A stretch of 64,000 bases of DNA, from NCBI RefSeq assembly GCF_014904695.1, contig NZ_JACXXN010000016.1:62001-126000 (forward strand), written 5' to 3'. The notes under the pieces are model-generated. The model did no database searches, had not been told where the DNA came from, and saw nothing but the letters and a program-made list of their open reading frames with translations. Each line of letters opens with the position of its first letter. Position 1 is the stretch's first letter. This document shows, one piece after another, positions 1-64,000 of this stretch. Position numbers and translations under genes: made by a program. Origin of the DNA: Nostoc sp. MG11 (GTDB lineage: Bacteria; Cyanobacteriota; Cyanobacteriia; Cyanobacteriales; Nostocaceae).

Positions 1-96
1 CTCGATGATCCAGAAGGGCAATCAATTGAAACCTTTCGCCGGGTTCGAGATGAAGTAAAGGAACGAGTTGTCAAGTTAATTGAATCTCTTAGTTAG
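1..96 (+). CDS. C-terminal end of a low-molecular-weight phosphatase / arsenate reductase-like protein (partial)
   Basis: The reading frame is open from the window edge to a TAG at 94-96 and encodes 31 residues. It begins LDDPEGQSIETFRRVRDE and continues with a charged helix. The DDP...FRRVRDE pattern resembles the C-terminal end of LMW protein-tyrosine-phosphatase-fold proteins, including thioredoxin-type arsenate reductases. The catalytic N-terminal P-loop lies outside the window, so phosphatase and arsenate reductase cannot be separated. The frame is seen directly; the family call rests on this short tail only. Confidence 0.5.
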   Translation, partial: LDDPEGQSIETFRRVRDEVKERVVKLIESLS

Positions 97-191
97 CTCA
101 TACGTATTAACTTAATTTGTACCTAACATTATCTTGTTCCTAGAACATCGATTCAGTATTCAAGATAGGGGCGATAAAAACCGATTATTTC

Positions 192-253
192 GTAGAGACG
201 TTGCAATGCAACGTCTCTACAGGGTTTCGGGTTTTATTTATGTACTTCATTTA
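192..253. repeat. Dispersed palindromic repeat, copy 1
   Basis: A palindrome at 192-220 (GTAGAGACGTTGC arms around a short centre) is followed by a 33-base flank at 221-253. The same palindrome-plus-flank unit recurs at 17881-17941 with 32 of 33 flank bases identical. The flank overlaps the last codons of the adjacent histidine kinase, supplying its final residues VNEVHK and stop. A third palindrome without the flank is at 38873-38901. Confidence 0.85.
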
Positions 254-3200
254 CTCGTTGTAAGCTAGTTTGCGGGTGGCTATGACTATCAATTAGGTTA
301 GCGATCGCTCGAATTAATTTAGCTGGCTCCACTGGCTTAGTGATATGCTGCTGAAATCCCGCAGCGATCGCCTGTTGGTAATCAACTTCACCAGCGTAAG
401 CAGTTAGGGCGATCGCCGGCATCCCTCCCAGTTCTGGTAGCATGGCTCTAATTTGACGCATCAGCATATAGCCGTCTACGTCAGGCATTCCAATATCGCT
501 TAACAGCAGATTTGGCTGGAACTGAGGTATGGCTTGTAGTGCTTCCATAGCCGATGCTACCTGGATTACCTCTGCACCAGACTGCTCTAAAATGAAAGCA
601 ATCAAATCTCGTGTATCATCCTCATCATCCACAAGCAGAACTTTCACCCCATTTAGATGCACAGAATCATCGGGTTGTATATCAATCTCAAGGCTTTTGG
701 AATTAATCTTCATTAGCGGTAGCATGACTGTGAAAGTTGCACCCTGTTCATCACCTAAACTTTCTGCTTTAACTGTGCCGCCATGCAGCTCTACAATGTG
801 ACGAACAATCGCTAATCCTAACCCTAGTCCACCGAATTTTCTAGTAGTTGCACCGTCAGCTTGGCGGAAGTAGTCAAATACATAAGGTAAAAAGTCAGGA
901 CTAATTCCCTTACCTGTATCACGCACTTGTAGCTGAGCGTGAGAACCAGAAGCCGCTAAACTGATTTCTACCTGTCCGCCTTGGGGTGTAAACTTAATGG
1001 CGTTGGAAAGCAGATTCCAGATGACTTGCTGTAAGCGATTTGAATCACCCGCAACGTGTCCTATGTGCGGTTCAAACACAGTTTGCAGATTAATTGATTT
1101 GGCTTCAGCGGCTAGACGCATGGTTTCTATGGCTGCGGCGATCGCAGATGTCAGATTCACTGGACTAACATTCAGGCTAAGTTTGCCTTGCAGAATGCGA
1201 GAGACATCTAGCAAATCTTCGATTAGTTGGGTTTGTAGCTGGGCGTTACGCTCAATTGTTTCGAGAGCGCGATCAGTGGTTGCTTGATCATACTTTTTAG
1301 TTCGCAGTAACTTCGACCAGCCCAAGATGGGGTTTAGCGGCGTGCGGAGTTCGTGGGAGAGAACTGCCAAAAATTCATCTTTGATCCGATTAGCTTGGAC
1401 TGACTGCTCTTTTTCTCGCTGTAACGAAGCCATTAGCTCAGCGCGTTCCAGAGCAACAGCAACCTGATCTGAGGTTGCTTGCAGCAGAGCAATTTCATCT
1501 GGGGTGAAGTAGGTACGGGTGCGACTGGCAAAGGAGAGTACGCCAAGCAACTTTCCTTGAGCGATTAATGGTTGACCTGCGTATGCTGTGATGTTTAAAG
1601 AGCAGAGGATGTGTGCTCTGGGATGGGTGGAGTGTAGCACATCGTTGACAACAATTTGACGTTGTTCCTCTGCCACTACTCCGCACATTCCTTCATTAAA
1701 TTCCAGGTATTCAATTTCTTGAAATACTTTATCATCAATGCCACTGCAAGCTACTAACCGCAGTTTTTGGCTATTTTCATGCGTATCGATGAGATAATGA
1801 AAGTAAAAATCCAAATCCATCTGCGCCGAGAGTTTGCTAAACAAGCTGTTCATTAGATCTAACGGACGCTCTGTTGATAGCAAATCACTGGCTGTTTCAG
1901 AAAGAAGTTTGAGTCGTTCACTACGCTCTTGCAAGGCTTGCTCGGCAAGCTGACGTTCACGAAGGGCGCGTTCACGTTCGGTGATGTCAACTGCAACTCC
2001 TCCCACCAAGTGATGCCCAGACGTCTCGGCAACTGGAAACTGATATACCAAAAATTCACCAATCGTGCCATCTGTGCGTGGAGCTGACTCCATTGCCTCA
2101 ACAACTTGATTTGTCTCCACAACCGTTTTAATATTATCGAGGAATGGCTGAGCGATTTGGGCAGGGTATAGCTCAAAGATATTTTTGCCGATCGCCTTGT
2201 TTGTTGATAAATTTAATGTCCGAAAATAAGTTTGATTCAGGTAGAGTACACGCCCGTCTACATCTGTAATCCAGGCGGCGGCTGGACTATTGTCCATAAA
2301 AGCTTGAAATCGCTCCTCACTCTGGCGCAGCGCTTTTTCAATATGCTTGCGATCGCTAATATCAAGAATGAATGCGACTGATTTGTGACGAGCTTCTCCT
2401 AATAGGGAGTAACCAACTACAACCGGCACATGAGAACCATCCGGGCGAATATATTCCTTCTCATAAGGAGTACAAGCTCCCTTCGCTTTGGCTTCGGCGA
2501 TCGCTAGTTCATCTAAATAAAGGTACTCAGAGGGCGTCATATCAATCCAGCGTAGTCTGCCTGCTTGGAGATCCTCACGGGTATAACCGACAATTCGCAA
2601 GAACTCATCATTGGCTTGACTGATGCCACCATCTACATCACCAAAGAGAATTCCTACTACATTCGCTTCCACAAAACTCCTGAGTTGCTCCTCACTAGCT
2701 TGCACCGCTGCTTCTGCTTGCTTGCGAGCGGTGATATTCATCATGCTCACCAATACACTGTCAAATTTGGCAGTTGGCGGCCCAAACGTAATTGTAAACA
2801 GGATGTTGAGGCGCTCTCCCTGAAGAGTTTGCAGAATTGTTTCCGATTCAAAGTATGTTTCTCCATCAGTAATTGCCAAGAGTTCTTTAGCAAATACTTC
2901 TAGGGTTTCTGGTACAAATATTTGGTGAAGCGAAGCCAGAAGGTCGTTTTTGGCTTGAGCGCCAAACATTCGCATCGCTGCATTATTTGCGTTGACAATT
3001 TTTACCATGCCAACCGCTTGTTGAATGAACTCAGGATGTTCAGCAAAAAAGGTGCGAAAGTTCTGGACGCCTTGCGCTTTCAAATCATTAAGCGCTGCTT
3101 TAACAAGAGAAAAATCTTCTTCAAAAATCGACACGCCTGTAGCTTCAAAGATATAACGGTATTTTTTCTCCTGTTCTTGTAGCGCCGCCTCTACGTGTTT

Positions 3201-4367
3201 GCGTTCGCTGATATCTGTAGTGCTACCAACTGTGCGTATCGGTTGTCCATCAGCATCCCGCTGCACCACTATCCCTTGATCTAGCACATAGATGTACTGA
3301 TTCTCCTTGTTGCGAACTCGATACTCACTGACATAGCGATCGCTATTTAGCAAGACGACAGCTGCATCGGCCTGTATCTGCTGTAAATCCTCTGGATGGA
3401 TAAGCTCGCGCCACCATCTGCCAGTTGGTTCGGCTTCGGCGAGGGAATAGCCCAAAATTCGGGTTAAACCCTCGGTTCTTTCAACCTTATCCTGCTCTAG
3501 ATTCCAGTCATAGATTAGACAGTTGACTGCGGCTGCGGCTAACTCAAAACGCTCGTTAGCTAACCGCAAGCGCTCCTCTTTTTCTTGCAAGGTTCGTTCT
3601 GCTAATTTGCGATCGTGTAACGCGGCTTGCCGTTCGCTCAAATCAATCACAAAGCCAATAAACGTTTCTTGAGTGTCTCCCACAAAAGCTGAACCGAGCA
3701 AAACGGGAACGCGAGAGCCATCTTTGCGAATATATTCCTTTTCAAAAGGCTGACATATACCGATGGTTTTGAGTTCTTGTACTGAACTCTCACTCAAATG
3801 AAGATGTTCAGGTGGGGTCATCTCACGCCAGTTCATGCGGTGAGTGAACAAATCTTCTTGCGTGTAACCGACCATCTTCAAAAAAGCATCATTTGCTTCA
3901 ATGATCGAGCCGTTGATATCGGTGACGATAACCCCAATGATATTGGATTCTTGCAGTCGGCTAAATCGCATTTTGCTGTTTTGCAGCAACTTCAAGCTGA
4001 TCTCTGCCTTGCATCTGGCAGTTCGCAACTCTGAGAAAAGTACGGTAATTAAGAAGGATACTAATGAAAACGTAGTTAATCGTACTAAGACGCTCAGGCT
4101 AACAATATTGAATGCGTAGACTGGCTCGATTAAAAAGTAGAAGACAACTATAGCAGATAGGGCGATCGCTAACACTCCCGGAAGTATGCCGCCATACCAG
4201 GCACTAACTGCCACAGCAGCATAAAATAATGTAAATACACTCGGCTCAAAGGCTGGCTGTAGCAGTGGTGTCAGTAGTAGCGCCGCTGTGACTGCCAAAA
4301 TCATTACACTATAGGTTAGTAACTGAGAGCGGATCATCAACATTTTTTCGGGTGCTGTTAGCGTCAT
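234..4367 (-). CDS. Membrane-anchored multi-PAS/GAF hybrid histidine kinase
   Basis: This 1377-residue sensor kinase passes phosphate from its own histidine to its own receiver domain. Residues about 15-115 form a four-helix hydrophobic block like the KdpD-type DUF4118 sensor. About five PAS/PAC units follow at roughly 130-800. PAS1 and PAS4 are close internal duplicates (GYTQEDL/GYTREDL, EKEYIR.DGS). Then come a GAF domain (about 815-985), HisKA with H1005 in LSHELRTP, HATPase_c with N box and GLGLGLAIV, and a receiver with D1291 in LLSDIGMPD. The start lies one base after the stop of the upstream XRE-type gene, so the two are probably co-transcribed. The last six residues are encoded by a dispersed repeat. 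The ligand is unknown. The GAF domain lacks the Cys-His pair of bilin binders. Confidence 0.93.
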   Translation of the reverse strand: MTLTAPEKMLMIRSQLLTYSVMILAVTAALLLTPLLQPAFEPSVFTLFYAAVAVSAWYGGILPGVLAIALSAIVVFYFLIEPVYAFNIVSLSVLVRLTTFSLVSFLITVLFSELRTARCKAEISLKLLQNSKMRFSRLQESNIIGVIVTDINGSIIEANDAFLKMVGYTQEDLFTHRMNWREMTPPEHLHLSESSVQELKTIGICQPFEKEYIRKDGSRVPVLLGSAFVGDTQETFIGFVIDLSERQAALHDRKLAERTLQEKEERLRLANERFELAAAAVNCLIYDWNLEQDKVERTEGLTRILGYSLAEAEPTGRWWRELIHPEDLQQIQADAAVVLLNSDRYVSEYRVRNKENQYIYVLDQGIVVQRDADGQPIRTVGSTTDISERKHVEAALQEQEKKYRYIFEATGVSIFEEDFSLVKAALNDLKAQGVQNFRTFFAEHPEFIQQAVGMVKIVNANNAAMRMFGAQAKNDLLASLHQIFVPETLEVFAKELLAITDGETYFESETILQTLQGERLNILFTITFGPPTAKFDSVLVSMMNITARKQAEAAVQASEEQLRSFVEANVVGILFGDVDGGISQANDEFLRIVGYTREDLQAGRLRWIDMTPSEYLYLDELAIAEAKAKGACTPYEKEYIRPDGSHVPVVVGYSLLGEARHKSVAFILDISDRKHIEKALRQSEERFQAFMDNSPAAAWITDVDGRVLYLNQTYFRTLNLSTNKAIGKNIFELYPAQIAQPFLDNIKTVVETNQVVEAMESAPRTDGTIGEFLVYQFPVAETSGHHLVGGVAVDITERERALRERQLAEQALQERSERLKLLSETASDLLSTERPLDLMNSLFSKLSAQMDLDFYFHYLIDTHENSQKLRLVACSGIDDKVFQEIEYLEFNEGMCGVVAEEQRQIVVNDVLHSTHPRAHILCSLNITAYAGQPLIAQGKLLGVLSFASRTRTYFTPDEIALLQATSDQVAVALERAELMASLQREKEQSVQANRIKDEFLAVLSHELRTPLNPILGWSKLLRTKKYDQATTDRALETIERNAQLQTQLIEDLLDVSRILQGKLSLNVSPVNLTSAIAAAIETMRLAAEAKSINLQTVFEPHIGHVAGDSNRLQQVIWNLLSNAIKFTPQGGQVEISLAASGSHAQLQVRDTGKGISPDFLPYVFDYFRQADGATTRKFGGLGLGLAIVRHIVELHGGTVKAESLGDEQGATFTVMLPLMKINSKSLEIDIQPDDSVHLNGVKVLLVDDEDDTRDLIAFILEQSGAEVIQVASAMEALQAIPQFQPNLLLSDIGMPDVDGYMLMRQIRAMLPELGGMPAIALTAYAGEVDYQQAIAAGFQQHITKPVEPAKLIRAIANLIDSHSHPQTSLQRVNEVHK

Positions 4368-4368
4368 C

Positions 4369-4623
4369 TCAGAAGTTCTCCCTCTGCTCCGCTTGTGGTA
4401 GATACTGCCTCAGTAGTGTATTGCCTGGTTCACCCATCTTCTGTAACATTTCTTCGATTAGCTTGAGTGCCATCTGTGATGGCATTGCATATCCGTTTTC
4501 CCAGCGATTGACTGTTCGCAGCGAAACGCCTAACTTGGCTGCAAACTTTTCTTGAGACAGATCGAGTTGCTGCCGAAGTTCACGGATTAAATCTGAGGTT
4601 TTGAACGGCTTTCTTAATTCCAT
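4369..4623 (-). CDS. XRE/Cro-type helix-turn-helix regulator
   Basis: An 84-residue DNA-binding protein. The HTH is visible at about residues 10-62: DLIRELRQQLDLSQEKFAAK, then GVSLRTVNRWENG, the classical XRE helix-turn-helix with its RWENG ending. The length is close to a single HTH domain with a short tail. Its stop and the start of the large hybrid kinase are separated by one base, implying translational coupling and joint function. The target is unknown; autoregulation of the operon is an inference. Confidence 0.85.
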   Translation of the reverse strand: MELRKPFKTSDLIRELRQQLDLSQEKFAAKLGVSLRTVNRWENGYAMPSQMALKLIEEMLQKMGEPGNTLLRQYLPQAEQRENF

Positions 4624-4870
4624 AGTAGGAATAATAGGACAAGTGTCGCGTCATTTGTCTCCAGCTTGAGGAAGAATTTGTGTAGTGTTGCGAAGACTTG
4701 TTGAGGACATTACTGTGTATCTAAGTTTTATCCGACACTTTGCTTTTCTATTTTTTACCAAAATATTATCGCTTTTAGCAAAAAATACCTGATTTTTTAA
4801 TTTTTCCAATTTATCTAGTTTTGCAGATATGTAGTTAATTTTACTTCTAGGGCAGGATGGCAATGGCAAA
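4624..4870. promoter_or_regulatory. Divergent promoter region
   Basis: These 247 bases separate the minus-strand XRE/kinase operon from the plus-strand acyltransferase and must hold both promoters. The stretch is AT-rich around 4740-4830. A 72-codon minus-strand frame covers most of it but has no recognisable family, so I treat the region as regulatory. Confidence 0.4.
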
Positions 4871-5956
4871 GTGATAAAGCTAGGATATGTTTTTAACTAT
4901 TGCCTATGCACAAATGTTGTGATTAATCAACACCCTGAAAAATTCCTAAACACTCAACTAGAAAAAGCTTCAGGTGAAGGCTATAAATTTAGTTGGTTTG
5001 ATTGGTTCTGTATCTGGTATCCTCCAGGCTGGTTGATTTTATTCAACCGCCACTGGCAACACTATCACGCCGATCCAGATGGTTGGAATTGGTTAGAATA
5101 TGGATTATTTTTAATTCCTGGTGGATTTTATCTAGCATTGCTGATGCGTTGGTTGCGTCTTGGTTGTCGTTCACCACGACAGGAAGTAGGAGAATTTAAT
5201 CCAAAATATCAACAAGCCTTTAGTGAAGAAGTTCTTGGTTTTATAGTTAAATATTATTTTCGTGGAGAATTGCAACAAATTGACAACTTGCCACAAACAG
5301 GTTCGATGATTGTGGCGATGAATCATGCAGGGATGTGTTTTCCTTGGGACTTTTTGACCTTGGGTTATCTGTTAGGTACACGAGGCTGGGTAGTGCAACC
5401 TTTAGCAGGTGTATCATTGTTTGAGCATCCTTGGGTGATTTGGTGGCTACCACCCAAATGGGCACAGGTTTTAGGTGCTGTGCGAGCAGAGTTAGGTGAT
5501 TTTGAAGAGGCGATCGCAACGAACACCCAAGGTAAAATTCTTTTATACGCACCCGAAGGTTTACGCGGCCCTCTTAAAGGTTGGGGAAGACGTTATCAAC
5601 TGCAAAAGTTTGATGTCAGCTTTATTCAACTGAGCGATCGCTATCACGTTCCCATTCTCCCAGTTCTTTGCATCGGTAGTGAATCTTTACATCCTTGGGC
5701 AGTTAATCTCAAAAAGTTGCAGAGATTATTTCAATTACCATTCTTACCATTCTCGCCCTTAATGCTTGTCTTGATTTTGTTTCCCTCAATGGGAGTTTGG
5801 GCAATGAGAACACGTCTACGTTACTTTATTCAACCTTTGCAAAAGGATATTAATTCAAGCAAAGGGCGTACAGCAGCTTATCGACAGGCACAACAACTAC
5901 GAGAAAAACTGCAACTTCAACTTAATCATTTACTTGGCAAACCGATGAAGCGTTGA
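4871..5956 (+). CDS. Lysophospholipid/glycerol acyltransferase family protein
   Basis: A 361-residue PlsC-like acyltransferase, expected to move an acyl chain onto a lysolipid or related acceptor at the membrane. An N-terminal aromatic-rich part (FDWFCIWYPPGWLILF) precedes a hydrophobic helix at about 75-95. Motif I is NHAGMCFPWD, with H152 and D160 seven residues apart instead of the usual four. A clear substrate motif YAPEGLRGP follows at about 225. The start is GTG with no ATG nearby. The unusual HxD spacing means the exact reaction is uncertain, although EGxR supports the fold. The 3' end overlaps the convergent Uma2 gene by 31 bases. Confidence 0.75.
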   Translation: MIKLGYVFNYCLCTNVVINQHPEKFLNTQLEKASGEGYKFSWFDWFCIWYPPGWLILFNRHWQHYHADPDGWNWLEYGLFLIPGGFYLALLMRWLRLGCRSPRQEVGEFNPKYQQAFSEEVLGFIVKYYFRGELQQIDNLPQTGSMIVAMNHAGMCFPWDFLTLGYLLGTRGWVVQPLAGVSLFEHPWVIWWLPPKWAQVLGAVRAELGDFEEAIATNTQGKILLYAPEGLRGPLKGWGRRYQLQKFDVSFIQLSDRYHVPILPVLCIGSESLHPWAVNLKKLQRLFQLPFLPFSPLMLVLILFPSMGVWAMRTRLRYFIQPLQKDINSSKGRTAAYRQAQQLREKLQLQLNHLLGKPMKR

Positions 5957-6486
5957 ACTTGAACAAATATATCAGGAAAGGCTAGGGGAGCAATAGTGCC
6001 TGTGGTTAGTATTAGTTCAGTTGCATATTGGCCATTTTTTAAGTCTCGAAATACATGCAACTGAGTAGTCTTAAGGTTGACAACCCAATATTCAGCAATA
6101 CCTGCTTGGGCGTAAATATCTTTTTTCTCACTTAAGTCTTTGCTCAAGGTAGCCTTGGAGAATTCGATAATCCAGAAGATGTCTTCGGGGTAAGGGTGGT
6201 GTTCTAGGTAGACCTCACCTAAAGGTTTGACAATGGCAATATCAGGAACGGGTTCTGAGTTATTGGGGAGGGTGATGGGTTTAGCATCACGAATTTTTGC
6301 CCGCTCACCAAGTACTGTTCGCAGATAATCTGCTGCTTCTGTGCTGTAGTAGGCGTGAGGTTCTCGTTCTGGGGGCATAACGATCAGTTCTCCGCGCCAT
6401 AGTTCGATAGGCTGATCCTCAAAAATGCCTGCTTCTATTGCTCGGTGATAACGTTCAATTGTCCATTTATAGGTAGTTACAGTCAT
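5926..6486 (-). CDS. Uma2 family (DUF820) PD-(D/E)XK nuclease-like protein
   Basis: A 186-residue member of the Uma2/DUF820 family, strongly expanded in cyanobacteria, with a restriction-endonuclease-like fold. Typical signatures are present: IELWRGELIVMPP near residue 30, PVPDIAIVKP near 80 (Asp of the nuclease core), IFWIIEFSKATLSKDL near 105 (E-x-S variant of the E-x-K strand), and YAQAGIAEYWVVNL near 130. Its cellular function is not established for the family. It overlaps the convergent acyltransferase 3' end and has no obvious partner. Confidence 0.88.
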   Translation of the reverse strand: MTVTTYKWTIERYHRAIEAGIFEDQPIELWRGELIVMPPEREPHAYYSTEAADYLRTVLGERAKIRDAKPITLPNNSEPVPDIAIVKPLGEVYLEHHPYPEDIFWIIEFSKATLSKDLSEKKDIYAQAGIAEYWVVNLKTTQLHVFRDLKNGQYATELILTTGTIAPLAFPDIFVQVQRFIGLPSK

Positions 6487-6575
6487 AACGCTTTGTTTAG
6501 CTTTGCTCTACCGCAAGACAAGAGGATTAGTTTGATTTTATTCTATGGGGCAAATTCACTTAACTTGTGATTATG

Positions 6576-7274
6576 CTAAACTGACTCCACTGAGGAAGCG
6601 CCGAAGCGATAGCCTTTGCCGTAAACTGTGTGAATTAATTGAGTTTCTCTACCTACCTCAATTTTACGGCGCAGCAGGCGAATTAATGCCGCTATGACGT
6701 TGCTACTGGGTTGTTCGTCATCTTGCCACAGATTTTGCAAAATCTGGGCGTGAGTCAGCAGTTGTCCAGTGTGTTCCATAAAATATTGTAGTAGCTGGCT
6801 TTCTTTTTGCGACAGTTCAATGATTCGTCCTTGACGATAGGCCACTTGATTTTCATAATCAAGTTCTAAATCCGCTACAGTCAGCCTTCCGCTGATGGTG
6901 TCATAGGTTTGGGAACCAGAACGACGCAACAAAGCACGAACTCGTGCTAGTAACTCCCGTAGTTCAAACGGTTTTACCAAGTAGTCGTCTGCACCAGCAT
7001 CTAAACCTTCTACACGATCATCTAGAGTATCTTTGGCTGTGAGAAACAGAACCGGAGTTGTTTTGCCTTGGCGTCGCAATTCTTGACAAATTTCTAACCC
7101 CGTTTTTCCTGGCAGCATCCAATCTAAAATTAGGAGATCATAATTGCCTGCTTGTGCATGCTCGCTACCGCTTGCTCCATCATAAGCGGCATCCACACTA
7201 TAACCCTCACGACTTAACAAGCGACTTAAAGGGTCAGTTAGTTCAACTTCATCGTCAACTAATAAAATTCTCAT
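6576..7274 (-). CDS. OmpR/PhoB-family response regulator (RppA-like)
   Basis: A receiver plus winged-helix DNA-binding regulator of about 232 residues. The receiver begins MRILLVDDE, with the phospho-acceptor Asp in LLILDWMLPG, Thr/Lys switch residues in VLFLTAKD and DYLVKPFELREL. The C-terminal domain has LSQKESQLLQYFMEHTGQ and ends VYGKGYRFG, typical of OmpR-type wHTH. The chosen ATG gives the canonical MRILLVDDE start; an ATG six codons upstream (7292) is also possible. It resembles the RppA/NrsR group of cyanobacterial regulators, but no cognate kinase is adjacent, so the signal is unknown. It is divergent from hisG. Confidence 0.9.
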   Translation of the reverse strand: MRILLVDDEVELTDPLSRLLSREGYSVDAAYDGASGSEHAQAGNYDLLILDWMLPGKTGLEICQELRRQGKTTPVLFLTAKDTLDDRVEGLDAGADDYLVKPFELRELLARVRALLRRSGSQTYDTISGRLTVADLELDYENQVAYRQGRIIELSQKESQLLQYFMEHTGQLLTHAQILQNLWQDDEQPSSNVIAALIRLLRRKIEVGRETQLIHTVYGKGYRFGASSVESV

Positions 7275-7350
7275 GCTGCTTGTGGTAAGCATATAGAGAT
7301 ATTCTCATTAATGAACCGCAGAAACGCTAACAAGGATACTAAGAAAAAGA

Positions 7351-7995
7351 ATGCTGACAGTTGCATTGCCAAAAGGGGAACTACTTAAAAATAGCATCCG
7401 CCTACTACAATCTGTAGGATTAGATTTTAGCGCCTTTTTAGATTCAGGAACTCGTCAACTGCAAATTCCTGATGCTAGCGGACAAGCCAAAGGGCTATTA
7501 GTACGGGCGCAGGATGTGCCAGTGTATGTAGAATATGGTCAGGCACAACTGGGTGTTGTCGGTTACGATGTGCTGCGAGAAAAGCAGCCGCAAGTTGCAC
7601 ATTTGGTAGATTTACAGTTTGGGCATTGTCGGATGTCAGTAGCGGTAAAGGCATCCAGTTCTTACCGATCGCCTTTAGATTTACTACCGAATGGCCGAGT
7701 TGCTTCTAAATATGTGAATTGCGCTCGTGAATATTTCCACAGTTTAGATTTACCTGTAGAAATAGTACCACTGTATGGTTCAGTAGAATTAGGCCCAATT
7801 ACAGGTATGTCCGAGGCGATCGTAGATTTAGTTTCTACGGGGAGAACTTTGCGAGAAAATGGTTTGGTTGAGATTGCCACTTTGTATGAAAGCACAGCCC
7901 GATTAATTGCTCATCCTCTGAGTTATCGCCTGAATACAGGTAATCTCAGCGATGTGATTAGCAAGCTGCGAGAGACGGTTTTAGTGGAAATTTAA
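7351..7995 (+). CDS. hisG: ATP phosphoribosyltransferase, short form
   Basis: HisG condenses ATP with phosphoribosyl pyrophosphate in the first step of histidine synthesis. The 214 residues match the short (HisGS) form, which lacks the C-terminal regulatory ACT-like domain and needs the HisZ subunit, not seen in this window. It begins [11 protein letters not shown], the normal start. The PRPP-binding loop is at about 150-165 ([17 protein letters not shown]). Active-site features [21 protein letters not shown] and [14 protein letters not shown] are intact. It stands alone, as usual for cyanobacterial his genes. Confidence 0.96.
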
Positions 7996-8018
7996 ATTGA
8001 TGGATAAACAAGTTGGTC

Positions 8019-8068
8019 GTAGTAAGGACTTTAGTCCTGATTGTTCTGAGCACTAAAATGCTTACTAC
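8019..8068. terminator. Inverted repeat between convergent hisG and RTX gene
   Basis: GTAGTAAG at 8019-8026 pairs with CTTACTAC at 8061-8068, and a nested AGGACT/AGTCCT stem lies at 8025-8038. It sits 24 bases beyond the hisG stop, between convergent genes, so a bidirectional terminator is plausible. There is no strong T run and the sequence looks like a dispersed repeat, so a repeat origin is equally possible. Confidence 0.45.
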
Positions 8069-8095
8069 AAACCCTCAAAGCTAACTTGACAAGTA

Positions 8096-9331
8096 CTAGT
8101 AACCCTGAATGACAAAATCCGTAGCGGTAAGAATATAATTACTAGTCAACTGAGTAAGTAAACCGCCGTCGCCAAAACCGGATGCCGTCCCATTTGAGTT
8201 GTAAAACAACTTTCCAGTCACCGAATTGTAGACAATAGCAGCGCTGCTAGTACCCTCAACATTGGTAGTCACAATACTAAAATCAGTGGCATTACTCAAA
8301 CCTGTGCCTACATCCGAAGTAATCATACCAAAGGTGCTCTTACTCAATACAATCTTGTCACCTTCAGAATGATTGAAGTCAGTGATGATATCTTCACCAA
8401 TAGCCGTAGTCGTAAAGGGCGTAAATGTATTGTAAAAGAAGCTATCTGCACCCTTACCACCAATCAGGACATCATTGCCTGCATTACCCGTAAGAGTATC
8501 ATTGCCAGCGCCACCGATGAGCACATCATTGCCTGTACCTCCCCGCAGCAGGTCGTTACCACTTCTGCCGTGGATAGTGTCATTACCCCCCTGACCATTA
8601 ATCACATCAGCGGAGTTATCAAAACCGATGATATCGTTATCGAGGTCATTGAGGAAGGTGACAACGTTTCGGGCGAACAGGGTAGTTTGGGTGGAGTTGG
8701 CATTAATGACATCAAAACCGTTGGTGATGGTAGTCTGTCCGTCAAACAGAATATTTCCCCGTGCTGCTGTTGAGCCATAAGCTGCTTGATTCTCCAGGTT
8801 TTGTAAGTCAAAGTTTTGCAGGGTGACTAAAGTATTTGCTACGCCTTCAAAGGTGATTTCTAAATTGGTGCCATTTTGAGTCAGTTGCAGATTTTTGGCA
8901 ATCAAGCCAGTGCCGTTAAATTGCAGTGTGTCTAAATTGGCAAGCACCGCCGCTGAAGGATTTGCCCCTGTGCCAAAGCCACCAAAACCAATGATGGTGT
9001 CATAGCCACTGCCAATAGACAGTGTATAGTTGCCATTGTATGTCTCAATAACGCGTTCATACCCACGGTCAGTGGTTTTGGTTGTCAGATTCCCGTCGTT
9101 GTCGTATGTATAAGTGATGATAAACTGACTAGCATTAACTTGTTGTCTTTCATATATTAAGTTGCCTGTGTCATCGTATCTATATTCAGATGAACTATGG
9201 GGATCGATCTGTTCAAATATTAATCTGCCCTGGTCATCATAAGTAGAAAGAGGATAGCTGTAGGAGCCAGGATAGGGATAACCATTAGATAGGTCAATCA
9301 AATTGCCCTCGCCATCTACGGTATATGCCAT
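8096..9331 (-). CDS. RTX calcium-binding protein with N-terminal YD-type repeats
   Basis: A 411-residue protein probably exported by a type I system. The N-terminal 90 residues carry YD/Rhs-like repeats (TYDDQGRLIFEQ, YRYDDTGNLIYER, YTYDNDGNLTTK). At about 240-295 there is a run of RTX nonapeptides: GGNDTIHGR, SGNDLLRGG, TGNDVLIGG, AGNDTLTGN, AGNDVLIGG, ending KGADSFFY. The C-terminal part (DIITDFNHSEGDKIVLSKSTFG) is the segment that usually follows RTX blocks. There is no N-terminal signal peptide, which fits type I secretion. Substrate and role are unknown. A YD plus RTX combination this short is uncommon and may be the tail of a once larger protein. Confidence 0.8.
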   Translation of the reverse strand: MAYTVDGEGNLIDLSNGYPYPGSYSYPLSTYDDQGRLIFEQIDPHSSSEYRYDDTGNLIYERQQVNASQFIITYTYDNDGNLTTKTTDRGYERVIETYNGNYTLSIGSGYDTIIGFGGFGTGANPSAAVLANLDTLQFNGTGLIAKNLQLTQNGTNLEITFEGVANTLVTLQNFDLQNLENQAAYGSTAARGNILFDGQTTITNGFDVINANSTQTTLFARNVVTFLNDLDNDIIGFDNSADVINGQGGNDTIHGRSGNDLLRGGTGNDVLIGGAGNDTLTGNAGNDVLIGGKGADSFFYNTFTPFTTTAIGEDIITDFNHSEGDKIVLSKSTFGMITSDVGTGLSNATDFSIVTTNVEGTSSAAIVYNSVTGKLFYNSNGTASGFGDGGLLTQLTSNYILTATDFVIQGY

Positions 9332-9759
9332 AAATTTGATTTGGGTGTACTGAATTACTGAGATTATATTGTGTACTAAATTACTCTCCTAAAAGATAAA
9401 TTTATGAGTGGCGAATTGAGTATTAAATAGAACTACAGCTTATAGCGATCGCATAGATATCGGTAAATCATAAAACTGTTGAAGTTCTCAGTCCCAACAG
9501 TAAAACGGCATCGCAGTGTCAATTTACGTTAAAGTTTTAGAATATAAACACAAAAAAAGCCTGAAAATCACAAGGCGATCCTCAAAACTTTGAACGTGGC
9601 TTGTTCTTAAGTATTGCTTATTCTTTTACCGAAACAGTGCTTAGTCACAGAAGTTCAAAGCGACGGCTTGAGCCAGTATGACTTCCTAGTGAGTAAATTT
9701 AGCACTCAGGACTCAGTACTTTGAATAACAGCATACTTTAAGTTTAATAAAAAAAGTTA
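9332..9759. other. Intergenic region upstream of the cyanobacteriochrome kinase
   Basis: About 430 bases with no convincing gene on either strand. It includes a GCGATCGC site near 9446, a short run of ACTCAGGACTCAGTACT-type repeats near 9700, and an AT-rich stretch just before the kinase start. It presumably holds the divergent promoters of the RTX gene and the kinase operon. Confidence 0.5.
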
Positions 9760-11949
9760 ATGAAAGCTGAACGCACTGATGAAGCGGCGAGACTAGAGGC
9801 TCTCCGCCAGTATGAAATTCTTGACACCGAACCTGAAGCAGCTTATGACAGCCTTGCCCAATTAGCCGCATATATTTGTGGCGCTCCCATGGCCTTGGTA
9901 AATTTCATTGATGAACATCGTCAGTGGTTTAAAGCAAAAGTAGGTTTGGATGTACCAGAAATGCCCCGGAATGTCGGGTTATCTTACCTTTGCCAAGAAC
10001 GGCGCGATATTGTGGTAGTTACGGATACATTAGCTGACGAAAAGTTGGCAAAGAATCCGGTAGTGACTGCCGAACCTTATGTGCGGTTTTATGCAGGTGT
10101 GCCCCTGATTACTCCAAAGGGAGATATGTTAGGAACTCTGTGTGTGCTTGACCGAGTTCCACGGGAACTGAGCCAAAAACAAATAGAGGCACTTCTGGCT
10201 CTAAGTCGTCAAGTGATTAGCCAGCTAGAACTGAGGCGAAACTTAGCTGAAGTATCCCGTTATGCTGAGGAACTAGAGCAAGCTGAGACATCTTTACGCC
10301 AGAGCGAAGAACGATTAAAACTAGCGTTGAAAACTGCGAGACTCGGTTCCTGGCAACTTGATCTGAAAACGCAGGAATTGTCTGCATCTAATCAGTGCAA
10401 GCTTAACTTTGGTTTGCCCCCTGAAGCTGAGTTTTCCTACAATATGCTGTTTGAATGTATCCACCCCGAAGATCGCGCCTACGTGCAGGAATCTGTGAAA
10501 CAAGCTTTGGAAAACAAGACAGATTATGAGGCAGAGTACCGCAATATCTGGCCTGATGGTAGTGTTCACTGGTTGTTAGCACGGGGTCGAGGAGTTGACG
10601 AGGTTAATGAGCCGGCTCGAATGATCGGTGTCACACTTGATATTAGTGAGCGCAAGCAGGTAGAAGAGGAATTCAAGCGGCAAAATCGGCGATCGCAACT
10701 ATTTGCAGAAATTACTGTAAAAATTCGAGAAACTTTACAAATAGAGGAAATTCTCCACACTACGGTTACAGAGGTACAAAAACTACTACAAGCTGACCGA
10801 GTGTTGATTTTTCAACTGTGGGCTGATGGTTCAGGAACAGTGGTACAAGAGGCAGTATTGCCTGGTTGGCTGGCAATTTTGGGACAAAATATTGTTGACC
10901 CCTGCTTTAAAAAAGAATACTTAAAGAGATATCGTCAAGGAAGAGTCAGTGCGATCGAAGACATTGAAAGTGCTCATATTCGACCTTGCCATCGAGAATT
11001 TCTCCAGCAGTTTGCCGTTAGAGCTAACCTTGTAGTACCGATTCTTCTTAGAGAAGGCATTTGGGGCTTGTTGCTAGCTCATCAATGTGCCACTCCCCGA
11101 CGATGGAATAGCTCTGAGACAGAGTTATTACAGCAACTAGCTAACCAAATTGGCATTGCTATATCCCAAGCGCAATCGTTAGAAAAAGAAACTTGCTACA
11201 GTCAGGAACTCGCCCGTTCTAATGCTGAATTGGAACAATTTGCTTATGTCGCTTCCCATGACTTGCAAGAGCCGTTGCGGATGGTGACTAGTTATTTGCA
11301 ACTGCTAGAGCAAAGATACAAAAGCAAACTAGATGCCAATGCTGATCAGTTCATCGCCTACGCTGTAGACGGGGCACACCGAATGCAGACTCTAATCAAC
11401 GAGCTGTTGAACTATTCACGCGTTAGTACCCGTGGACAGCCTTTTGTACCAGTTGATTGCAGTACTGTTTTAAAGCAAGCGATCGCTAATCTCCAAGTGG
11501 CGATCAAAGAAAGTGGTGCAATTGTCACCCACGACCCTCTACCCGAAGTAATAGCTGATGCTACTCAACTGACACAGGTTTTCCAAAACCTCATCAGCAA
11601 CGCCATCAAATTCCGTCAAAATCTAACTCCACAAATTCACATCGGGGTAGTCAAGGGGGGGGGTACAGACGCGGATAGAGAGAGTTTAAATGTTATCCCA
11701 GCAAAAGATGAATGGTTGTTTTGGGTGCGCGACAATGGAATTGGTATAGAATCCCAGTATGCCGAACGCATTTTTGTAATTTTTCAGCGCTTGCACGGTA
11801 GAGCCAAGTATCCTGGTACTGGAATAGGTCTAGCAATTTGTAAAAAAATTATCGAACGTCATGGCGGCAATATCTGGGTTGAGTCGGAACCGGGTCAAGG
11901 CTCGATTTTCTACTTCACAATTCCAGATAAAGCAGGTAAACAATCGTGA
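9760..11949 (+). CDS. GAF-PAS-GAF histidine kinase with a DXCF-type cyanobacteriochrome domain
   Basis: A 729-residue light-sensor candidate: GAF1 (about 20-160), PAS/PAC (185-305), GAF2 (320-475), HisKA with H500 in [14 protein letters not shown], and HATPase_c (590-725) with [16 protein letters not shown] and [14 protein letters not shown]2 carries the canonical bilin Cys-His pair C410-H411 in [13 protein letters not shown], followed by RANLVVPIL and WGLLLAHQC. It also has a second-cysteine motif D380-P-C382-F. Cys382 and Cys410 are 28 residues apart, as in DXCF cyanobacteriochromes such as TePixJ, which attach phycoviolobilin and respond to blue/green light. The kinase core is phytochrome-like. 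Its stop overlaps the next gene by four bases. A run of nine G (11655-11663) lies in the ATPase domain. Confidence 0.93.
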
Positions 11950-12392
11950 GTCTAGAATTAGCGATTATGCCCATAGAGGTTTTGTTAGTAGAAGACAATC
12001 CTGGCGATGCCCAACTCACGCGGATCGCCCTGGAAGATAGCAAAATCTCAATTCATCTAAATGTGGTCGAAGATGGAGTAGAGGCAATGGCATTTTTACG
12101 AAAACAGGAAAAATATGCAACAGCAGCACATCCAGATATTGTACTACTTGATTTGAACCTGCCCAAAAAGGACGGGCGGGAGGTGCTGGCAGAAATCAAA
12201 ACGGATGTAAACCTTAGGCGTATTCCTGTAGTAATTCTGACGACTTCCCAAGCCGAAGAAGATATCCTGAAAGCCTATAACCTCGCTGCCAACTGCTATA
12301 TAACTAAACCAGTTGACTTCGATCAATTTGTTAAAATCGTACAATCAATAGAAAATTTTTGGTTTGCGATCGTAAAACTGCCACCGGAGTGA
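11946..12392 (+). CDS. Rcp1-like single-domain response regulator
   Basis: A 148-residue CheY-like receiver of the Rcp1 type, the usual phosphate acceptor of phytochrome-class kinases. It shows [19 protein letters not shown], the phospho-Asp in [27 protein letters not shown] and [13 protein letters not shown]. The GTG start overlaps the kinase stop (GTGA), and an ATG at 11967 would give a more typical N terminus ([11 protein letters not shown]). There is no output domain, so it probably relays to a downstream partner, perhaps the hybrid kinase that follows directly. Position and family together make it the likely partner of the cyanobacteriochrome kinase. Confidence 0.93.
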
Positions 12393-14656
12393 TGGTAATG
12401 GCAGCTAAAATCATTAAAGTTTTGTTAGTAGAAGACAACCCTGGTGATGTCTTATTGTTACAAGAATTTTTAAAAGAAGTTACCACAACTAGGGTTGAAT
12501 TGATGCCGGTTGAGTCGCTTTCTCAAGCGCTCAATTATTTAGCAAAAGCAAGTTTTGATGTAATTCTGTTAGACCTATCATTACCAGATAGCCAAGGGCT
12601 GGAAACCTTTGTCATAACTCATCATCAGGCAAAAGCAACTCCGATCATCGTATTGACAGGTATAAACGATGAAACCCTAGCAATTAGGGCCATGCAGGAG
12701 GGAGCGCAGGATTATTTGGTAAAAGGGCAAGTAACTGGCGACTTGCTGGTACGCTCCATGCGTTATGCAATTGAGCGTCAACGAGCAGATGACGCACTGC
12801 GACATAGTGAGGAGCGATTTCGGGTCGCTCTAAAAAATTCCCCAATCTTTGTCTACCACCAGGATAGGGAGTTACGTTATACCTGGGTTTATAACCCTTC
12901 CTCTGGGTTAACTGTTGAGAACATGTTGGGCAAACAAGACTCGGATATCATGCCTGCTGAAGATGCCCAACATCAAATCTCGATTAAAAATAGGGTGCTG
13001 ACTACTGGCATAGGTACGCGAGAAGAAGTATCTATTACCACTGCAACTGGAACTGGATATTACGATTTGACAGTAGAGCCATTGCGGAATGAATCGCAAG
13101 AAATTGTAGGAGTGACTTGCGCTAGTATCGACATTAGCGAACGCAAACTGGCTGAAGAAAAAATTCGCGAACAAGCAGCATTACTTGATGTCACCACTGA
13201 TGCAATTTGCGTGCGAGATTTAAACAATCAAATTCTCTTTTGGAACAAAGGCGCAGAAACACTTTACGGTTGGCGAGCTCAAGAAGTCTGGGGCAAAAAT
13301 GCCAGTGAGCTTTTGTATGACGAATATTCGCCAGAAATGGAAACGGCTCTATTGCAAGTCATCAGCAAAGGTAAGTGGCAAGGGGAGTTAAGTAAACTTA
13401 CCAAAACTAACAAAGAAGTTCTTGTAGCTAGTCGCTGGAGTTTAGTATGCGATCAACAAGGAAGTCCCAAATCAATTCTCACTGTTGACACGGATATTAC
13501 CGAGAAAAAACAACTCGAAGCTCAATTGTTTCGTGCCCAACGTCTGGAAAGTATTGGTACTCTGGCTAGCGGCATTGCTCACGATCTCAATAATATCTTG
13601 ACGCCGATTCTGGCAGGCGCACAACTGCTACCGCTGAAATTTCCCGATGCTGATGAGCGGACTCATCACCTTTTAGAAATTCTGGAAATGAACGCTAAAC
13701 GCGGAGCCGATTTAGTCAAGCAAGTTCTATCTTTTGCGCGGGGTGTGGAAGGGAAGCGCATCACTTTGCAACTCAGACATCTGATTATGGAACTTGCCAA
13801 AATTCTCAAAGAGACATTGCCAAAATCCATCGAAATCTGCACTGATGTACCACAAGATTTGTGGACGGTTTCTGGAGATAGCACCCAAATCCATCAAGTG
13901 CTGATGAATCTCTGCGTCAATGCCCGTGATGCTATGCCCAATGGCGGTACTTTAAAAATCTCTGCTGAAAATGTGTTTTTTGACGAAAATTATGCCCGGA
14001 TGAACCTGGAAGCCAAAATTGGACCATACGTAGTGATTACTGTTTCCGATGCCGGAGTTGGTATTCCTGCGGAAATCTTAGATAGAATTTTCGAGCCATT
14101 CTTTACCACAAAAGAAGTGGGAAAAGGCACGGGTTTGGGACTTTCTACCGTGATTGGGATCATCAAAAGCCACGGAGGTTTTGTAAAAGTATATAGCGAA
14201 GTGGGAAATGGCACTCGTTTTCAGGTATATTTACCAGCCGCAGAGGGAATAGAAAAACTCAGCCTTGATAGCTGGACACTACCCAAAGGTAATGGAGAAT
14301 TGATTCTGGTTGTAGATGATGAACCTGCCATTCAAGAGATTACTAAGACATCGCTGGAAACTCACAACTATCAAGCCATAATTGCTAATGATGGCATTGA
14401 GGCGATCGCACTATATGCCAAACACATGGACGAAATTAGCGCCGTACTGATGGATATCATGCTACCGACGCTAGATGGTTTAACCGCCATCCGTACTCTG
14501 CAAAAAATCAACCCACAAGTCAAAATTATTGCCACCAGCGGACTCATGTCTAACAATAAGATAGGCACAATAGCTGATATTGGTGTCACTACGTTTTTGC
14601 CAAAACCCTATACTGTCAATGAATTATTGCTTGCTTTACAGAAAGTAATGTCGTGA
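12392..14656 (+). CDS. Hybrid histidine kinase, REC-PAS-PAS-HisKA-HATPase-REC
   Basis: A soluble 754-residue phosphorelay protein. The N-terminal receiver (about 8-125) begins [20 protein letters not shown] with phospho-Asp in VILLDLSLPDSQG. Two PAS units follow (about 140-385), then HisKA with GIAHDLNNILTPILAG, HATPase_c with LMNLCVNARDAMPNGG and GKGTGLGLSTVIG, and a C-terminal receiver with VLMDIMLPTLDG. HDLNN plus ARDAMP is the subfamily often found in blue-light and NtrB-like kinases. ATG at 12392 overlaps the preceding stop as TGATG and is preferred to an upstream TTG at 12359. With the two preceding genes it forms a translationally coupled operon, so its N-terminal receiver may accept phosphate within the same pathway. 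Confidence 0.92.
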   Translation: MVMAAKIIKVLLVEDNPGDVLLLQEFLKEVTTTRVELMPVESLSQALNYLAKASFDVILLDLSLPDSQGLETFVITHHQAKATPIIVLTGINDETLAIRAMQEGAQDYLVKGQVTGDLLVRSMRYAIERQRADDALRHSEERFRVALKNSPIFVYHQDRELRYTWVYNPSSGLTVENMLGKQDSDIMPAEDAQHQISIKNRVLTTGIGTREEVSITTATGTGYYDLTVEPLRNESQEIVGVTCASIDISERKLAEEKIREQAALLDVTTDAICVRDLNNQILFWNKGAETLYGWRAQEVWGKNASELLYDEYSPEMETALLQVISKGKWQGELSKLTKTNKEVLVASRWSLVCDQQGSPKSILTVDTDITEKKQLEAQLFRAQRLESIGTLASGIAHDLNNILTPILAGAQLLPLKFPDADERTHHLLEILEMNAKRGADLVKQVLSFARGVEGKRITLQLRHLIMELAKILKETLPKSIEICTDVPQDLWTVSGDSTQIHQVLMNLCVNARDAMPNGGTLKISAENVFFDENYARMNLEAKIGPYVVITVSDAGVGIPAEILDRIFEPFFTTKEVGKGTGLGLSTVIGIIKSHGGFVKVYSEVGNGTRFQVYLPAAEGIEKLSLDSWTLPKGNGELILVVDDEPAIQEITKTSLETHNYQAIIANDGIEAIALYAKHMDEISAVLMDIMLPTLDGLTAIRTLQKINPQVKIIATSGLMSNNKIGTIADIGVTTFLPKPYTVNELLLALQKVMS

Positions 14657-14768
14657 CAAGCTGTGCTGTAATGGAGCGATCGCCAGAAATTGCTATGATT
14701 GAGCATCGATTAACATACTTTTTTTAGGGTTCCTATGTATACATGATCGGTGGAAATAGCTGAACGAT

Positions 14769-15614
14769 ATGTCCTTTGATAACCTGTGCAAACTGCTATC
14801 TGAAAAATATCCTGATCGCTTCGCCTCATGGGTGCTGGGAACACCCCAAAGCTCAGTCACAGTTCTCAAAACCGAACTCAGCATTGAACCGATTCGAGCA
14901 GATTACGTTACCTTCTTACAACTGCAAGGGCAAATCTTGCACCTGGAGTTTCAAACTAAGCTAGAATCTAATCCGCCACTACCGCTACGAATGCTCGATT
15001 ACTGGGTGCGGTTACATCGCCTTTATCGCTTACCAATTACCCAGGTCGTTGTTCTACTACTGCCTCCATCTGAAAATACAGTAATTGAAACCGCCTTTGT
15101 GGCAGCAACAACCCGTCATGAATATCGCGTTATCCGGCTATGGGAAGAAGATCCAGCAATTTTCCTAAGCGACCCGGCATTATTGCCCCTTGCGCCTTTA
15201 GCAAGTGCAGCGTTTCCAGAACAATTACTGCGGGAAGTAGCAGGGCAAGTCAATCTATTAGAAGGCAATCAATTACAGGAGGTTTCGACCTACACGCAGA
15301 TTTTAGCAGGGTTAAAATTTAAGAAAGACTTGATTCGTCGAATATTTCGGGAGGGTATGATGCGCGAGTCGGTAATTTACCAGGAAATTTTAGAAGAAGG
15401 GCGGCAAGAGGGAGAACGGCTAGGGCGGCAAGAGGGAGAACGATCACTCGTCCTCCTCCTCTTAGAACAACGAGTTGGGCAGTTATCGCAAATTGAGCGA
15501 TCGCGTATTTCTACCTTAAGCTTAGAACGACTAGAAGCTTTGGCATTAGCGCTACTGGATTTCTCATCAATGGCAGATCTCACAGCTTGGCTTAAGCAAG
15601 AGGAAGCATCGTAG
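14769..15614 (+). CDS. DUF4351 / Rpn-type PD-(D/E)XK protein
   Basis: A 281-residue protein of the cyanobacterial transposase-derived PD-(D/E)XK family. The nuclease core is seen as IRADYVTFLQLQ followed by LHLEFQTKLE at about residues 42-62, with Asp and E-x-Q in the expected order. After a charged linker, the C-terminal DUF4351 helix region (VLLLLEQRVGQLSQIERSRI, then LERLEALALALLDF) is complete. The linker holds a seven-residue tandem duplication, GRQEGERLGRQEGER, at about 217-231, encoded by near-identical DNA at 15399-15440, a likely slippage site. Rpn proteins promote recombination in E. coli; activity here is not shown. Confidence 0.85.
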   Translation: MSFDNLCKLLSEKYPDRFASWVLGTPQSSVTVLKTELSIEPIRADYVTFLQLQGQILHLEFQTKLESNPPLPLRMLDYWVRLHRLYRLPITQVVVLLLPPSENTVIETAFVAATTRHEYRVIRLWEEDPAIFLSDPALLPLAPLASAAFPEQLLREVAGQVNLLEGNQLQEVSTYTQILAGLKFKKDLIRRIFREGMMRESVIYQEILEEGRQEGERLGRQEGERSLVLLLLEQRVGQLSQIERSRISTLSLERLEALALALLDFSSMADLTAWLKQEEAS

Positions 15615-15736
15615 TTAGTTGCGTGATTGCAAAAAGAACTAGGAATTAGCTAAAACCGATATCTGGACTTAAAATTTTTGGATAAATCAAAGTTAACATC
15701 GGGCGATCGCAACTCAGTGTGAGCTAGTAGTTATAT

Positions 15737-16828
15737 CTACACATTAAATCGGAATAACAACACATCCCCTTCCTGCACAACGTACTCTTTTCCTTCACTA
15801 CGAACTAACCCTTTTTCCTTCGCAGCATTCATAGAACCAGTTGCTACTAAATCTTTATAAGCAACTGTTTCAGCGCGAATAAATCCTCGCTCAAAATCAG
15901 TATGAATTACACCAGCGGCTTGGGGTGCAGACATCCCTGCATGAATTGTCCAAGCACGGGTTTCTTTGGGGCCACAAGTAAAATATGTTCGTAAACCTAA
16001 AAGAGCGTAAGTAGCACGAATTAAAGATTTCAAGCCACCTTCTTGCACACCCAAAGATTCGAGGAAATCGGCTTTATCTTCTTCTGGTAATTCTACTAAT
16101 TCAGCTTCAACTTGAGCTGAGACTATCACAACTTGGGCATTTTCTGTTGCTGCAATTTCCCGGACTTTTTCGACAAAATCATTACCTGTTGCCAACTCAT
16201 CTTCAGACACATTGGCGGCGTAAATAATTGGTTTATAAGTGAGTAAGTCTAATCCTTTAATAATCTCTGTTTCTTCTTCACTTAAACTTACCTGTCGTAC
16301 AGATTTACCTTCATTTAAAGCAGCAGCTAACTTTTCCAATACTGTTACTTCAAACTGTGCATCTTTGCTGGTACGAGCTAATTTGCGGGTGCGATCAATT
16401 CGTCGCTCAATTTGGGCTAAATCTGATAAACCCAATTCTATATTAATGATTTCAATATCTCGCGCTGGGTCAACAGAACCAGCAACATGGATAATATCAT
16501 CATTCTCAAAACAACGGACTACATGGACAATAGCATCTACTTCCCGGATGTGGGACAGGAATTGATTACCTAGTCCCTCACCCTGGCTTGCACCTTTAAC
16601 CAAACCAGCAATATCCACAAACTCAACACGCGCTGGGATAATTTGTGCCGAACTGGAAATTTTAGCGAGAACGTTTAACCGCTCATCCGGTACTGCGACA
16701 ACGCCGACATTCGGTTCAATCGTGCAAAAAGGAAAGTTAGCTGCTTCAGCTTTGGCGTTAGCAACTACAGCATTAAATAAAGTAGATTTTCCGACGTTGG
16801 GAAGTCCGACAATTCCGGCTCTTAGCAT
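15737..16828 (-). CDS. ychF: Redox-regulated ATPase/GTPase YchF
   Basis: A universally conserved Obg-related P-loop NTPase that binds ribosomes and prefers ATP. From the ATG at 16828 the protein is 363 residues, the usual length, starting MLRAGIVGLPNVGKSTLFNA with the G1 loop. G3 is DIAGLVKGAS, the YchF-specific base-recognition region is IYAANVSEDE, and the C-terminal TGS-like domain ends EGKEYVVQEGDVLLFRFNV. A TTG eight codons upstream would give a longer, atypical N terminus. It is preceded at close range by a proline-rich small frame on the same strand. Confidence 0.97.
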   Translation of the reverse strand: MLRAGIVGLPNVGKSTLFNAVVANAKAEAANFPFCTIEPNVGVVAVPDERLNVLAKISSSAQIIPARVEFVDIAGLVKGASQGEGLGNQFLSHIREVDAIVHVVRCFENDDIIHVAGSVDPARDIEIINIELGLSDLAQIERRIDRTRKLARTSKDAQFEVTVLEKLAAALNEGKSVRQVSLSEEETEIIKGLDLLTYKPIIYAANVSEDELATGNDFVEKVREIAATENAQVVIVSAQVEAELVELPEEDKADFLESLGVQEGGLKSLIRATYALLGLRTYFTCGPKETRAWTIHAGMSAPQAAGVIHTDFERGFIRAETVAYKDLVATGSMNAAKEKGLVRSEGKEYVVQEGDVLLFRFNV

Positions 16829-16858
16829 TTTGGATTTTGGATGAAAGTACAAAGATAA

Positions 16859-17056
16859 TTAAACAGGTTCAGGTATGGTTTGGGGAATTGGCCCTGGAAC
16901 CGGCTGGGGAATGGGAGCGGGTACTGGTTCTGGTACGGGATCTGGTAAGGGTTGGGGAATCGTTGGCCCTGGTGTAGGTTCAGGAGTTGGTAGGGGATTC
17001 GGCTCAGGAGTGGGTATCTGGGGTTCAGGTATGGAAATAGCAGTGGGATTAATCAT
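16859..17056 (-). CDS. Proline-rich small protein (hypothetical)
   Basis: A 65-residue frame built almost entirely from P-x-P steps: IPEPQIPTPEPNPLPTPEP, then repeated PEPVPAPIPQPVPGPIPQ units. It has no signal peptide and no recognisable domain. It ends 31 bases upstream of the ychF start on the same strand. The CC-rich repeat also leaves the opposite strand open as a glycine-rich frame, so coding is not certain. No good ribosome-binding site precedes it. It could be a short extended linker-like protein or a non-coding repeat. Confidence 0.4.
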   Translation of the reverse strand: MINPTAISIPEPQIPTPEPNPLPTPEPTPGPTIPQPLPDPVPEPVPAPIPQPVPGPIPQTIPEPV

Positions 17057-17191
17057 GATCGGTCTAAATTAAATTATTCGACTTTCTCAAGCTAGATGAC
17101 AACCTCAAATTCTGACATCCCCCCAAATAGCTATACCCAGCCATACTATCTGTTTCTAATTCGTTAATGCTTATTTTTTGTTTATAATTCT

Positions 17192-17938
17192 CTAACTAGC
17201 AAATAACCTGTGAGCCAATTTTTGATGTCGCATTTGAGCAATATCGATCGCAGGAGTACAAGACCACATTTGATCTAGGCTTAAAGATGCAGCTATTTGA
17301 TAGGCTGCTTCAATATCGGGTGCTAGCTGAAGCAAGACTTGTTGTGCTTGTAGGTGTCCCAGAACGCTCAAGCGAATAGCAGCCCCCAATAAACCTGTAA
17401 TGAAGCTATGCAAAAAAGCTAATACTGTATCCTGTTCACTCAAAAGAGCGACTCTACCAACTACGGCAAACACAACCGGGTGTAAGCAGTGAATTTCCCC
17501 TTTAGCCGCATCTAGATTGAGGGTTGTTAGTTGAGAGTCTTGCCAAGTCGCACTAGCAACCATTAACAAGGCGCGTCCGCTTTTGCGTGCTGTTTCGCGG
17601 GTTTTTTCAATCAGGGTTTGCGCGAACAGTTGAGCATCTGCGTGTCGCACAGCTGCTAAATCAGCGATCGCACTTCCTCGATAAGCATGAATTAAGGCTA
17701 CAATATCCGTCGGCCCGATCTTATTACGCAATAGTAACCGCAGAAAAGTTTGCAAGTCTTGTGCTGAGTGCAGTTGTCCTTCTTGCACCAAAGCTTCTAG
17801 TCCGTGAGATAGGGTAAAAGAACCAGAGGGGAAGAAAGAATCAGATAACTGCATTAGGGCAAGTTTTTGAGACGTTACATGTAGAGACGTTACATGTAAC
17901 GTCTCTACAGGGTTTCGGGTTTTATTTATGTATTTCAT
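17192..17938 (-). CDS. ureF: Urease accessory protein UreF
   Basis: UreF works with UreD/H and UreG to deliver nickel to apo-urease. The family N terminus is clear from [23 protein letters not shown], and the C terminus has [20 protein letters not shown]. The upstream 24 codons, from [18 protein letters not shown] on, are encoded by dispersed repeat copy 2 (17881-17941), which appears inserted at the 5' end. Translation starts either at the repeat-borne ATG (17938), giving 248 residues, or at the internal ATG (17854), which cuts close to the conserved LALMQLSD. It is 20 bases downstream of ureE and is the last gene of the cluster. Confidence 0.88.
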
Positions 17939-17941
17939 TTA
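17881..17941. repeat. Dispersed palindromic repeat, copy 2, at the ureF 5' end
   Basis: A palindrome (GTAGAGACGTTACATGTAAC and onward) at 17881-17908 and a flank at 17909-17941 that matches copy 1 (221-253) at 32 of 33 positions. The palindrome centre differs from copies 1 and 3 (TACATGTA against TGCAATGCA). An extra half-arm, AGACGTTACAT, lies at 17870-17880. The unit is read in frame on the minus strand as the start of ureF. Confidence 0.85.
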
Positions 17942-17958
17942 CCTGAAATCTGCTGTAA

Positions 17959-18504
17959 TTACGAATTATTATGCTGGTGTGTGTGTTCCGAGGCAAAGTG
18001 TTCTTGAGGCGATCGCCATTCGTAGTCAATCTGTAAGCCAGGAATAGAAAAATTGCGGATGGTTGCTTCTATCACTTCTGTATCTATTACTAACTCGACG
18101 TAGATTTTGCCATCTTCGATAATAATCGGCCAGTGGTGATTGCCTAAAACATGACCTAAATGAACCAAATCAATAGCGCGATCGCGTAGTTTTTTTAAGG
18201 AAGAATCGTTTACTGACTCGCTAAAACTCAGTACCATCACCTTTTGCTCTTGCAGGTGAATTAGCAGTAACTTACCGTTTTGAGTTTTAAAGATATCTCC
18301 TTCTCGTAGTGACCAATCGCGATTTTTAACAATCCCAACATCCACACCAGAAGCAGCGCGAGAGTAAATTCGTCCTTTGCGGCTATCTGCTTGATTTAGA
18401 TAGACTTCTAAGCAATGCTCTTTAAAGCCAACTTTTTTTAGTTGTTCAGATAAGCTAGGATTTTCTGTGATATTGCCGAGGTAAGTTTCTGCCAGTTCAA
18501 TCAT
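17959..18504 (-). CDS. ureE: Urease accessory nickel chaperone UreE
   Basis: UreE binds Ni(II) and hands it to the UreG/UreF/UreD complex. From MIELAETYLGN the protein is 181 residues, with a peptide-binding N-terminal domain and a metal-binding C-terminal domain (LVHLGHVLGNHHWPIIIEDG). It ends with a short histidine-containing tail, HTHQHNNS, a likely extra nickel site. The ATG overlaps the ureD stop as ATGA, implying translational coupling. A longer reading frame begins at 18552 inside ureD and is not needed. Confidence 0.93.
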   Translation of the reverse strand: MIELAETYLGNITENPSLSEQLKKVGFKEHCLEVYLNQADSRKGRIYSRAASGVDVGIVKNRDWSLREGDIFKTQNGKLLLIHLQEQKVMVLSFSESVNDSSLKKLRDRAIDLVHLGHVLGNHHWPIIIEDGKIYVELVIDTEVIEATIRNFSIPGLQIDYEWRSPQEHFASEHTHQHNNS

Positions 18505-19385
18505 TGCAAAATCCGAGGTAAAACAGGTTGATGGCTTAAATTGCGAACGCAATTTAAAGCGTATTGCAGATAGTTTTTCAGTCCGTGAGTACCAGTTGCG
18601 ATCGCTCTAATTAAAATACCTTTATTTTGAGGTAGAATCGAGCTTGCGACCATAACACCGGGGCAATTAGCAGCTTCTAAATCTTCTAAATTTTTACTCA
18701 ATAACTGAAGGTTTCCCTGGGGTAAAATAACGATTAAATTACTTAAGACAGGAGCAGAAGCAAAGAGTTTGCAGTTTTTGAAAGCATTGTGTTTTCCTTC
18801 TAAGCGCATAGCATCGGTAAACCATAACTCTCCTTCAGAAGAAGTTACTTGTAAGCGGCTAGAGTAGTAGTCAAAATCGTAAAACTCTCCTCTAGCAATT
18901 CTCCCAGGTACAATGATTTCACTCAAAAAAAGTTTTCCTTGTGGATGACATTTAATGTGGGTTATTTGCTCAAAAGTTGCATCTTTGAAAAGAATGAGCG
19001 GTTCGGGGACAAACTCTAAAGTTGCTGCTTCGCCAATTTCAATTTCATAATGGGCAGTTGCTTTTGAAGCTGCGATCGGCATAGGATGAACTTTTGTCGC
19101 AGACTGATCGCTAAGGCAAAGATGAGTATTAGCGGCGAGTTGCAAGGAGATATTTAGCTGATCATTTGCCAGTAAGCCTGGAGAGGAACTGGTGATATAG
19201 AGATAAGTGTGATCAGGATTGGTAAGGTCAGAACGGAAGGTTCGAGAAATACCCAAAGGATAAGCAGTATACTGATGGCTGACAATCGTATGACCATTGC
19301 GATCGCACTCCAGCCTTAACTCTAAGTTTTTCGTTTGTTTTGGGATTTCCAACGTCGGCAAGTAATTCCTATGAACTATTAACAC
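18501..19385 (-). CDS. ureD: Urease accessory protein UreD (UreH)
   Basis: A 294-residue scaffold protein that binds apo-urease and recruits UreF and UreG. Family signatures are LITSSSPGLLANDQLNISLQ (as YITSSSPGLL in the sequence), LSDQSATKVHPM near residue 93, LEFVPEPLILFKDATF, and the C-terminal FRS-like helix. The start is GTG directly after the ureG TGA stop with no spacer, so translation is coupled. The stop overlaps ureE by four bases. Confidence 0.92.
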   Translation of the reverse strand: MLIVHRNYLPTLEIPKQTKNLELRLECDRNGHTIVSHQYTAYPLGISRTFRSDLTNPDHTYLYITSSSPGLLANDQLNISLQLAANTHLCLSDQSATKVHPMPIAASKATAHYEIEIGEAATLEFVPEPLILFKDATFEQITHIKCHPQGKLFLSEIIVPGRIARGEFYDFDYYSSRLQVTSSEGELWFTDAMRLEGKHNAFKNCKLFASAPVLSNLIVILPQGNLQLLSKNLEDLEAANCPGVMVASSILPQNKGILIRAIATGTHGLKNYLQYALNCVRNLSHQPVLPRILQ

Positions 19386-20018
19386 TCAGCTTTTTATTGC
19401 AGAAGGGCTGCGAAATAGAACAGTTTCCATAATAAAATTCACTACATCATCTAATCCTTTTCCTGTTTTGCAATTAGTATAAGCAATGGGTTTACCTTGT
19501 CGATATAAAGGAGCTTGTTGATGGATTAAATCTAAGTCAGCACCTACATAAGGAGCAATATCAATTTTATTGATTACTACTAAATTAGCTTGTGTAAAGC
19601 CAGGGCCTTTTTTACGAGGAATATCATCCCCCGCCCCCACATCAATTACAAAAATATATGAATCTACCAAATCGTAGCTAAAGGTGGAAGCTAGATTGTC
19701 ACCTCCACTTTCAATGAAGATAATATCTAGTTGCGGGTAAAGCAACTCCAAATCTTTCACCGCCAAGAGATTCATCGATGGGTCTTCTCGAATCGCAGTA
19801 TGAGGACAGCTACCCGTTTCCACGCCGATGATGCGTTCAGGAGGTAGAAAACCTCGACCTTTGAGACGGTCTGCATCTTCAGTGGTCAGCAAATCATTAG
19901 TGATTACTGCTACTTCAATACCTCTGTCCATCAAAATGGGGACGATACACTCTAGTAAAGCTGTTTTCCCACTACCGACAGGGCCTCCAATTCCTAATCT
20001 TGCTGCCGATTTCGACAT
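19386..20018 (-). CDS. ureG: Urease accessory GTPase UreG
   Basis: UreG hydrolyses GTP to drive nickel insertion into urease. The 210-residue protein has the P-loop GGPVGSGKTALLE, the CPH-type nickel site in ETGSCPHTAIREDPSMN, the switch FIESGGDNLASTFS, and VVINKIDIAPYVGADL for base recognition. A strong AAGGAG ribosome-binding site lies inside the end of ureB, 11 bases from the upstream stop. The large catalytic subunit gene ureC would normally lie between or near these genes but is absent here. Confidence 0.97.
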   Translation of the reverse strand: MSKSAARLGIGGPVGSGKTALLECIVPILMDRGIEVAVITNDLLTTEDADRLKGRGFLPPERIIGVETGSCPHTAIREDPSMNLLAVKDLELLYPQLDIIFIESGGDNLASTFSYDLVDSYIFVIDVGAGDDIPRKKGPGFTQANLVVINKIDIAPYVGADLDLIHQQAPLYRQGKPIAYTNCKTGKGLDDVVNFIMETVLFRSPSAIKS

Positions 20019-20029
20019 GGTTAATCTCC

Positions 20030-20401
20030 TTATAATGCTCCATTAATTCGTCCATCAAAACCATAAATCTCGCGTTTACCAACAAACGGGACTAACTCAA
20101 CTTCCTTAGCATCTTCATCTATTGGTTCAAATCTGACAGCTGTCCCGGCTGGAATATTTAAACGCATTCCTTTAGTTTTATCATTGGGACTAAATCGCTC
20201 AAATGGAACAATTATTCTTTCTTTACCCTGATAAGTAACTTCAGCAAATTGTAGTGCAGAGTTAACTTCATAAAAGTGAAAATGAGAACCCACTTGAATC
20301 GGGCGATCGCCTTTATTTACTACCGACAATATGATAATATCTCGCCCTGCGTTGATTTCGATTTCTCCGAGTTGAGTAATAATTTCTCCAGGAATCATCA
20401 T
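20030..20401 (-). CDS. ureB: Urease beta subunit
   Basis: The beta subunit of urease, which packs against the catalytic UreC. It starts [20 protein letters not shown] (ATG at 20398 or 20401) and shows [16 protein letters not shown] and [17 protein letters not shown]. At 123 residues it is about 20 longer than usual. The extra material sits between ALQF and KGMRLNI, where other UreB proteins have only a few residues. The rest is intact up to [11 protein letters not shown]. Two alternative ATGs are adjacent. Confidence 0.94.
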
Positions 20402-20427
20402 GATACTCCCAATTTGAAACTTGAAAA

Positions 20428-20757
20428 TTATAAGCGTGTCAGAGGAACAACAGACTTGCGAATTGGCTCGTGAACGGTGACTAATTTTGTTCCATCGGGA
20501 AAGGTAGCTTCTACTTGCACTTCATGAATCATTTCTGGAATCCCTTCCATAACATCCTCTTTACCTAGTAAAGTTGTTCCATAACTCATCAATTCTTCTA
20601 CGGTTTTTCCTTCCCTTGCGCCTTCTAATATCGCCGCAGATATATAGGCTACCGCCTCTGGATAATTTAGCTTTAGCCCTTTTTCTCTGCGTCTCTCTGC
20701 TACTAAAGCAGCGGTAAAAATCAGTAGTTTGTCTTTTTCTTGCGGTGATAGTTGCAT
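20428..20757 (-). CDS. ureA: Urease gamma subunit
   Basis: The small gamma subunit of urease. It starts [20 protein letters not shown] and shows [18 protein letters not shown], then [40 protein letters not shown] and VTVHEPI. At 109 residues it carries about nine residues after the usual VTVHxPI end ([10 protein letters not shown]). It is the first gene of the cluster, 26 bases before ureB, so the promoter should lie upstream of 20757. Confidence 0.95.
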
Positions 20758-21271
20758 AATGGTTTTCTTTTTGTACTTAAGGTTTACATTATCAAACTAT
20801 AAGTTCGTTTAACTGAGATTTTGCACTAGTTCCAACAACTGGCTAGGAATGAATTCTCTGGCTAATAGCTAAAGTCTTGTTTAGAAGACTAACAAAGGGT
20901 TTTAGTTAAATGCTTGGTTAATGTTATTTTTTAACGAACCGCCTTCGCCTAGCGTCTCGCAGAGGCGCAGCGAAAAGTTCTGTAGGCGGAGAGAAGTCTG
21001 AGCGCCGGCGTCCGGCGATCAGAACTTCGGAGTTTCCCAACCTAGGAAACTTTTCAAGACAGAGGACGCAGAGAGAAGAAAGAAATGCTTAACTGAACTG
21101 TATTGCATCATAAATACTTGATCTCAAATCCAAGATCTAAGTTTTTTTGTTATGGTGATCCCAATGGAATTGTTAAAAACTTAGCAAGATGTCAATCAAA
21201 TGACTAGTCGATCATTTTGTATATTAAACTACAGATGCACACCGATAATTTATCTATGTGCATCTGTTTTA
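20758..21271. other. Intergenic region with dispersed GC-rich repeats
   Basis: About 510 bases with no gene. It should contain the ureA promoter. At about 20938-21055 is a GC-rich block unlike its surroundings (CGCCTTCGCCTAGCGTCTCG, AGAGGCGCAGCG, GCGCCGGCGTCCGGCG) of the short dispersed repeat type common in Nostoc. A related block lies at 35989-36031. Confidence 0.55.
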
Positions 21272-21676
21272 TTACTTGTTGGGTTGGGTGATACGCGCTT
21301 CAATATCTTCCAATGTTTGTAACAATAGACGAGTTGCTTGTAATTGCCAACCCCATTTCTGAATTCTGTAAGCTAATACAGTCCCCACTACAGCTGCTAA
21401 CAAGCCTATGGGTTGATTTAAAGAAACTCCCAATAACAAACCTAATCCGGCAATTCCCCAAAATGGTAAAGCTACGGCTTGTCTTTGTTCTTCAACAATT
21501 TGGGTAATTATATTAGATTTTATAGTAGCTAATAATGCCTCTTTGACTTGCCGTTGTTCTGTTGCCGATACTGTTATACCTATTTTACGACGCAGTTTTT
21601 CAATTTTACGGGCATCAGTGCTGTACTCAGTTAGTTCATCTTCTGCCATTTTCAGCAGTCGTTTGAGTTGCTCCAT
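21272..21676 (-). CDS. Small membrane protein with N-terminal helical region (hypothetical)
   Basis: A 134-residue protein. Residues 1-65 are charged and helical (MEQLKRLLKMAEDELTEYS, RKIEKLRRKIGI). Residues about 70-105 form a hydrophobic hairpin (FWGIAGLGLLLGVSLNQPIG, LLAAVVGTVLAYRI), and a short helical tail follows. There are no motifs of a known enzyme. It looks like a conserved cyanobacterial membrane protein of unknown role. It is divergent from ppsA. Confidence 0.7.
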   Translation of the reverse strand: MEQLKRLLKMAEDELTEYSTDARKIEKLRRKIGITVSATEQRQVKEALLATIKSNIITQIVEEQRQAVALPFWGIAGLGLLLGVSLNQPIGLLAAVVGTVLAYRIQKWGWQLQATRLLLQTLEDIEARITQPNK

Positions 21677-21865
21677 TGTGTATTACATCCGGTATTCTGA
21701 TACAGCCATTATCCCGAATAATTGTTAATGTTTCTTGACTAGAGTTTTGTATTTCATCTGGCAATCTAAAAATTATGCGACTGGCTCAAAATTCTAAAAT
21801 TGAATAGGGTAAAAATAATTAGGAATTAGGTACTAACAGGTTAAATATAAACTTAAAAGGTAATT

Positions 21866-24358
21866 ATGGAAACAGTATCTAAAAGCACTTTATCTTCGTC
21901 TGCCAAAGAGCGATCGCTCATTCTGTGGTTTGATGAAGTTGGCATTGGTGATATACCCTTAGTTGGTGGTAAGAACGCATCACTGGGTGAAATGATTCAA
22001 CAACTGTCACCCAAAGGTATTGACGTTCCTACGGGATTTGCTACCACAGCTTATGCTTATCGTTATTTCATCAAATCAGCAGGGTTAGAACCAAAGCTAC
22101 GCAAACTCTTTGCTGACTTGGATGTTGAGGATGTCAAAAATCTCCGAGAACGAGGGAAAAAAGCGCGATCGCTATTGATACACACACCATTTCCTATAGA
22201 ATTGCGAGAGGCGATCGCTACGGCATACCAAGTCTTAAGTGAGCGATACAATGCAGAGACAGATGTCGCGGTTCGTTCTAGCGCCACTGCCGAAGACCTT
22301 CCTGATGCTAGTTTTGCCGGACAGCAAGAAAGTTACCTGAATGTTGTCGGTACTGAAGGAGTTTTAGCAGCTTGCCATAAATGCTTTGCTTCCCTATTTA
22401 CCGATCGCGCTATTTCTTATCGCCACACCAAGGGATTTGATCACTTTAGCATTGCCCTTGCCGTTGGTGTACAAAAAATGGTGCGCTCTGATTTAGCAAC
22501 CTCTGGGGTAATGTTTTCCATTGATACAGAAACCGGATTTAAGGATGCTGCACTGATTACAGCAGCCTACGGTTTAGGAGAAAATGTTGTCCAAGGAGCC
22601 GTTAACCCAGATGAATACTATGTTTTTAAACCAACTTTAAAGGCAGGTTTTCGCCCAATTATTAATAAAAAATTGGGCAGCAAAGAACTCAAAATGATCT
22701 ATGATGACGGTTCCAAATTTACAAAGAATGTATCTGTATCAACCGCAGATAAAGGCAAATTTGCTATTACTGACGAAGAGATTTTACAACTAGCACGCTG
22801 GGCATCTTTAATTGAAGATCATTATTCTCAAGTCCACAGCATTTACACCCCAATGGATATTGAGTGGGCAAAAGATGGCATTACCAATCAACTTTTTGTT
22901 GTCCAAGCGCGTCCCGAAACCGTTCAGTCGCAGAAGACGGGGAATGTGTTGCGGACTTATCGCCTTGTAGGGAAAGCAGGGGAGCAAGGGAGCAGCGGAG
23001 CAGAGGAGCAAACAGAAAATACTGCACCTCTGCCTCTGGTAACTGGACGTGCAATTGGGGAAGCAATTAGTCAAGGGAAAGCGCATCTGATTTTAGACGT
23101 GCATAGAATCGACCAATTCCAAGCTGGGGAAGTGTTGGTGACAGAGAGAACTGATCCCGACTGGGAACCGATTATGAAACGTGCTAGTGCAATTGTTACC
23201 AACTCTGGGGGGCGCACCTGTCACGCGGCGATCATTGCGCGAGAATTAGGTGTACCTGCGATCGTGGGATGCGGCAATGCTACAGATATTTTGAAAACTG
23301 GTCAAGAGGTAACAATTTCTTGTGCTGAAGGGGAAGAAGGTAAAGTTTATCCAGGCTTATTACCTTTTGAAGTTCAAGAAGTTCCTTTAGAAGATTTACC
23401 TCGCACCCGCACCCAAATTTTAATGAATGTGGGTAATCCTCAAGAAGCATTAAGTTTATCTGCGATTCCCAACGATGGCGTGGGTTTAGCACGAACAGAA
23501 TTTATCATCGCCAATCAAATCCAAATTCATCCAATGGCGTTGATTCACTATGACTTATTAAAAGATGAATTTGTCAAAGCCAAAATTGCTGACATCACCG
23601 CACTTTACAACGATAAACCGCAGTATTTTGTAGATAAATTAGCCCAAGGCATAGGTAGAATTGCAGCGGCATTTTATCCCAAACCAGTAATTGTAAGAAT
23701 GTCAGATTTCAAGAGTAATGAATATGCGAACCTATTAGGTGGTCAACAGTTTGAACCCCATGAAGAAAACCCCATGCTAGGCTGGCGAGGCGCAGCGCGT
23801 TACTATGATCAAGGCTATAGAGAAGCTTTTGCTCTAGAGTGTCATGCCATCAAGCGGGTACGAGAAGAGATGGGTTTAACGAATGTCATCCCAATGATTC
23901 CCTTCTGTCGCACTCCCGATGAGGGACGTTTGGTGTTAGCAGAAATGGCAAAAAATGATCTCAAGCAAGGCGTTAACGATTTGCAGGTTTATGTAATGTG
24001 TGAATTGCCCAATAATGTAATTATGGCTGAAGAGTTTGCTGATGTATTTGATGGCTTCTCCATTGGTTCCAATGACCTAACTCAGTTAACACTGGGCATA
24101 GACAGAGATTCAGCATTGGTGGCGCGATTGTTTGATGAGCGCAGTCAAGGTGTGAAGCGAATGGTAAAAATGGCTATAGAAACTGCCAAAAAGCGCAACC
24201 GTAAAATTGGCATTTGTGGACAAGCACCCAGCGATTACCCAGAATTTGCCCAGTTTTTGGTTGAACAAGGAATTGACTCAATTAGCCTCAATCCAGATTC
24301 GGTTTTAAAGACGATGCTGGAAGTGGCAAAAGTCGAGAAAGAGTTACCCGCCCCATAG
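21866..24358 (+). CDS. ppsA: Phosphoenolpyruvate synthase
   Basis: PpsA converts pyruvate, ATP and water to PEP, AMP and phosphate for gluconeogenesis. The N-terminal ATP-grasp domain begins at FDEVGIGDIPLVGGKNASLG with VRSSATAEDLPDASFAGQQE. The swivelling domain has the phospho-His in SGGRTCHAAIIARELGVPA. The C-terminal PEP/pyruvate barrel has GWRGAARYYDQGYREAFALE and ends GICGQAPSDYP and beyond. The 830 residues exceed the usual length of about 800. A low-complexity insertion, AGEQGSSGAEEQTENTAPLP, lies at about 370-390 between the first two domains and is encoded by a purine-rich repeat. Confidence 0.96.
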   Translation: METVSKSTLSSSAKERSLILWFDEVGIGDIPLVGGKNASLGEMIQQLSPKGIDVPTGFATTAYAYRYFIKSAGLEPKLRKLFADLDVEDVKNLRERGKKARSLLIHTPFPIELREAIATAYQVLSERYNAETDVAVRSSATAEDLPDASFAGQQESYLNVVGTEGVLAACHKCFASLFTDRAISYRHTKGFDHFSIALAVGVQKMVRSDLATSGVMFSIDTETGFKDAALITAAYGLGENVVQGAVNPDEYYVFKPTLKAGFRPIINKKLGSKELKMIYDDGSKFTKNVSVSTADKGKFAITDEEILQLARWASLIEDHYSQVHSIYTPMDIEWAKDGITNQLFVVQARPETVQSQKTGNVLRTYRLVGKAGEQGSSGAEEQTENTAPLPLVTGRAIGEAISQGKAHLILDVHRIDQFQAGEVLVTERTDPDWEPIMKRASAIVTNSGGRTCHAAIIARELGVPAIVGCGNATDILKTGQEVTISCAEGEEGKVYPGLLPFEVQEVPLEDLPRTRTQILMNVGNPQEALSLSAIPNDGVGLARTEFIIANQIQIHPMALIHYDLLKDEFVKAKIADITALYNDKPQYFVDKLAQGIGRIAAAFYPKPVIVRMSDFKSNEYANLLGGQQFEPHEENPMLGWRGAARYYDQGYREAFALECHAIKRVREEMGLTNVIPMIPFCRTPDEGRLVLAEMAKNDLKQGVNDLQVYVMCELPNNVIMAEEFADVFDGFSIGSNDLTQLTLGIDRDSALVARLFDERSQGVKRMVKMAIETAKKRNRKIGICGQAPSDYPEFAQFLVEQGIDSISLNPDSVLKTMLEVAKVEKELPAP

Positions 24359-24460
24359 CCTTTCTCCTGGCCCGTGTTGAGTGAAAACTTGTAAAATCAG
24401 CAGGAGTGATGGGTTGCAACTTTGTAGTAGCGATCGCTCTTAATTTAGTTAAAGGTGAAG

Positions 24461-25063
24461 ATGACACCGCTTTTTGAAACCGAACGCTTGATTATTCGCA
24501 CTTGGATACCCGAAAGCGATGCTGAACAAGCGTTTGAAATTTATAATGACCCGGAAGTGACCTACTTTCTTGGTAATGGCGCTCGTGTTCCCACTCTTGA
24601 GTTGCAGCGTCAGCGCTTAATTGAAAACATTGAGCGATCGCGCCGACGCAACAATGGTACTGGATCTTGGGCAATTGTAGATAAACAAACTACAACAATT
24701 GTCGGAACTATTCTGCTTAAAGAATTACCAGAAAAAGATAGCTTACTCACTCATGATTATGAGGTAGGCTGGCACTTACGGCGAACTTCTTGGGGTAAAG
24801 GATATGCAACAGAAGCAGGGCAAGGTATGCTCAAATACGGATTTAGTATCCTGAACTTGCCAGTGATTTATGCAGTCGTAAAGCCAGAAAATCATGCCTC
24901 AATCCGTGTCACCCAAAGACTGAACATGAAACCAATGGGACGAACCAAGAATTATTACGGTATTGAACTGCTCTTATTTCAACTACATGCACCTGAAAGA
25001 ATAGAGGGGGAGCATGGGGAGGAGGGGAGCAGAAGGAGACAAGGAGGACAAGGAGGAGAATAA
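24461..25063 (+). CDS. GNAT-family N-acetyltransferase (RimJ/RimL type)
   Basis: A 200-residue acetyl-CoA-dependent transferase of the RimJ/RimL group. It starts MTPLFETERLIIRTW (ATG at 24461 with AAGG upstream; a GTG at 24455 is an alternative). The acetyl-CoA site region is GWHLRRTSWGKGYATEAGQG, with VKPENHASIRVTQRLNMKPM downstream. The substrate is unknown and could be a protein N terminus or a small amine. The last 20 residues (IEGEHGEEGSRRRQGGQGGE) are encoded by a purine-rich low-complexity repeat and look like a repeat-derived extension. Confidence 0.88.
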   Translation: MTPLFETERLIIRTWIPESDAEQAFEIYNDPEVTYFLGNGARVPTLELQRQRLIENIERSRRRNNGTGSWAIVDKQTTTIVGTILLKELPEKDSLLTHDYEVGWHLRRTSWGKGYATEAGQGMLKYGFSILNLPVIYAVVKPENHASIRVTQRLNMKPMGRTKNYYGIELLLFQLHAPERIEGEHGEEGSRRRQGGQGGE

Positions 25064-25080
25064 ATATTATCTCCTGTCTC

Positions 25081-25127
25081 TTGACTCTTGACTCTTGACT
25101 TTTGACTCTTGACTTTTGACTCTTGAC
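25081..25127. repeat. STRR heptanucleotide array (TTGACTY)
   Basis: About six and a half tandem copies of TTGACTC or TTGACTT, ending two bases before the mannosyltransferase start codon. This is the short tandemly repeated repetitive sequence type of heterocystous cyanobacteria. Related arrays are at 45182-45230 and 55279-55332. Confidence 0.9.
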
Positions 25128-25129
25128 AA

Positions 25130-26665
25130 ATGACAAAAAAGTGGTTTCAAATTGGGATAGTAGGTATATTTCTCCTCTCACTTGCCTTACGGTTTTGGGG
25201 ATTGGGGCGATTCAACACCCTGGTATTTGATGAAGTTTACTTTGCCAAATTTGGTAATAATTATCTCACCCACACACCATTTTTTAATGCTCATCCGCCG
25301 CTGAGTCAATATCTCATTGGCATCGGGATTTGGATTGGTAGCCATATTCCCTTTTGGAACGATACGCTCAATGGGCTAACAGGTTCATTGCGATCGCCTT
25401 GGGCTTATCGTTGGTTCAATGCCCTCACTGGCTCATTTATTCCTGTAATTATTGCTGCTATTGCCTATCAGTTAAGTCATCGCCGTAGCTTTGCAATACT
25501 TGCAGGTTTGTTCACTGCTTGTGATGGTTTATTTCTAGTTGAGTCTCGCTATGCCCTAAGTAATGTTTATATTGTCATTTTCGGTTTGCTAGGGCAGTGG
25601 TTTTTATTATTGGCATTGGATAATCAAAATCAACGCCGTTCTTTTTGGTTAGTTATTTCTGGCATTAGTTTCGGTGCATCAATCGCCACTAAATGGAATG
25701 GCTTATGGTTTTTATTAGGTGCTTATCTCATTTGGTTAGTAGCTTGGTTAATTCGAGGAATGTATTCTTTTCCCTCTCTTAAAATCCTTTCTTCATTTCC
25801 TTCATCACCACTAGCGCTAGTCAGACAAGGAAGATTCTTTTACAGCGAATGGTTTCGCAAGTTGGATGAAGAACCCCAACAAGTTGCAGTTCAGACGCCA
25901 CTTCAAAATCTTACTCAACTAAATCTTTTTCAGATGTTATTTTATCTGGGAATTATTCCAGTTTTAGTCTATAGCATCATCTGGATTCCCCACCTTCAGT
26001 TAGATAAGAATTATGGATTTATAGCAGTACATCAGCAAATTTTGAAGTTTCACCTCCAGATGGGTGGCAATAGTCCTAAAGTCCATCCTTATTGTGCTGC
26101 TTGGTATCAATGGCCTTTGATGACTCGACCAATGGCATATTATTATCAAACGGCTAAGAGTATTCAAGAGCCGTTACCTGTTATGGGGCCTCCGTTACCT
26201 TCTGGTACAGGAAAAATAGTTTATGATGTCCACGCAATGGGCAATCCCTTTTTATGGTGGTTTGGTGTTGCTGCCATTTTGTTTTTAGTAGGGATGCTGG
26301 TGTCGCAAATTGTGAGTTATTGGGTGAAGCAAAAGCGTTTTTCTGTGCCTGCGACTCTCAGTGTTGATACTTGGATTGCCCTGTATTTAGTGATAAATTA
26401 TGCTGCAAATTTATTACCTTGGGTAAAGGTAACAAGGTGCGTTTTTATTTACCATTACATCTGCGCTGTAGTGTTTGTCTTTTTAGCGATCGCCTGGTTT
26501 GTAGACCAATGCCTCCGCAGTTATTATCGAACACTCCGGGTAATCGGTGTCACTATTAGCTTTATTATTCTAGCTGCTTTTATTTTCTGGATGCCTATTT
26601 ACTTGGGTTTACCCCTCTCCCCTGAAGGTTATAAACTACGGATGTTGTTTAACTCTTGGATTTAA
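25130..26665 (+). CDS. PMT/GT39-family phospholipid carrier-dependent mannosyltransferase
   Basis: A 511-residue polytopic membrane glycosyltransferase, expected to transfer mannose from a polyprenyl-phosphate carrier to a protein or lipid. The N-terminal helix (IGIVGIFLLSLALRFWGL) is followed by the GT-C catalytic acidic pair in FDEVYFAKFG, then HPPLSQYLIGIG, typical of protein O-mannosyltransferases. Many hydrophobic segments follow. The C-terminal part has YAANLLPWVKVTRCVFIYHY, as in PMT_4TMC. The acceptor is unknown. The ATG directly follows the STRR array, with no obvious Shine-Dalgarno site. Confidence 0.9.
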   Translation: MTKKWFQIGIVGIFLLSLALRFWGLGRFNTLVFDEVYFAKFGNNYLTHTPFFNAHPPLSQYLIGIGIWIGSHIPFWNDTLNGLTGSLRSPWAYRWFNALTGSFIPVIIAAIAYQLSHRRSFAILAGLFTACDGLFLVESRYALSNVYIVIFGLLGQWFLLLALDNQNQRRSFWLVISGISFGASIATKWNGLWFLLGAYLIWLVAWLIRGMYSFPSLKILSSFPSSPLALVRQGRFFYSEWFRKLDEEPQQVAVQTPLQNLTQLNLFQMLFYLGIIPVLVYSIIWIPHLQLDKNYGFIAVHQQILKFHLQMGGNSPKVHPYCAAWYQWPLMTRPMAYYYQTAKSIQEPLPVMGPPLPSGTGKIVYDVHAMGNPFLWWFGVAAILFLVGMLVSQIVSYWVKQKRFSVPATLSVDTWIALYLVINYAANLLPWVKVTRCVFIYHYICAVVFVFLAIAWFVDQCLRSYYRTLRVIGVTISFIILAAFIFWMPIYLGLPLSPEGYKLRMLFNSWI

Positions 26666-27348
26666 TTTAAGGGCTATTGACCCAGATTTCTCACCACATC
26701 TTTTAAAGGTTTATAAAACCTAAATTTGTGCGTTTCGCACTGTGCTAAAATTGTCTACCCAAAAAAAGCTCGAAGCCTGTAGCTAAAGATTCCGAGATAA
26801 GCGATCGCAAAGCGTGTGAGAAATGCGGGTTGGGTAAATAGGGCATGGGGCATGGAAAGAATAATAACCCCTAACTCTTAACTTCACCAAAAGCGGCTGT
26901 TTCAGCCTTTACGACGTGCGGATAATGTGGGAAACATTCCTGGTATCGGCTTGGGGCTAGCTATCGCCAAAAAGTCTGTCGAAGCTCACAAAGACGAAAT
27001 GTAGTCAATAGTCAAGCATTCTTGTTCGAGATTGGTATTAGCTATATATACCCTTTTAAATTACAAAAATATTTTTACTTGTAAAAAAGTACTCAGTGAT
27101 AATACTGAGTAAGTGTATTTATTTAGCCTAACATTTTATGAAAATTTAACGGTTAATTTACGGAATTTACATATACGATTTGTAGCTTGATATATGCTTG
27201 ATTTATAATACATGTAATACATAAAACAATCAATGTGCGCTATTAGGGTAATGACTAGCCCTTAAAAAGATTTGTTTGTGAGTGTTTGATAAATTATACG
27301 TCAAGCACAAGGCATTTATGCGTCTACAAAACTAACAATTCTAAGTTT
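26666..27348. other. Intergenic region between mannosyltransferase and peptide-export operon
   Basis: About 680 bases. It holds a histidine-kinase relic at 26894-27004, short GGGGCATGG repeats near 26850, and a strongly AT-rich stretch (27050-27230) that probably contains the promoter of the HTH/exporter operon. No other gene was seen. Confidence 0.5.
26894..27004 (+). pseudogene. Relic of a histidine kinase ATPase domain
   Basis: A 36-codon open stretch ending in TAG reads RLFQPLRRADNVGNIPGIG, then LGLAIAKKSVEAHKDE. This is the F box to G2 box end of a HATPase_c domain (F-Q-P-x-R-A-D-N...GxGLGLAI.KK...H). No upstream sequence continues it: a stop lies a few codons before. It is a deletion remnant, not a working gene. 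Confidence 0.75.
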
Positions 27349-28074
27349 ATGTCCGACTGCCAAGCAAAATCTGAAACCAGCTACTTAAGTGGATCTAATG
27401 GTAAGTGTTTAACAGCGTTTCAGCGGAAACTGCTGCTAGAGAGTTTGCACAAAAGTTTACCTGAATCTTACCGCCAACGAATTGAAATCATGTTGTTGGT
27501 AGATGAGGGAAAAACGCAAACGGAGATTTGTCAAACCTTGGGGTGTTGTGCAGCAACAGCACGACATTGGATGCATATAGCGCGGGCGGGGATGGCACAC
27601 CAATGGCAAGATTGTCCCATTGGTCGCCCTAAAGCTGTGAATGATCAGTATTTAGAGCGTTTGAAGGAATTAATTAACAGTAGTCCCCGCGAGCATGGCT
27701 ATGCTTTTCGGCGGTGGACAGCTAACTGGCTTGGGAAACATCTAGCAAAAGAATTTGAGATTGAGGTGAGCGATCGCCATATCAAGCGACTGCTCAAACA
27801 GATGGGATTATCCACCTTACCCAAACCCAGCAATTCTGAAGCAAACAGTAATGAGCAGGCTAAGGGTTCCAAAATTTTGATTGGTGATCTCAAATCGGCA
27901 GCTATTACAGATGATTCCGAATTTTTACCTATTGACTTTGCGAAATTAGGAAAACATTTAGACATTCATGGTGCAAAATACATCCGCTCAGGTGCTTTCT
28001 CTGCAACAGTTCAACAATACTCTGGGTTATTCTCTTTCGACAGAAGAATTTCAACAGTGTCTTCAACAAGTTAA
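27349..28074 (+). CDS. Transposase-like helix-turn-helix protein of the peptide-export operon
   Basis: A protein of about 241 residues. It holds two helix-turn-helix-like parts: ESYRQRIEIMLLVDEGKTQ then EICQTLGCCAATARHWMHIA, and after GRPKAV a winged part ending SDRHIKRLLKQMGLST. This resembles the N-terminal DNA-binding region of IS630/homeodomain-like transposases, but no DDE catalytic domain follows; the last 90 residues are unique. The ATG at 27349 is preferred to a TTG at 27286. Its last 107 bases overlap the exporter gene in another frame. Location suggests a regulator of the peptide-export operon; this is inference. Confidence 0.72.
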   Translation: MSDCQAKSETSYLSGSNGKCLTAFQRKLLLESLHKSLPESYRQRIEIMLLVDEGKTQTEICQTLGCCAATARHWMHIARAGMAHQWQDCPIGRPKAVNDQYLERLKELINSSPREHGYAFRRWTANWLGKHLAKEFEIEVSDRHIKRLLKQMGLSTLPKPSNSEANSNEQAKGSKILIGDLKSAAITDDSEFLPIDFAKLGKHLDIHGAKYIRSGAFSATVQQYSGLFSFDRRISTVSSTS

Positions 28075-30685
28075 ATTTATCAACCCAAAAGTCGGCAAGT
28101 TCTGGCAAGGTGATGCCCAACCAGGCATACATATTGCGATCGCTGGTAAGGTCAGGTTGCTAGATAGCGCCGATGAGTTAATCGCCACTTTGGAGGCAGG
28201 TGACTCATTTGGGGAGTTTACCTTGTTTAAGGAGGGTGAGTTTAAACCTTACGCTGCCAGGGCTTCAGTCAACTTGCAACTATGCTTTGTTCCGGGTGAG
28301 ACGTTGTGGCCACTGATGGCTAAATATCCCGAAATTCGGGAGCATTTGCAGGCTAAGGCGCTGTCTCGTAACCCCCAACAGCTGGACTCAGATCAACCTC
28401 CATCTGACTCAAAACTGCTGCATAAAACGGAGATTTTGTCAACGCCAGCAGTAGAGCCACGCCAGAAAAAGATTAGCAAAGCTTATTTTCCCAACTCCAC
28501 GCAGCGAGCGGGGCATTTATTACAGCGTGTGATTCGGCGCTATCCATTTTTTGCCCAACAGAGTGGATCGGATTGCGGTGCAGCTTGTTTAGTGATGGTG
28601 TCTCGCTATTGGGGGAAAAACTTTAGTGTAAATCGCCTGCGGGATATCGCCAATGTTGACCGCAATGGCTCCTCACTGCGGGGATTATCGGCGGCGGCGG
28701 AAAGTATTGGCTTTACCACGCGACCTGTGAAAGCGAGTCTTGACCAATTGGCGAAGCAAAAATTGCCTGCCATTGTCCACTGGGAAGGCAAGCATTACAT
28801 TGTAGTCTACGAAATTACTCCCAAGAGTGTGATTGTAGCTGACCCTGCTGTTGGTCAACGCACCCTCAGCCACCAGCAATTTAAAGCCAACTGGACTGGC
28901 TATACACTGCTGCTGCAACCCACCGCTTGGTTGAAGGATACCAAAGAGGCTACAACTCCCTTTTGGCAATTCTTTGAGTTGATCAAGCCTCACTCTTTAG
29001 TAATGCTAGAAGTGTTTGTCGCTTCTTTATTTATCCAGATATTTGGACTTGTTACACCTCTATTTACTCAGTTAATTTTAGACCGTGTAGTTGTGCAGCG
29101 TTCTGAACTAACCTTAACGGCGGTAGGGTTAGGATTGCTGATTTTTAGTTTATTTCGTGTGGCAATGACGGGGTTGCGGCAATATTTGTTAGACCACACG
29201 GCAAATAAGCTCGATTTAGCATTGATTGTGGGATTTATTCGCCATACCCTGCGGCTACCCTTGAGTTACTTTGAATCGCGTTATGTAGGGGATATTATCT
29301 CTCGTGTACAGGAAAACCGCAAAATTCAACGCTTCCTCTCCGGTGAGGCGTTATCCATCCTACTGGATTTAGTTACTGTCTTTATCTATTTAGGATTAAT
29401 GTTTTGGTACAGTTGGAAAATGGCGTTACTAGTATTAGTGATTGTACCGCCTTTTTTCCTACTAGCATTGATTGCCACACCTTTTTTACAAAAGATTTCT
29501 AGGGAAATCTTTAATGCTGTTGCTAATGAAAGTAGCTATCTGATTGAAGCACTTTCTGGCGTACGAACAGTTAAATCTACAGCAGTAGAACAGACAGTAC
29601 GTTGGCATTGGGAAGAGTTATTAAGTAAGGAAATAAAAACTAACTTTTCCGGGCAAATTATTAGCAATCGCCTACAAATATTCAGCAACACAATTGAAGC
29701 AGTGGTAACTACTATCTTGCTGTGGTTTGGGGCGTACCAAGTGATCCATAACCAGCTAACCATTGGGCAATTGGTAGCATTTAATATGTTGTTGGGAAAT
29801 ATTATTAGACCCTTCCAACGATTAACAGTTTTGTGGAATCAATTGCAAGAAGTGGTGATTGCAGTGGAACGCATTAATGATGTGTTGGATGCGGAACCAG
29901 AAGAAGATTTGCAGCATCAGGCGCGGCAATCTTTGCCACCCATTCAAGGTAACATTCGCTTTGACAACGTAACGTTCCGCTATCACCCTGAAAGCGATAT
30001 CAATGTTTTGGAAAATCTCAGTTTTGAAGTACACAGCGGGCAAATGGTCGCCTTGGTGGGACGGAGTGGTTCGGGAAAAACCACAATTTCTAAGCTGGTT
30101 TTGGGGTTATACTCCCCCACAGATGGCAAAGTGTTGATTGATGAGCAGGATATTACCAGTCTTTCGTTGCGTTCTCTACGCGAGCAGGTTGGGGTAGTTG
30201 ACCAAGATACCTTTTTGTTTGGCGGAACGATTCGGGAAAATATTAGCTTGGCACATCCTGGAGCAACTTTGGCAGAGATTATTGAGGCGGCGCGATTGGC
30301 GGGCGCTGATGAGTTTATTAAAAAGTTACCTATGGGTTATGAAACCCAGATCGGTGAAGGAGGGGGGATGTTGTCTGGAGGACAGCGACAAAGAATTGCG
30401 ATCGCAAAGGCGTTGTTAGGCAATCCCAAGCTGTTGATTTTGGATGAGGCGACTTCTCATCTGGATGCAGAGTCAGAAAGGATTATTCAGACGAATTTAA
30501 ACACAATTCTTAAGGACAGAACCACCTTGGTAATCGCCCATCGCCTTTCAACTGTGCGGAATGCAGATTTGATTTTGGTGCTGGATCGCGGCGTGTTGAT
30601 TGAGAGTGGGACTCACCAAGAGTTGATGGCGAAACGGGGACATTATTTTTATCTCAATCATCAGCAGATGGACGTTGCGGGGTGA
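27968..30685 (+). CDS. C39-peptidase ABC exporter with N-terminal cyclic-nucleotide-binding-like domain
   Basis: A 905-residue bifunctional exporter that cleaves double-glycine leader peptides and exports the core. Residues about 45-135 form a cNMP-binding-like fold (GIHIAIAGKVRLLDSADELI, GDSFGEFTLF). The C39 peptidase has C203 in QQSGSDCGAACLVMVSRYWG and H276 in GKHYIVVYE, then VIVADPAVG. The membrane domain spans about 345-620. The ATPase has GRSGSGKTT, LSGGQRQRIAIAKALL and LLILDEATSHLD. All catalytic residues are intact. The cNMP-like domain is typical of cyanobacterial members of this group. The natural cargo is probably the two Gly-Gly peptides encoded at 33293-33460 and 35529-35696. Confidence 0.93.
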   Translation: MVQNTSAQVLSLQQFNNTLGYSLSTEEFQQCLQQVKFINPKVGKFWQGDAQPGIHIAIAGKVRLLDSADELIATLEAGDSFGEFTLFKEGEFKPYAARASVNLQLCFVPGETLWPLMAKYPEIREHLQAKALSRNPQQLDSDQPPSDSKLLHKTEILSTPAVEPRQKKISKAYFPNSTQRAGHLLQRVIRRYPFFAQQSGSDCGAACLVMVSRYWGKNFSVNRLRDIANVDRNGSSLRGLSAAAESIGFTTRPVKASLDQLAKQKLPAIVHWEGKHYIVVYEITPKSVIVADPAVGQRTLSHQQFKANWTGYTLLLQPTAWLKDTKEATTPFWQFFELIKPHSLVMLEVFVASLFIQIFGLVTPLFTQLILDRVVVQRSELTLTAVGLGLLIFSLFRVAMTGLRQYLLDHTANKLDLALIVGFIRHTLRLPLSYFESRYVGDIISRVQENRKIQRFLSGEALSILLDLVTVFIYLGLMFWYSWKMALLVLVIVPPFFLLALIATPFLQKISREIFNAVANESSYLIEALSGVRTVKSTAVEQTVRWHWEELLSKEIKTNFSGQIISNRLQIFSNTIEAVVTTILLWFGAYQVIHNQLTIGQLVAFNMLLGNIIRPFQRLTVLWNQLQEVVIAVERINDVLDAEPEEDLQHQARQSLPPIQGNIRFDNVTFRYHPESDINVLENLSFEVHSGQMVALVGRSGSGKTTISKLVLGLYSPTDGKVLIDEQDITSLSLRSLREQVGVVDQDTFLFGGTIRENISLAHPGATLAEIIEAARLAGADEFIKKLPMGYETQIGEGGGMLSGGQRQRIAIAKALLGNPKLLILDEATSHLDAESERIIQTNLNTILKDRTTLVIAHRLSTVRNADLILVLDRGVLIESGTHQELMAKRGHYFYLNHQQMDVAG

Positions 30686-30764
30686 AACAAGACGACAAGA
30701 AAGAAGCTTTTCTTGTCTCTGCACTTCCAAAATCCCAAATCCCAAATTGATATCAGGAAACATC

Positions 30765-32288
30765 ATGCCAAACACATTGAATGGAAGGATTCAAACCCAA
30801 ATCCATGAGGTAGAACAGGGCGAGGAAATTTTAAAGGAGCAAACACCAGCTAAATCAACTGATGATTGGGCTGACGCAACCAAAGATTTACTTGATAGCT
30901 TACCCCAGGTTTGGACAAGGGGATTGCTATATTTTTTGGTGATGTCTGTGTCGATCATTTTACCTTGGGCGATGCTATCTAAGGTGGATGAAACGGGTAC
31001 AGCAAGAGGGCGACTTGAGCCAAAGGGAAAAACAGTTAGGCTGGATACTGCTGTGGCGGGTACTGTTGCCGAAATTCGTGTAAAAGAGGGTGATGCAGTT
31101 AAAGTTGGACAGACTTTATTGGTGTTGGAATCGGAATTAGTTAAGGCAGAAATGCGCCAGGCACAGGATAAGTTAGAGGGGCAATTAAATCGACTTTCTC
31201 AGTTAAATTCATCTAAAAGTCAGTTAGTTGTATCTTTGACAACGCAACAGCAACAAAATCAATCTCAACAGTTAGAAAAGCAGGCTCAAATTGATCAAGC
31301 ACGGCAGAATATGAATGCTCTGAAGAATTCTTATGACTTACAAAAAGACGAAAAATTAGCTCAAGTCAATCAGGCACGGCAAACTGTTGAGCATAATCAA
31401 ACTGCTAATAAGTTAGTAAACAGTAGTTTAGCAAGTACCGAGCGGGAAGTTGAACGCTATCGCAGTCTTTGGCAGTCAGGGGTTGTTCCAGAAATTAATG
31501 TTGTCGAGAAGCAAGATATAGCTAAAAACAAGCAACAGTTATACGAACAAAATCAGTCAGATATTCAGCAGGCTAAACTACGTTTGATAGAACAACAGAG
31601 TAGTTATGAGCGGACTATTCGGCAAGCAAATGCAGATATTGAGCAGGCACACTTGCGACTGAAAGAACAGGAAAGAAGTTATCAGACCTTAACTCGTTCC
31701 AGCAAACTAGCTCTGCTAAAAATCGACGAACAACAAAAGAATTTGGAGACAGAAATTACTATGCTTCAGGCAGAAATTGCTCAGAGTAAGAGTCAGATTG
31801 TCTCGTTAAAATTTCAGTTAGGACAACGAGAGTTAAGAGCCACCGTGAATGGTAGAGTGTTTCAGTTACCAATACAACGGGCTGGGTCTGTAGTGCAGCC
31901 TGGAGCAATGATTGCGGAGATTGCACCCCAAGGTTCGCCTTTAATAATTAGGGCGCAAATGGCAACAAATGAGAGTGGTTCTTTGCGAAGAGGGTTGCCA
32001 GTAAAGTTAAAGTTTGATGCTTATCCGTTTCAGGATTATGGAATTGTGGAAGGAGAATTGTTAGAGATTTCACCTACTACCATCGAGGTAGAAACCCCTA
32101 ATGGGAAGGTGGCAGCTTATGACTTGGAAATTGCCCTAAAACAAAATTGTATTCTCTCAGCTAATAAATGTATTGCTTTGCGTGCTGGGGATACGGCGAC
32201 AGCTGAGGTAATTGTGCGCCAACGTCGGATTATTGATTTTCTGCTTGACCCGTTTAAGCAGTTGCAACAGGGTGGGATGAGATTGTAA
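30765..32288 (+). CDS. HlyD-family membrane fusion (adaptor) protein
   Basis: The periplasmic adaptor that connects the inner-membrane ABC exporter to an outer-membrane channel. The chosen ATG (MPNTLNGRIQTQ) follows AGGAAA; an upstream TTG frame is not needed. One membrane helix lies at about residues 70-92 (LLYFLVMSVSIILPWAML). A split lipoyl domain (GTVAEIRVKEGDAVKVGQTL, and RATVNGRVFQLPIQRAGSVV) flanks a long glutamine-rich coiled coil at about 140-360. The beta-barrel end is RAGDTATAEVIVRQR. It is 79 bases downstream of the exporter, in the same operon. No TolC-like protein is in the window. Confidence 0.92.
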   Translation: MPNTLNGRIQTQIHEVEQGEEILKEQTPAKSTDDWADATKDLLDSLPQVWTRGLLYFLVMSVSIILPWAMLSKVDETGTARGRLEPKGKTVRLDTAVAGTVAEIRVKEGDAVKVGQTLLVLESELVKAEMRQAQDKLEGQLNRLSQLNSSKSQLVVSLTTQQQQNQSQQLEKQAQIDQARQNMNALKNSYDLQKDEKLAQVNQARQTVEHNQTANKLVNSSLASTEREVERYRSLWQSGVVPEINVVEKQDIAKNKQQLYEQNQSDIQQAKLRLIEQQSSYERTIRQANADIEQAHLRLKEQERSYQTLTRSSKLALLKIDEQQKNLETEITMLQAEIAQSKSQIVSLKFQLGQRELRATVNGRVFQLPIQRAGSVVQPGAMIAEIAPQGSPLIIRAQMATNESGSLRRGLPVKLKFDAYPFQDYGIVEGELLEISPTTIEVETPNGKVAAYDLEIALKQNCILSANKCIALRAGDTATAEVIVRQRRIIDFLLDPFKQLQQGGMRL

Positions 32289-32403
32289 GGATTTCACGGT
32301 ACTTTTACATTTCTCAACTTCATCACCTACCCCCATTACTTTTTAGGGAAAAAAGTGATTATTTTACTTTTAATTTCGTTTACCTAATTTAAGGAGAAAC
32401 ATC

Positions 32404-33159
32404 ATGTCACAATCTATCACTATTACCAACGAAGATATTCTTAATCAAGTCAAGCTATCCTGTAAAATCCCTGAGTTCATTGAGGGGATTATTACTCGTA
32501 AAGTTATTGCAAATGCCGCAGCTGAGGCGGGTATCAAAGTAGAGACTGAGGAACTTCAAAAAGCAGCTGACCAAATCCGGTTAATGAACAAACTTAATAG
32601 TGCTGATGATACCTGGGCGTGGTTGGAAAAACATAGTCTTTGTATAGATGATTATGAAAAAATTGTCTACAGCACCGTCATTTCTGGAAAGTTAGCTGCT
32701 CATCTGTTTGCAGATAAAGTTGAACCCTATTTCTTTGAAAATCAACTAGATTATGCTGGTGTGGTCATGTATGAGGTTGTTCTGGATAATGAAGACTTGG
32801 CGATAGAACTCTTCTATGCCATTAAAGAAGGTGAGATGAGTTTTTATGATATTGCTCACAAATATATCCAGGATAAGGAATTACGCCGCAAAGGAGGTTA
32901 TCGGGGGATAATGCGCCGCAAAGATTTGAAACCAGAGATTTCAACAAATGTCTTTGCTGCCACGCCTCCCCAGGTTCTTAAACCCATCGTAGCCTCTAAA
33001 GGAGTATACCTAATTTTGGTTGAGGAAATTATTAAACCACAATTGGAGCCTATGCTGCGCTATCAAATTCTTGAGGATTTATTTACAGCCTGGATAAAGC
33101 AGCAAATTAAGCCAGTTGAAATTACTAAAAAACTCGACTTTAGCAGTCTGACAACTTAA
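32404..33159 (+). CDS. PpiC-type peptidylprolyl isomerase of the export operon
   Basis: A 251-residue protein with a SurA-like helical N-terminal part (IPEFIEGIITRKVIANAAAE, then AADQIRLMNKL) and a parvulin-like domain at about 130-220 (AIELFYAIKEGEMSFYDIAH, RRKGGYRGIMRRKDLKPEIS, VLKPIVASKGVYLILVEEI). There is no clear signal peptide. A strong AAGGAG site precedes the ATG. It follows the HlyD gene and closes the operon at a hairpin terminator. Such isomerases recur beside C39 exporters in Nostocales and may help the precursor or exporter fold. Substrate unknown. Confidence 0.85.
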   Translation: MSQSITITNEDILNQVKLSCKIPEFIEGIITRKVIANAAAEAGIKVETEELQKAADQIRLMNKLNSADDTWAWLEKHSLCIDDYEKIVYSTVISGKLAAHLFADKVEPYFFENQLDYAGVVMYEVVLDNEDLAIELFYAIKEGEMSFYDIAHKYIQDKELRRKGGYRGIMRRKDLKPEISTNVFAATPPQVLKPIVASKGVYLILVEEIIKPQLEPMLRYQILEDLFTAWIKQQIKPVEITKKLDFSSLTT

Positions 33160-33205
33160 ATTTTAATTTAACTCAAAAGTCAAGTATTCAAAACCGTTAA
33201 CAGAT

Positions 33206-33236
33206 AATGCCCTCTAATTATTAGAGGGCATTGTTT
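33206..33236. terminator. Hairpin terminator after the export operon
   Basis: A perfect 11-base stem, AATGCCCTCTA (33206-33216) with TAGAGGGCATT (33222-33232), and a five-base loop, followed by GTTT. It lies between the convergent isomerase and precursor genes and can act in both directions. Confidence 0.8.
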
Positions 33237-33292
33237 ACTGCCTTAGACCGCAAGTCTAAAATTATGGACTTTCCATTCAAAATTTTCAGTTG

Positions 33293-33460
33293 CTACAGGA
33301 GTACTGCTATAACAATACTTACTAGAACAGGGTGAGCCTCAATAAAGTCAAGAATCTTACTAAAAAAACTACCACCTAACACATAGGCTAGCTCATCCTC
33401 TGTGAGTTCACAGAGAAAGCTTTCGGAAGGATTTAGGTCACAGACTGTAATACTAGCCAT
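33293..33460 (-). CDS. Double-glycine leader peptide precursor 1 (bacteriocin-like, no Cys in core)
   Basis: A 55-residue peptide found by reading the minus strand. The leader is MASITVCDLNPSESF, then LCELTEDELAYVLGG, with the L/V-x-x-x-L...E-L...V-L-G-G pattern cut by C39 peptidases (GG at 29-30). The core is 25 residues, starting SFFSKILDFIEAHP and ending with a hydrophobic helix (VLVSIVIAVLL). It has no cysteine and only two Ser, so it is probably not a lanthipeptide but a membrane-active bacteriocin-like peptide. A good AAGGAG site lies 11 bases upstream. It faces the exporter operon 134 bases away. Confidence 0.8.
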   Translation of the reverse strand: MASITVCDLNPSESFLCELTEDELAYVLGGSFFSKILDFIEAHPVLVSIVIAVLL

Positions 33461-33878
33461 TTTTAAATGTACTCCTTAGTTAATTTGTGTTGGTTGGGAT
33501 TAGACTTTGAATTGCCTTATCCCGTTACCATAATCTGTTATTCAATCTATTATTTCAAGGTTTATCTCACTAAATAATGTGCCACAATTAATGCAGTTAT
33601 ATATTGATTAATTATCAAATCAAGTGTGCCATTTTTGGGAAAAGAAAAGTTTTATATTTATTTAGATAAATAACATTATATTTGATGGCATATATAAAAT
33701 ATTTCTGACCTTTTTTTTCACTGCTTACTTCATTAACATAAATTAGAAAAACCAATAAAAAATTAGTCCAAGAATTCTCTTAGACTTAAAGATAAAAATT
33801 TAAGGCTATTTCATTCTGGCAATAGCAGCAAACCCCATGCTATTCGCTACAATCTGTTTCACTCAGGTGGGACGTACG
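33461..33878. other. AT-rich intergenic region upstream of precursor 1
   Basis: About 420 bases, very AT-rich, with no convincing gene on either strand. It must contain the minus-strand promoter of precursor 1. No copy of the 15-base motif found near precursor 2 and the kinase is present here. Confidence 0.4.
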
Positions 33879-34010
33879 ATGATTAACCAGATGTCAATAG
33901 AAGAGGCAGCAGATAATTGGAACCTCCTCCTTGCTGCGATCGAGGAAGCTATTTACTATTGCGAAAGTCACCAAGAACTTCTGAAACTGGAAGCAGATGA
34001 GGAGCGTTAA
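33879..34010 (+). pseudogene. Truncated DUF433-like antitoxin relic
   Basis: A 43-codon frame reads MINQMSIEEAADNWNLLLAA, then IEEAIYYCESHQELLKLEAD, ending EER and a TAA. After the TAA the same frame continues as RLEQQRASLEPKTTH to a TGA at 34056-34058, so the TAA looks like a premature stop within an original gene of about 60 codons. The pattern resembles small DUF433-type antitoxins common in cyanobacteria. Family assignment is from memory of the pattern and is tentative. Confidence 0.5.
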
Positions 34011-34035
34011 CGCCTCGAACAACAACGAGCCTCCC

Positions 34036-34155
34036 TTGAGCCTAAAACTACTCATTGATGAAGACTCCCAGGCAAAACCTTTAGTTAATTTGTTACGGAG
34101 TGCTGTCACGATGTCAAATGGTCTATTACCTTTCCTTCTTTCTCACGTCTTCTGA
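34036..34155 (+). pseudogene. Truncated DUF5615-like toxin relic
   Basis: Overlapping the end of the antitoxin relic, a frame from TTG reads LSLKLLIDEDSQAKPLVNLL, then RSA, the N-terminal end of DUF5615 PIN-like toxins with the conserved LIDED. After RSA the similarity stops (a usual G-H-D-V is missing) and the frame ends at 34155. It is therefore a decayed toxin partner. Confidence 0.5.
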
Positions 34156-34775
34156 GAGGATTTCTTTTTGAACAGGACTCCAAATCCTAGTACAGAAACT
34201 AAACTGAGGATGGTGGAGGGTTCTGGAACGGTGACACCATCATAACGCCCCCCGACTAGCAGGGGCCCAGCATCTCCCACCTCTAGCGGAGCCGTTAAAT
34301 CTGGTTCAGTAAGAGTTTGAGCGACAAAACGCGTCCCCAAGAGAATAACTCCTCCTGTAAAAGTAACGCGTGGAGCTCGGAAAAGCTCTCCAGAGTCCTC
34401 CAAGATAAAGTTATTATCAACTTCAATATTGGCAAAAAGGTTAGATATGCCAATTTGCCCATCTCCATTAACATCTCCCCAGATTACCTCGTCATCAACT
34501 TCATCGAGTTCAGGAAATAAAAACAGCTCTATTGTAGTGATATCTAGTTCTGTACCCTCATTTAGAAAGTTTTGTTGACCGCTGATATCAGGTGCATTCC
34601 ATACAAGAACCGTACGAGGGGGATTCACGCCAATTCCGAAATTGCGGGAAGGGAGATTGCGATCAGGGGTTGTCAAAACGGGTTCGACTAATATAGCAGC
34701 AGCAGCTGGAGCTAAAGAAAGAAGACTGCTGACTGCCGCACTAATAACGAGCGTTCCTATATTTTTAGTATTCAT
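34143..34775 (-). CDS. PEP-CTERM sorting domain protein
   Basis: A 210-residue exported protein from MNTKNIGTLVISAA, with a signal peptide ending about SLAPAAA. The C terminus is the sorting signal: VPEPSTILSLVSVLGFGVLF followed by KKKSSQKT. The exosortase system removes this tail. The middle holds VIWGDVNGDGQIGISNLFAN, a dockerin-like DxNxDG calcium loop. The function is unknown. A long perfect hairpin upstream (34813-34848) separates it from the lanM relic. Confidence 0.85.
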   Translation of the reverse strand: MNTKNIGTLVISAAVSSLLSLAPAAAAILVEPVLTTPDRNLPSRNFGIGVNPPRTVLVWNAPDISGQQNFLNEGTELDITTIELFLFPELDEVDDEVIWGDVNGDGQIGISNLFANIEVDNNFILEDSGELFRAPRVTFTGGVILLGTRFVAQTLTEPDLTAPLEVGDAGPLLVGGRYDGVTVPEPSTILSLVSVLGFGVLFKKKSSQKT

Positions 34776-34812
34776 GACCTTAAAGAGAGACGTATAAAGC
34801 AACATTGTTAAC

Positions 34813-34848
34813 AATACTTAATTTTGATAACTGTCAAAATTAAGTATT
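34813..34848. terminator. Perfect 15-base inverted repeat after the lanM relic
   Basis: AATACTTAATTTTGA at 34813-34827 pairs perfectly with TCAAAATTAAGTATT at 34834-34848 around a six-base loop. It starts four bases beyond the lanM relic stop on the minus strand. Position suggests a terminator. The stem is AT-rich with no long T run, so another structured role is possible. Confidence 0.6.
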
Positions 34849-34851
34849 TCC

Positions 34852-35187
34852 TTATTCCCAAATAAGCACTGAAGGCAACAATTCTGGAGATACTAAGCGT
34901 AACAACTGATACCCTACTCCTGCTGTACCTCGCAAAAAACTAGGGTTAAAAAGCCAGTTAGGTAATACATCAAAAGTATATCCTCCGTTTTCTTTTGCTC
35001 TTTCCACTACCCATGCTGCCTTCTTCCTAGCAGTTTTTAGCCATTCCTGCTTACCAAGTTTTTGGAAAGCGACAACAATATAGTGGGACTTAGACAAAAA
35101 ATAGCCAGAAAAAACACTCAAATGTATATACAGAGAGACTTCGACATCGGTTTGCTTAGTTTCTTGATATATATGGGTTTCAAGCAT
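34852..35187 (-). pseudogene. C-terminal relic of a LanM-type lanthipeptide synthetase
   Basis: The frame ends LFNPSFLRGTAGVGYQLLRL, then VSPELLPSVLIWE and TAA. This is the characteristic C-terminal end of the LanC-like cyclase domain of class II synthetases (F-N-P-S-F...G-T-A-G-x-G-Y-x-L-L-R...LPSVLLWE). Similarity starts about QKLGKQEWLKTARKKAAWVV, near 35070; upstream codons do not continue the domain. The dehydratase domain and the zinc-binding Cys/His part are missing. About 1000 residues are therefore deleted, and the gene cannot work. Confidence 0.75.
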
Positions 35188-35225
35188 TTTTGAGTCTTTG
35201 GTGTATTTTCCCTGCCCTGTATGGG

Positions 35226-35249
35226 TTTGAGGCTTGTTTCTGCCTCAAA
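35226..35249. terminator. Hairpin upstream of the lanM relic
   Basis: TTTGAGGC at 35226-35233 pairs with GCCTCAAA at 35242-35249 around an eight-base loop. It lies 21 bases beyond the stop of the small unknown ORF at 35270. It may terminate transcription from the precursor 2 unit. Confidence 0.4.
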
Positions 35250-35269
35250 AATGTTTAAGTCCCGATAGT

Positions 35270-35416
35270 TCAGTGTTGAATAAATTCAGCATAGATTCTG
35301 CTTTTGAGACGTTCTTCAATGAGATTTTGGTCAAGCTTTTGTGGATTAAAATCTGGATCGAAAGAACGATTGAAGGATTCTAAAATAAAGATTATGTTGG
35401 TTGCTATAGTAGCCAT
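35270..35416 (-). CDS. Small ORF of unknown function in the lanthipeptide locus
   Basis: A 48-residue frame, MATIATNIIFILESF, then NRSFDPDFNPQKLDQN, then LIEERLKSRIYAEFIQH. It lies between precursor 2 and the lanM relic on the same strand. I do not recognise it. It could be the broken 5' part of a deleted gene, since the downstream lanM is also truncated, or a short independent gene. It has no Gly-Gly leader. Confidence 0.3.
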   Translation of the reverse strand: MATIATNIIFILESFNRSFDPDFNPQKLDQNLIEERLKSRIYAEFIQH

Positions 35417-35528
35417 TTGTGATAATTATACTACTGCCATTTACATTTTGTTTACAACGATTCCCCTACGAATTTACAAAGTATATACTAGGGGAATCAT
35501 TGCGCCTCAAATAGTGGTTAGTAAGTTA

Positions 35529-35696
35529 TTAAGCGTAAGCTACAGCTCCACATCCATGACAACTACTACATAGAGCCACCACTAAACCCCCTCTTATTTC
35601 AAGTTCGTTGTCTTCGAGGTCGTTGATGAAAGTTTCATAATCGACAAACAATTCTGCCCCAGCTAGTTTGATGTCATTAACTACGATGTTAGCCAT
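35529..35696 (-). CDS. Double-glycine leader precursor 2, cysteine-rich lanthipeptide-type
   Basis: A 55-residue peptide read from the minus strand. The leader runs MANIVVNDIKLAGAELF, then VDYETFINDLEDNELEIRGG, with GG at 36-37. It resembles leaders of class II lanthipeptides (NDIK.AG.ELF...F.NDL...E). The core is LVVALCSSCHGCGAVAYA, 18 residues, with three Cys and two Ser placed so that Ser-derived dehydroalanine could form thioether rings. GGAG lies 10 bases before ATG. Upstream are two copies of a 15-base motif also present before the kinase gene. The modifying enzyme could be the nearby kinase/HopA1 pair or, formerly, the deleted LanM. Confidence 0.82.
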   Translation of the reverse strand: MANIVVNDIKLAGAELFVDYETFINDLEDNELEIRGGLVVALCSSCHGCGAVAYA

Positions 35697-35829
35697 TTGA
35701 GTTTTTCTCCAATAATGAATTTGTGCTATTGACTAAGAATCAATTAGTAATTTTTGATTCTTATTGTAATCATAATTTTAATTAATTGAGTATGTCTATC
35801 TTTTTTTTAGTTTAGTGGTGTTCAAATAA

Positions 35830-35844
35830 AAACATTTATGTCAC
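35830..35844 (-). promoter_or_regulatory. Shared 15-base motif, copy 1, upstream of precursor 2
   Basis: On the minus strand this reads GTGACATAAATGTTT, 133 bases before the precursor 2 ATG. Its centre ACATAAATGT has inverted arms ACAT/ATGT. The same 15 bases occur at 36096-36110, and 14 of 15 at 38631-38645. It is a candidate operator. Confidence 0.5.
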
Positions 35845-35988
35845 TAATAGCCTTTTGGAGATTTCATTTGACTCAACAGAGATAGCATTTTATTTACTTA
35901 GTTTATGCAAATTTTATTTTCGGACTAGTATAATAATTTGATTATTATTTTCAAATATTGAAAACCTACAATAAAGTAGTGCGATACC

Positions 35989-36031
35989 TTCTCTGCGAGA
36001 CGCTACGCGAACGGTGGGCTACGCCTACGCC
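35989..36031. repeat. GC-rich short dispersed repeat
   Basis: TTCTCTGCGAGACGCTACGC followed by GAACGGTGGGCTACGCC and TACGCC, standing out from AT-rich surroundings. It is of the same type as the block at 20938-21055, which shares GCGTCTCGCAGAG on the opposite strand. Confidence 0.7.
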
Positions 36032-36095
36032 AATCAAGAATAGAACGAAAGGCAATTACAACAGAATTAGAGTCTGTTAAAAAGATTTAAAACTG

Positions 36096-36110
36096 AAACA
36101 TTTATGTCAC
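36096..36110 (-). promoter_or_regulatory. Shared 15-base motif, copy 2
   Basis: Identical to copy 1 (GTGACATAAATGTTT on the minus strand). It lies just beyond the terminator of the HopA1 gene and 400 bases before precursor 2, so it can only serve the precursor unit or be a repeat. Confidence 0.45.
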
Positions 36111-36146
36111 CATAAACTTTAAAATTGAGCAAAAAACATAACAAAA

Positions 36147-36172
36147 TCAGCCCAAGATAAATCTTGGACTGA
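36147..36172 (-). terminator. Rho-independent terminator of the kinase/HopA1 operon
   Basis: CCAAGAT (36152-36158) pairs with ATCTTGG (36161-36167), and outer TCAG/CTGA extends the stem across one mismatch. On the minus strand a T-rich stretch follows (TTTTGTTATGTTTTTT). It lies 32 bases beyond the HopA1 stop. Confidence 0.75.
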
Positions 36173-36203
36173 AATATAAACATTATCAACAAATGTATTC
36201 GTA

Positions 36204-37325
36204 TCAGTTGCCCAATTCTACTTGCCTGTAAATATCCTCAGAATTAGCATTCAAATAAACACGCTGCAAATCAATCCCCAAAGTGTAAAATTGCTCACAA
36301 ATAGCATGCATCCGCCCCTCAGTTGAATCATCCCCTTGCTGCCAACCTTCCAGTAACCCATTCGCCACAATCTGACAGCGATTCATGCCAAAACTCTCCT
36401 GTTCAGCAAACTTATGGTCTGGTTCTTCAGCTAACCCTAATCCTGGCGCTAGCTGCTTGGTAAATAAAGGAATTTCTGAGTTAAAATGCAATTGATGTTC
36501 TGTATAGACAATTTTGAAAACTTCCCTAACTATCTCATAGTCCCTTTTATCAAAATACAATACCCCTGAATCATGCCGACCGTATTCCTTGGGGTTGTAC
36601 AAAACCTTAAAACTAAAAGGTATTGCTAAATAATTCAAGTGCTGTGTCAAACTCTCCATAACCACAACAGCACCTTCAGGAGTTAAATTTAAATATATTC
36701 GCACAGTGATTGGCTGATATTTAGTATCCTCAATACGACCAAATCCCTGATTGCCAACTGCCATATAAAAGCCATTTTGGACTCTGTTTTTAGGCAAACG
36801 GATAGCTACTGAATCACCTATCAGAGTGACTTTTTCAACAAATTGAAGATGTTTATTTCGCTGAATATGCAGCCTTAAACCACCCTTAGTAACTACTAAA
36901 CTATCATCAGATTCTTCTTTAATAACAGACCAACCAGAATCAAAATAACCCTCTCCACAATTACTTTTATTCAATCGTTCATAAAATCCCACATCTATCC
37001 CCAGTAAAGTATTATTCTCCAAATCTAAAGGTAAATTATTTTCTTCTCCATCGAGTGCCAATAGACTTCGCATCGAGCCATTATAATAAATACCATAAAG
37101 AAAACTCCGCAATTGCAGACTCACGTATTTCTGTTGCATCTGGGTTGGCATCTTCTGAAAACGTTCAACTGCCTCAGATGGCAATTCCAAAGGTTTGTAA
37201 TCTGGATGGTGGATGGAAAAATCAGATTTTATCTCAATTTTTTGAACAATATCTTGCAGAACATCCAGTAATTGCCCTGTTAAACCAGTCTCTAGCTGAG
37301 TTTGAGGAGAATTTAATAATTGCAT
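36204..37325 (-). CDS. HopA1-family protein (class V lanthipeptide lyase-like)
   Basis: A 373-residue protein of the HopA1 effector-like family. In class V lanthipeptide synthesis (LxmY type) this fold removes phosphate from phospho-Ser/Thr to give dehydroamino acids. Features are PTQMQQKYVSLQLRSFLYGI and YYNG, then GFYERLNKSNCGEGYFDSGW, VRIYLNLTPEGAVVVMESLT, FSFKVLYNPKEYGRHDSGVL, and PLFTKQLAPGLGLAEEP near the end. The family call is by recognition of this pattern. It is 26 bases downstream of the APH-type kinase in one operon. The pairing is the main support for a peptide-dehydration role. It is not a type III effector in this context. Confidence 0.78.
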   Translation of the reverse strand: MQLLNSPQTQLETGLTGQLLDVLQDIVQKIEIKSDFSIHHPDYKPLELPSEAVERFQKMPTQMQQKYVSLQLRSFLYGIYYNGSMRSLLALDGEENNLPLDLENNTLLGIDVGFYERLNKSNCGEGYFDSGWSVIKEESDDSLVVTKGGLRLHIQRNKHLQFVEKVTLIGDSVAIRLPKNRVQNGFYMAVGNQGFGRIEDTKYQPITVRIYLNLTPEGAVVVMESLTQHLNYLAIPFSFKVLYNPKEYGRHDSGVLYFDKRDYEIVREVFKIVYTEHQLHFNSEIPLFTKQLAPGLGLAEEPDHKFAEQESFGMNRCQIVANGLLEGWQQGDDSTEGRMHAICEQFYTLGIDLQRVYLNANSEDIYRQVELGN

Positions 37326-37351
37326 AACTACTTTAGTAATAACAAAATGAT

Positions 37352-38512
37352 TTAAACAGCAGAACTACTTAGGTGAGTTAATTCAACAGCAGCAGCACCA
37401 AAAATTGTTGGCATCGATTGTACAGGACGGCTTAATAACGTCTTAGCAACCTGAAGCATAGCAATCCCCGTATTGCCAAAAGATTTTTGATATTGAATCA
37501 TTGCCTGAATCTGTTGAATTAAAGCAAAACCAGTAAATTGCACCACTCGTTGCAAGAAATCAGGGCGGTGTTCTAGAATTTCTGGAAAAGTGTTTAAATA
37601 AGCTTGGGTTAATCTACTAATTGAAGGCTGAAGTAGTTCTAAAGGTGTTATTGCCAAGCGTAGAGACTCTTCAATACTCAAAGAATTACTGATAACTAAG
37701 CTAGCAAGCCAGATTTGTACATAACTGCCGATGAGTGTTCCCAAATCAAAGGCTGGATCTCCCCAAGCCGAGCGTTCCCAATCAATTAGTCGGACAATAT
37801 TGTTACTAGAATCCTGCCAATCTTTATACAGGAGAATATTATTTAGTTTTAAATCATTGTGGGTGAGACAAGAGGGAATTACAGCATCACCCAGTTCTGC
37901 GATCGCTTGCCCTAAACTATCATACCGCTGATAAAGAGCAAAAAATCTTAACCCATCGTCAGGCACTAAACCAAAAATCTCTGGCCCAATCCGTTCCAAT
38001 CCCTGAATTAAATCCGATACTTGATCAGCCATTAGATTATCCTGATTAACAGAGAAGAAATCCTGATATTCTTTGCGATTAAAAGTATCACTATGGATAG
38101 TTGCAATGGCAGTGCCAATTGCCATTGCAATTTCTATAAAAAAGCTATTTTTCTTTGTGTAGAAATCTTTTAAATCTTGATAATCATCCAGGTATTTTAA
38201 GACAATAATTGAATTTTCTGCATCAAAATGCACCACATTTGGTAAAAATGAGCGATAGTGATTAAATTTGTTAAATTGCTGTAAGAAATCTTGAATTCGC
38301 CACTCCCTCAAAAACTCACCAGCAGTTTTTCCATCTTGATTGTGTCGTTCTTGCTTAACAAGAAGCTTACAACCATCTGTAAAAGTCAATAATAAATTAA
38401 AGTTTTTAGCTGCAACTGGTTCTATCTTGCTAGGAGATTGCTCAGACTGATTGCATAACCCCTGTTCAACTAAATAATCAAAAACATTATGGTAATTCAG
38501 GATTAATGTCAT
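37352..38512 (-). CDS. APH-fold phosphotransferase (class V lanthipeptide kinase-like)
   Basis: A 386-residue kinase of the aminoglycoside phosphotransferase/choline kinase fold. The Brenner motif CLTHNDLKLNNILL has H218, D220 and N225, and the metal-binding Asp is D244 in VRLIDWERSAWGDPAFDLG. An ATP-site lysine lies in GCKLLVKQERH near residue 55. All catalytic residues are present. Alone it could be an antibiotic or metabolite kinase. Coupled to HopA1 and close to a Cys-rich Gly-Gly precursor it matches the LxmK role, phosphorylating Ser/Thr of a lanthipeptide precursor. A 15-base motif lies 118 bases upstream. Confidence 0.82.
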   Translation of the reverse strand: MTLILNYHNVFDYLVEQGLCNQSEQSPSKIEPVAAKNFNLLLTFTDGCKLLVKQERHNQDGKTAGEFLREWRIQDFLQQFNKFNHYRSFLPNVVHFDAENSIIVLKYLDDYQDLKDFYTKKNSFFIEIAMAIGTAIATIHSDTFNRKEYQDFFSVNQDNLMADQVSDLIQGLERIGPEIFGLVPDDGLRFFALYQRYDSLGQAIAELGDAVIPSCLTHNDLKLNNILLYKDWQDSSNNIVRLIDWERSAWGDPAFDLGTLIGSYVQIWLASLVISNSLSIEESLRLAITPLELLQPSISRLTQAYLNTFPEILEHRPDFLQRVVQFTGFALIQQIQAMIQYQKSFGNTGIAMLQVAKTLLSRPVQSMPTIFGAAAVELTHLSSSAV

Positions 38513-38630
38513 AAAACTTGAATGTATTAATTAGCTGTAATTCTAGGCAATAGTAAAATTATTTAACCATATTTGCAAGCTTTTGGCTCTAACTAAAATA
38601 AAAAATTATGGCAAATTCGTGCATTAACTA

Positions 38631-38645
38631 AAACATTTATGTCCC
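38631..38645 (-). promoter_or_regulatory. Shared 15-base motif, copy 3, upstream of the kinase gene
   Basis: On the minus strand this reads GGGACATAAATGTTT, 14 of 15 bases as in copies 1 and 2, 118 bases before the kinase ATG. The spacing to the gene resembles that of copy 1 to precursor 2 (133 bases). Confidence 0.5.
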
Positions 38646-38872
38646 TAAAACATTACTAATTGATACGCAATTTTTAATGCCAAGTCACTCCTGAATTTTT
38701 GATGATTCGGAAGCCTCAATTATTTTTTTATCGCTAAAAATTACCTATTTTATTCATCGCTGATTCTCCCTTGAGCAACTCTGCTCCTCTCAACACTCGC
38801 TACTAGAAGTGGCGACTTCCACTGTAGAGATAGATAATACCGATTCAATTAATGATTGCAACAAATCCTTTG

Positions 38873-38901
38873 GTAGAGACGTTGCATTGCAACGTCTCTA
38901 C
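38873..38901. repeat. Dispersed palindromic repeat, copy 3
   Basis: GTAGAGACGTTGCATTGCAA and the closing arm CGTCTCTAC form the same palindrome as at 192-220, here without the 33-base flank. Confidence 0.85.
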
Positions 38902-39151
38902 ATGGTCTATCTGTCACATTCTTTTTTTAAATTGGTATAACTGTTAACAGCAGGGAAATTTAGTCCTGAATATTGGTTACAGAGCAACTAAATTTCTTGA
39001 TGAAAATATTTTTTTTGAGACGCACAGTGGAAGAAAAAGCGAAAAGTCGAGCCAGTTGCTAATCGCCGCTCTAACGCAAGCGCTTCTTATGCAAGGCGCT
39101 GATTTAGCACTGGCTACCTAATTTGAATTATGGGGATTTCTCTATTCCCTC

Positions 39152-40135
39152 TTAATACACAACACCCGCCTGAAAAACTCGGCCAATTACTTCTTCTACA
39201 GGTGGTTCAGTGACGGTTAAATCAACTACCTCTAAATCCGCCAAAATCTGAGATACAGTACGGGTGAGCGCCTCTCGCGGCACCATATAGCGTACCGATC
39301 GCCCTTCTAAGAATTGGATATCACCGTAAGACATGAGTTTTTCCACTGATAGTGGTTGGGCTAACTCGACATAAACTTCCCGGTAAGGGGCAAAACGTTC
39401 TAACAGTCCATCTAAATTACCGTCATACATTAGTTTTCCTTGGTGAATTAACAACACCCGTTGACACAATGCTGTAATGTCAGCCATATAATGACTTGTC
39501 AACAGCACTGTCGCCTGATATTGCTGATTGTACTCACGCAAGAAATCGCGCACTCCTACCTGAGCATTGACATCTAGTCCTAGGGTCGGTTCATCCAGAA
39601 ATAATACATGGGGACGATGCAAAAGTGCAGCCAATAGTTCGGCCTTCATCCGCTCACCTAAAGACAGCTTCCGCACTGGTTGGATAAGCTTCCCTTCTAA
39701 GGAAAGCATCTCTGTTAATTCTCCCACCCGCCGCTGAAACTCTTTATCAGGGATGTTGTATACAGCGGCGTTAATTTTTAAAGAATCCAACGCTGGTAAA
39801 TCCCAAATTAACTGCTGCTTTTGTCCCATCACTAAGGTGATTTTTTGCAAAAATGCTTCGTCACGACGAAAGGGAACGTGTCCAGCTACTCTGACTGTAC
39901 CGCCAGAAGGATGAATTAGACCCGTCAGCATTTTGAGTGTAGTAGTTTTACCAGCACCATTGGGCCCTAAAAACCCTACAACTTCACCCGGAGCAATTTC
40001 AAAGGAAACATCCTCAACTGCTTTAATTGAACGGTAGGTACGGCGGAAAAAGTGGCTAATTGTACCTTTAATTCCCGGCTCTTTAACCGCCACCGGATAA
40101 AATTTACTTAGCTTCTCTGCAACGATAATTGACAT
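39152..40135 (-). CDS. ABC-2 type transporter ATP-binding protein
   Basis: A 327-residue ATPase from MSIIVAEKLSKFYPVAVKEP. Walker A is GFLGPNGAGKTTTLKMLTGL, the signature is LSLGERMKAELLAALLHRP, Walker B is VLFLDEPTLGLDVNAQ, and the H loop is LLTSHYMADI. The IKGTISHFFRRTYRSIKAVE stretch and C-terminal tail place it with the ABC-2 exporters (NatA/DrrA-like) of cyanobacteria. Its permease partners are not adjacent in this window. The substrate is unknown. An upstream start at 40165 exists but adds a non-conserved extension. Confidence 0.9.
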   Translation of the reverse strand: MSIIVAEKLSKFYPVAVKEPGIKGTISHFFRRTYRSIKAVEDVSFEIAPGEVVGFLGPNGAGKTTTLKMLTGLIHPSGGTVRVAGHVPFRRDEAFLQKITLVMGQKQQLIWDLPALDSLKINAAVYNIPDKEFQRRVGELTEMLSLEGKLIQPVRKLSLGERMKAELLAALLHRPHVLFLDEPTLGLDVNAQVGVRDFLREYNQQYQATVLLTSHYMADITALCQRVLLIHQGKLMYDGNLDGLLERFAPYREVYVELAQPLSVEKLMSYGDIQFLEGRSVRYMVPREALTRTVSQILADLEVVDLTVTEPPVEEVIGRVFQAGVVY

Positions 40136-40371
40136 ATATTTTAGATTAAAACCACAAATAAACACCGATAAATTTATCTGTATTTATCAGCGTTCATCTG
40201 TGATTCCAAATACCCAAACACATATTTTTGCAAGCAACAGCTATCATGATTTCCTATGGTGAATATTGCTCAGTTACAGAAGACCTCTTGCATAAATATT
40301 TTTTGTCTCACGCATAGACGCAAAGAAGAACGCAAAAAGAACGACTTTTGCAAGAAGTCTAAAACATCGGT

Positions 40372-42018
40372 TTACCGTAAACGTCCCGATCGCAAAGTAC
40401 TAATAATTAACCACAACCCCAACAGACTAGCGACTGTAAATAGGATGGTGCTTAAAAAAGATAGCTGAGTTGTCTGTGCTTTCGTGGAAATAATTGCCGC
40501 ACCCATAATCAGCGAACCCACCAAAATACTAAATGAGAGTCTATTGGCTGCATCGTCCATAGTGCGACGTACGCCATCTAACCCTCGTAGCGATAAATTC
40601 CACTGTAAGGTTTCCGAGGTAACTCGGTCTAGTAGCAATTCAACCTGGCGGGGAGATTGTAGAGAGAGACTTTTAATATCCAAGGCTGCTCTAAGAAGCG
40701 ATCGCACTGGATTATCGCCGAGTAACTGACGGCGAAACAAGTCTGTGATTAATGGCTTAACTTCATCAAAAAAATTAAGCTCCGGGTTAAAGGTACGCGC
40801 CACCCCCTCTAAGTTAGCTAGGGTTTTGGCATACAAACCCATGTTGCTGGGTAAGCGAATTTTATTGTTGCGAGCAACCTGCAAAACTTCATAAATTATC
40901 TGACTGAAGTTTATTTCCGTGAGGCTGACATTGTGATACTTTCGCAACATGCGATCGTAATCATTTTCTAAGCGCGACAAAATTACTGGCTGACCGGAAT
41001 CTGATAGCTGTAAAGTTAACTGAGCGCACCTTTGAGCATCTAAATCAACGATTGCTAACAACATTTCTGTCAATATCTGCTGTGTACGGGGATCAAGTCG
41101 TCCCACCATGCCACAGTCTAAAAGCGCCACGCGACCATCTTTAAGATAAAATAAATTTCCTGGATGGGGATCAGCGTGAAAAAAGCCATCTATATATAGT
41201 TGCTGAAAAAAAGCGCGAAATAGCAGAGTGGTTATTTCTTTACGTTCTATGGCGGGATCTTTACCGTTATTATTACTGTTCAAATCTGCCAACAGAAAAG
41301 GTACTCCGTCCAGCCACTCCATTACCAGTAATTTTTCTGTAGTCAAATCCCAGTAGATTTCCGCAACTACTATTTGCGTGGGATCAAACCAGCGACTACG
41401 GGATAAGTTGCGGCGCAATTGGTCTGTAAAACCAGCTTCCCGCGTGAAATCTAGCTCGGCTTCTAAAGCTTTGGTAAATTCTTCAGCAATGGATTTGATT
41501 TCGTAGGTTTGTCCAAAATCGGTACGCGCTACTAAATCAGCAATACCTTGAATTAAGGCGATATCTTGAGCAACAGTAATATCAATTCCCGGACGTTGTA
41601 CCTTCAGCGCGACTTCTCGACCATCTGCAAGTGTGGCTCGATGTGTCTGGGCAATTGATCCCGCCGCTACTGGGATGGGATTAATCGTACTAAAAGTTTC
41701 TTCTAGCGATCGCTTTAACTGTTTGCGAATAACTACTTCTACTTCTGGCCAGGGAACTGCCGGCACTTCATCTTGTAAGGTTGATAGTTCCTCAATATAG
41801 GCAGCGCTAAGTAAATCTGGGCGGGTAGAGAGTAGCTGACCAAGTTTGACATAAACTGGCCCCAAATCCACCAAGATGTTTTTTAAAACAGCAGGTGTGG
41901 GTAGCTGGGGTTCATCAGCTTTGCCACCAGTCAGTAGCCTTCGCATATAGTCCCAGCCATTGCGAAGGAATACTTCAATGATTTCTCGTTGACGGGGAAC
42001 AGTTTGTGTGAGGAACAT
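40372..42018 (-). CDS. ABC1/AarF/UbiB-family atypical kinase
   Basis: A 548-residue member of the ABC1K family, linked to prenylquinone metabolism and stress responses in plastids and cyanobacteria. Signatures are LKNILVDLGPVYVKLGQLLS (KxGQ motif), AAGSIAQTHRATLADGREVA with the A-rich loop, VALKVQRPGI, DGFFHADPHPGNLFYLKDGR (catalytic HADPHPGN) and VALLDCGMVG. Two hydrophobic segments end the protein. The chosen start (MFLTQTVPRQ) avoids overlap with the upstream gene. The physiological substrate is unknown. Confidence 0.92.
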   Translation of the reverse strand: MFLTQTVPRQREIIEVFLRNGWDYMRRLLTGGKADEPQLPTPAVLKNILVDLGPVYVKLGQLLSTRPDLLSAAYIEELSTLQDEVPAVPWPEVEVVIRKQLKRSLEETFSTINPIPVAAGSIAQTHRATLADGREVALKVQRPGIDITVAQDIALIQGIADLVARTDFGQTYEIKSIAEEFTKALEAELDFTREAGFTDQLRRNLSRSRWFDPTQIVVAEIYWDLTTEKLLVMEWLDGVPFLLADLNSNNNGKDPAIERKEITTLLFRAFFQQLYIDGFFHADPHPGNLFYLKDGRVALLDCGMVGRLDPRTQQILTEMLLAIVDLDAQRCAQLTLQLSDSGQPVILSRLENDYDRMLRKYHNVSLTEINFSQIIYEVLQVARNNKIRLPSNMGLYAKTLANLEGVARTFNPELNFFDEVKPLITDLFRRQLLGDNPVRSLLRAALDIKSLSLQSPRQVELLLDRVTSETLQWNLSLRGLDGVRRTMDDAANRLSFSILVGSLIMGAAIISTKAQTTQLSFLSTILFTVASLLGLWLIISTLRSGRLR

Positions 42019-42049
42019 TGTGATAATGAACTGCAAAGATGCAGAGGAG

Positions 42050-42346
42050 TTAGAGGGGTAAACAGCAGGGGATGACAATACAGCGGAAGTTGGATCTAGT
42101 TTCGGCGGTTGTTAAGGTTTTACTGGATGCGGCACAGTCTTGGAATCTTTGTATGGATGATTGTACGGCGTCGTGAAGCTTCTGTTCACTCAGCATTCGT
42201 TTGACATAATTTGAGCAAGAATCACCGCCATGTAAGAGGCGATGAGGACAAGAGAATCCTTTGACCGGAGAAATATACTTTTGATAAGTAGCAATAGAAT
42301 TAATGGCCATTGTTTTAGCCAGAGGCTCAAAGCTAATGATTTCCAT
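42050..42346 (-). CDS. yidD: YidD-like membrane protein insertion efficiency factor
   Basis: A protein of about 98 residues with the YidD signature, AINSIATYQKYISPVKGFSC, then HGGDSCSNYVKRMLSEQKLH and IQRFQDC. The Y-Q-x-x-I-S-P...C...C-S-x-Y core and the final Cys are present. Between the first and second Cys is an insertion (PHRLLHGGDS) not seen in the E. coli form. The C terminus is extended. YidD proteins assist membrane insertion with YidC. The start is either 42346 (MEIISFE) or 42364. Confidence 0.7.
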   Translation of the reverse strand: MEIISFEPLAKTMAINSIATYQKYISPVKGFSCPHRLLHGGDSCSNYVKRMLSEQKLHDAVQSSIQRFQDCAASSKTLTTAETRSNFRCIVIPCCLPL

Positions 42347-42430
42347 AACTGTCAGATAAAACAATAGACAGTCAAGTTATAATAGAAAAACAGACTTTTT
42401 CGCCTCTGCCAAGGGTTTTAACTTTTACAT

Positions 42431-43552
42431 CTACAGCAGGTCGGTAAATCGGGGATCGCTTTGGAGAGTTTTGAGGATCTGCTTAATTTCTTGCGTCCGG
42501 TCTTTTTTAACCACAAGGGTAACATTGCGATCGCGCACAATCACCACATCCTCTAAACCAATAGTAACAACTACATCTTCTGGATTTGAAGCATAAATAA
42601 TAGCCCCCTGCGTATCTAATCCCACATGGGTAGCGAGTTCCACATTGGGAGTCTCTTCTTTCTTAAGTAAGCGTTCGATCGCATTCCAATCTCCTAAATC
42701 ATCCCAACCAAACTCCACTGGTAAAACGTATGCTAGAGTGGTCTTTTCCATTAGCGCATAGTCTATACTCTTCTTAGGCAACTGGGGATAGATATCAGCA
42801 CCGTGTTGTTCCAAAGGTTCGATAATTTCTGGAGCATGGGCATGTAATTCCTTGAGAACAACCCCAGCCCGAAAAACGAACATGCCACTATTCCAGCTAA
42901 AACGTCCCGAAGATAGAAAAGTTTCTGCCGTTTCCCGGTTGGGCTTTTCAGTAAAGCGGTTGACGTGATAAGCTGGCAACTCATTAAAGCTACCTATTTT
43001 TTCACCTTGTTCAATGTAACCGTAGCCGGTTGATGGAAAAGTAGGCTTGATCCCCAATGTGACAATCGCTTCTGTGCTTGCCGCCAGTTGCGTAGCTGCA
43101 CTTAATGTGTGTGCAAACGCCTTTTGGTCGGCAATCCAGTGGTCAGCAGGGAAAAAGCCAATAACAGCGTCTTCTCCATAGCGTTGTTTGATTTCTAAAC
43201 TTGTCCAAGCAACAGCTGCGGCAGTGTCCCTTCCCTCTGACTCAATCAGCAAGTTTTGAGATGGTAGTTTGGGTAGTTGTTGTCTTACCCCTTCAGCTAT
43301 CTGACTAGAAGTTATCACCCACAAGGAATCCCAACCCGTTCGGGTTCGCCAGTCGCCTGCGGAGGGAAACCCTCTCGCAGCGCTGGACTCATCGCCACCG
43401 AGATCTATCAATCGATCGGCGGTTGCTTGTAATAGGCTTCTAGAGCTACCATCGAGACTTAAAAATTGCTTGGGTCGGTCTTTGCGGCTTAGGGGCCAAA
43501 AACGCTCACCTTTACCACCAGCAAGTATTACAGGGAACAATAAAGTATTCAT
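42431..43552 (-). CDS. manC: Mannose-1-phosphate guanylyltransferase
   Basis: This enzyme makes GDP-mannose from mannose-1-phosphate and GTP for polysaccharide and glycan synthesis. From MNTLLFPVILAGGKGERFWP the signature loop continues LSRKDRPKQFLSL. FFPADHWIADQ, PSTGYGYIEQGEKIG, FTEKPNRETAETFL and YALMEKTTLAYVLPVEFGWD are all present. It has the short (single-domain) form of about 373 residues, without a phosphomannose isomerase domain. Residues at about 55-77 (GGDESSAARGFPSAGDWRTR) come from a dispersed repeat inserted in frame in a surface region. Confidence 0.93.
   Translation of the reverse strand: MNTLLFPVILAGGKGERFWPLSRKDRPKQFLSLDGSSRSLLQATADRLIDLGGDESSAARGFPSAGDWRTRTGWDSLWVITSSQIAEGVRQQLPKLPSQNLLIESEGRDTAAAVAWTSLEIKQRYGEDAVIGFFPADHWIADQKAFAHTLSAATQLAASTEAIVTLGIKPTFPSTGYGYIEQGEKIGSFNELPAYHVNRFTEKPNRETAETFLSSGRFSWNSGMFVFRAGVVLKELHAHAPEIIEPLEQHGADIYPQLPKKSIDYALMEKTTLAYVLPVEFGWDDLGDWNAIERLLKKEETPNVELATHVGLDTQGAIIYASNPEDVVVTIGLEDVVIVRDRNVTLVVKKDRTQEIKQILKTLQSDPRFTDLL
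43325..43393. repeat. Dispersed repeat inside the manC coding sequence
   Basis: GTTCGGGTTCGCCAGTCGCC followed by TGCGGAGGGAAACCCTCTCG and CAGCGCTGGACTC is a repeat pattern common in Nostoc genomes. It is richer in GC than the surrounding gene and interrupts the conserved alignment of ManC in frame. Confidence 0.65.
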
Positions 43553-43667
43553 GTTGTCATACACACGTACCGAAGAACATTACAAGTTTACAGTGAGCTT
43601 TTGCACTGGCAATATTTGTAGCTTGCATTAACATACTTTTAGGGAGTGGTTGAGTGGGGAGATAATC

Positions 43668-45179
43668 GTGATCAAACAAGTCAAATGGTCGGAAAATCCG
43701 GTCACATCTCAGCAAATAGCAGAATTTGAAAATGAGGTGCGATCGCAACAAGTTCAAAAGACGGAAAATCAGGTAACGCCTGCACCAGCGCCAGACTCAG
43801 AGGCCGAGGTAATACCACCAGAAAATAGTTCCCGTAGCGTTATCGAATCTGTGGGCGCGATTCCCAACCAGCTTTCTGAGAGACTGGGCTTGACCATGCC
43901 TCGATGGCTGTTGTGGATATTGACGGTTGTCTTAGGAATCATCTTATCTGGGCTACTAGTTTCGACTTTAGCGCTATGGACTCCGTTATGGAGCAACTTA
44001 GATCGAACAGATGAAGATTTAGCGACTGCTGGTAAAGATGAGCAAAAAATGCCACTACCTGGGGAGTTATGGAGCAAACTCTCTCAGTACCAGCTATCAC
44101 GACCGATGAATATTTTAATTATGGGGATTGAACCAGTTAGGGGTACTGTTGATGGTTCACCAGAAAGCTTTGCTGGTAAAAGTGATACTATGCTGCTTGT
44201 CCGGCTAAACCCCGGCGATAAATCTGTACGTGTGCTTTCGATTCCCAAAGACACGATGATCGCGATCCCCGAAAAGGGAGAGCAAGGATTAACTAAAGTA
44301 TCGGATGCCAATGCCCAAGGCGGCCCAGTCTTGGCAGCACGAGTAGTCAGCCGTACCTTAAATAATGCACCAATTGATCGCTATATCCGTATATCCACCA
44401 GTGGCTTACGGCAGTTAGTCGATCAGTTAGGCGGGGTAGAGGTGTTTGTTCCCAAATCAATGGAATATAAAGACACCGCCAGTCGGCTGTCGATTGATTT
44501 AGTTAGTGGCTGGCAAACTCTAAACGGTGAACAGGCAGAACAGTTTGCCCGGTTCCGCGAAACAGGGTTAGGAGATTTACCAAGAGTGCAGCGACAACAA
44601 GCACTAATAGCAGCATTGCTGCAACGTCTCAACAGTCCTACCGTCTTACCCAGGTTGCCTCAATTAACTCGCTTAATGCGAAAATACTTTGACACCAACC
44701 TGAAGATGGAAGAAATGATGGCGTTGGTGAACTTTGGCCTCAACCTAGAGCGGGATAATTTTCAAATGACCGTGTTGCCTGGTGCATTTAGCCGTTTTAG
44801 CAAAGACCCTAATAGCTATTGGCTAAACATGACTGGACAACAGAGCCTATTGAATGATTATGTTGGGGTGAATGTACCTGGTCTAAAGCCAGATATGCGC
44901 CGGGTTCCTAACCTCAAAATTGCTATTCAAAATGCTTCTAATCAACCTCAGCTAACTGAAAAAGTTATTGCTTATCTCAAACAGAAAGGCTTTACTAATA
45001 TTTACAAAGCACCTGATTGGCCTGATACCCAACGTCAAACTCAAATTGTTGTTCAAAAAGGGAACCGACGAGTAGGAGTTGACTTGCAAAAAGTCTTAGG
45101 CTTGGGTCAAATAGAGGTGTCAGCGATCGGGGATTTAGAATCTGACCTGACAATCCGTATTGGGAAAGATTGGAAATAA
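43668..45179 (+). CDS. LytR-CpsA-Psr (LCP) family protein
   Basis: A protein of about 503 residues that probably attaches polyprenyl-linked glycopolymers to the envelope. A cytoplasmic charged N terminus precedes one membrane helix (WLLWILTVVLGIILSGLLVS) at about residues 82-102. The LCP domain shows NILIMGIEP, KSDTMLLVRLNPGDKSVRVL, SIPKDTMIAIP and FARFRETGLGDLPRVQRQQ. A LytR C-terminal domain (LKIAIQNASNQPQLTEKVIA) ends the protein. GTG at 43668 has a GGGGAG site six bases upstream; a TTG at 43650 would add six residues. It is divergent from manC, also a glycan gene. Confidence 0.92.
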   Translation: MIKQVKWSENPVTSQQIAEFENEVRSQQVQKTENQVTPAPAPDSEAEVIPPENSSRSVIESVGAIPNQLSERLGLTMPRWLLWILTVVLGIILSGLLVSTLALWTPLWSNLDRTDEDLATAGKDEQKMPLPGELWSKLSQYQLSRPMNILIMGIEPVRGTVDGSPESFAGKSDTMLLVRLNPGDKSVRVLSIPKDTMIAIPEKGEQGLTKVSDANAQGGPVLAARVVSRTLNNAPIDRYIRISTSGLRQLVDQLGGVEVFVPKSMEYKDTASRLSIDLVSGWQTLNGEQAEQFARFRETGLGDLPRVQRQQALIAALLQRLNSPTVLPRLPQLTRLMRKYFDTNLKMEEMMALVNFGLNLERDNFQMTVLPGAFSRFSKDPNSYWLNMTGQQSLLNDYVGVNVPGLKPDMRRVPNLKIAIQNASNQPQLTEKVIAYLKQKGFTNIYKAPDWPDTQRQTQIVVQKGNRRVGVDLQKVLGLGQIEVSAIGDLESDLTIRIGKDWK

Positions 45180-45181
45180 TT

Positions 45182-45230
45182 AAGAGTCAAGGGTCAAGGG
45201 TCAAAATTAATTACTCTGGACTTTTGACTC
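45182..45230. repeat. STRR-like heptanucleotide repeat
   Basis: AAGAGTCAAGGGTCAAGGGT followed by CAAAA and, after a gap, GGACTTTTGACTC, which is nearly an inverted copy. The stretch could also fold as a hairpin after the LCP gene. Confidence 0.65.
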
Positions 45231-45243
45231 AAAAAATAAAGTT

Positions 45244-45750
45244 ATGAAAAAGATTTTGGTTCGATGCTTCAGTTTGATTGTGATTTTGATGCTGGCTTGG
45301 CTGTGGATATTACTTAGTTCAAAACCAGCTTTTGCTCAAATCAACACAATTAACTATAACAATATCAATTTAGAGAATCGTGACTTTTCTAACGCTGATT
45401 TGGCAGGCGTAACCTTTGTAGCGGCAGAAATGCGGGGTACAAATTTCCAAGGGGCCAATTTAACAAACGCAATTCTCACTAAAGGAGTTTTATTAAAAGC
45501 AAATTTAGAAGGCGCGAACCTAACGGGTGCTTTAGTCGATCGCGTCACTATGGATGGTGCAAACCTGAAAAATGCCATTTTTACAGAAGCAACTTTAACC
45601 CGCAGCCGCTTTTTCGATGCTGATATCACTGGCGCTGATTTTACAGATGCTTTGATTGACCGCTATCAAGTATCGCTCATGTGCAAACAAGCTGATGGGA
45701 TCAATCCAGTGACAGGTGTTTCCACGCGAGAAAGTTTAGGATGTCGCTAG
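45244..45750 (+). CDS. Exported pentapeptide-repeat protein
   Basis: A 168-residue protein with a signal peptide (VRCFSLIVILMLAWLWILLS, cleavage after AFA) and a run of A(D/N)LXX pentapeptides from about residue 45 to 145: RDFSNADLAGVTF, GTNFQGANLTNAIL, KANLEGANLTGALV, DGANLKNAIF, DADITGADFTDAL. These form a right-handed quadrilateral beta-helix. Two Cys near the C terminus (MCKQADG, LGCR) may form a disulfide. Its role is unknown. It lies between LCP and murJ genes. Confidence 0.88.
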   Translation: MKKILVRCFSLIVILMLAWLWILLSSKPAFAQINTINYNNINLENRDFSNADLAGVTFVAAEMRGTNFQGANLTNAILTKGVLLKANLEGANLTGALVDRVTMDGANLKNAIFTEATLTRSRFFDADITGADFTDALIDRYQVSLMCKQADGINPVTGVSTRESLGCR

Positions 45751-45756
45751 TCAACG

Positions 45757-45792
45757 GATAATTGATAACTGAATAACTGATAACTGATAACT
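45757..45792. repeat. STRR-like repeat (GATAACT)
   Basis: GATAATTGATAACTGAATAA followed by CTGATAACTGATAACT, tandem heptamer-like units just upstream of the murJ start. Confidence 0.75.
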
Positions 45793-45800
45793 TAATATTC

Positions 45801-47405
45801 GTGACACAACAAGAACAAAAACCTTCTCGTTCTTTTGCTGGAATTGCTGGTATTGTTGCCGCAGCCACATTAATTAGTAAAATCTTTGGTTTAGTGCGGC
45901 AGCAAGCGATCGCTGCCGCTTTTGGTGTTGGTGCTGCTGCTACTGCTTATAGTTATGCCTACGTTATCCCTGGCTTTCTATTTACAATCTTAGGTGGCGT
46001 CAATGGGCCAATACACAGTGCGATTGTTAGCGTATTAGCCAAGCGCAAGCGAGAAGAAGCCGCTTCCCTGGTAGAGACAGTAACAACGCTGGTGGCTGGA
46101 TTGCTGTTGCTGGTGACAGTTGCTCAGATTTTTTTGGCAGATGCGATCATTGATATTGTCGGTCATGGGTTGGATGCGACAACCAGAGCGATCGCAGTTC
46201 AACAAATCCAGATTATGGCCCCAATGGCGCTATTTTCCGGCTTAATTGGCATTGGCTTCGGTACTCTCAATGCAGCTAATCAGTACTGGCTGCTCTCCAT
46301 TAGTCCTCTATTATCAAGTATTACTGTTGTTATCGGCATTGCTATCTTGTCAATCCAACATGGCAAAGATATTATCAAGCCAGAATACGCTTTTATTGGT
46401 GGCATGGTATTGGCTTGGGGAACCTTAGCTGGGGCAATTCTTCAGTGGTTGGTGCAGCTAGTTGTGCAGTGGCGGTTGGGACTTGGGACATTACGTCTGC
46501 GGTTTGATTTTAAATCTCCCGGTGTCCAAGAAGCCATAAAAATTATGACTCCGGCGACTATTTCTTCAGGCATGATGCCGATTAACTTTGCTACTGTCCT
46601 TTATTTTGCTAGTCCTATTCCTGGTGCTGCTGCGGGCTTTAACTATGCCAATTTGCTTGTGCAGACTCCCCTAGGCATTATTTCTAACATCATTTTGCTG
46701 CCTTTATTACCGATATTTGCCAAACTTGCCGCTCCAGAACATTGGCCTGCTCTCAAACTACGTATTCGTCAAGGATTACTACTGACTGCTTTTACTATGT
46801 TGCCTTTAGGGGCGTTGATGGTGGTGCTAGCTGTACCCATTGTGAAAATAGTATATGAGCGGGGTGCTTTCACACAAGATGCCACAAAATTAGTTTCATC
46901 GCTGCTAATCGCTTACGGAATTGGGATGTTTGCCTATTTGGGGCGTGATGTCTTGGTGCGGGTGTTTTATGCTTTGGGTGATGGACAGACACCTTTTCGC
47001 ATTAGTACTTTTAATATTTTCCTCAACGCCGCACTAGATTGGGCTCTAGTTGGGCCTTTTGGTGCTCCCGGTTTGGTGTTAGCAACAGTAGGCGTAAATT
47101 GTAGTTCAATGTTGATGCTGTTATTTTTGCTTGATCGCAAACTCAACGGTTTACCCTGGCGTGAGTGGAGTGTGCCAATTTTGGGTTTAACTGCGGGTAG
47201 CGTCGTCGCTGGGTTAGCAAGCTTTCTCACCCTTGTTATTTGTCAGCAGTTACTAGATAAAGAAGGTTTACTAATTCTGCTATTGCAGTTATGTATATCT
47301 GGCTTCGTGGGGATCGCTGTGTTTGCAGCGATCGCTTCATGGATGAAAATACCAGAGGTGAATAGTTTTATATCTCGTCTACGTCAGCGTTTTTTGAAGA
47401 AATAA
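45801..47405 (+). CDS. murJ: Lipid II flippase MurJ
   Basis: MurJ moves lipid II across the inner membrane for peptidoglycan synthesis. The 534-residue protein begins with GTG and has about 14 hydrophobic segments. Family signatures are GIVAAATLISKIFGLVRQQA, IPGFLFTILGGVNGPIHSAI, and VKIVYERGAFTQDATKLVSS. The start overlaps the end of a GATAACT repeat tract. It is likely monocistronic. Confidence 0.94.
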   Translation: MTQQEQKPSRSFAGIAGIVAAATLISKIFGLVRQQAIAAAFGVGAAATAYSYAYVIPGFLFTILGGVNGPIHSAIVSVLAKRKREEAASLVETVTTLVAGLLLLVTVAQIFLADAIIDIVGHGLDATTRAIAVQQIQIMAPMALFSGLIGIGFGTLNAANQYWLLSISPLLSSITVVIGIAILSIQHGKDIIKPEYAFIGGMVLAWGTLAGAILQWLVQLVVQWRLGLGTLRLRFDFKSPGVQEAIKIMTPATISSGMMPINFATVLYFASPIPGAAAGFNYANLLVQTPLGIISNIILLPLLPIFAKLAAPEHWPALKLRIRQGLLLTAFTMLPLGALMVVLAVPIVKIVYERGAFTQDATKLVSSLLIAYGIGMFAYLGRDVLVRVFYALGDGQTPFRISTFNIFLNAALDWALVGPFGAPGLVLATVGVNCSSMLMLLFLLDRKLNGLPWREWSVPILGLTAGSVVAGLASFLTLVICQQLLDKEGLLILLLQLCISGFVGIAVFAAIASWMKIPEVNSFISRLRQRFLKK

Positions 47406-47416
47406 CAAAGGGAATG

Positions 47417-47463
47417 GGAAAAGGGTAAGGGGAAATTCAAATTCTCCTTTTACTTTTCCCCTT
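47417..47463. terminator. Imperfect hairpin between convergent murJ and amylase genes
   Basis: GGGAAAAGGGTAAGGGGA pairs imperfectly with TCTCCTTTTACTTTTCCC. It lies between two convergent stops and probably works in both directions. Confidence 0.6.
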
Positions 47464-47490
47464 TAACCAAACCGTATTATTCTATAAATT

Positions 47491-49419
47491 CTACGATTCT
47501 CGTCCCGACGCCCAAGTATCACGCCATTTAACAGTGCCTTCTTTCGCAATCACCCAGCGGCGGTTAACGAGATTTTCGCGCAGAGGCGATTGCCCTTGCC
47601 GCCACATGGCATATTTGTAAGCAATCAGCTTACCAGCACTCTCATCAAAGGGAATTTCGGCAGACCAAGTATTTGAGTTGATATACTCTAGAGGATATGC
47701 TTTGCTGATATCCCAGTTGCCTAGCTCTGGACAGTCTCCAGTCACAACAATGGTTTCGCCAGGTTGGGTATTCACTCCATTTAGTTGCACGCGCACTATA
47801 GTTTGCCCTTTGATTCGCTCCCCAACGTGGCTGAAAACAATTACTCCCCGTTCTTCAAGTGGCAAGTTATAAATCTTACCGTTTTTGACCTCGTACTTGT
47901 TGCGAGTCACAACACAGGTGTGTTCTCCATCGGGTAATTCTGTTTCTACTTCTGCTAGGGTGACTTCTCCTCCCCGATTGAGGGCGACAAAACACACAGA
48001 GTCACGATAGCGACGCACGTAACAATAAGTATCGGGTGTCAGGTATTTTTGCCAGTGGCTACCCATCGACACAGCGGGATTTAGTCGCCGTAATCCAGAC
48101 AGTAGCCTGATACAGCGATAAACCTCACTATCCTTGTCCCAATTTTCCATCATCGGGCGGTTGTAAGGATCATTCCCGCCATCAGTATCATTGTGTAGAT
48201 ACTGTTCTGTACCGTAATAGATACAGGGAATGCCGCGAGATGTCATAATGAGGGCGATCGCCACCTTAAGCATCGCTGGATCGGGGTTCAGCGATTGGAA
48301 GCGAGGCATATCGTGGTTGTCGATAAAGGTGACTAACTCTGTAGCCCCACTGTAGCGAAAGTCTTGGTCAAAGATGTATTGAATTGTTTGAAAGCCGTTT
48401 TCTGAACCTTGTGCTAATGCTGCTCGAATTGCTACGCACAGCCCAAAGTCTAGCATGGTCATGCCAGAGTGATTAGCAAATTCAACAGAGCGATCGTCAC
48501 TAGGATTACTGTAAATCCACTCACCAAAAATAAATACATCTGGCTTGTGATTACTCATATCACCAGTAAATTCTTGCCAAAACCAGATGGGCATGTGCTT
48601 AACAGTATCCACCCGTAGTGCATCCACACCCCGGTCTAGCCATTGTTTAATTGCTGACTTAATATACTCACGATATTCAGTATTATTTTCGTTGAAGGTT
48701 GCTAGACCAGCTAGTTCACAATTCTGTACTTGCCAATCGTCTTCCCAGTTTTGCACTTCACCATAGTGGTGATACCAGTGATTGACATCATCGTTAAAGT
48801 CAGCAATTTTGACGCCATCATCATACAATTCACCTTTACTGCCGCTAGTATCAGGGCTGCTATGGTTGCAGACTATATCTAGCACCAACTTCATATTGCG
48901 TTTGTGGAGTTCTGCAACTAACCGATCAAAGGTTGTATTTTTTTCTTCCTGAGTCGCGTTTAAAGAAGGGTTTTCTCCTTCACCAATGTAGCGAGGATTG
49001 AGCCGCTTAAAGTCTTTTGTCCAATAGCCATGTAGCGCCGCATTGCCAACAAATAACTCTTCAACCTGCTCAAACAGAGGAGTTAACCAAACAGCAGTTA
49101 CTCCCATGTTTTGCAGATAATCCAATTTATCAATGACACCTTGCAAGTCACCACCCCAGTACTTACCCCAATCTTGTCCAGTGGGATCGTACAGTTCTGA
49201 GTTTTCACCTTCGCTATTATTCGGATCGCCGTCATGAAAGCGATCTACTACAAGAAAGTAAATTGTTTCCTGACGAAACTCAATATCCCTAGTGTAAAGA
49301 AACTCTAGAGCGATTTCTGTGTCTGATGGTGGGGTCTGTATAAGAGCTTCTACTTTTTCTGTTGCAGAATCAACTTTGTATTGATCTGGTGAAAACTGGG
49401 ATGGAGGGGTTTTGACCAT
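47491..49419 (-). CDS. GH13 alpha-amylase family protein with C-terminal starch-binding domain
   Basis: A 642-residue alpha-glucan hydrolase or transglycosylase. The barrel has VDRFHDGDPNN, MGVTAVWLTPLFEQ, LVLDIVCNHSSPD, DALRVDTVKHMP (nucleophile Asp), FIFGEWI (acid/base Glu) and FIDNHDMPR (third Asp). At about 530-630 a CBM20 domain follows (RVQLNGVNTQPGETIVVTGD, PELGNWDISKAYPL, WSAEIPFDESAGKLIAYKYA). The domain order and YYGTEQYLHNDTDGGNDPYN resemble cyclodextrin glucanotransferase-like amylases. No signal peptide is evident, so a role in glycogen turnover is plausible. Confidence 0.9.
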   Translation of the reverse strand: MVKTPPSQFSPDQYKVDSATEKVEALIQTPPSDTEIALEFLYTRDIEFRQETIYFLVVDRFHDGDPNNSEGENSELYDPTGQDWGKYWGGDLQGVIDKLDYLQNMGVTAVWLTPLFEQVEELFVGNAALHGYWTKDFKRLNPRYIGEGENPSLNATQEEKNTTFDRLVAELHKRNMKLVLDIVCNHSSPDTSGSKGELYDDGVKIADFNDDVNHWYHHYGEVQNWEDDWQVQNCELAGLATFNENNTEYREYIKSAIKQWLDRGVDALRVDTVKHMPIWFWQEFTGDMSNHKPDVFIFGEWIYSNPSDDRSVEFANHSGMTMLDFGLCVAIRAALAQGSENGFQTIQYIFDQDFRYSGATELVTFIDNHDMPRFQSLNPDPAMLKVAIALIMTSRGIPCIYYGTEQYLHNDTDGGNDPYNRPMMENWDKDSEVYRCIRLLSGLRRLNPAVSMGSHWQKYLTPDTYCYVRRYRDSVCFVALNRGGEVTLAEVETELPDGEHTCVVTRNKYEVKNGKIYNLPLEERGVIVFSHVGERIKGQTIVRVQLNGVNTQPGETIVVTGDCPELGNWDISKAYPLEYINSNTWSAEIPFDESAGKLIAYKYAMWRQGQSPLRENLVNRRWVIAKEGTVKWRDTWASGRES

Positions 49420-50046
49420 AAAACAACTCAGGATTTCCTATAATTCACGTCTGTAGAACTATACAGTACAGGGTTTTCGAGTATATGTGTAACTACAAAC
49501 ATCGGTATTATGCCATCCTTCCCACGGTGTAGCTATCTATCGTTAGCTAGTTTATATTTCTGTCCATAGACGTAATTCACAGGCTAGAGGAAAAAAATTA
49601 ATAAATATAGCAGATATTTAGAGGAATTTGATTTTTAATAAAAATTTATAGTATCTTGCCAAAGTAATATGAGGGAAATACTAAGGCTATCTTGTGTCTT
49701 AGTTCAAGTAGATCAATCATGTGTGGCGATCGCAATTTTTACTATTTAGCCATTTCAAACTATAAATCTGGTCAATTGTCAATATTTAATTGATGCAAAT
49801 ATTGTCAAATAGCAATCCTAACTATATATATTCTTGGCATTGGAGCAGGCGAGAAATTATAAAAGTGTTAAAACAATTTATAATCAGATTTTTTATGATA
49901 TTCAGTAATTTATCTTCAGACTAGTGTAACTACAAGTAACATTTGTTCTTTTGGAAAAGGCTGTGATGAAAAAAGAGTAGTGGCAACTCGAACCTCAGAG
50001 TCAACTATTAAGACCAAGGTATTTTCTCTAAAAAAGGTAATCATAT
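49420..50046. other. AT-rich intergenic region
   Basis: About 630 bases between divergent genes. No convincing gene, RNA or repeat was found apart from a short TAGCTATCTATCGTTAGCTA inverted repeat near 49530. It should contain both promoters. Confidence 0.4.
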
Positions 50047-51321
50047 ATGACCAATCAAACTATTATGAGATTTCCCAAGGGTCGCACAGCATTTTTGCTC
50101 ATTCACGGTGTCGGCGAACAAAATCCTTTTGAAACTGTGGACTATTTCGCTCAGAACTTGCTCAAATACTTTGATAAGCAGAATTTACCCTTCAAGCTAG
50201 AACACTTAATTGCTAAGCGCAGACTATCCAATGGCTCTATTTGGACAGAAAGCTTTGTGAGATTGAGTTCAACAGATACCACTCAAGACTGGCTAATTGA
50301 TGTTCATGAATACTACTGGGCACATAATACAGAAAATAAAATTAGTGTACCTGAGATGTTGCAATGGGCAGAACGGACGCTTGATGGAACAATTGAATTT
50401 TATAGTCGGAAGGAAAACCAAGCTTTATTAAATGCGCTTCTCGCTAATAAAAATAGGAAAAGCTTATTTACATATCGCCTACGCTGGCTCACGATATTCC
50501 TACGGCTATTTAACTTTGTTTATCCAGGATTGCGACTGGGACTTTGGTTAATTCTTTCATTTGTAGGCCCATTTCTCAGAGGTCGTTTTCTGCAATCAGC
50601 TTGGAAGCTAAGTAAACAAATTGTTACCCCACCCTTAGTTAATTTGGTTGGTGATATAGCCATTTACAGCATTACTGACCGGAAATCACCCTACCAAAAG
50701 ATTCGCCAACAAATAGTTACAGAATCCTTAACATTATTAAAAGCAATTCTCAAGGATAAGCAAGCAAATTACGACCAAGTAATACTGACTGGACATTCTC
50801 TCGGTAGTTGTATTGCCTACGACACATTGAACCTTCTCTGTATTGAAACCAGTCTTTCTCAAGATAAGACAAAAAGTCTCTTGCTGAATAAAATTCAAGG
50901 ACTGATTACTTTTGGTTCACCACTAGACAAAATCGCCTTTTTCTTCCGAGAAGTAGCACAAGAAGGACAATATATTCGACAGCGGATGTTAGAACACCTC
51001 AACTCCTTTCGCGTGAAACCAGAATTTGCACTACAAAGTTCGTACTTGACCAACAATCCAGTAGAATGCAAACTTGAGCAAGTCCGTTGGGTCAATTACT
51101 ACCATTTGCAAGACCCAATCAGCGGTCATCTGGATTACTATGAGAACCTAGATAACGTTGAAATGAAATATCAGGCATCCTGGGGTGTCCAAGGACACCT
51201 TTGTTACTGGATCGATCCAAATTTCTACGAAAACATCGCCGATCGCTTCTTGTATGCCTCAAATAAAGATGGAGGAGGAAATCAGAAGTTTTTACAGCAA
51301 GCGGATTACAGCAAGGCTTAA
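50047..51321 (+). CDS. Alpha/beta-hydrolase-like protein (hypothetical)
   Basis: A 424-residue protein. The N terminus has AFLLIHGVGEQNPFETVDYF, the HG oxyanion region of serine hydrolases, and VILTGHSLGSCIAYDTLNLL at about 250 is a G-x-S-x-G nucleophile elbow. A hydrophobic pair of segments at about 155-195 (TIFLRLFNFVYPGLRLGLWL, ILSFVGPFLRG) suggests membrane contact. A possible Asp lies in LQDPISGHLDYY and a His in GVQGHLCYW near the end. It could be a lipase or esterase; the substrate is unknown. Confidence 0.75.
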   Translation: MTNQTIMRFPKGRTAFLLIHGVGEQNPFETVDYFAQNLLKYFDKQNLPFKLEHLIAKRRLSNGSIWTESFVRLSSTDTTQDWLIDVHEYYWAHNTENKISVPEMLQWAERTLDGTIEFYSRKENQALLNALLANKNRKSLFTYRLRWLTIFLRLFNFVYPGLRLGLWLILSFVGPFLRGRFLQSAWKLSKQIVTPPLVNLVGDIAIYSITDRKSPYQKIRQQIVTESLTLLKAILKDKQANYDQVILTGHSLGSCIAYDTLNLLCIETSLSQDKTKSLLLNKIQGLITFGSPLDKIAFFFREVAQEGQYIRQRMLEHLNSFRVKPEFALQSSYLTNNPVECKLEQVRWVNYYHLQDPISGHLDYYENLDNVEMKYQASWGVQGHLCYWIDPNFYENIADRFLYASNKDGGGNQKFLQQADYSKA

Positions 51322-51485
51322 TTAACGCTGGAGATACACTTTCAACACGGTTTATTCACACCTGTGCGACATTAAGTCAGCCTTGCTAACTCTGATGTAG
51401 GAACTTCAATGCATTACTAAACTAAACTGCTCGTTGACACTTTCAATTTATTATTACTAGAAAGCCATTGGCTAAGGTAGCAATT

Positions 51486-52538
51486 ATGACCAAATATGAC
51501 AAGATTTTTAAATCACAAAAGACATCAGAAGAGTCACTGAGTCCAGAAGAAGCCGTAGCAGCGATCGCAGTTGTCACCGCAGTTGCAGATTCATCCATTG
51601 AAGATGTAGATGCAGAAAGCTTAGCAGGTATCCTCTGGGAGTTCGAGGTCTTTGAGGAATACTCAGAAGATGAAACTACAGAAATAGTCGATAGGCTCAT
51701 AGGCATTGTAGAAGACGAAGGACTCGGCCCCTTGTTTAATGCCGCAAAAGGATCTCTCTCAGATGAACTAGTACTGGATGGTTTTGCTGCTGGGGTAATA
51801 GTACTTTTGGACGAAGAAGAACTTACTATCTCCAAACAGAAAGAACCTTATCTTAAAAAACTCCAAGAGGCTTTGGAACTTGAAGATGAAGAAGCCGAGG
51901 AAATCATTAAGGAAGTCATTGCAGCCTTTCAAGAAGCAGAAGATGAAGAATATGCAGATGACGAAGATGAAACAATAGCAGTAGAAAGCTATAACCAACA
52001 AGCTTATAAGTCGCCATTAGGTAACTTTACAGTCCCTATTCCAGTTGACTCTCAGCAGGGGGGCAAGATTCAGAGTCAAGAAGGGGTAGTTGGCTTTTCC
52101 GATGACTTTGGCACATTGCTGAGAATCGATTATTATCCTCTACCGCCAGATCAAATAGAGGAACTAGAGTCTGTTGGACAGGAAGAATATTTCCAATCAA
52201 TTCTAGTAGACAAATATGTACCTCAGGCAATTTTTGCCAATATACCAGATGCTCAGGTGGAATTTACTGAATATCTAGAAGACACTTTAGAGGGAGCTTA
52301 CTATGTATTGGTTAATATGCCAAAAGGTTCGACAATTTCCAAGCAAGAAAATAACGGAACTGCTATCAGGTTAGATGCATATCGAGGGCTTATCACCTTT
52401 ATCAGTGGTGAATTTTTGTATATAGTTAGCAGCCAGCGTAGCTTTTTTAACGGCGAAACCCCCGGCTCTTTAGAAGAAGAAGCTGAGAACATCAAGGAGA
52501 ATATTTTAGAGTTTGTTGAGACTATAGAGTTCACTTAA
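51486..52538 (+). CDS. Very acidic protein of unknown function
   Basis: A 350-residue protein from MTKYDKIFKSQKTSEESLSP. The N-terminal part, about 20-130 (PEEAVAAIAVVTAVADSSIE, AESLAGILWEFEVFEEYSED), has the pattern of a TerB-like helical fold. A highly acidic linker (EAEDEEYADDEDETIAVES) follows at about 145-165. The C-terminal part (SPLGNFTVPIPVDSQQGGKI, LLRIDYYPLPPDQIEELESV) is a beta-rich domain that I do not recognise. It has no signal peptide. It starts 160 bases after the hydrolase-like gene. Confidence 0.65.
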   Translation: MTKYDKIFKSQKTSEESLSPEEAVAAIAVVTAVADSSIEDVDAESLAGILWEFEVFEEYSEDETTEIVDRLIGIVEDEGLGPLFNAAKGSLSDELVLDGFAAGVIVLLDEEELTISKQKEPYLKKLQEALELEDEEAEEIIKEVIAAFQEAEDEEYADDEDETIAVESYNQQAYKSPLGNFTVPIPVDSQQGGKIQSQEGVVGFSDDFGTLLRIDYYPLPPDQIEELESVGQEEYFQSILVDKYVPQAIFANIPDAQVEFTEYLEDTLEGAYYVLVNMPKGSTISKQENNGTAIRLDAYRGLITFISGEFLYIVSSQRSFFNGETPGSLEEEAENIKENILEFVETIEFT

Positions 52539-52744
52539 TCTCAAAATTCTGGCTTGGACAATAATCAGATATTAAATGTTTCATTTAGCCCTTGAAAGGT
52601 ATAATATTTCTTCTTACTGGTTAAAAAGTCAATTGTTGAACCACTAAGACATTAAGGTGAGAAGTCCAAAATTCAGGAAATTTTTTAGGATTTTTACCCA
52701 CTCTGAAAGGGCTAATGTTTCATTAAAGCGATCGCTTACATCAA

Positions 52745-55276
52745 TCACGTCAAAATTGCCCCACCCATCAATCTCTCATACCGATACTTCAACTCTTCTT
52801 TCATCAAATACCAACGCTCTAAGGTTGCATCTATCTCTATTACCTTCTCCGCTGCTTGTCGCGCTAAAAGTAACACTTCCTCATCTTCAACTAAACTTGC
52901 CAAGGTAAAATCTGGCACTCCCGATTGACGAGTTCCCAACACTTGTCCAGGGCCGCGAAAACGCATATCCATCTCAGAAATGAAAAAGCCATCTTGAGAT
53001 TGTTCCAATACCTTCAGCCTTTGTTGAGCGTCGGGACTTCTAGAACTGCTCATCAACAAACAGTAAGACTGAGCCGCACCACGACCGACACGCCCCCGCA
53101 GTTGGTGCAATTGTGATAAGCCAAATCGCTCCGCATTTTCAATGAGCATAACTGTTGCATTAGGTACGTCTACACCCACTTCAACAACAGTAGTCGAAAC
53201 CAGAACTTGCGTCTGATTGTCGCGGAATTTGGTAATTGCATCATCCTTCTCAGATGAACTCATGCGACCATGCAACAGCCCCACTTGAAAGTCGGGAAAA
53301 ACGCTTTCTTGTAACTTTTGATGCTCATCCACTGCTGATCGCAAATCTAATTTTTCTGATTCTTCCACCAGTGGTAAAATCACATAAACTTGCCTTCCTT
53401 GAACAATTTCTCGGCGGATCAAGTCATAAGCATGGGTGCGTTCTTGACCTGATAGCACTGTTGTCTGAATCTTTTGTCTTCCTGGTGGTAACTCATCAAT
53501 TTGGCTCACATCCAAATCCCCGTGTATCGTTAGTGCCAGCGTTCGGGGAATGGGAGTGGCTGTCATAGTTAATACATGGGGTTGCTCACCTTTTTGCTGC
53601 AACCGCGCCCGCTGTTCCACCCCAAAGCGATGCTGCTCATCAATCACCACCAAACCCAATTGGTGGAAGTTGACAGGATCTTGAATCAAGGCGTGAGTTC
53701 CGACTAACAGGGGTAATTCACCTGTTCCTAGCTGGGCGTGAATTTGTCGCCGTTTGCTAATTTTTGTAGAACCAGTCAGTAATTCTACTGGTAAATGCAA
53801 CAGGTTAAACCAGCTAACTAACTTGCGGTAATGCTGTTCTGCCAAAACTTCTGTAGGAGCCATTAGCGCCGCTTGATAGCCAGATTGAATCGCCGCCAAA
53901 ATAGCCAGCACGGCGACGACAGTTTTACCAGAACCGACATCGCCTTGCACCAGACGATTCATCGGCACGGGTTTTTGTAAGTCGTTGAGGATGTCGTTGA
54001 TGACTCGTTGTTGTGCGCCAGTGAGTTGAAAAGGCAGGATTTCGTGAAATTTCTCTAATAGTTGACCTTTTGGCGCGAGAATAGCACTGGTTTGAATTGC
54101 CCTTGCTTGCTGCTGACGTTGCAGTAAACCGAGTTGCAGATAGAAAAATTCATCAAAGACTAGGCGACGACGAGCTACTTGCAAACTGGCGCTATCGTTG
54201 GGAAAGTGGATATTAGCGATCGCATCTTTCAATTCCATCAAATTATACTTCTGTCGCAAACCACTTGGCAGAGGGTCTTTTAGATGAGACGCAGCAGGTA
54301 AAACAGCTATTACCGCCTGTCGCACCATATTCGCTACTATCCCTTCTGTTAATGTATAAATTGGCACTATTCGCCCAATGTTCAGCGACTCAATTGTATC
54401 TCCTGGATTTGCTAAAACTTCTAGTTCTGGATTATCCAGCGTCAAGCCGTATTTACTTTCTTTCACCAACCCACACGCCGCCACAATACTACCTACTGGG
54501 TAGCGACGTTTTAAACTTTCCTGCCAAGCGCGACTACTAAAGCGCGTACCTGCATAAAAACGGCCAACTTTGATTTGACCAGTGTTATCTTTGAGTATTA
54601 ATTCTAAAATTGATAATTTCTTATTCTTTGGGCTAGTAAAACAGTTGCAACGCTTCACTGTAGCCACTATTGTTACCGTCTCACCCCCCTGCAACTCGCG
54701 GATATTTACTTGACGTGCATAGTCAATGTAGTCGCGGGGGTAGTAAAAAAGCAGGTCGCGCACGGTGTACAAACCAAGACGCGCCAAATTATCAGCTTTT
54801 CTGATGCCTATTTCTGGTAAATCACTAAGTTTTTGGTCAATTTTCGGGGCAAGTCTCCGACTCACCTCAGCTATGATTTTAGATTTTGGATTTTGCGAAA
54901 AGTTGTAAGGAGGGTTTCCCTGCGTAGCAAACTTTGCAAGACGGATTTTGGATTTATAATCTATCTCCTGCTCCTCTGCCCCTCTACCCCCCTGCTCCCC
55001 CTCCTCCTGCTGTAGTTGGTACAGATACCTACGAGTTTCTGCTACTAAATGTTGTCTATCTTCCAGTCCCAGATTTGGATAGTTAGCAAATTGCGCCGCT
55101 AGCTCATGCCAACGGCGACGTTCAGTTGCAGCCAAGACTATTGGAAATTTACCAAAAGTTAGGCTGAGAAATTCACTGAAGCGGTATTGTTTGCCCTGCA
55201 AGTCTGTAAAGCCATGTTCTGCCTCTACTGCCAAGGCTTTCTGCCATCTTATCCAGTCTGGTATTTCATTAGTCAT
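52745..55276 (-). CDS. recG: ATP-dependent DNA helicase RecG
   Basis: RecG remodels stalled replication forks and Holliday junctions. The 843-residue protein has a cyanobacterial N-terminal extension (WIRWQKALAVEAEHGFTDLQ), the OB wedge domain (GGETVTIVATVKRCNCF), Walker A in RLVQGDVGSGKTVVAVLAIL, DEQH box VIDEQHRFGVEQRARLQ, TATPIPRTLALT, and helicase motif VI QLRGRVGRGAAQSYCLL. Residues about 90-137 are low-complexity and repeat-derived (EEGEQGGRGAEEQE, then a stretch with FATQGNPPYNF), inserted between conserved parts. It follows an STRR array. Confidence 0.95.
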   Translation of the reverse strand: MTNEIPDWIRWQKALAVEAEHGFTDLQGKQYRFSEFLSLTFGKFPIVLAATERRRWHELAAQFANYPNLGLEDRQHLVAETRRYLYQLQQEEGEQGGRGAEEQEIDYKSKIRLAKFATQGNPPYNFSQNPKSKIIAEVSRRLAPKIDQKLSDLPEIGIRKADNLARLGLYTVRDLLFYYPRDYIDYARQVNIRELQGGETVTIVATVKRCNCFTSPKNKKLSILELILKDNTGQIKVGRFYAGTRFSSRAWQESLKRRYPVGSIVAACGLVKESKYGLTLDNPELEVLANPGDTIESLNIGRIVPIYTLTEGIVANMVRQAVIAVLPAASHLKDPLPSGLRQKYNLMELKDAIANIHFPNDSASLQVARRRLVFDEFFYLQLGLLQRQQQARAIQTSAILAPKGQLLEKFHEILPFQLTGAQQRVINDILNDLQKPVPMNRLVQGDVGSGKTVVAVLAILAAIQSGYQAALMAPTEVLAEQHYRKLVSWFNLLHLPVELLTGSTKISKRRQIHAQLGTGELPLLVGTHALIQDPVNFHQLGLVVIDEQHRFGVEQRARLQQKGEQPHVLTMTATPIPRTLALTIHGDLDVSQIDELPPGRQKIQTTVLSGQERTHAYDLIRREIVQGRQVYVILPLVEESEKLDLRSAVDEHQKLQESVFPDFQVGLLHGRMSSSEKDDAITKFRDNQTQVLVSTTVVEVGVDVPNATVMLIENAERFGLSQLHQLRGRVGRGAAQSYCLLMSSSRSPDAQQRLKVLEQSQDGFFISEMDMRFRGPGQVLGTRQSGVPDFTLASLVEDEEVLLLARQAAEKVIEIDATLERWYLMKEELKYRYERLMGGAILT
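54866..55009. repeat. Composite repeat inside recG
   Basis: Contains the CT-rich CTCCTGCTCCTCTGCCCCTC and related tract plus AAGGAGGGTTTCCCTGCGTA and GCAAACTTTGCAAG, both types normally found between Nostoc genes. Here the whole 144-base block is in frame. Confidence 0.6.
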
Positions 55277-55278
55277 TG

Positions 55279-55368
55279 GTCAAAAGTCAAAAGTCAAGAG
55301 TCAAAAGTCAAAAGTCAAAAGTCAAGAGTCAATATTTGGACTATGGACTATGGACTATGGACTATTGA
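55279..55368. repeat. STRR arrays upstream of recG
   Basis: Two adjacent arrays: AAAAGTC/AAGAGTC heptamers at 55279-55332 (about seven units) and GGACTAT heptamers at 55338-55368 (four units). They fill the gap between recG and the upstream gene. Confidence 0.9.
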
Positions 55369-56229
55369 TTAATCTTCAAACCAACTAGCACGCCATGCGG
55401 CTTCAGCTTCAGCAATTGATTTTTCACGCTGCCTTTTTTGATACTCTCGTCCTAGCTTGTTTAGCTGACCTAAAATATTGCGGATATGCCTGCGCTCAGA
55501 GGAGAGTGTCGCATCAGCAAATTCAATTTCTCCTAGCCGGAGGTTAATAGCCATGATCTGTGTCAGGCTAGAATCTTCTGATTGCTGCTCATTTTCAATT
55601 TCAATTACTAAATTTAATAGGTTGGGCGGCCCTGGCATTACCTCGGCAGATGCTTCTGATGCAGCAGCAGCCGCAGCTGCTAAAATTGGTTCCGGTAATT
55701 TTTTAGGTAATATCTCAGCTTTTTGTAATAAAAGATTAGCATTATGCGAAAGATTTTTCAGTATCTCTTGCGTGGCTTCCTCTAAGTTCTGTTGCCATTC
55801 TGCCAGTTCTATGGGGTTAGAAAGGTCAGGAGAAGAAAAGAGGGGGGTAGAGGGGGAGAAAGAAGAATTACTTTCGTCTGCTTCCCCTGCTCCCACTACT
55901 TCCCCTGCTTCCCCTGCTTCCTCATCTGCCTCATCTCCCTTATCTTCCTCACTGTTAATATAAGCGAGTAACTGCTCAGCCGCCTGTTGACTCAATTTGC
56001 GTATAACTTGTTGTAATTGTTGCCGCTGACTTAATGATAAACTCAGGAAGTTTTCAGGATACCCTTGGGTGCAGAGGTGATAACTCGCTAGAATTAGCTG
56101 TTGCCGTACAGCTTGCCCTAAAGTGGCTAGATAACTAGCATAAGCGTTTTGTAGTTCTACTGCGATCGCGCTGATCGCCTCTTTCAACCCTGCAATATCC
56201 CGCTCAATTCGCTCAATTGCTCTTGCCAT
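55369..56229 (-). CDS. Conserved helical protein with low-complexity insert (hypothetical)
   Basis: A 286-residue protein. The N-terminal 90 residues are helical (ARAIERIERDIAGLKEAISA, RQQLILASYHLCTQGYPENF). Residues about 94-130 are low-complexity acidic (DKGDEADEEAGEAGEVVGAG) encoded by CT-rich repeats, then SFSPSTPLFSSPDLSNPIEL. The C-terminal half has LRLGEIEFADATLSSERRHI and RNILGQLNKLGREYQKRQRE. It looks like a conserved cyanobacterial protein of unknown role. It lies between tsf and recG on the same strand. Confidence 0.7.
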   Translation of the reverse strand: MARAIERIERDIAGLKEAISAIAVELQNAYASYLATLGQAVRQQLILASYHLCTQGYPENFLSLSLSQRQQLQQVIRKLSQQAAEQLLAYINSEEDKGDEADEEAGEAGEVVGAGEADESNSSFSPSTPLFSSPDLSNPIELAEWQQNLEEATQEILKNLSHNANLLLQKAEILPKKLPEPILAAAAAAASEASAEVMPGPPNLLNLVIEIENEQQSEDSSLTQIMAINLRLGEIEFADATLSSERRHIRNILGQLNKLGREYQKRQREKSIAEAEAAWRASWFED

Positions 56230-56467
56230 ATCTTCTCGTTGTTGTCCAGATGAACCATTACATGGTACAAATGTACGAATTTATTACGAAGTAATCATCC
56301 AGAGATTTTTAGATTTTAGATACAAGATATTAAATATTAATCACCTCTAGCATACTTAGTACTAATAAAATACAGGTCAGCGTAATTTGCCTGACCTGTG
56401 CTTAAAAAAGTCACTAGTCATTTAAACTAAGGACTAATGACTAATGACAAATAACTAATGACCAAAA

Positions 56468-57412
56468 TTACTTAGTACCCATTTGTGCAGCAACTTCCTC
56501 AGCAAAGTTACTTTCTTGCTTTTCGATACCTTCGCCTAGAATGTAACGGACAAAGCGATGCACCTGGATGTCTTCGCCTAATTGAGCCTTCACTTGCTTC
56601 ACTAAGTCTTCTACAGAAATACTTTGATCGCGAATGTAAGGCTGATCCAGCAAAGTCAATTCTTTCAGGCGTTTTTCAATCCGTCCTAGAACAATCTTTT
56701 CTTTGATGTTCTGTGGCTTGTTCGCCAAATCATCCCGCCCCATTTCAATATCTTTTTCTCTTTGAGCAACTTCAGCGGGGATTTGGTCTACGTTCACATA
56801 CTCGACATTCGGGCAAGCCGCAACTTGCATAGCGGTATTTCGTGCCAAGGATTGGAACTCTTCTTTGCCAGCTACGGACTCAGTTTTGGAGTTTAGTTCA
56901 ACTAACACACCAACTCTACCGCCAGTGTGAATGTAGCTGTCTACTCTACCTTGTGTGCCTTCTGGTAGAGCATAATTAATAAAGCGACGCACTTGGATGT
57001 TTTCACCCAGCGTAGCAATAGTTTGCTTAATGAATTCCTCTACAGTCACATTTTCATCTTCAATATAGGGTTGAGCCAATAAAGATTCAACACTATCAGC
57101 ACTTGCTGCTTGCTTGGCTAGGTTCTTAACTAGAGCTTTAAAAGCTTCGTTACGAGCAACAAAATCAGTTTGGCAGTTGACTTCTATGAGTACACCCACC
57201 CGGCCACCAGGCTGAATATAGGTGTCTACTAAACCTTCTGCTGCAATGCGATCGCTTTTTTTACCCGCCGAAGCGATGCCTTTTTTTCTTAACCAGTCGG
57301 CGGCTTGTTCTATGTCGCCATCAGTTTCTTTCAGCGCTTTCTTGCAGTCCATCATGCCTGCACCAGTTTTTTGGCGTAGCTCTTGGACGAGTTTTGCAGA
57401 TATTTCCGCCAT
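56468..57412 (-). CDS. tsf: Elongation factor Ts
   Basis: EF-Ts reloads EF-Tu with GTP. The 314-residue protein begins [20 protein letters not shown] with the MDCKKAL helix of the N-terminal domain. The EF-Tu contact [16 protein letters not shown] is intact. The two core halves are recognisably duplicated ([20 protein letters not shown] and [20 protein letters not shown]). It is downstream of rpsB on the same strand, the usual bacterial order, with a 197-base gap containing CCTGAGT-type repeats. Confidence 0.97.
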
Positions 57413-57609
57413 GTTGCCTCAATTCCTAACTTGACCTCGAGTTGTAATCGCTCACAAACAAATATAAGTCCTGAGTTCTGCGTCCTGAGTCCTGAGTATT
57501 TAGTTATCAGTTCTTTATTCAAAACTTACAACTTCTAACTTAAAAATCAGGACTAAGAACTATCCAAACTGCTGAGTATTTCTATCTTACTCAGCACTCA
57601 GCACTATTA

Positions 57610-58395
57610 TTATTCTTCGTCGGGAATCACGGTGTCAGTATACTCGGTTTCGTCGTAGTCTTCGTCATACTCGCCACCGTCGTAATCTTCGTAATCCTCT
57701 TCTGCATCCAGTTGACCGTGACGACCTTCATAAATAGCGTCTGCCAATTTTCCTACTATCAGCTTAATCGACCTGATAGCGTCGTCGTTTGCCGGGATGG
57801 GTATATCTACTACATCCGGGTCACAGTTTGTATCCAACATAGAAACAATGGGAATATTCAGTTTTTGACATTCCTGAACTGCGTTATACTCCCGCCGTTG
57901 GTCTACAATCACGACGATATCGGGCACTTTCCGCATTGTTTTAATGCCGCCCAAGTATTTCTGAAGCTTCGCCATTTCCCGACGCAGCATTGAGGCTTCT
58001 TTTTTCGGCAATAGATCTAGGGCCCCAGTTTCTTCCCGACGTTCCAAATCTTTCAGGCGGTCTACCCGTGTTTTAATGGTTGTCCAATTGGTCAGCATTC
58101 CACCTAACCAACGCTGGTTAATGTAGTGGGAACCACAACGGCTAGCTTCTTGGGCAATGATTCCGGCTGCTTGCCGCTTAGTGCCGACAAAAAGAAACTT
58201 CTTGCCTTGCTCAGCGTGCGATCGCATGTAGTTATAAGCATTGTCCATCAACTGGGCTGTCTGCACCAAGTCAATGATATGTACACCATTGCGGGAGGTG
58301 TATATGTAAGGAGACATTTTCGGGTTCCAACGTCGGGTTTGATGCCCAAAGTGAACCCCAGACTCCATCATTTGAGCCAATGAAACGACTGGCAT
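57610..58395 (-). CDS. rpsB: 30S ribosomal protein S2
   Basis: S2 binds the 30S body together with S1. From [20 protein letters not shown] the protein is 261 residues and contains [46 protein letters not shown] and [18 protein letters not shown]. It ends in an acidic Tyr/Asp-rich tail ([20 protein letters not shown]), as in other cyanobacteria. A longer frame to 58458 has no conserved extra residues. Confidence 0.97.
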
Positions 58396-58612
58396 ATATT
58401 TTTGAACTCCTATTCGGGTTAAACCTCCACCCAGGTGTAGTCTCCAACTAGGAAACACCCGAATTCCTGGATGTGCGAGATTAGTTAACCATACTAGGCT
58501 AGCATATTTGAGATAGTTCTGACTTGAAAAAGTGCTGAGTAAAGAAGTACTGAGTAATGAGTCAAGAGTTATTAGTCAATTGTAATTTTTCTTCCCCTGC
58601 TCCCCTTGCTCC

Positions 58613-59572
58613 TCACTTCATCTGTGCATAAGCCTCATACACGCCCTTGACGTTGTACCAGTTGAGGAAAATTCTGGCAATTTCTAAAGCTAACTGAGGT
58701 TTACCTAAATGAATTAGCCATCGTAAAAATGGGGCCATCGTCCTTTCATTAAGTACGCCATTGAGTGACAGAATGCCCCAAAGTAAGCGATGCAACCAAG
58801 TCATTTGAATCATCATCCGTACTTCCCACGTAGGATGCTTGTGATAAAACAAAACTCCCATACGTCCGCGTTGAATTTCTTGGTCAATCAAACGGGGAAT
58901 TTGCTCTAAATTAAATGGTGGATGCCAGTGATAGCCAACGGCTGCTGGACATTTAATTAGTATTAAACCTAGTTCTTTAAGCCTGACACCTAATTCTAAA
59001 TCTTCCCAGCCGTAGAGTTGAAATATGGTATCAAAAAGTCCAGCTTTTTCTAGCCAATGTTTAGGAATCGCTACATTTCCTGTCGCAAAAAAAGCTGCGG
59101 AAAAATCTGTTATTTTATAAGGCTCGCCAGTGGGGTCATCGAAATTGCAAGTATTAATAACTGCACCGTATGTGAAAAAGCGATCGCTTCCTAATTTCTC
59201 TTTTCCCTGCATTAATGCATCTGCATGAGCTTGCAGAAAATTCGACAGCACCACTAAATCACTATCAATAAAGATAATTGTGTCTCCCAGCGCTTGTTTT
59301 ACCCCTAAATTTCGAGCCGCAGCTGGCCCGGCGTGGTCTTGCTCAAACCATCGCACATGGGGAAATTCTTCTTTGTGTGCTGCCAGCCACTCCAACGTAC
59401 CATCAGTAGAACCATCATCTACCAAGACAATTTCGTACTTGGTAACTGAACTTACAGCACTCAACTCCTGCACCTCCAAGGCACGCAGGCACTTTGACAA
59501 AATCGGCTGGCGATTGTAAGTCGGTATCACAACGCTGAAAAACACAGTCTCACCCACAACACTGTTATCCAT
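58613..59572 (-). CDS. Glycosyltransferase family 2
   Basis: A 319-residue GT-A fold enzyme. It starts near FFSVVIPTYNRQPILSKCLR, with LVDDGSTDGTLEWLAAHKEE, GPAAARNLGVKQALGDTIIF and the metal-binding DSD in IFIDSDLVV. A galactosyltransferase-like region follows (FQLYGWEDLELGVRLKELGL) with the ED motif. The sugar donor and acceptor are unknown. The gene ends five bases beyond a CT-rich repeat (58590-58612). Confidence 0.9.
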   Translation of the reverse strand: MDNSVVGETVFFSVVIPTYNRQPILSKCLRALEVQELSAVSSVTKYEIVLVDDGSTDGTLEWLAAHKEEFPHVRWFEQDHAGPAAARNLGVKQALGDTIIFIDSDLVVLSNFLQAHADALMQGKEKLGSDRFFTYGAVINTCNFDDPTGEPYKITDFSAAFFATGNVAIPKHWLEKAGLFDTIFQLYGWEDLELGVRLKELGLILIKCPAAVGYHWHPPFNLEQIPRLIDQEIQRGRMGVLFYHKHPTWEVRMMIQMTWLHRLLWGILSLNGVLNERTMAPFLRWLIHLGKPQLALEIARIFLNWYNVKGVYEAYAQMK

Positions 59573-60023
59573 CTCCAGGATAGGACAGCTGTGACACCGA
59601 CGCTGTTCCTTACCTGATTTTGTTTATGGATATGGCAGGCTCAGAAATACCACAAAATTTGCTGAAATTACGTCTTAAACATATAGATATATATTCAAAA
59701 TAAAAGCAGTATTTGTACTGCAAAAAGTATATTTTTTCATCAAAAATAATTATTAATAAATTTCAATTAATCAATACATAACCTGATGTTAATGGTTTTT
59801 ACCTAAATTAATACAAACTTGATCATTTTTATACGTATGAGCAGCATCAGCCAGTTTTAACTTGATATTAACTGCGGGTTATTGGCTGTTAAAAGTGAAG
59901 GAAAACTCAATAAATATTTGAGCAATTTATGTAAATCTATAGAGTTTTTCTTTACTCGATTGCTCGTGTCATCAAGAAATGATCTCAACAGCAATTTTGT
60001 AACCCTTAAACGGAGAGCACAGA
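59573..60023. promoter_or_regulatory. Intergenic region upstream of the phosphatase gene with candidate Pho box
   Basis: About 450 bases with no gene, AT-rich at 59690-59830. It contains the candidate Pho box at 59856-59874 and, further upstream, other TTAA-containing half-sites (ATGTTAATGG, TTACCTAAAT). Confidence 0.5.
59856..59874 (+). promoter_or_regulatory. Candidate Pho box (SphR/PhoB-type direct repeat)
   Basis: TTTAACTT, three bases, then ATTAACTG. The cyanobacterial Pho box is a PyTTAAPyPy(T/A) direct repeat with three-base spacing; the first half fits fully and the second at six of eight positions. It is 150 bases upstream of a PhoX-type phosphatase start. This is pattern-based inference. 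Confidence 0.45.
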
Positions 60024-62237
60024 ATGAAAGGTTCGCTTCACCCCAAGAACAATCAGACGATCAACCCATCCGGTAACGAGTCAATTCGTGATGTGATTGA
60101 GCGCGTTAGTATGAAGCGCCGGCGTTTCATATTGACGGCTGTAGGTACCTCAGTGCTTACTGTTCTAGGCGATGTTTCTATCAGTGGCTTTCTTCAAAGT
60201 GTCGAGGCAACTCCGATTCCAGAGGGAACCGGATTTGGTGGCATTGGTTTCAAGAGCATCCCGCCAAATCTGAACAACCCAGCCACAGGACTCCTCGAAA
60301 AGGATCTTGTTAGTGTTCCTGCTGGTTATAAAGCCGAAGTACTGATTGCTTGGGGTGATCCGATTATGCCTGGTGCGCCGGACTGGCTATCAAATGCCTC
60401 GCAGAATGCTGCGGCCCAGGAAAAGCAGTTTGGTATGCACGCGGATGGTATGTATTACTTCCCCCTCCCACAAGAGCGTTTTATTGGCCAGACGTTAAGT
60501 TCATTAAGAAGGTCAGCAAGGAGTTTTTTAAACCAGCCACTCAATCGCGGGTTGCTGTGCGTGAACCATGAATATACTCAAGAAGAGATTCTTCATCCTG
60601 ACGGTCTGACCTTCACTCCAGCAACAGAAACTACACCCGCAGTTGGGCAACCCGGCTCGAAAGTCACGATTGAAAAGGTACGCAAGTCTCAAGCTGCTCA
60701 CGGCGTTTCTGTTGTAGAGATATTCAAGAATGGCAATAGCTGGAGCTTCAATCGCAATTCGTCTTATGGTCGCCGCATCACCGGCAATACCGAAATTCGA
60801 GTTTCGGGGCCTGCCGCAGGTAACGCGCTGTTGAAATCAAAGAAGTTTTCAATCACGCCGAGTGGCTCTGTTGACACCGGGACGCTAAACGATGGCCATA
60901 CCGCATACGGTACGCTCAATAACTGCGCTAACGGTCATACACCTTGGGGCACTTACCTAACCTGTGAAGAGAACTGGAACGGCTACTTTGCTAACCCTAC
61001 GGAAGATGTAGTTTCAATTCCAGGGATCGAAAAGTCTGAGATCTTGGCAGGACAGAATCGGTATGGCGTTTCAACATCAGGGTTCGGCTATCGCTGGCAT
61101 GAAGTTGATCCACGTTTCGATGCCAGCACAAATCCGCTCGAACCCCATTTGTTCGGCTGGGTGGTTGAGATTGATCCATATAATCCACAAAGTAAACCCG
61201 TAAAGCGCACAGCACTGGGCAGATTCAAGCATGAGAGTGCTCAGTACGTTGTTGATGACAACTACTATGTTGCTTTCTACATGGGCGATGACGAGCGCAA
61301 TGAATACATCTACAAGTTCGTTTGCGCCAAACCTTTAAATCCGCAAAATCGTGATGCTAACCGCGACTTGCTCGACAACGGTATTCTTTACGTCGCCAAG
61401 TTCAAGGACAATGGTACTGGCGAGTGGCTTCCTTTAGTCTACGGACAGCGTGGTCTAACACCCGAAAACGGTTTCAGAAGCCAAGCTGAAGTGCTTGTCA
61501 AGACACGACAGGCTGCTGATCGAGTTGGTGCGACAATGATGGATCGCCCAGAGTGGACTGCGGTGCGTCCTCGGATTGGCGGATTTAGAGAGATTGAGGT
61601 CTATTGCACATTGACAAACAATAGTCGTCGCGGAACAGAGCCAGTTTCCTCAAACAATCCAGATGGTACTACAGGCGCGGCTACTGCACGTCCTCCTGTC
61701 GATGCTGCTAACCCACGTCCTGATAACCGTTATGGTCACATTGTTCGCTGGCGTGAGGATGGGCGCAGCGTCAAAGCTACTACCTTCAGATGGGATATTT
61801 TCGTTGAGTGTGGCGATAAATCTAACTCCGAACCAAATCTTGTCGGTAACATAAAAGGCGACGACTTCGGAGCACCGGATGGTCTTTGGTTCGACGACTT
61901 CGGCCGCCTCTGGATTCAAACTGACCAGGCAGGTGATGGTCTTGGCGATTGGATAAACATTGGTAGCAACGTGATGATGTGTGCTGACCCCAATACTAAA
62001 CAGATTAGACGCTTCTTGACCAGCCCAACAAACTGTGAGGTAACTGGCGTAGTCACCACACCTGACGGCAAAGCGATGTTTATTAATATCCAGCACCCAG
62101 GTGATGGTTCGCAACCCGCGAATCCTACGGAATTTAGTAACTGGCCACACAGTCAAGGTTATGGCCCATCTGGACGTCCGCGTTCTTCAACAGTTGTGAT
62201 CACACGCAATGATGGTGGTATCATCGGTGGACTTTAA
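60024..62237 (+). CDS. phoX: PhoX-family (DUF839) secreted alkaline phosphatase
   Basis: A 737-residue exported phosphatase that releases phosphate from organic esters and uses calcium and iron in studied PhoX enzymes. An N-terminal region holds a Tat signal, SMKRRRFILTAVGTSVLTVL, at about residues 29-48. DUF839 features are LSSLRRSARSFLNQPLNRGL, CVNHEYTQEEILHPDG, NCANGHTPWGTYLTCEENWN, GRFKHESAQYVVDDNYYVAF, GAPDGLWFDDFGRLWIQTDQ and the C-terminal GEVTGVVTTPDGKAMFINIQ (CEVTGV in the sequence). GAGAG lies before the ATG. Codon use looks slightly more GC-rich than neighbours. Confidence 0.88.
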   Translation: MKGSLHPKNNQTINPSGNESIRDVIERVSMKRRRFILTAVGTSVLTVLGDVSISGFLQSVEATPIPEGTGFGGIGFKSIPPNLNNPATGLLEKDLVSVPAGYKAEVLIAWGDPIMPGAPDWLSNASQNAAAQEKQFGMHADGMYYFPLPQERFIGQTLSSLRRSARSFLNQPLNRGLLCVNHEYTQEEILHPDGLTFTPATETTPAVGQPGSKVTIEKVRKSQAAHGVSVVEIFKNGNSWSFNRNSSYGRRITGNTEIRVSGPAAGNALLKSKKFSITPSGSVDTGTLNDGHTAYGTLNNCANGHTPWGTYLTCEENWNGYFANPTEDVVSIPGIEKSEILAGQNRYGVSTSGFGYRWHEVDPRFDASTNPLEPHLFGWVVEIDPYNPQSKPVKRTALGRFKHESAQYVVDDNYYVAFYMGDDERNEYIYKFVCAKPLNPQNRDANRDLLDNGILYVAKFKDNGTGEWLPLVYGQRGLTPENGFRSQAEVLVKTRQAADRVGATMMDRPEWTAVRPRIGGFREIEVYCTLTNNSRRGTEPVSSNNPDGTTGAATARPPVDAANPRPDNRYGHIVRWREDGRSVKATTFRWDIFVECGDKSNSEPNLVGNIKGDDFGAPDGLWFDDFGRLWIQTDQAGDGLGDWINIGSNVMMCADPNTKQIRRFLTSPTNCEVTGVVTTPDGKAMFINIQHPGDGSQPANPTEFSNWPHSQGYGPSGRPRSSTVVITRNDGGIIGGL

Positions 62238-62354
62238 ATGTTGATTAGCTAATTTAAAAATGTTCTTCTGTAAAGATAATAGGAGCAAATTTATTTAGCG
62301 ATCGCACTTCCACCAGTCAAGTATCTTAAAGACTTTTATTGGTTAAAAATAACT

Positions 62355-62401
62355 AATCGCCTTAATCCTTAAACTGTAATACAGGCAGGGGTAAGGCGAT
62401 T
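62355..62401 (+). terminator. Long-loop inverted repeat after phoX
   Basis: AATCGCCTTA (62355-62364) pairs with TAAGGCGATT (62392-62401), followed by TTGTT. The loop is 27 bases, so a terminator is possible but not certain. Confidence 0.5.
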
Positions 62402-62431
62402 TTGTTAATTGCGTCGGTGTATACAAAAAAT

Positions 62432-62465
62432 AAAATCCTCACTGTTGAGGTAAGGATTTTTTTAT
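62432..62465. terminator. Terminator between phoX and the PEP-CTERM gene
   Basis: AAAATCCTCAC pairs with GTAAGGATTTT with one mismatch and a short loop, followed on the plus strand by a run of T and preceded on the minus strand side by A-rich sequence. It sits between convergent genes and is probably bidirectional. Confidence 0.75.
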
Positions 62466-62495
62466 CAAGATTTTTATTCGAGGTGTACTACTTAG

Positions 62496-63050
62496 TTAGC
62501 TTGCCACTTTTGATGCTTTCTGCTTACGTTTAATCCACATTCCCATAGCACCAGCGATCGCTGTACCACCAAGAGTAAAAGGTTCCGGTACTTTAGAATA
62601 ACTAACTGTACCTATTTCTATTGCTTCTAAAGATTCTCCACTCATAATGCTATAAAATTTGTTACCTCCTATTTGTGGAGTGTCTACCCCACTCCCAATC
62701 AAAAACTTATCTGCAACTAAATAGCTTAATCCCGAAAGCTTGCCATTGTTAAAGCTGACTACAGGAAAAGAGTCATAAAGTTCATCATTTTTCTCTGTAT
62801 AGGTAGTATTCAAGTAATTGAATGTAACTGCCAATCCATTCGCAACACCCAAGTTTTCAATACCTGCCCCAGTTAAAGACGAATCATCATATTCAAAAGA
62901 ACCGTAATACTGACCCGGATTGTTGCCAGACATAGCATTAACGGTGAAATCGTACTCAATCACAGCAGCTTGTGTTGGTTTAGCATCAATAGCAGCGATA
63001 GAGATGGCAACTGCAACACTAGCAATGCCAAAATTTTTGGCTAATTTCAT
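62496..63050 (-). CDS. PEP-CTERM sorting domain protein
   Basis: A 184-residue exported protein from MKLAKNFGIASVAVAISIAA, with a signal peptide ending about PTQA. The sorting tail is VPEPFTLGGTAIAGAMGMWI followed by KRKQKASKVAS, with Pro-Glu-Pro, a membrane helix and a basic end. The middle is beta-rich (VIEYDFTVNAMSGNNPGQYY, GSFEYDDSSLTG), like the common cyanobacterial PEP-CTERM family of unknown role. A TTG at 63065 would add five residues. Confidence 0.88.
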   Translation of the reverse strand: MKLAKNFGIASVAVAISIAAIDAKPTQAAVIEYDFTVNAMSGNNPGQYYGSFEYDDSSLTGAGIENLGVANGLAVTFNYLNTTYTEKNDELYDSFPVVSFNNGKLSGLSYLVADKFLIGSGVDTPQIGGNKFYSIMSGESLEAIEIGTVSYSKVPEPFTLGGTAIAGAMGMWIKRKQKASKVAS

Positions 63051-64000
63051 CAGAAAATACTCCAAAGCTAGAAAATGAATAGTTGTGTAATTTCACTTAA
63101 ATAAGCTCTAAACCAGTGTATTTAGGTTAAGAGATATCAAACAAAACATAATTTTCATCGAATCTTTATATTTATCAACCACATATAAAATTTGCGTAAA
63201 TTTATATTCTGCTGATCTCTGTATCTCCAGTGGGCGTGTAATGGCTTCCAGCAGGTTAGCGCCTTAATTTTTCTTTCAAGAGAACCACAAGGAGACTAAT
63301 TGTGGATAATAACTCTACCTCAGCTAGCAATCTTTTCTCATCCGAAATGTTATTTTGATGTTCGAGATTGTGAATCAAGCTGACAAAAATATTTAGTAAT
63401 CCATACAAATTAGAAGCTTACGGTCTTTCAAATTTTATCTGGCTGTTATGGAATTGATTGAAAAAGATTCTTATTCTTAAAATACATTTGTAGAGTTTAG
63501 AGTAGTGCAACAAGAAAGTGTTGATTGTCTATATTACTGCTACACATAGGGGCATTGCTTATCCAACCCAGGTCAAATGAAGAATGAATACTAATAGAAT
63601 TTTTACCGCCTTATCTGCCATTAATAATGAGCATTAATCTACTTTAATTTATTATTTTTAAACAAATCATTACTATTTCTTAAACTATCTGAGATAAATT
63701 TTTTATAGTCTTTATATATTCCAATTAAAAATTTATTGTATTTAGAATATATATTCAAAAAAATAAGTAAATCTGCAACATAGCCTGCCATTAAATATTC
63801 TTAAAAATTTATATTCCAACATTAAAACCAAGATAATAAATTTTTAAGTTTTAAACTAAATCAACACCATAGTTTACAAAGGCTTTTGATTAATGCTCTC
63901 ACTTCAATGGGGTGAATGTGCCTGCGCGAATAGTTCTGAACAAATAATTAAAAATCAGCGAAATACTAAAACTCTGTGGATAATAGTAGGCTTACTTACT
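63051..64000. other. Terminal AT-rich region without a supported gene
   Basis: About 950 bases. The only coding hint is an 18-codon frame at 63302-63358 (GTG start, AAGGAG seven bases upstream, VDNNSTSASNLFSSEMLF), too short to accept without further evidence. The rest is strongly AT-rich with no repeats noted. Confidence 0.4.

What the first reader, a model, noticed from the sequence alone, without database searches (positions are those of the whole stretch)
35529..38512. Class V-like lanthipeptide locus: APH kinase, HopA1 lyase and a Cys-rich double-glycine precursor
An APH-fold kinase with intact H218/D220/N225/D244 is followed 26 bases later by a HopA1-family protein. From established knowledge, this kinase plus HopA1 pairing (LxmK/LxmY) performs Ser/Thr phosphorylation and elimination in class V lanthipeptides such as lexapeptide. 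Downstream on the same strand is an unannotated 55-residue precursor with a Gly-Gly leader and core LVVALCSSCHGCGAVAYA. Described class V systems are mainly actinobacterial; a cyanobacterial version with a C39-type leader and C39 exporter in the same neighbourhood looks unusual. No cyclase is visible, so ring closure may be spontaneous or supplied elsewhere.
Basis: partly seen in the sequence, partly recalled or inferred. Interest (0 to 1): 0.88.

Follow-up and report, generated by a model that had tools for sequence, protein, structure and literature searches.

The report
Cyanobacterial kinase–lyase peptide-modifying locus
A cyanobacterium carries a gene set that probably dehydrates and exports a small cysteine-rich peptide, using the same two-enzyme chemistry as some Streptomyces antibiotics; the general kind was already predicted in print.

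Summary
In detail: kinase, HopA1-family protein and 55-residue Gly-Gly precursor lie where stated. The kinase matches the LxmK model nearly full length; the HopA1 model's only PDB fold matches at E<=0.001 are LxmY; LanY catalytic residues are present. Correction: a Cys-less 111-residue remnant of a class II LanM lies downstream, in ~600 bp absent from Komarekiella.

That a cyanobacterial version is unusual is not supported: Eyles 2021 described this kind (Family 1A, 183 clusters), and 190 of 192 sampled genomes of the window's GTDB family carry HopA1.

'Lanthipeptide' is unproven: no intact LanC-type domain was found in the genome, the core does not end in Cys, and 29 of 44 related cores lack Cys. 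Best reading: Ser dehydration, C39 cleavage, export, and uncatalysed thioether closure or none.

Relatives gave two things my paper searches did not show: a widespread sister lineage whose lyase lacks the catalytic Lys (31 Gln, 3 Glu, 1 His), with no leader peptide found nearby and usually beside phylloquinone genes; and degenerate kinase/lyase pairs in 7 of 192 genomes, close to Cys-containing cores (8 of 8 versus 14 of 48 elsewhere), candidate cyclases.

The parts
37352..38512 (-). LanK-like Ser/Thr kinase (386 aa), APH fold
   Evidence: NF038156 LxmK 89.2 bits over 27-369, under the equivalog cut-off of 315; APH 38.4 bits; H218/D220/N225/D244
36204..37325 (-). LanY-like HopA1-family phospho-Ser/Thr lyase (373 aa)
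   Evidence: PF17914 202.7 bits; LxmY 9dk1 by sequence E 7.4e-6 and by fold E 2.9e-10; H40/R209/K240/R250/Y257
35529..35696 (-). Precursor peptide, 37-residue leader ending GG plus 18-residue core LVVALCSSCHGCGAVAYA
   Evidence: leader family; syntenic peptide in Komarekiella with core LMIAICSSCCGTHTWA
34852..35187 (-). Remnant of a class II LanM 3' end (111 aa, no Cys), almost wholly within a ~600 bp stretch (about 34860-35461) absent from Komarekiella; probably not part of the working system
   Evidence: TIGR03897 868-931/932; PF05147 282-349/350; DNA alignment with relative; no Cys
33293..33460 (-). Second Gly-Gly leader peptide, hydrophobic core without Cys; possible other substrate of the exporter
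32404..33159 (+). PpiC/SurA-like protein, like TIGR04500 putative peptide maturation family
   Evidence: 61.3 bits, under its cut-off of 180; found in many related loci
30675..32288 (+). HlyD-family secretion accessory protein (true start perhaps about 30765)
   Evidence: PF13437 61.6 bits; start judged from the translation
27968..30685 (+). C39 peptidase-ABC exporter with an N-terminal cNMP-binding domain
   Evidence: PF03412, PF00664, PF00005, PF00027

Best explanation
A RiPP locus of the cyanobacterial HopA1/phosphotransferase kind. The leader recruits the kinase-lyase complex; the kinase phosphorylates Ser7 and Ser8 of the core and the HopA1 lyase eliminates phosphate to give dehydroalanines; the C39-ABC/HlyD exporter cuts after GG and secretes the peptide. 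One or more of Cys6/9/12 then probably add to a dehydroalanine (Ser8 to Cys12 has i,i+4 spacing) without a dedicated cyclase. Shown: genes, homology, catalytic residues, recurring linkage. Inferred: dehydration and export of this peptide (about 0.75). Weakly inferred: thioether rings (about 0.4).
For: Near full-length match of the kinase to the LxmK model. The only Foldseek PDB hits at E<=0.001 are the three LxmY chains (model pLDDT 67.7). H40/R209/K240/R250/Y257 stand where CaoY has H57/R187/K219/R229/Y236 (CaoY residues from PMC9486802 passages; the pairing K240/R250/Y257 rests on identical spacing, R209 on spacing within one residue, H40 on position only). All 18 of 117 sampled Cyanobacteriota genomes that have the leader also have HopA1; none of the 93 without HopA1 has it (taken as the same draw; Fisher 2e-16). 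Lys-type HopA1 has a leader-model match within 8 kb in 34 of 35 cases and 12 of 13 further ones. CSSC is kept between window and Komarekiella cores. Lan closure without a cyclase, moderately sped up by kinase-lyase, is reported for rosin (PMC12291118, abstract and passages).
Against: No chemistry was tested. 29 of 44 unique cores lack Cys. [quoted passage not shown] The kinase is far below NCBI's LxmK cut-off (89 versus 315 bits) and no NCBIfam model names the HopA1 protein. The fold matches have low TM-scores (0.33-0.41). That 44 of 44 cores hold Ser/Thr is not remarkable at 17% Ser/Thr and their lengths. The phylum counts are species, not independent events, and one of the 24 HopA1 matches (G252) is a fragment.
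Confidence: 0.7

Rival explanations
1. Dehydrated but not cyclised: the product is a linear dehydroalanine peptide, or its cysteines form a disulfide. The pair is a general dehydratase of the family and rings are not the point.
For: No intact LanC-type domain in the genome; 29 of 44 cores lack Cys; two relatives in this genome have Thr at nearly every second core residue and no Cys (L012).
Against: This core has 3 Cys and 2 Ser in 18 residues; dehydroalanine near thiols tends to react (established chemistry, not tested here).
Confidence: 0.35
2. The pair does not modify this precursor; it is an ordinary C39-exported peptide with a disulfide, and the enzymes act on other precursors in trans.
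For: No direct test ties enzymes to this peptide; leader peptides also occur in this genome with no pair within the 16 kb fetched (L061-L063).
Against: Same order of kinase, HopA1 and this precursor in Komarekiella; leader/HopA1 co-occurrence.
Confidence: 0.12
3. A decaying locus: an earlier cyclase was lost, and only the LanM remnant or nothing remains.
For: LanM 3' remnant beside the precursor; two congeners (L058, L059) carry a second, degenerate kinase/lyase pair in this place.
Against: The remnant lies in ~600 bp absent from Komarekiella, so it looks inserted (a deletion there is not excluded); no trace of the degenerate pair in the window; kinase and lyase are intact.
Confidence: 0.15

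Closest known systems
Family 1A HopA1-associated peptides (Eyles 2021, PMC8153245, passages read)
   Same: Cyanobacterial, HopA1 plus phosphotransferase, conserved double-glycine leader, variable cores
   Different: Nothing decisive seen; the sequence logos in the supplement were not seen. This core is Cys/Ser-rich, which the family as a whole is not
Class Va lanthipeptides (lexapeptide LxmK/LxmY, cacaoidin CaoK/CaoY)
   Same: Homologous kinase and lyase with matching catalytic residues
   Different: Gly-Gly leader and C39 exporter, core not ending in Cys so no AviCys, no LanX seen beside it
Class Vb lanthipeptides (LanK/LanY plus LanC; as described in PMC12291118 passages; the original paper PMC9621591 was not held)
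   Same: Kinase and lyase types
   Different: No intact LanC found
Class II LanM lanthipeptides
   Same: LanM remnant, Gly-Gly leader
   Different: Remnant only; no LanM cyclase domain found in the genome

Membership tests
Class V lanthipeptide (LanK + LanY) | Stand-alone LanK-type kinase (PF01636) | tested here: met
   PF01636 38.4 bits; NF038156 89.2 bits, under the equivalog cut-off
Class V lanthipeptide (LanK + LanY) | Stand-alone LanY lyase (PF17914) with catalytic Arg and Lys | tested here: met
Class V lanthipeptide (LanK + LanY) | Lanthionine in the product | not testable with these tools
   needs mass spectrometry
Class Va | C-terminal Cys for AviCys | tested here: not met
   core ends AVAYA
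Class Va | LanX and LanD in the cluster | tested here: inconclusive
   no kinase like the degenerate one of L058 in the genome at E<=1e-120 and no remnant of such a pair downstream of the HopA1 gene; LanX proper and LanD were not searched for
Class Vb | LanC cyclase | tested here: not met
   only two C-terminal PF05147 fragments in the whole genome
Eyles Family 1A | Cyanobacterial Gly-Gly precursor beside HopA1 and phosphotransferase | tested here: met
Eyles Family 1A | Match to the published leader logo | not tested
   supplement not available
Class II (LanM) | Intact LanM with zinc ligands | tested here: not met
   111-aa fragment with no Cys

The most novel reading that the evidence does not exclude
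In heterocystous cyanobacteria the LanK/LanY pair has split three ways: an active dehydratase for hypervariable Gly-Gly peptides (the window); a widespread pair of intact kinase and Lys-less pseudo-lyase, usually beside phylloquinone genes and without a precursor, hence with a non-RiPP role; and degenerate kinase/lyase pairs that serve as LanX-like cyclases for Cys cores. The window precursor is a Cys-core member that closes its rings without that cyclase.
Probability: 0.27. Interest if true: 0.78.

Novelty: new member of a known kind. Interest (0 to 1): 0.5.

Why it matters
A 2025 review (PMC12328550, passages) says class V lanthipeptides have so far been found only in actinobacteria, while Eyles 2021 counted 183 cyanobacterial clusters of this kind by genome mining. 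This window offers a compact, testable case with a Cys/Ser-rich precursor. The sister lineage that lost the catalytic Lys raises the question of what such a kinase/lyase pair does outside peptide biosynthesis, and the degenerate pairs near Cys cores are candidate cyclases.

Tried and rejected
Rejected: a heme-binding reading of CSSCH (CXXCH), because the Komarekiella core has CSSCC. Rejected: LanC-type catalysis by the remnant. Rejected: a remnant of the degenerate pair in the window (tblastn best E 0.30). Uninformative: 0 of 44 cores lack Ser/Thr. PDB search with the LanM remnant gave only chance-level hits. Rfam on the window: 0 matches. A small-ORF comparison around the menaquinone-adjacent pair listed many ORFs alike between four genomes of one genus, mostly overlapping genes; a conserved intergenic one (L010:1123-1323, minus strand) was not analysed.

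Limits. Lineage samples were not random: the Lys set comes from a search with the window protein, this genome and its genus, plus hand-picked places; the Lys-less set from L010-like proteins in 24 genomes picked for having one (22) or two (2) HopA1 copies, plus four of the genus. The 20 places were picked by hand from the list (and G084); one, L167, is the same locus as L017. The leader model used was broadened and also matches the window's second peptide and some divergent Gly-Gly peptides. Loci differ in size (about 5-21 kb), so less flank was searched at Lys-less loci; Men genes were counted anywhere in a locus. Two Lys loci lack a leader: L027 (contig ends about 1.1 kb after HopA1) and L163. 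Rows left out of the first 63: L057 (same genome as L020), L023 (same as L059), L035 (partial HopA1), L014 and L061-L063 (no HopA1). The tree includes the Lys column; that leaves it out but is a quick tree. Profile A1 misses divergent leaders: G099 scored none, yet L116 from it has four relaxed leader ORFs. G013's only HopA1 is Lys-type beside leaders, so the Lys-less lineage is not universal. The 8/8 count depends on a 2.5 kb cut-off: L148 holds two more leader peptides about 5 kb from its degenerate pair without Cys. One of the 14 (L023) is the same peptide as that beside the L059 degenerate pair, placed with the others by removal of duplicates. The seven degenerate kinases were found at E<=1e-120, so others may be missed; two of the seven matches (G032, G177) showed one in-frame stop in the tool's alignment. 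Labels: MenE, MenC, MenA, isochorismate synthase and aldo/keto reductase were confirmed on L010 and L012 and carried to other loci by tblastn; the thioesterase is YbgC/FadM-like, under its cut-offs, and its link to the pathway is recalled.

Full report
What is there. The kinase, HopA1 protein and precursor are at the stated coordinates, in one direction, with 26 bases between kinase and HopA1 and 507 between HopA1 and the precursor. On the other strand, converging, are a PpiC-like protein (TIGR04500-like), HlyD and a C39-ABC exporter. Two things were missed: a second Gly-Gly peptide (33293-33460) and a LanM C-terminal remnant (34852-35187). DNA alignment with the Komarekiella locus shows about 600 bp, 34860-35461, present only in the window and holding nearly all of the remnant. 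Apart from a second short LanC-like fragment elsewhere, no LanC-type domain was found in the genome. A PEP-CTERM protein (34143-34814) lies between and is kept in Komarekiella.

Are the enzymes what they seem? The kinase matches NCBI's LxmK model over nearly its full length (89.2 bits, cut-off 315) and has H218/D220/N225/D244. The HopA1 protein matches LxmY by sequence (9dk1, E 7.4e-6; identified as LxmKY in PMC12141560 passages). A model from 16 homologues (pLDDT 67.7) finds only the three LxmY chains at E<=0.001, then HopA1 effectors at E about 0.008 and OspF/SpvC weaker; TM-scores are low. Residues equivalent to those tested in CaoY (PMC9486802 passages) are present: K240, R250, Y257 by identical spacing, R209 nearly so, H40 by position.

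Is the pair tied to the peptide? Of 22 loci from named genomes, 13 hold kinase, HopA1, leader peptide and PpiC-HlyD-C39 together, among them Nostoc, Cylindrospermum, Microcystis, Arthrospira, Trichodesmium and Okeania; others are cut by contig ends or differ. Among 117 sampled Cyanobacteriota genomes the leader occurs in 18 and HopA1 in 24; all 18 are among the 24 (Fisher 2e-16). Leaders are conserved, cores hypervariable: of 44 unique cores, 15 have Cys and 14 of those have Ser/Thr up to 8 residues before a Cys. The window core is one of the Cys-rich ones; its Komarekiella counterpart keeps CSSC.

How novel is it? Eyles 2021 (passages) describes Family 1A: 570 peptides in 183 BGCs, exclusive to Cyanobacteria, with double-glycine leaders and cores without conserved Ser, Thr or Cys, and notes that 20% of HopA1 proteins lie near or are fused to LanC. 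The 2022 cacaoidin paper (section 7) calls cyanobacterial candidates type-B. HopA1 is in 190 of 192 sampled genomes of the window's GTDB family, six copies in this one. So the window is a new member of a predicted kind. A 2025 review (passages) still lists only actinobacterial class V products.

Ring closure. The core cannot make AviCys (no C-terminal Cys). Rosin forms its lanthionine without a cyclase, moderately sped up by RosK-RosY, while RosX, a kinase-like protein lacking catalytic residues, closes the AviMeCys ring (PMC12291118, abstract and passages). I therefore favour uncatalysed closure or none.

A sister lineage. In a first set of 63 HopA1 proteins, 35 have the catalytic Lys and 28 do not (27 Gln, 1 His). 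Of the 35, 34 have a leader-model match within 8 kb and none has MenE or the thioesterase in its locus; of the 28, none has a leader and 22 have MenE or the thioesterase. A second set of 20 places, fetched afterwards as a check, gave 13 Lys (12 with leader, none with Men genes; one of the 12 repeats L017) and 7 without Lys (4 Gln, 3 Glu; none with leader, 6 with Men genes). On a quick tree of all 83 made without that column, Lys and Lys-less proteins are separated by one branch (SH-aLRT 99; earlier 100/99 for the 63). Partner kinases keep the catalytic residues in 25 of 27 Gln loci of the first set; one has Asn for D244 and one stretch holds no kinase. The lineage was found in 24 of 24 selected genomes (23 Gln, 1 His), 17 of which show no leader at E<=0.1, but not in G013, whose one HopA1 is Lys-type. 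The neighbours are o-succinylbenzoate-CoA ligase, o-succinylbenzoate synthase, the cyanobacterial/plant-type MenA phytyltransferase and isochorismate synthase. The searches listed no paper that by title or abstract describes this lineage; I did not read all of those papers.

Degenerate pairs. Seven of 192 family genomes have a second kinase/lyase pair. Its kinase reads KHNKD (six) or KHNNN (one) in place of KHDND, and its lyase has lost several of the five residues. All 8 unique cores within 2.5 kb contain Cys, against 14 of 48 others (p = 2e-4). By analogy to RosX I propose, without a test, that these pairs are cyclases. The window genome has none at that cut-off, though the leaders most like the window's, after its Komarekiella counterpart, include those beside such pairs.

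Noticed in passing
L010:1422-3989 (own genome C32), L064-L066, L109-L115, L117-L133, L161, L162, L164-L166, L168, L169: Kinase plus HopA1 lineage with the catalytic Lys replaced by Gln, Glu or His, no leader peptide found nearby, usually beside menaquinone/phylloquinone genes.
   Followed up: yes
L058:11158-13426, L059:3384-5641, L145-L149: Second, degenerate kinase/lyase pair close to Cys-containing precursors; candidate LanX-like cyclase.
   Followed up: partly
L012:7161-11172: Two precursors with Thr at nearly every second core residue, no Cys, with an aldo/keto reductase gene (PF00248, 32.5 bits) overlapping the HopA1 gene by 4 bases. If Thr were dehydrated and then reduced, an alternating D/L peptide could result; similar reductase also in L013, L030, L059, L134, L136.
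   Followed up: no
L061:8515-8736, L062:7890-8111, L063:8032-8253: Nearly identical leader peptides on three contigs of this genome with no kinase/HopA1 pair within the 16 kb fetched.
   Followed up: no
L014:9294-9392 (own genome C160): A second LanC-like C-terminal fragment, 64% identical to the window remnant over 33 residues.
   Followed up: partly
window 36204-38512: In the HopA1 tree the window groups with Cylindrospermum, while its kinase is most like Komarekiella's (87% identity); possible recombination within the operon.
   Followed up: no
G202:C1:4504783-4505313: HopA1 domain inside an 834-residue open frame in a genome of another family of the class, perhaps a fusion.
   Followed up: no
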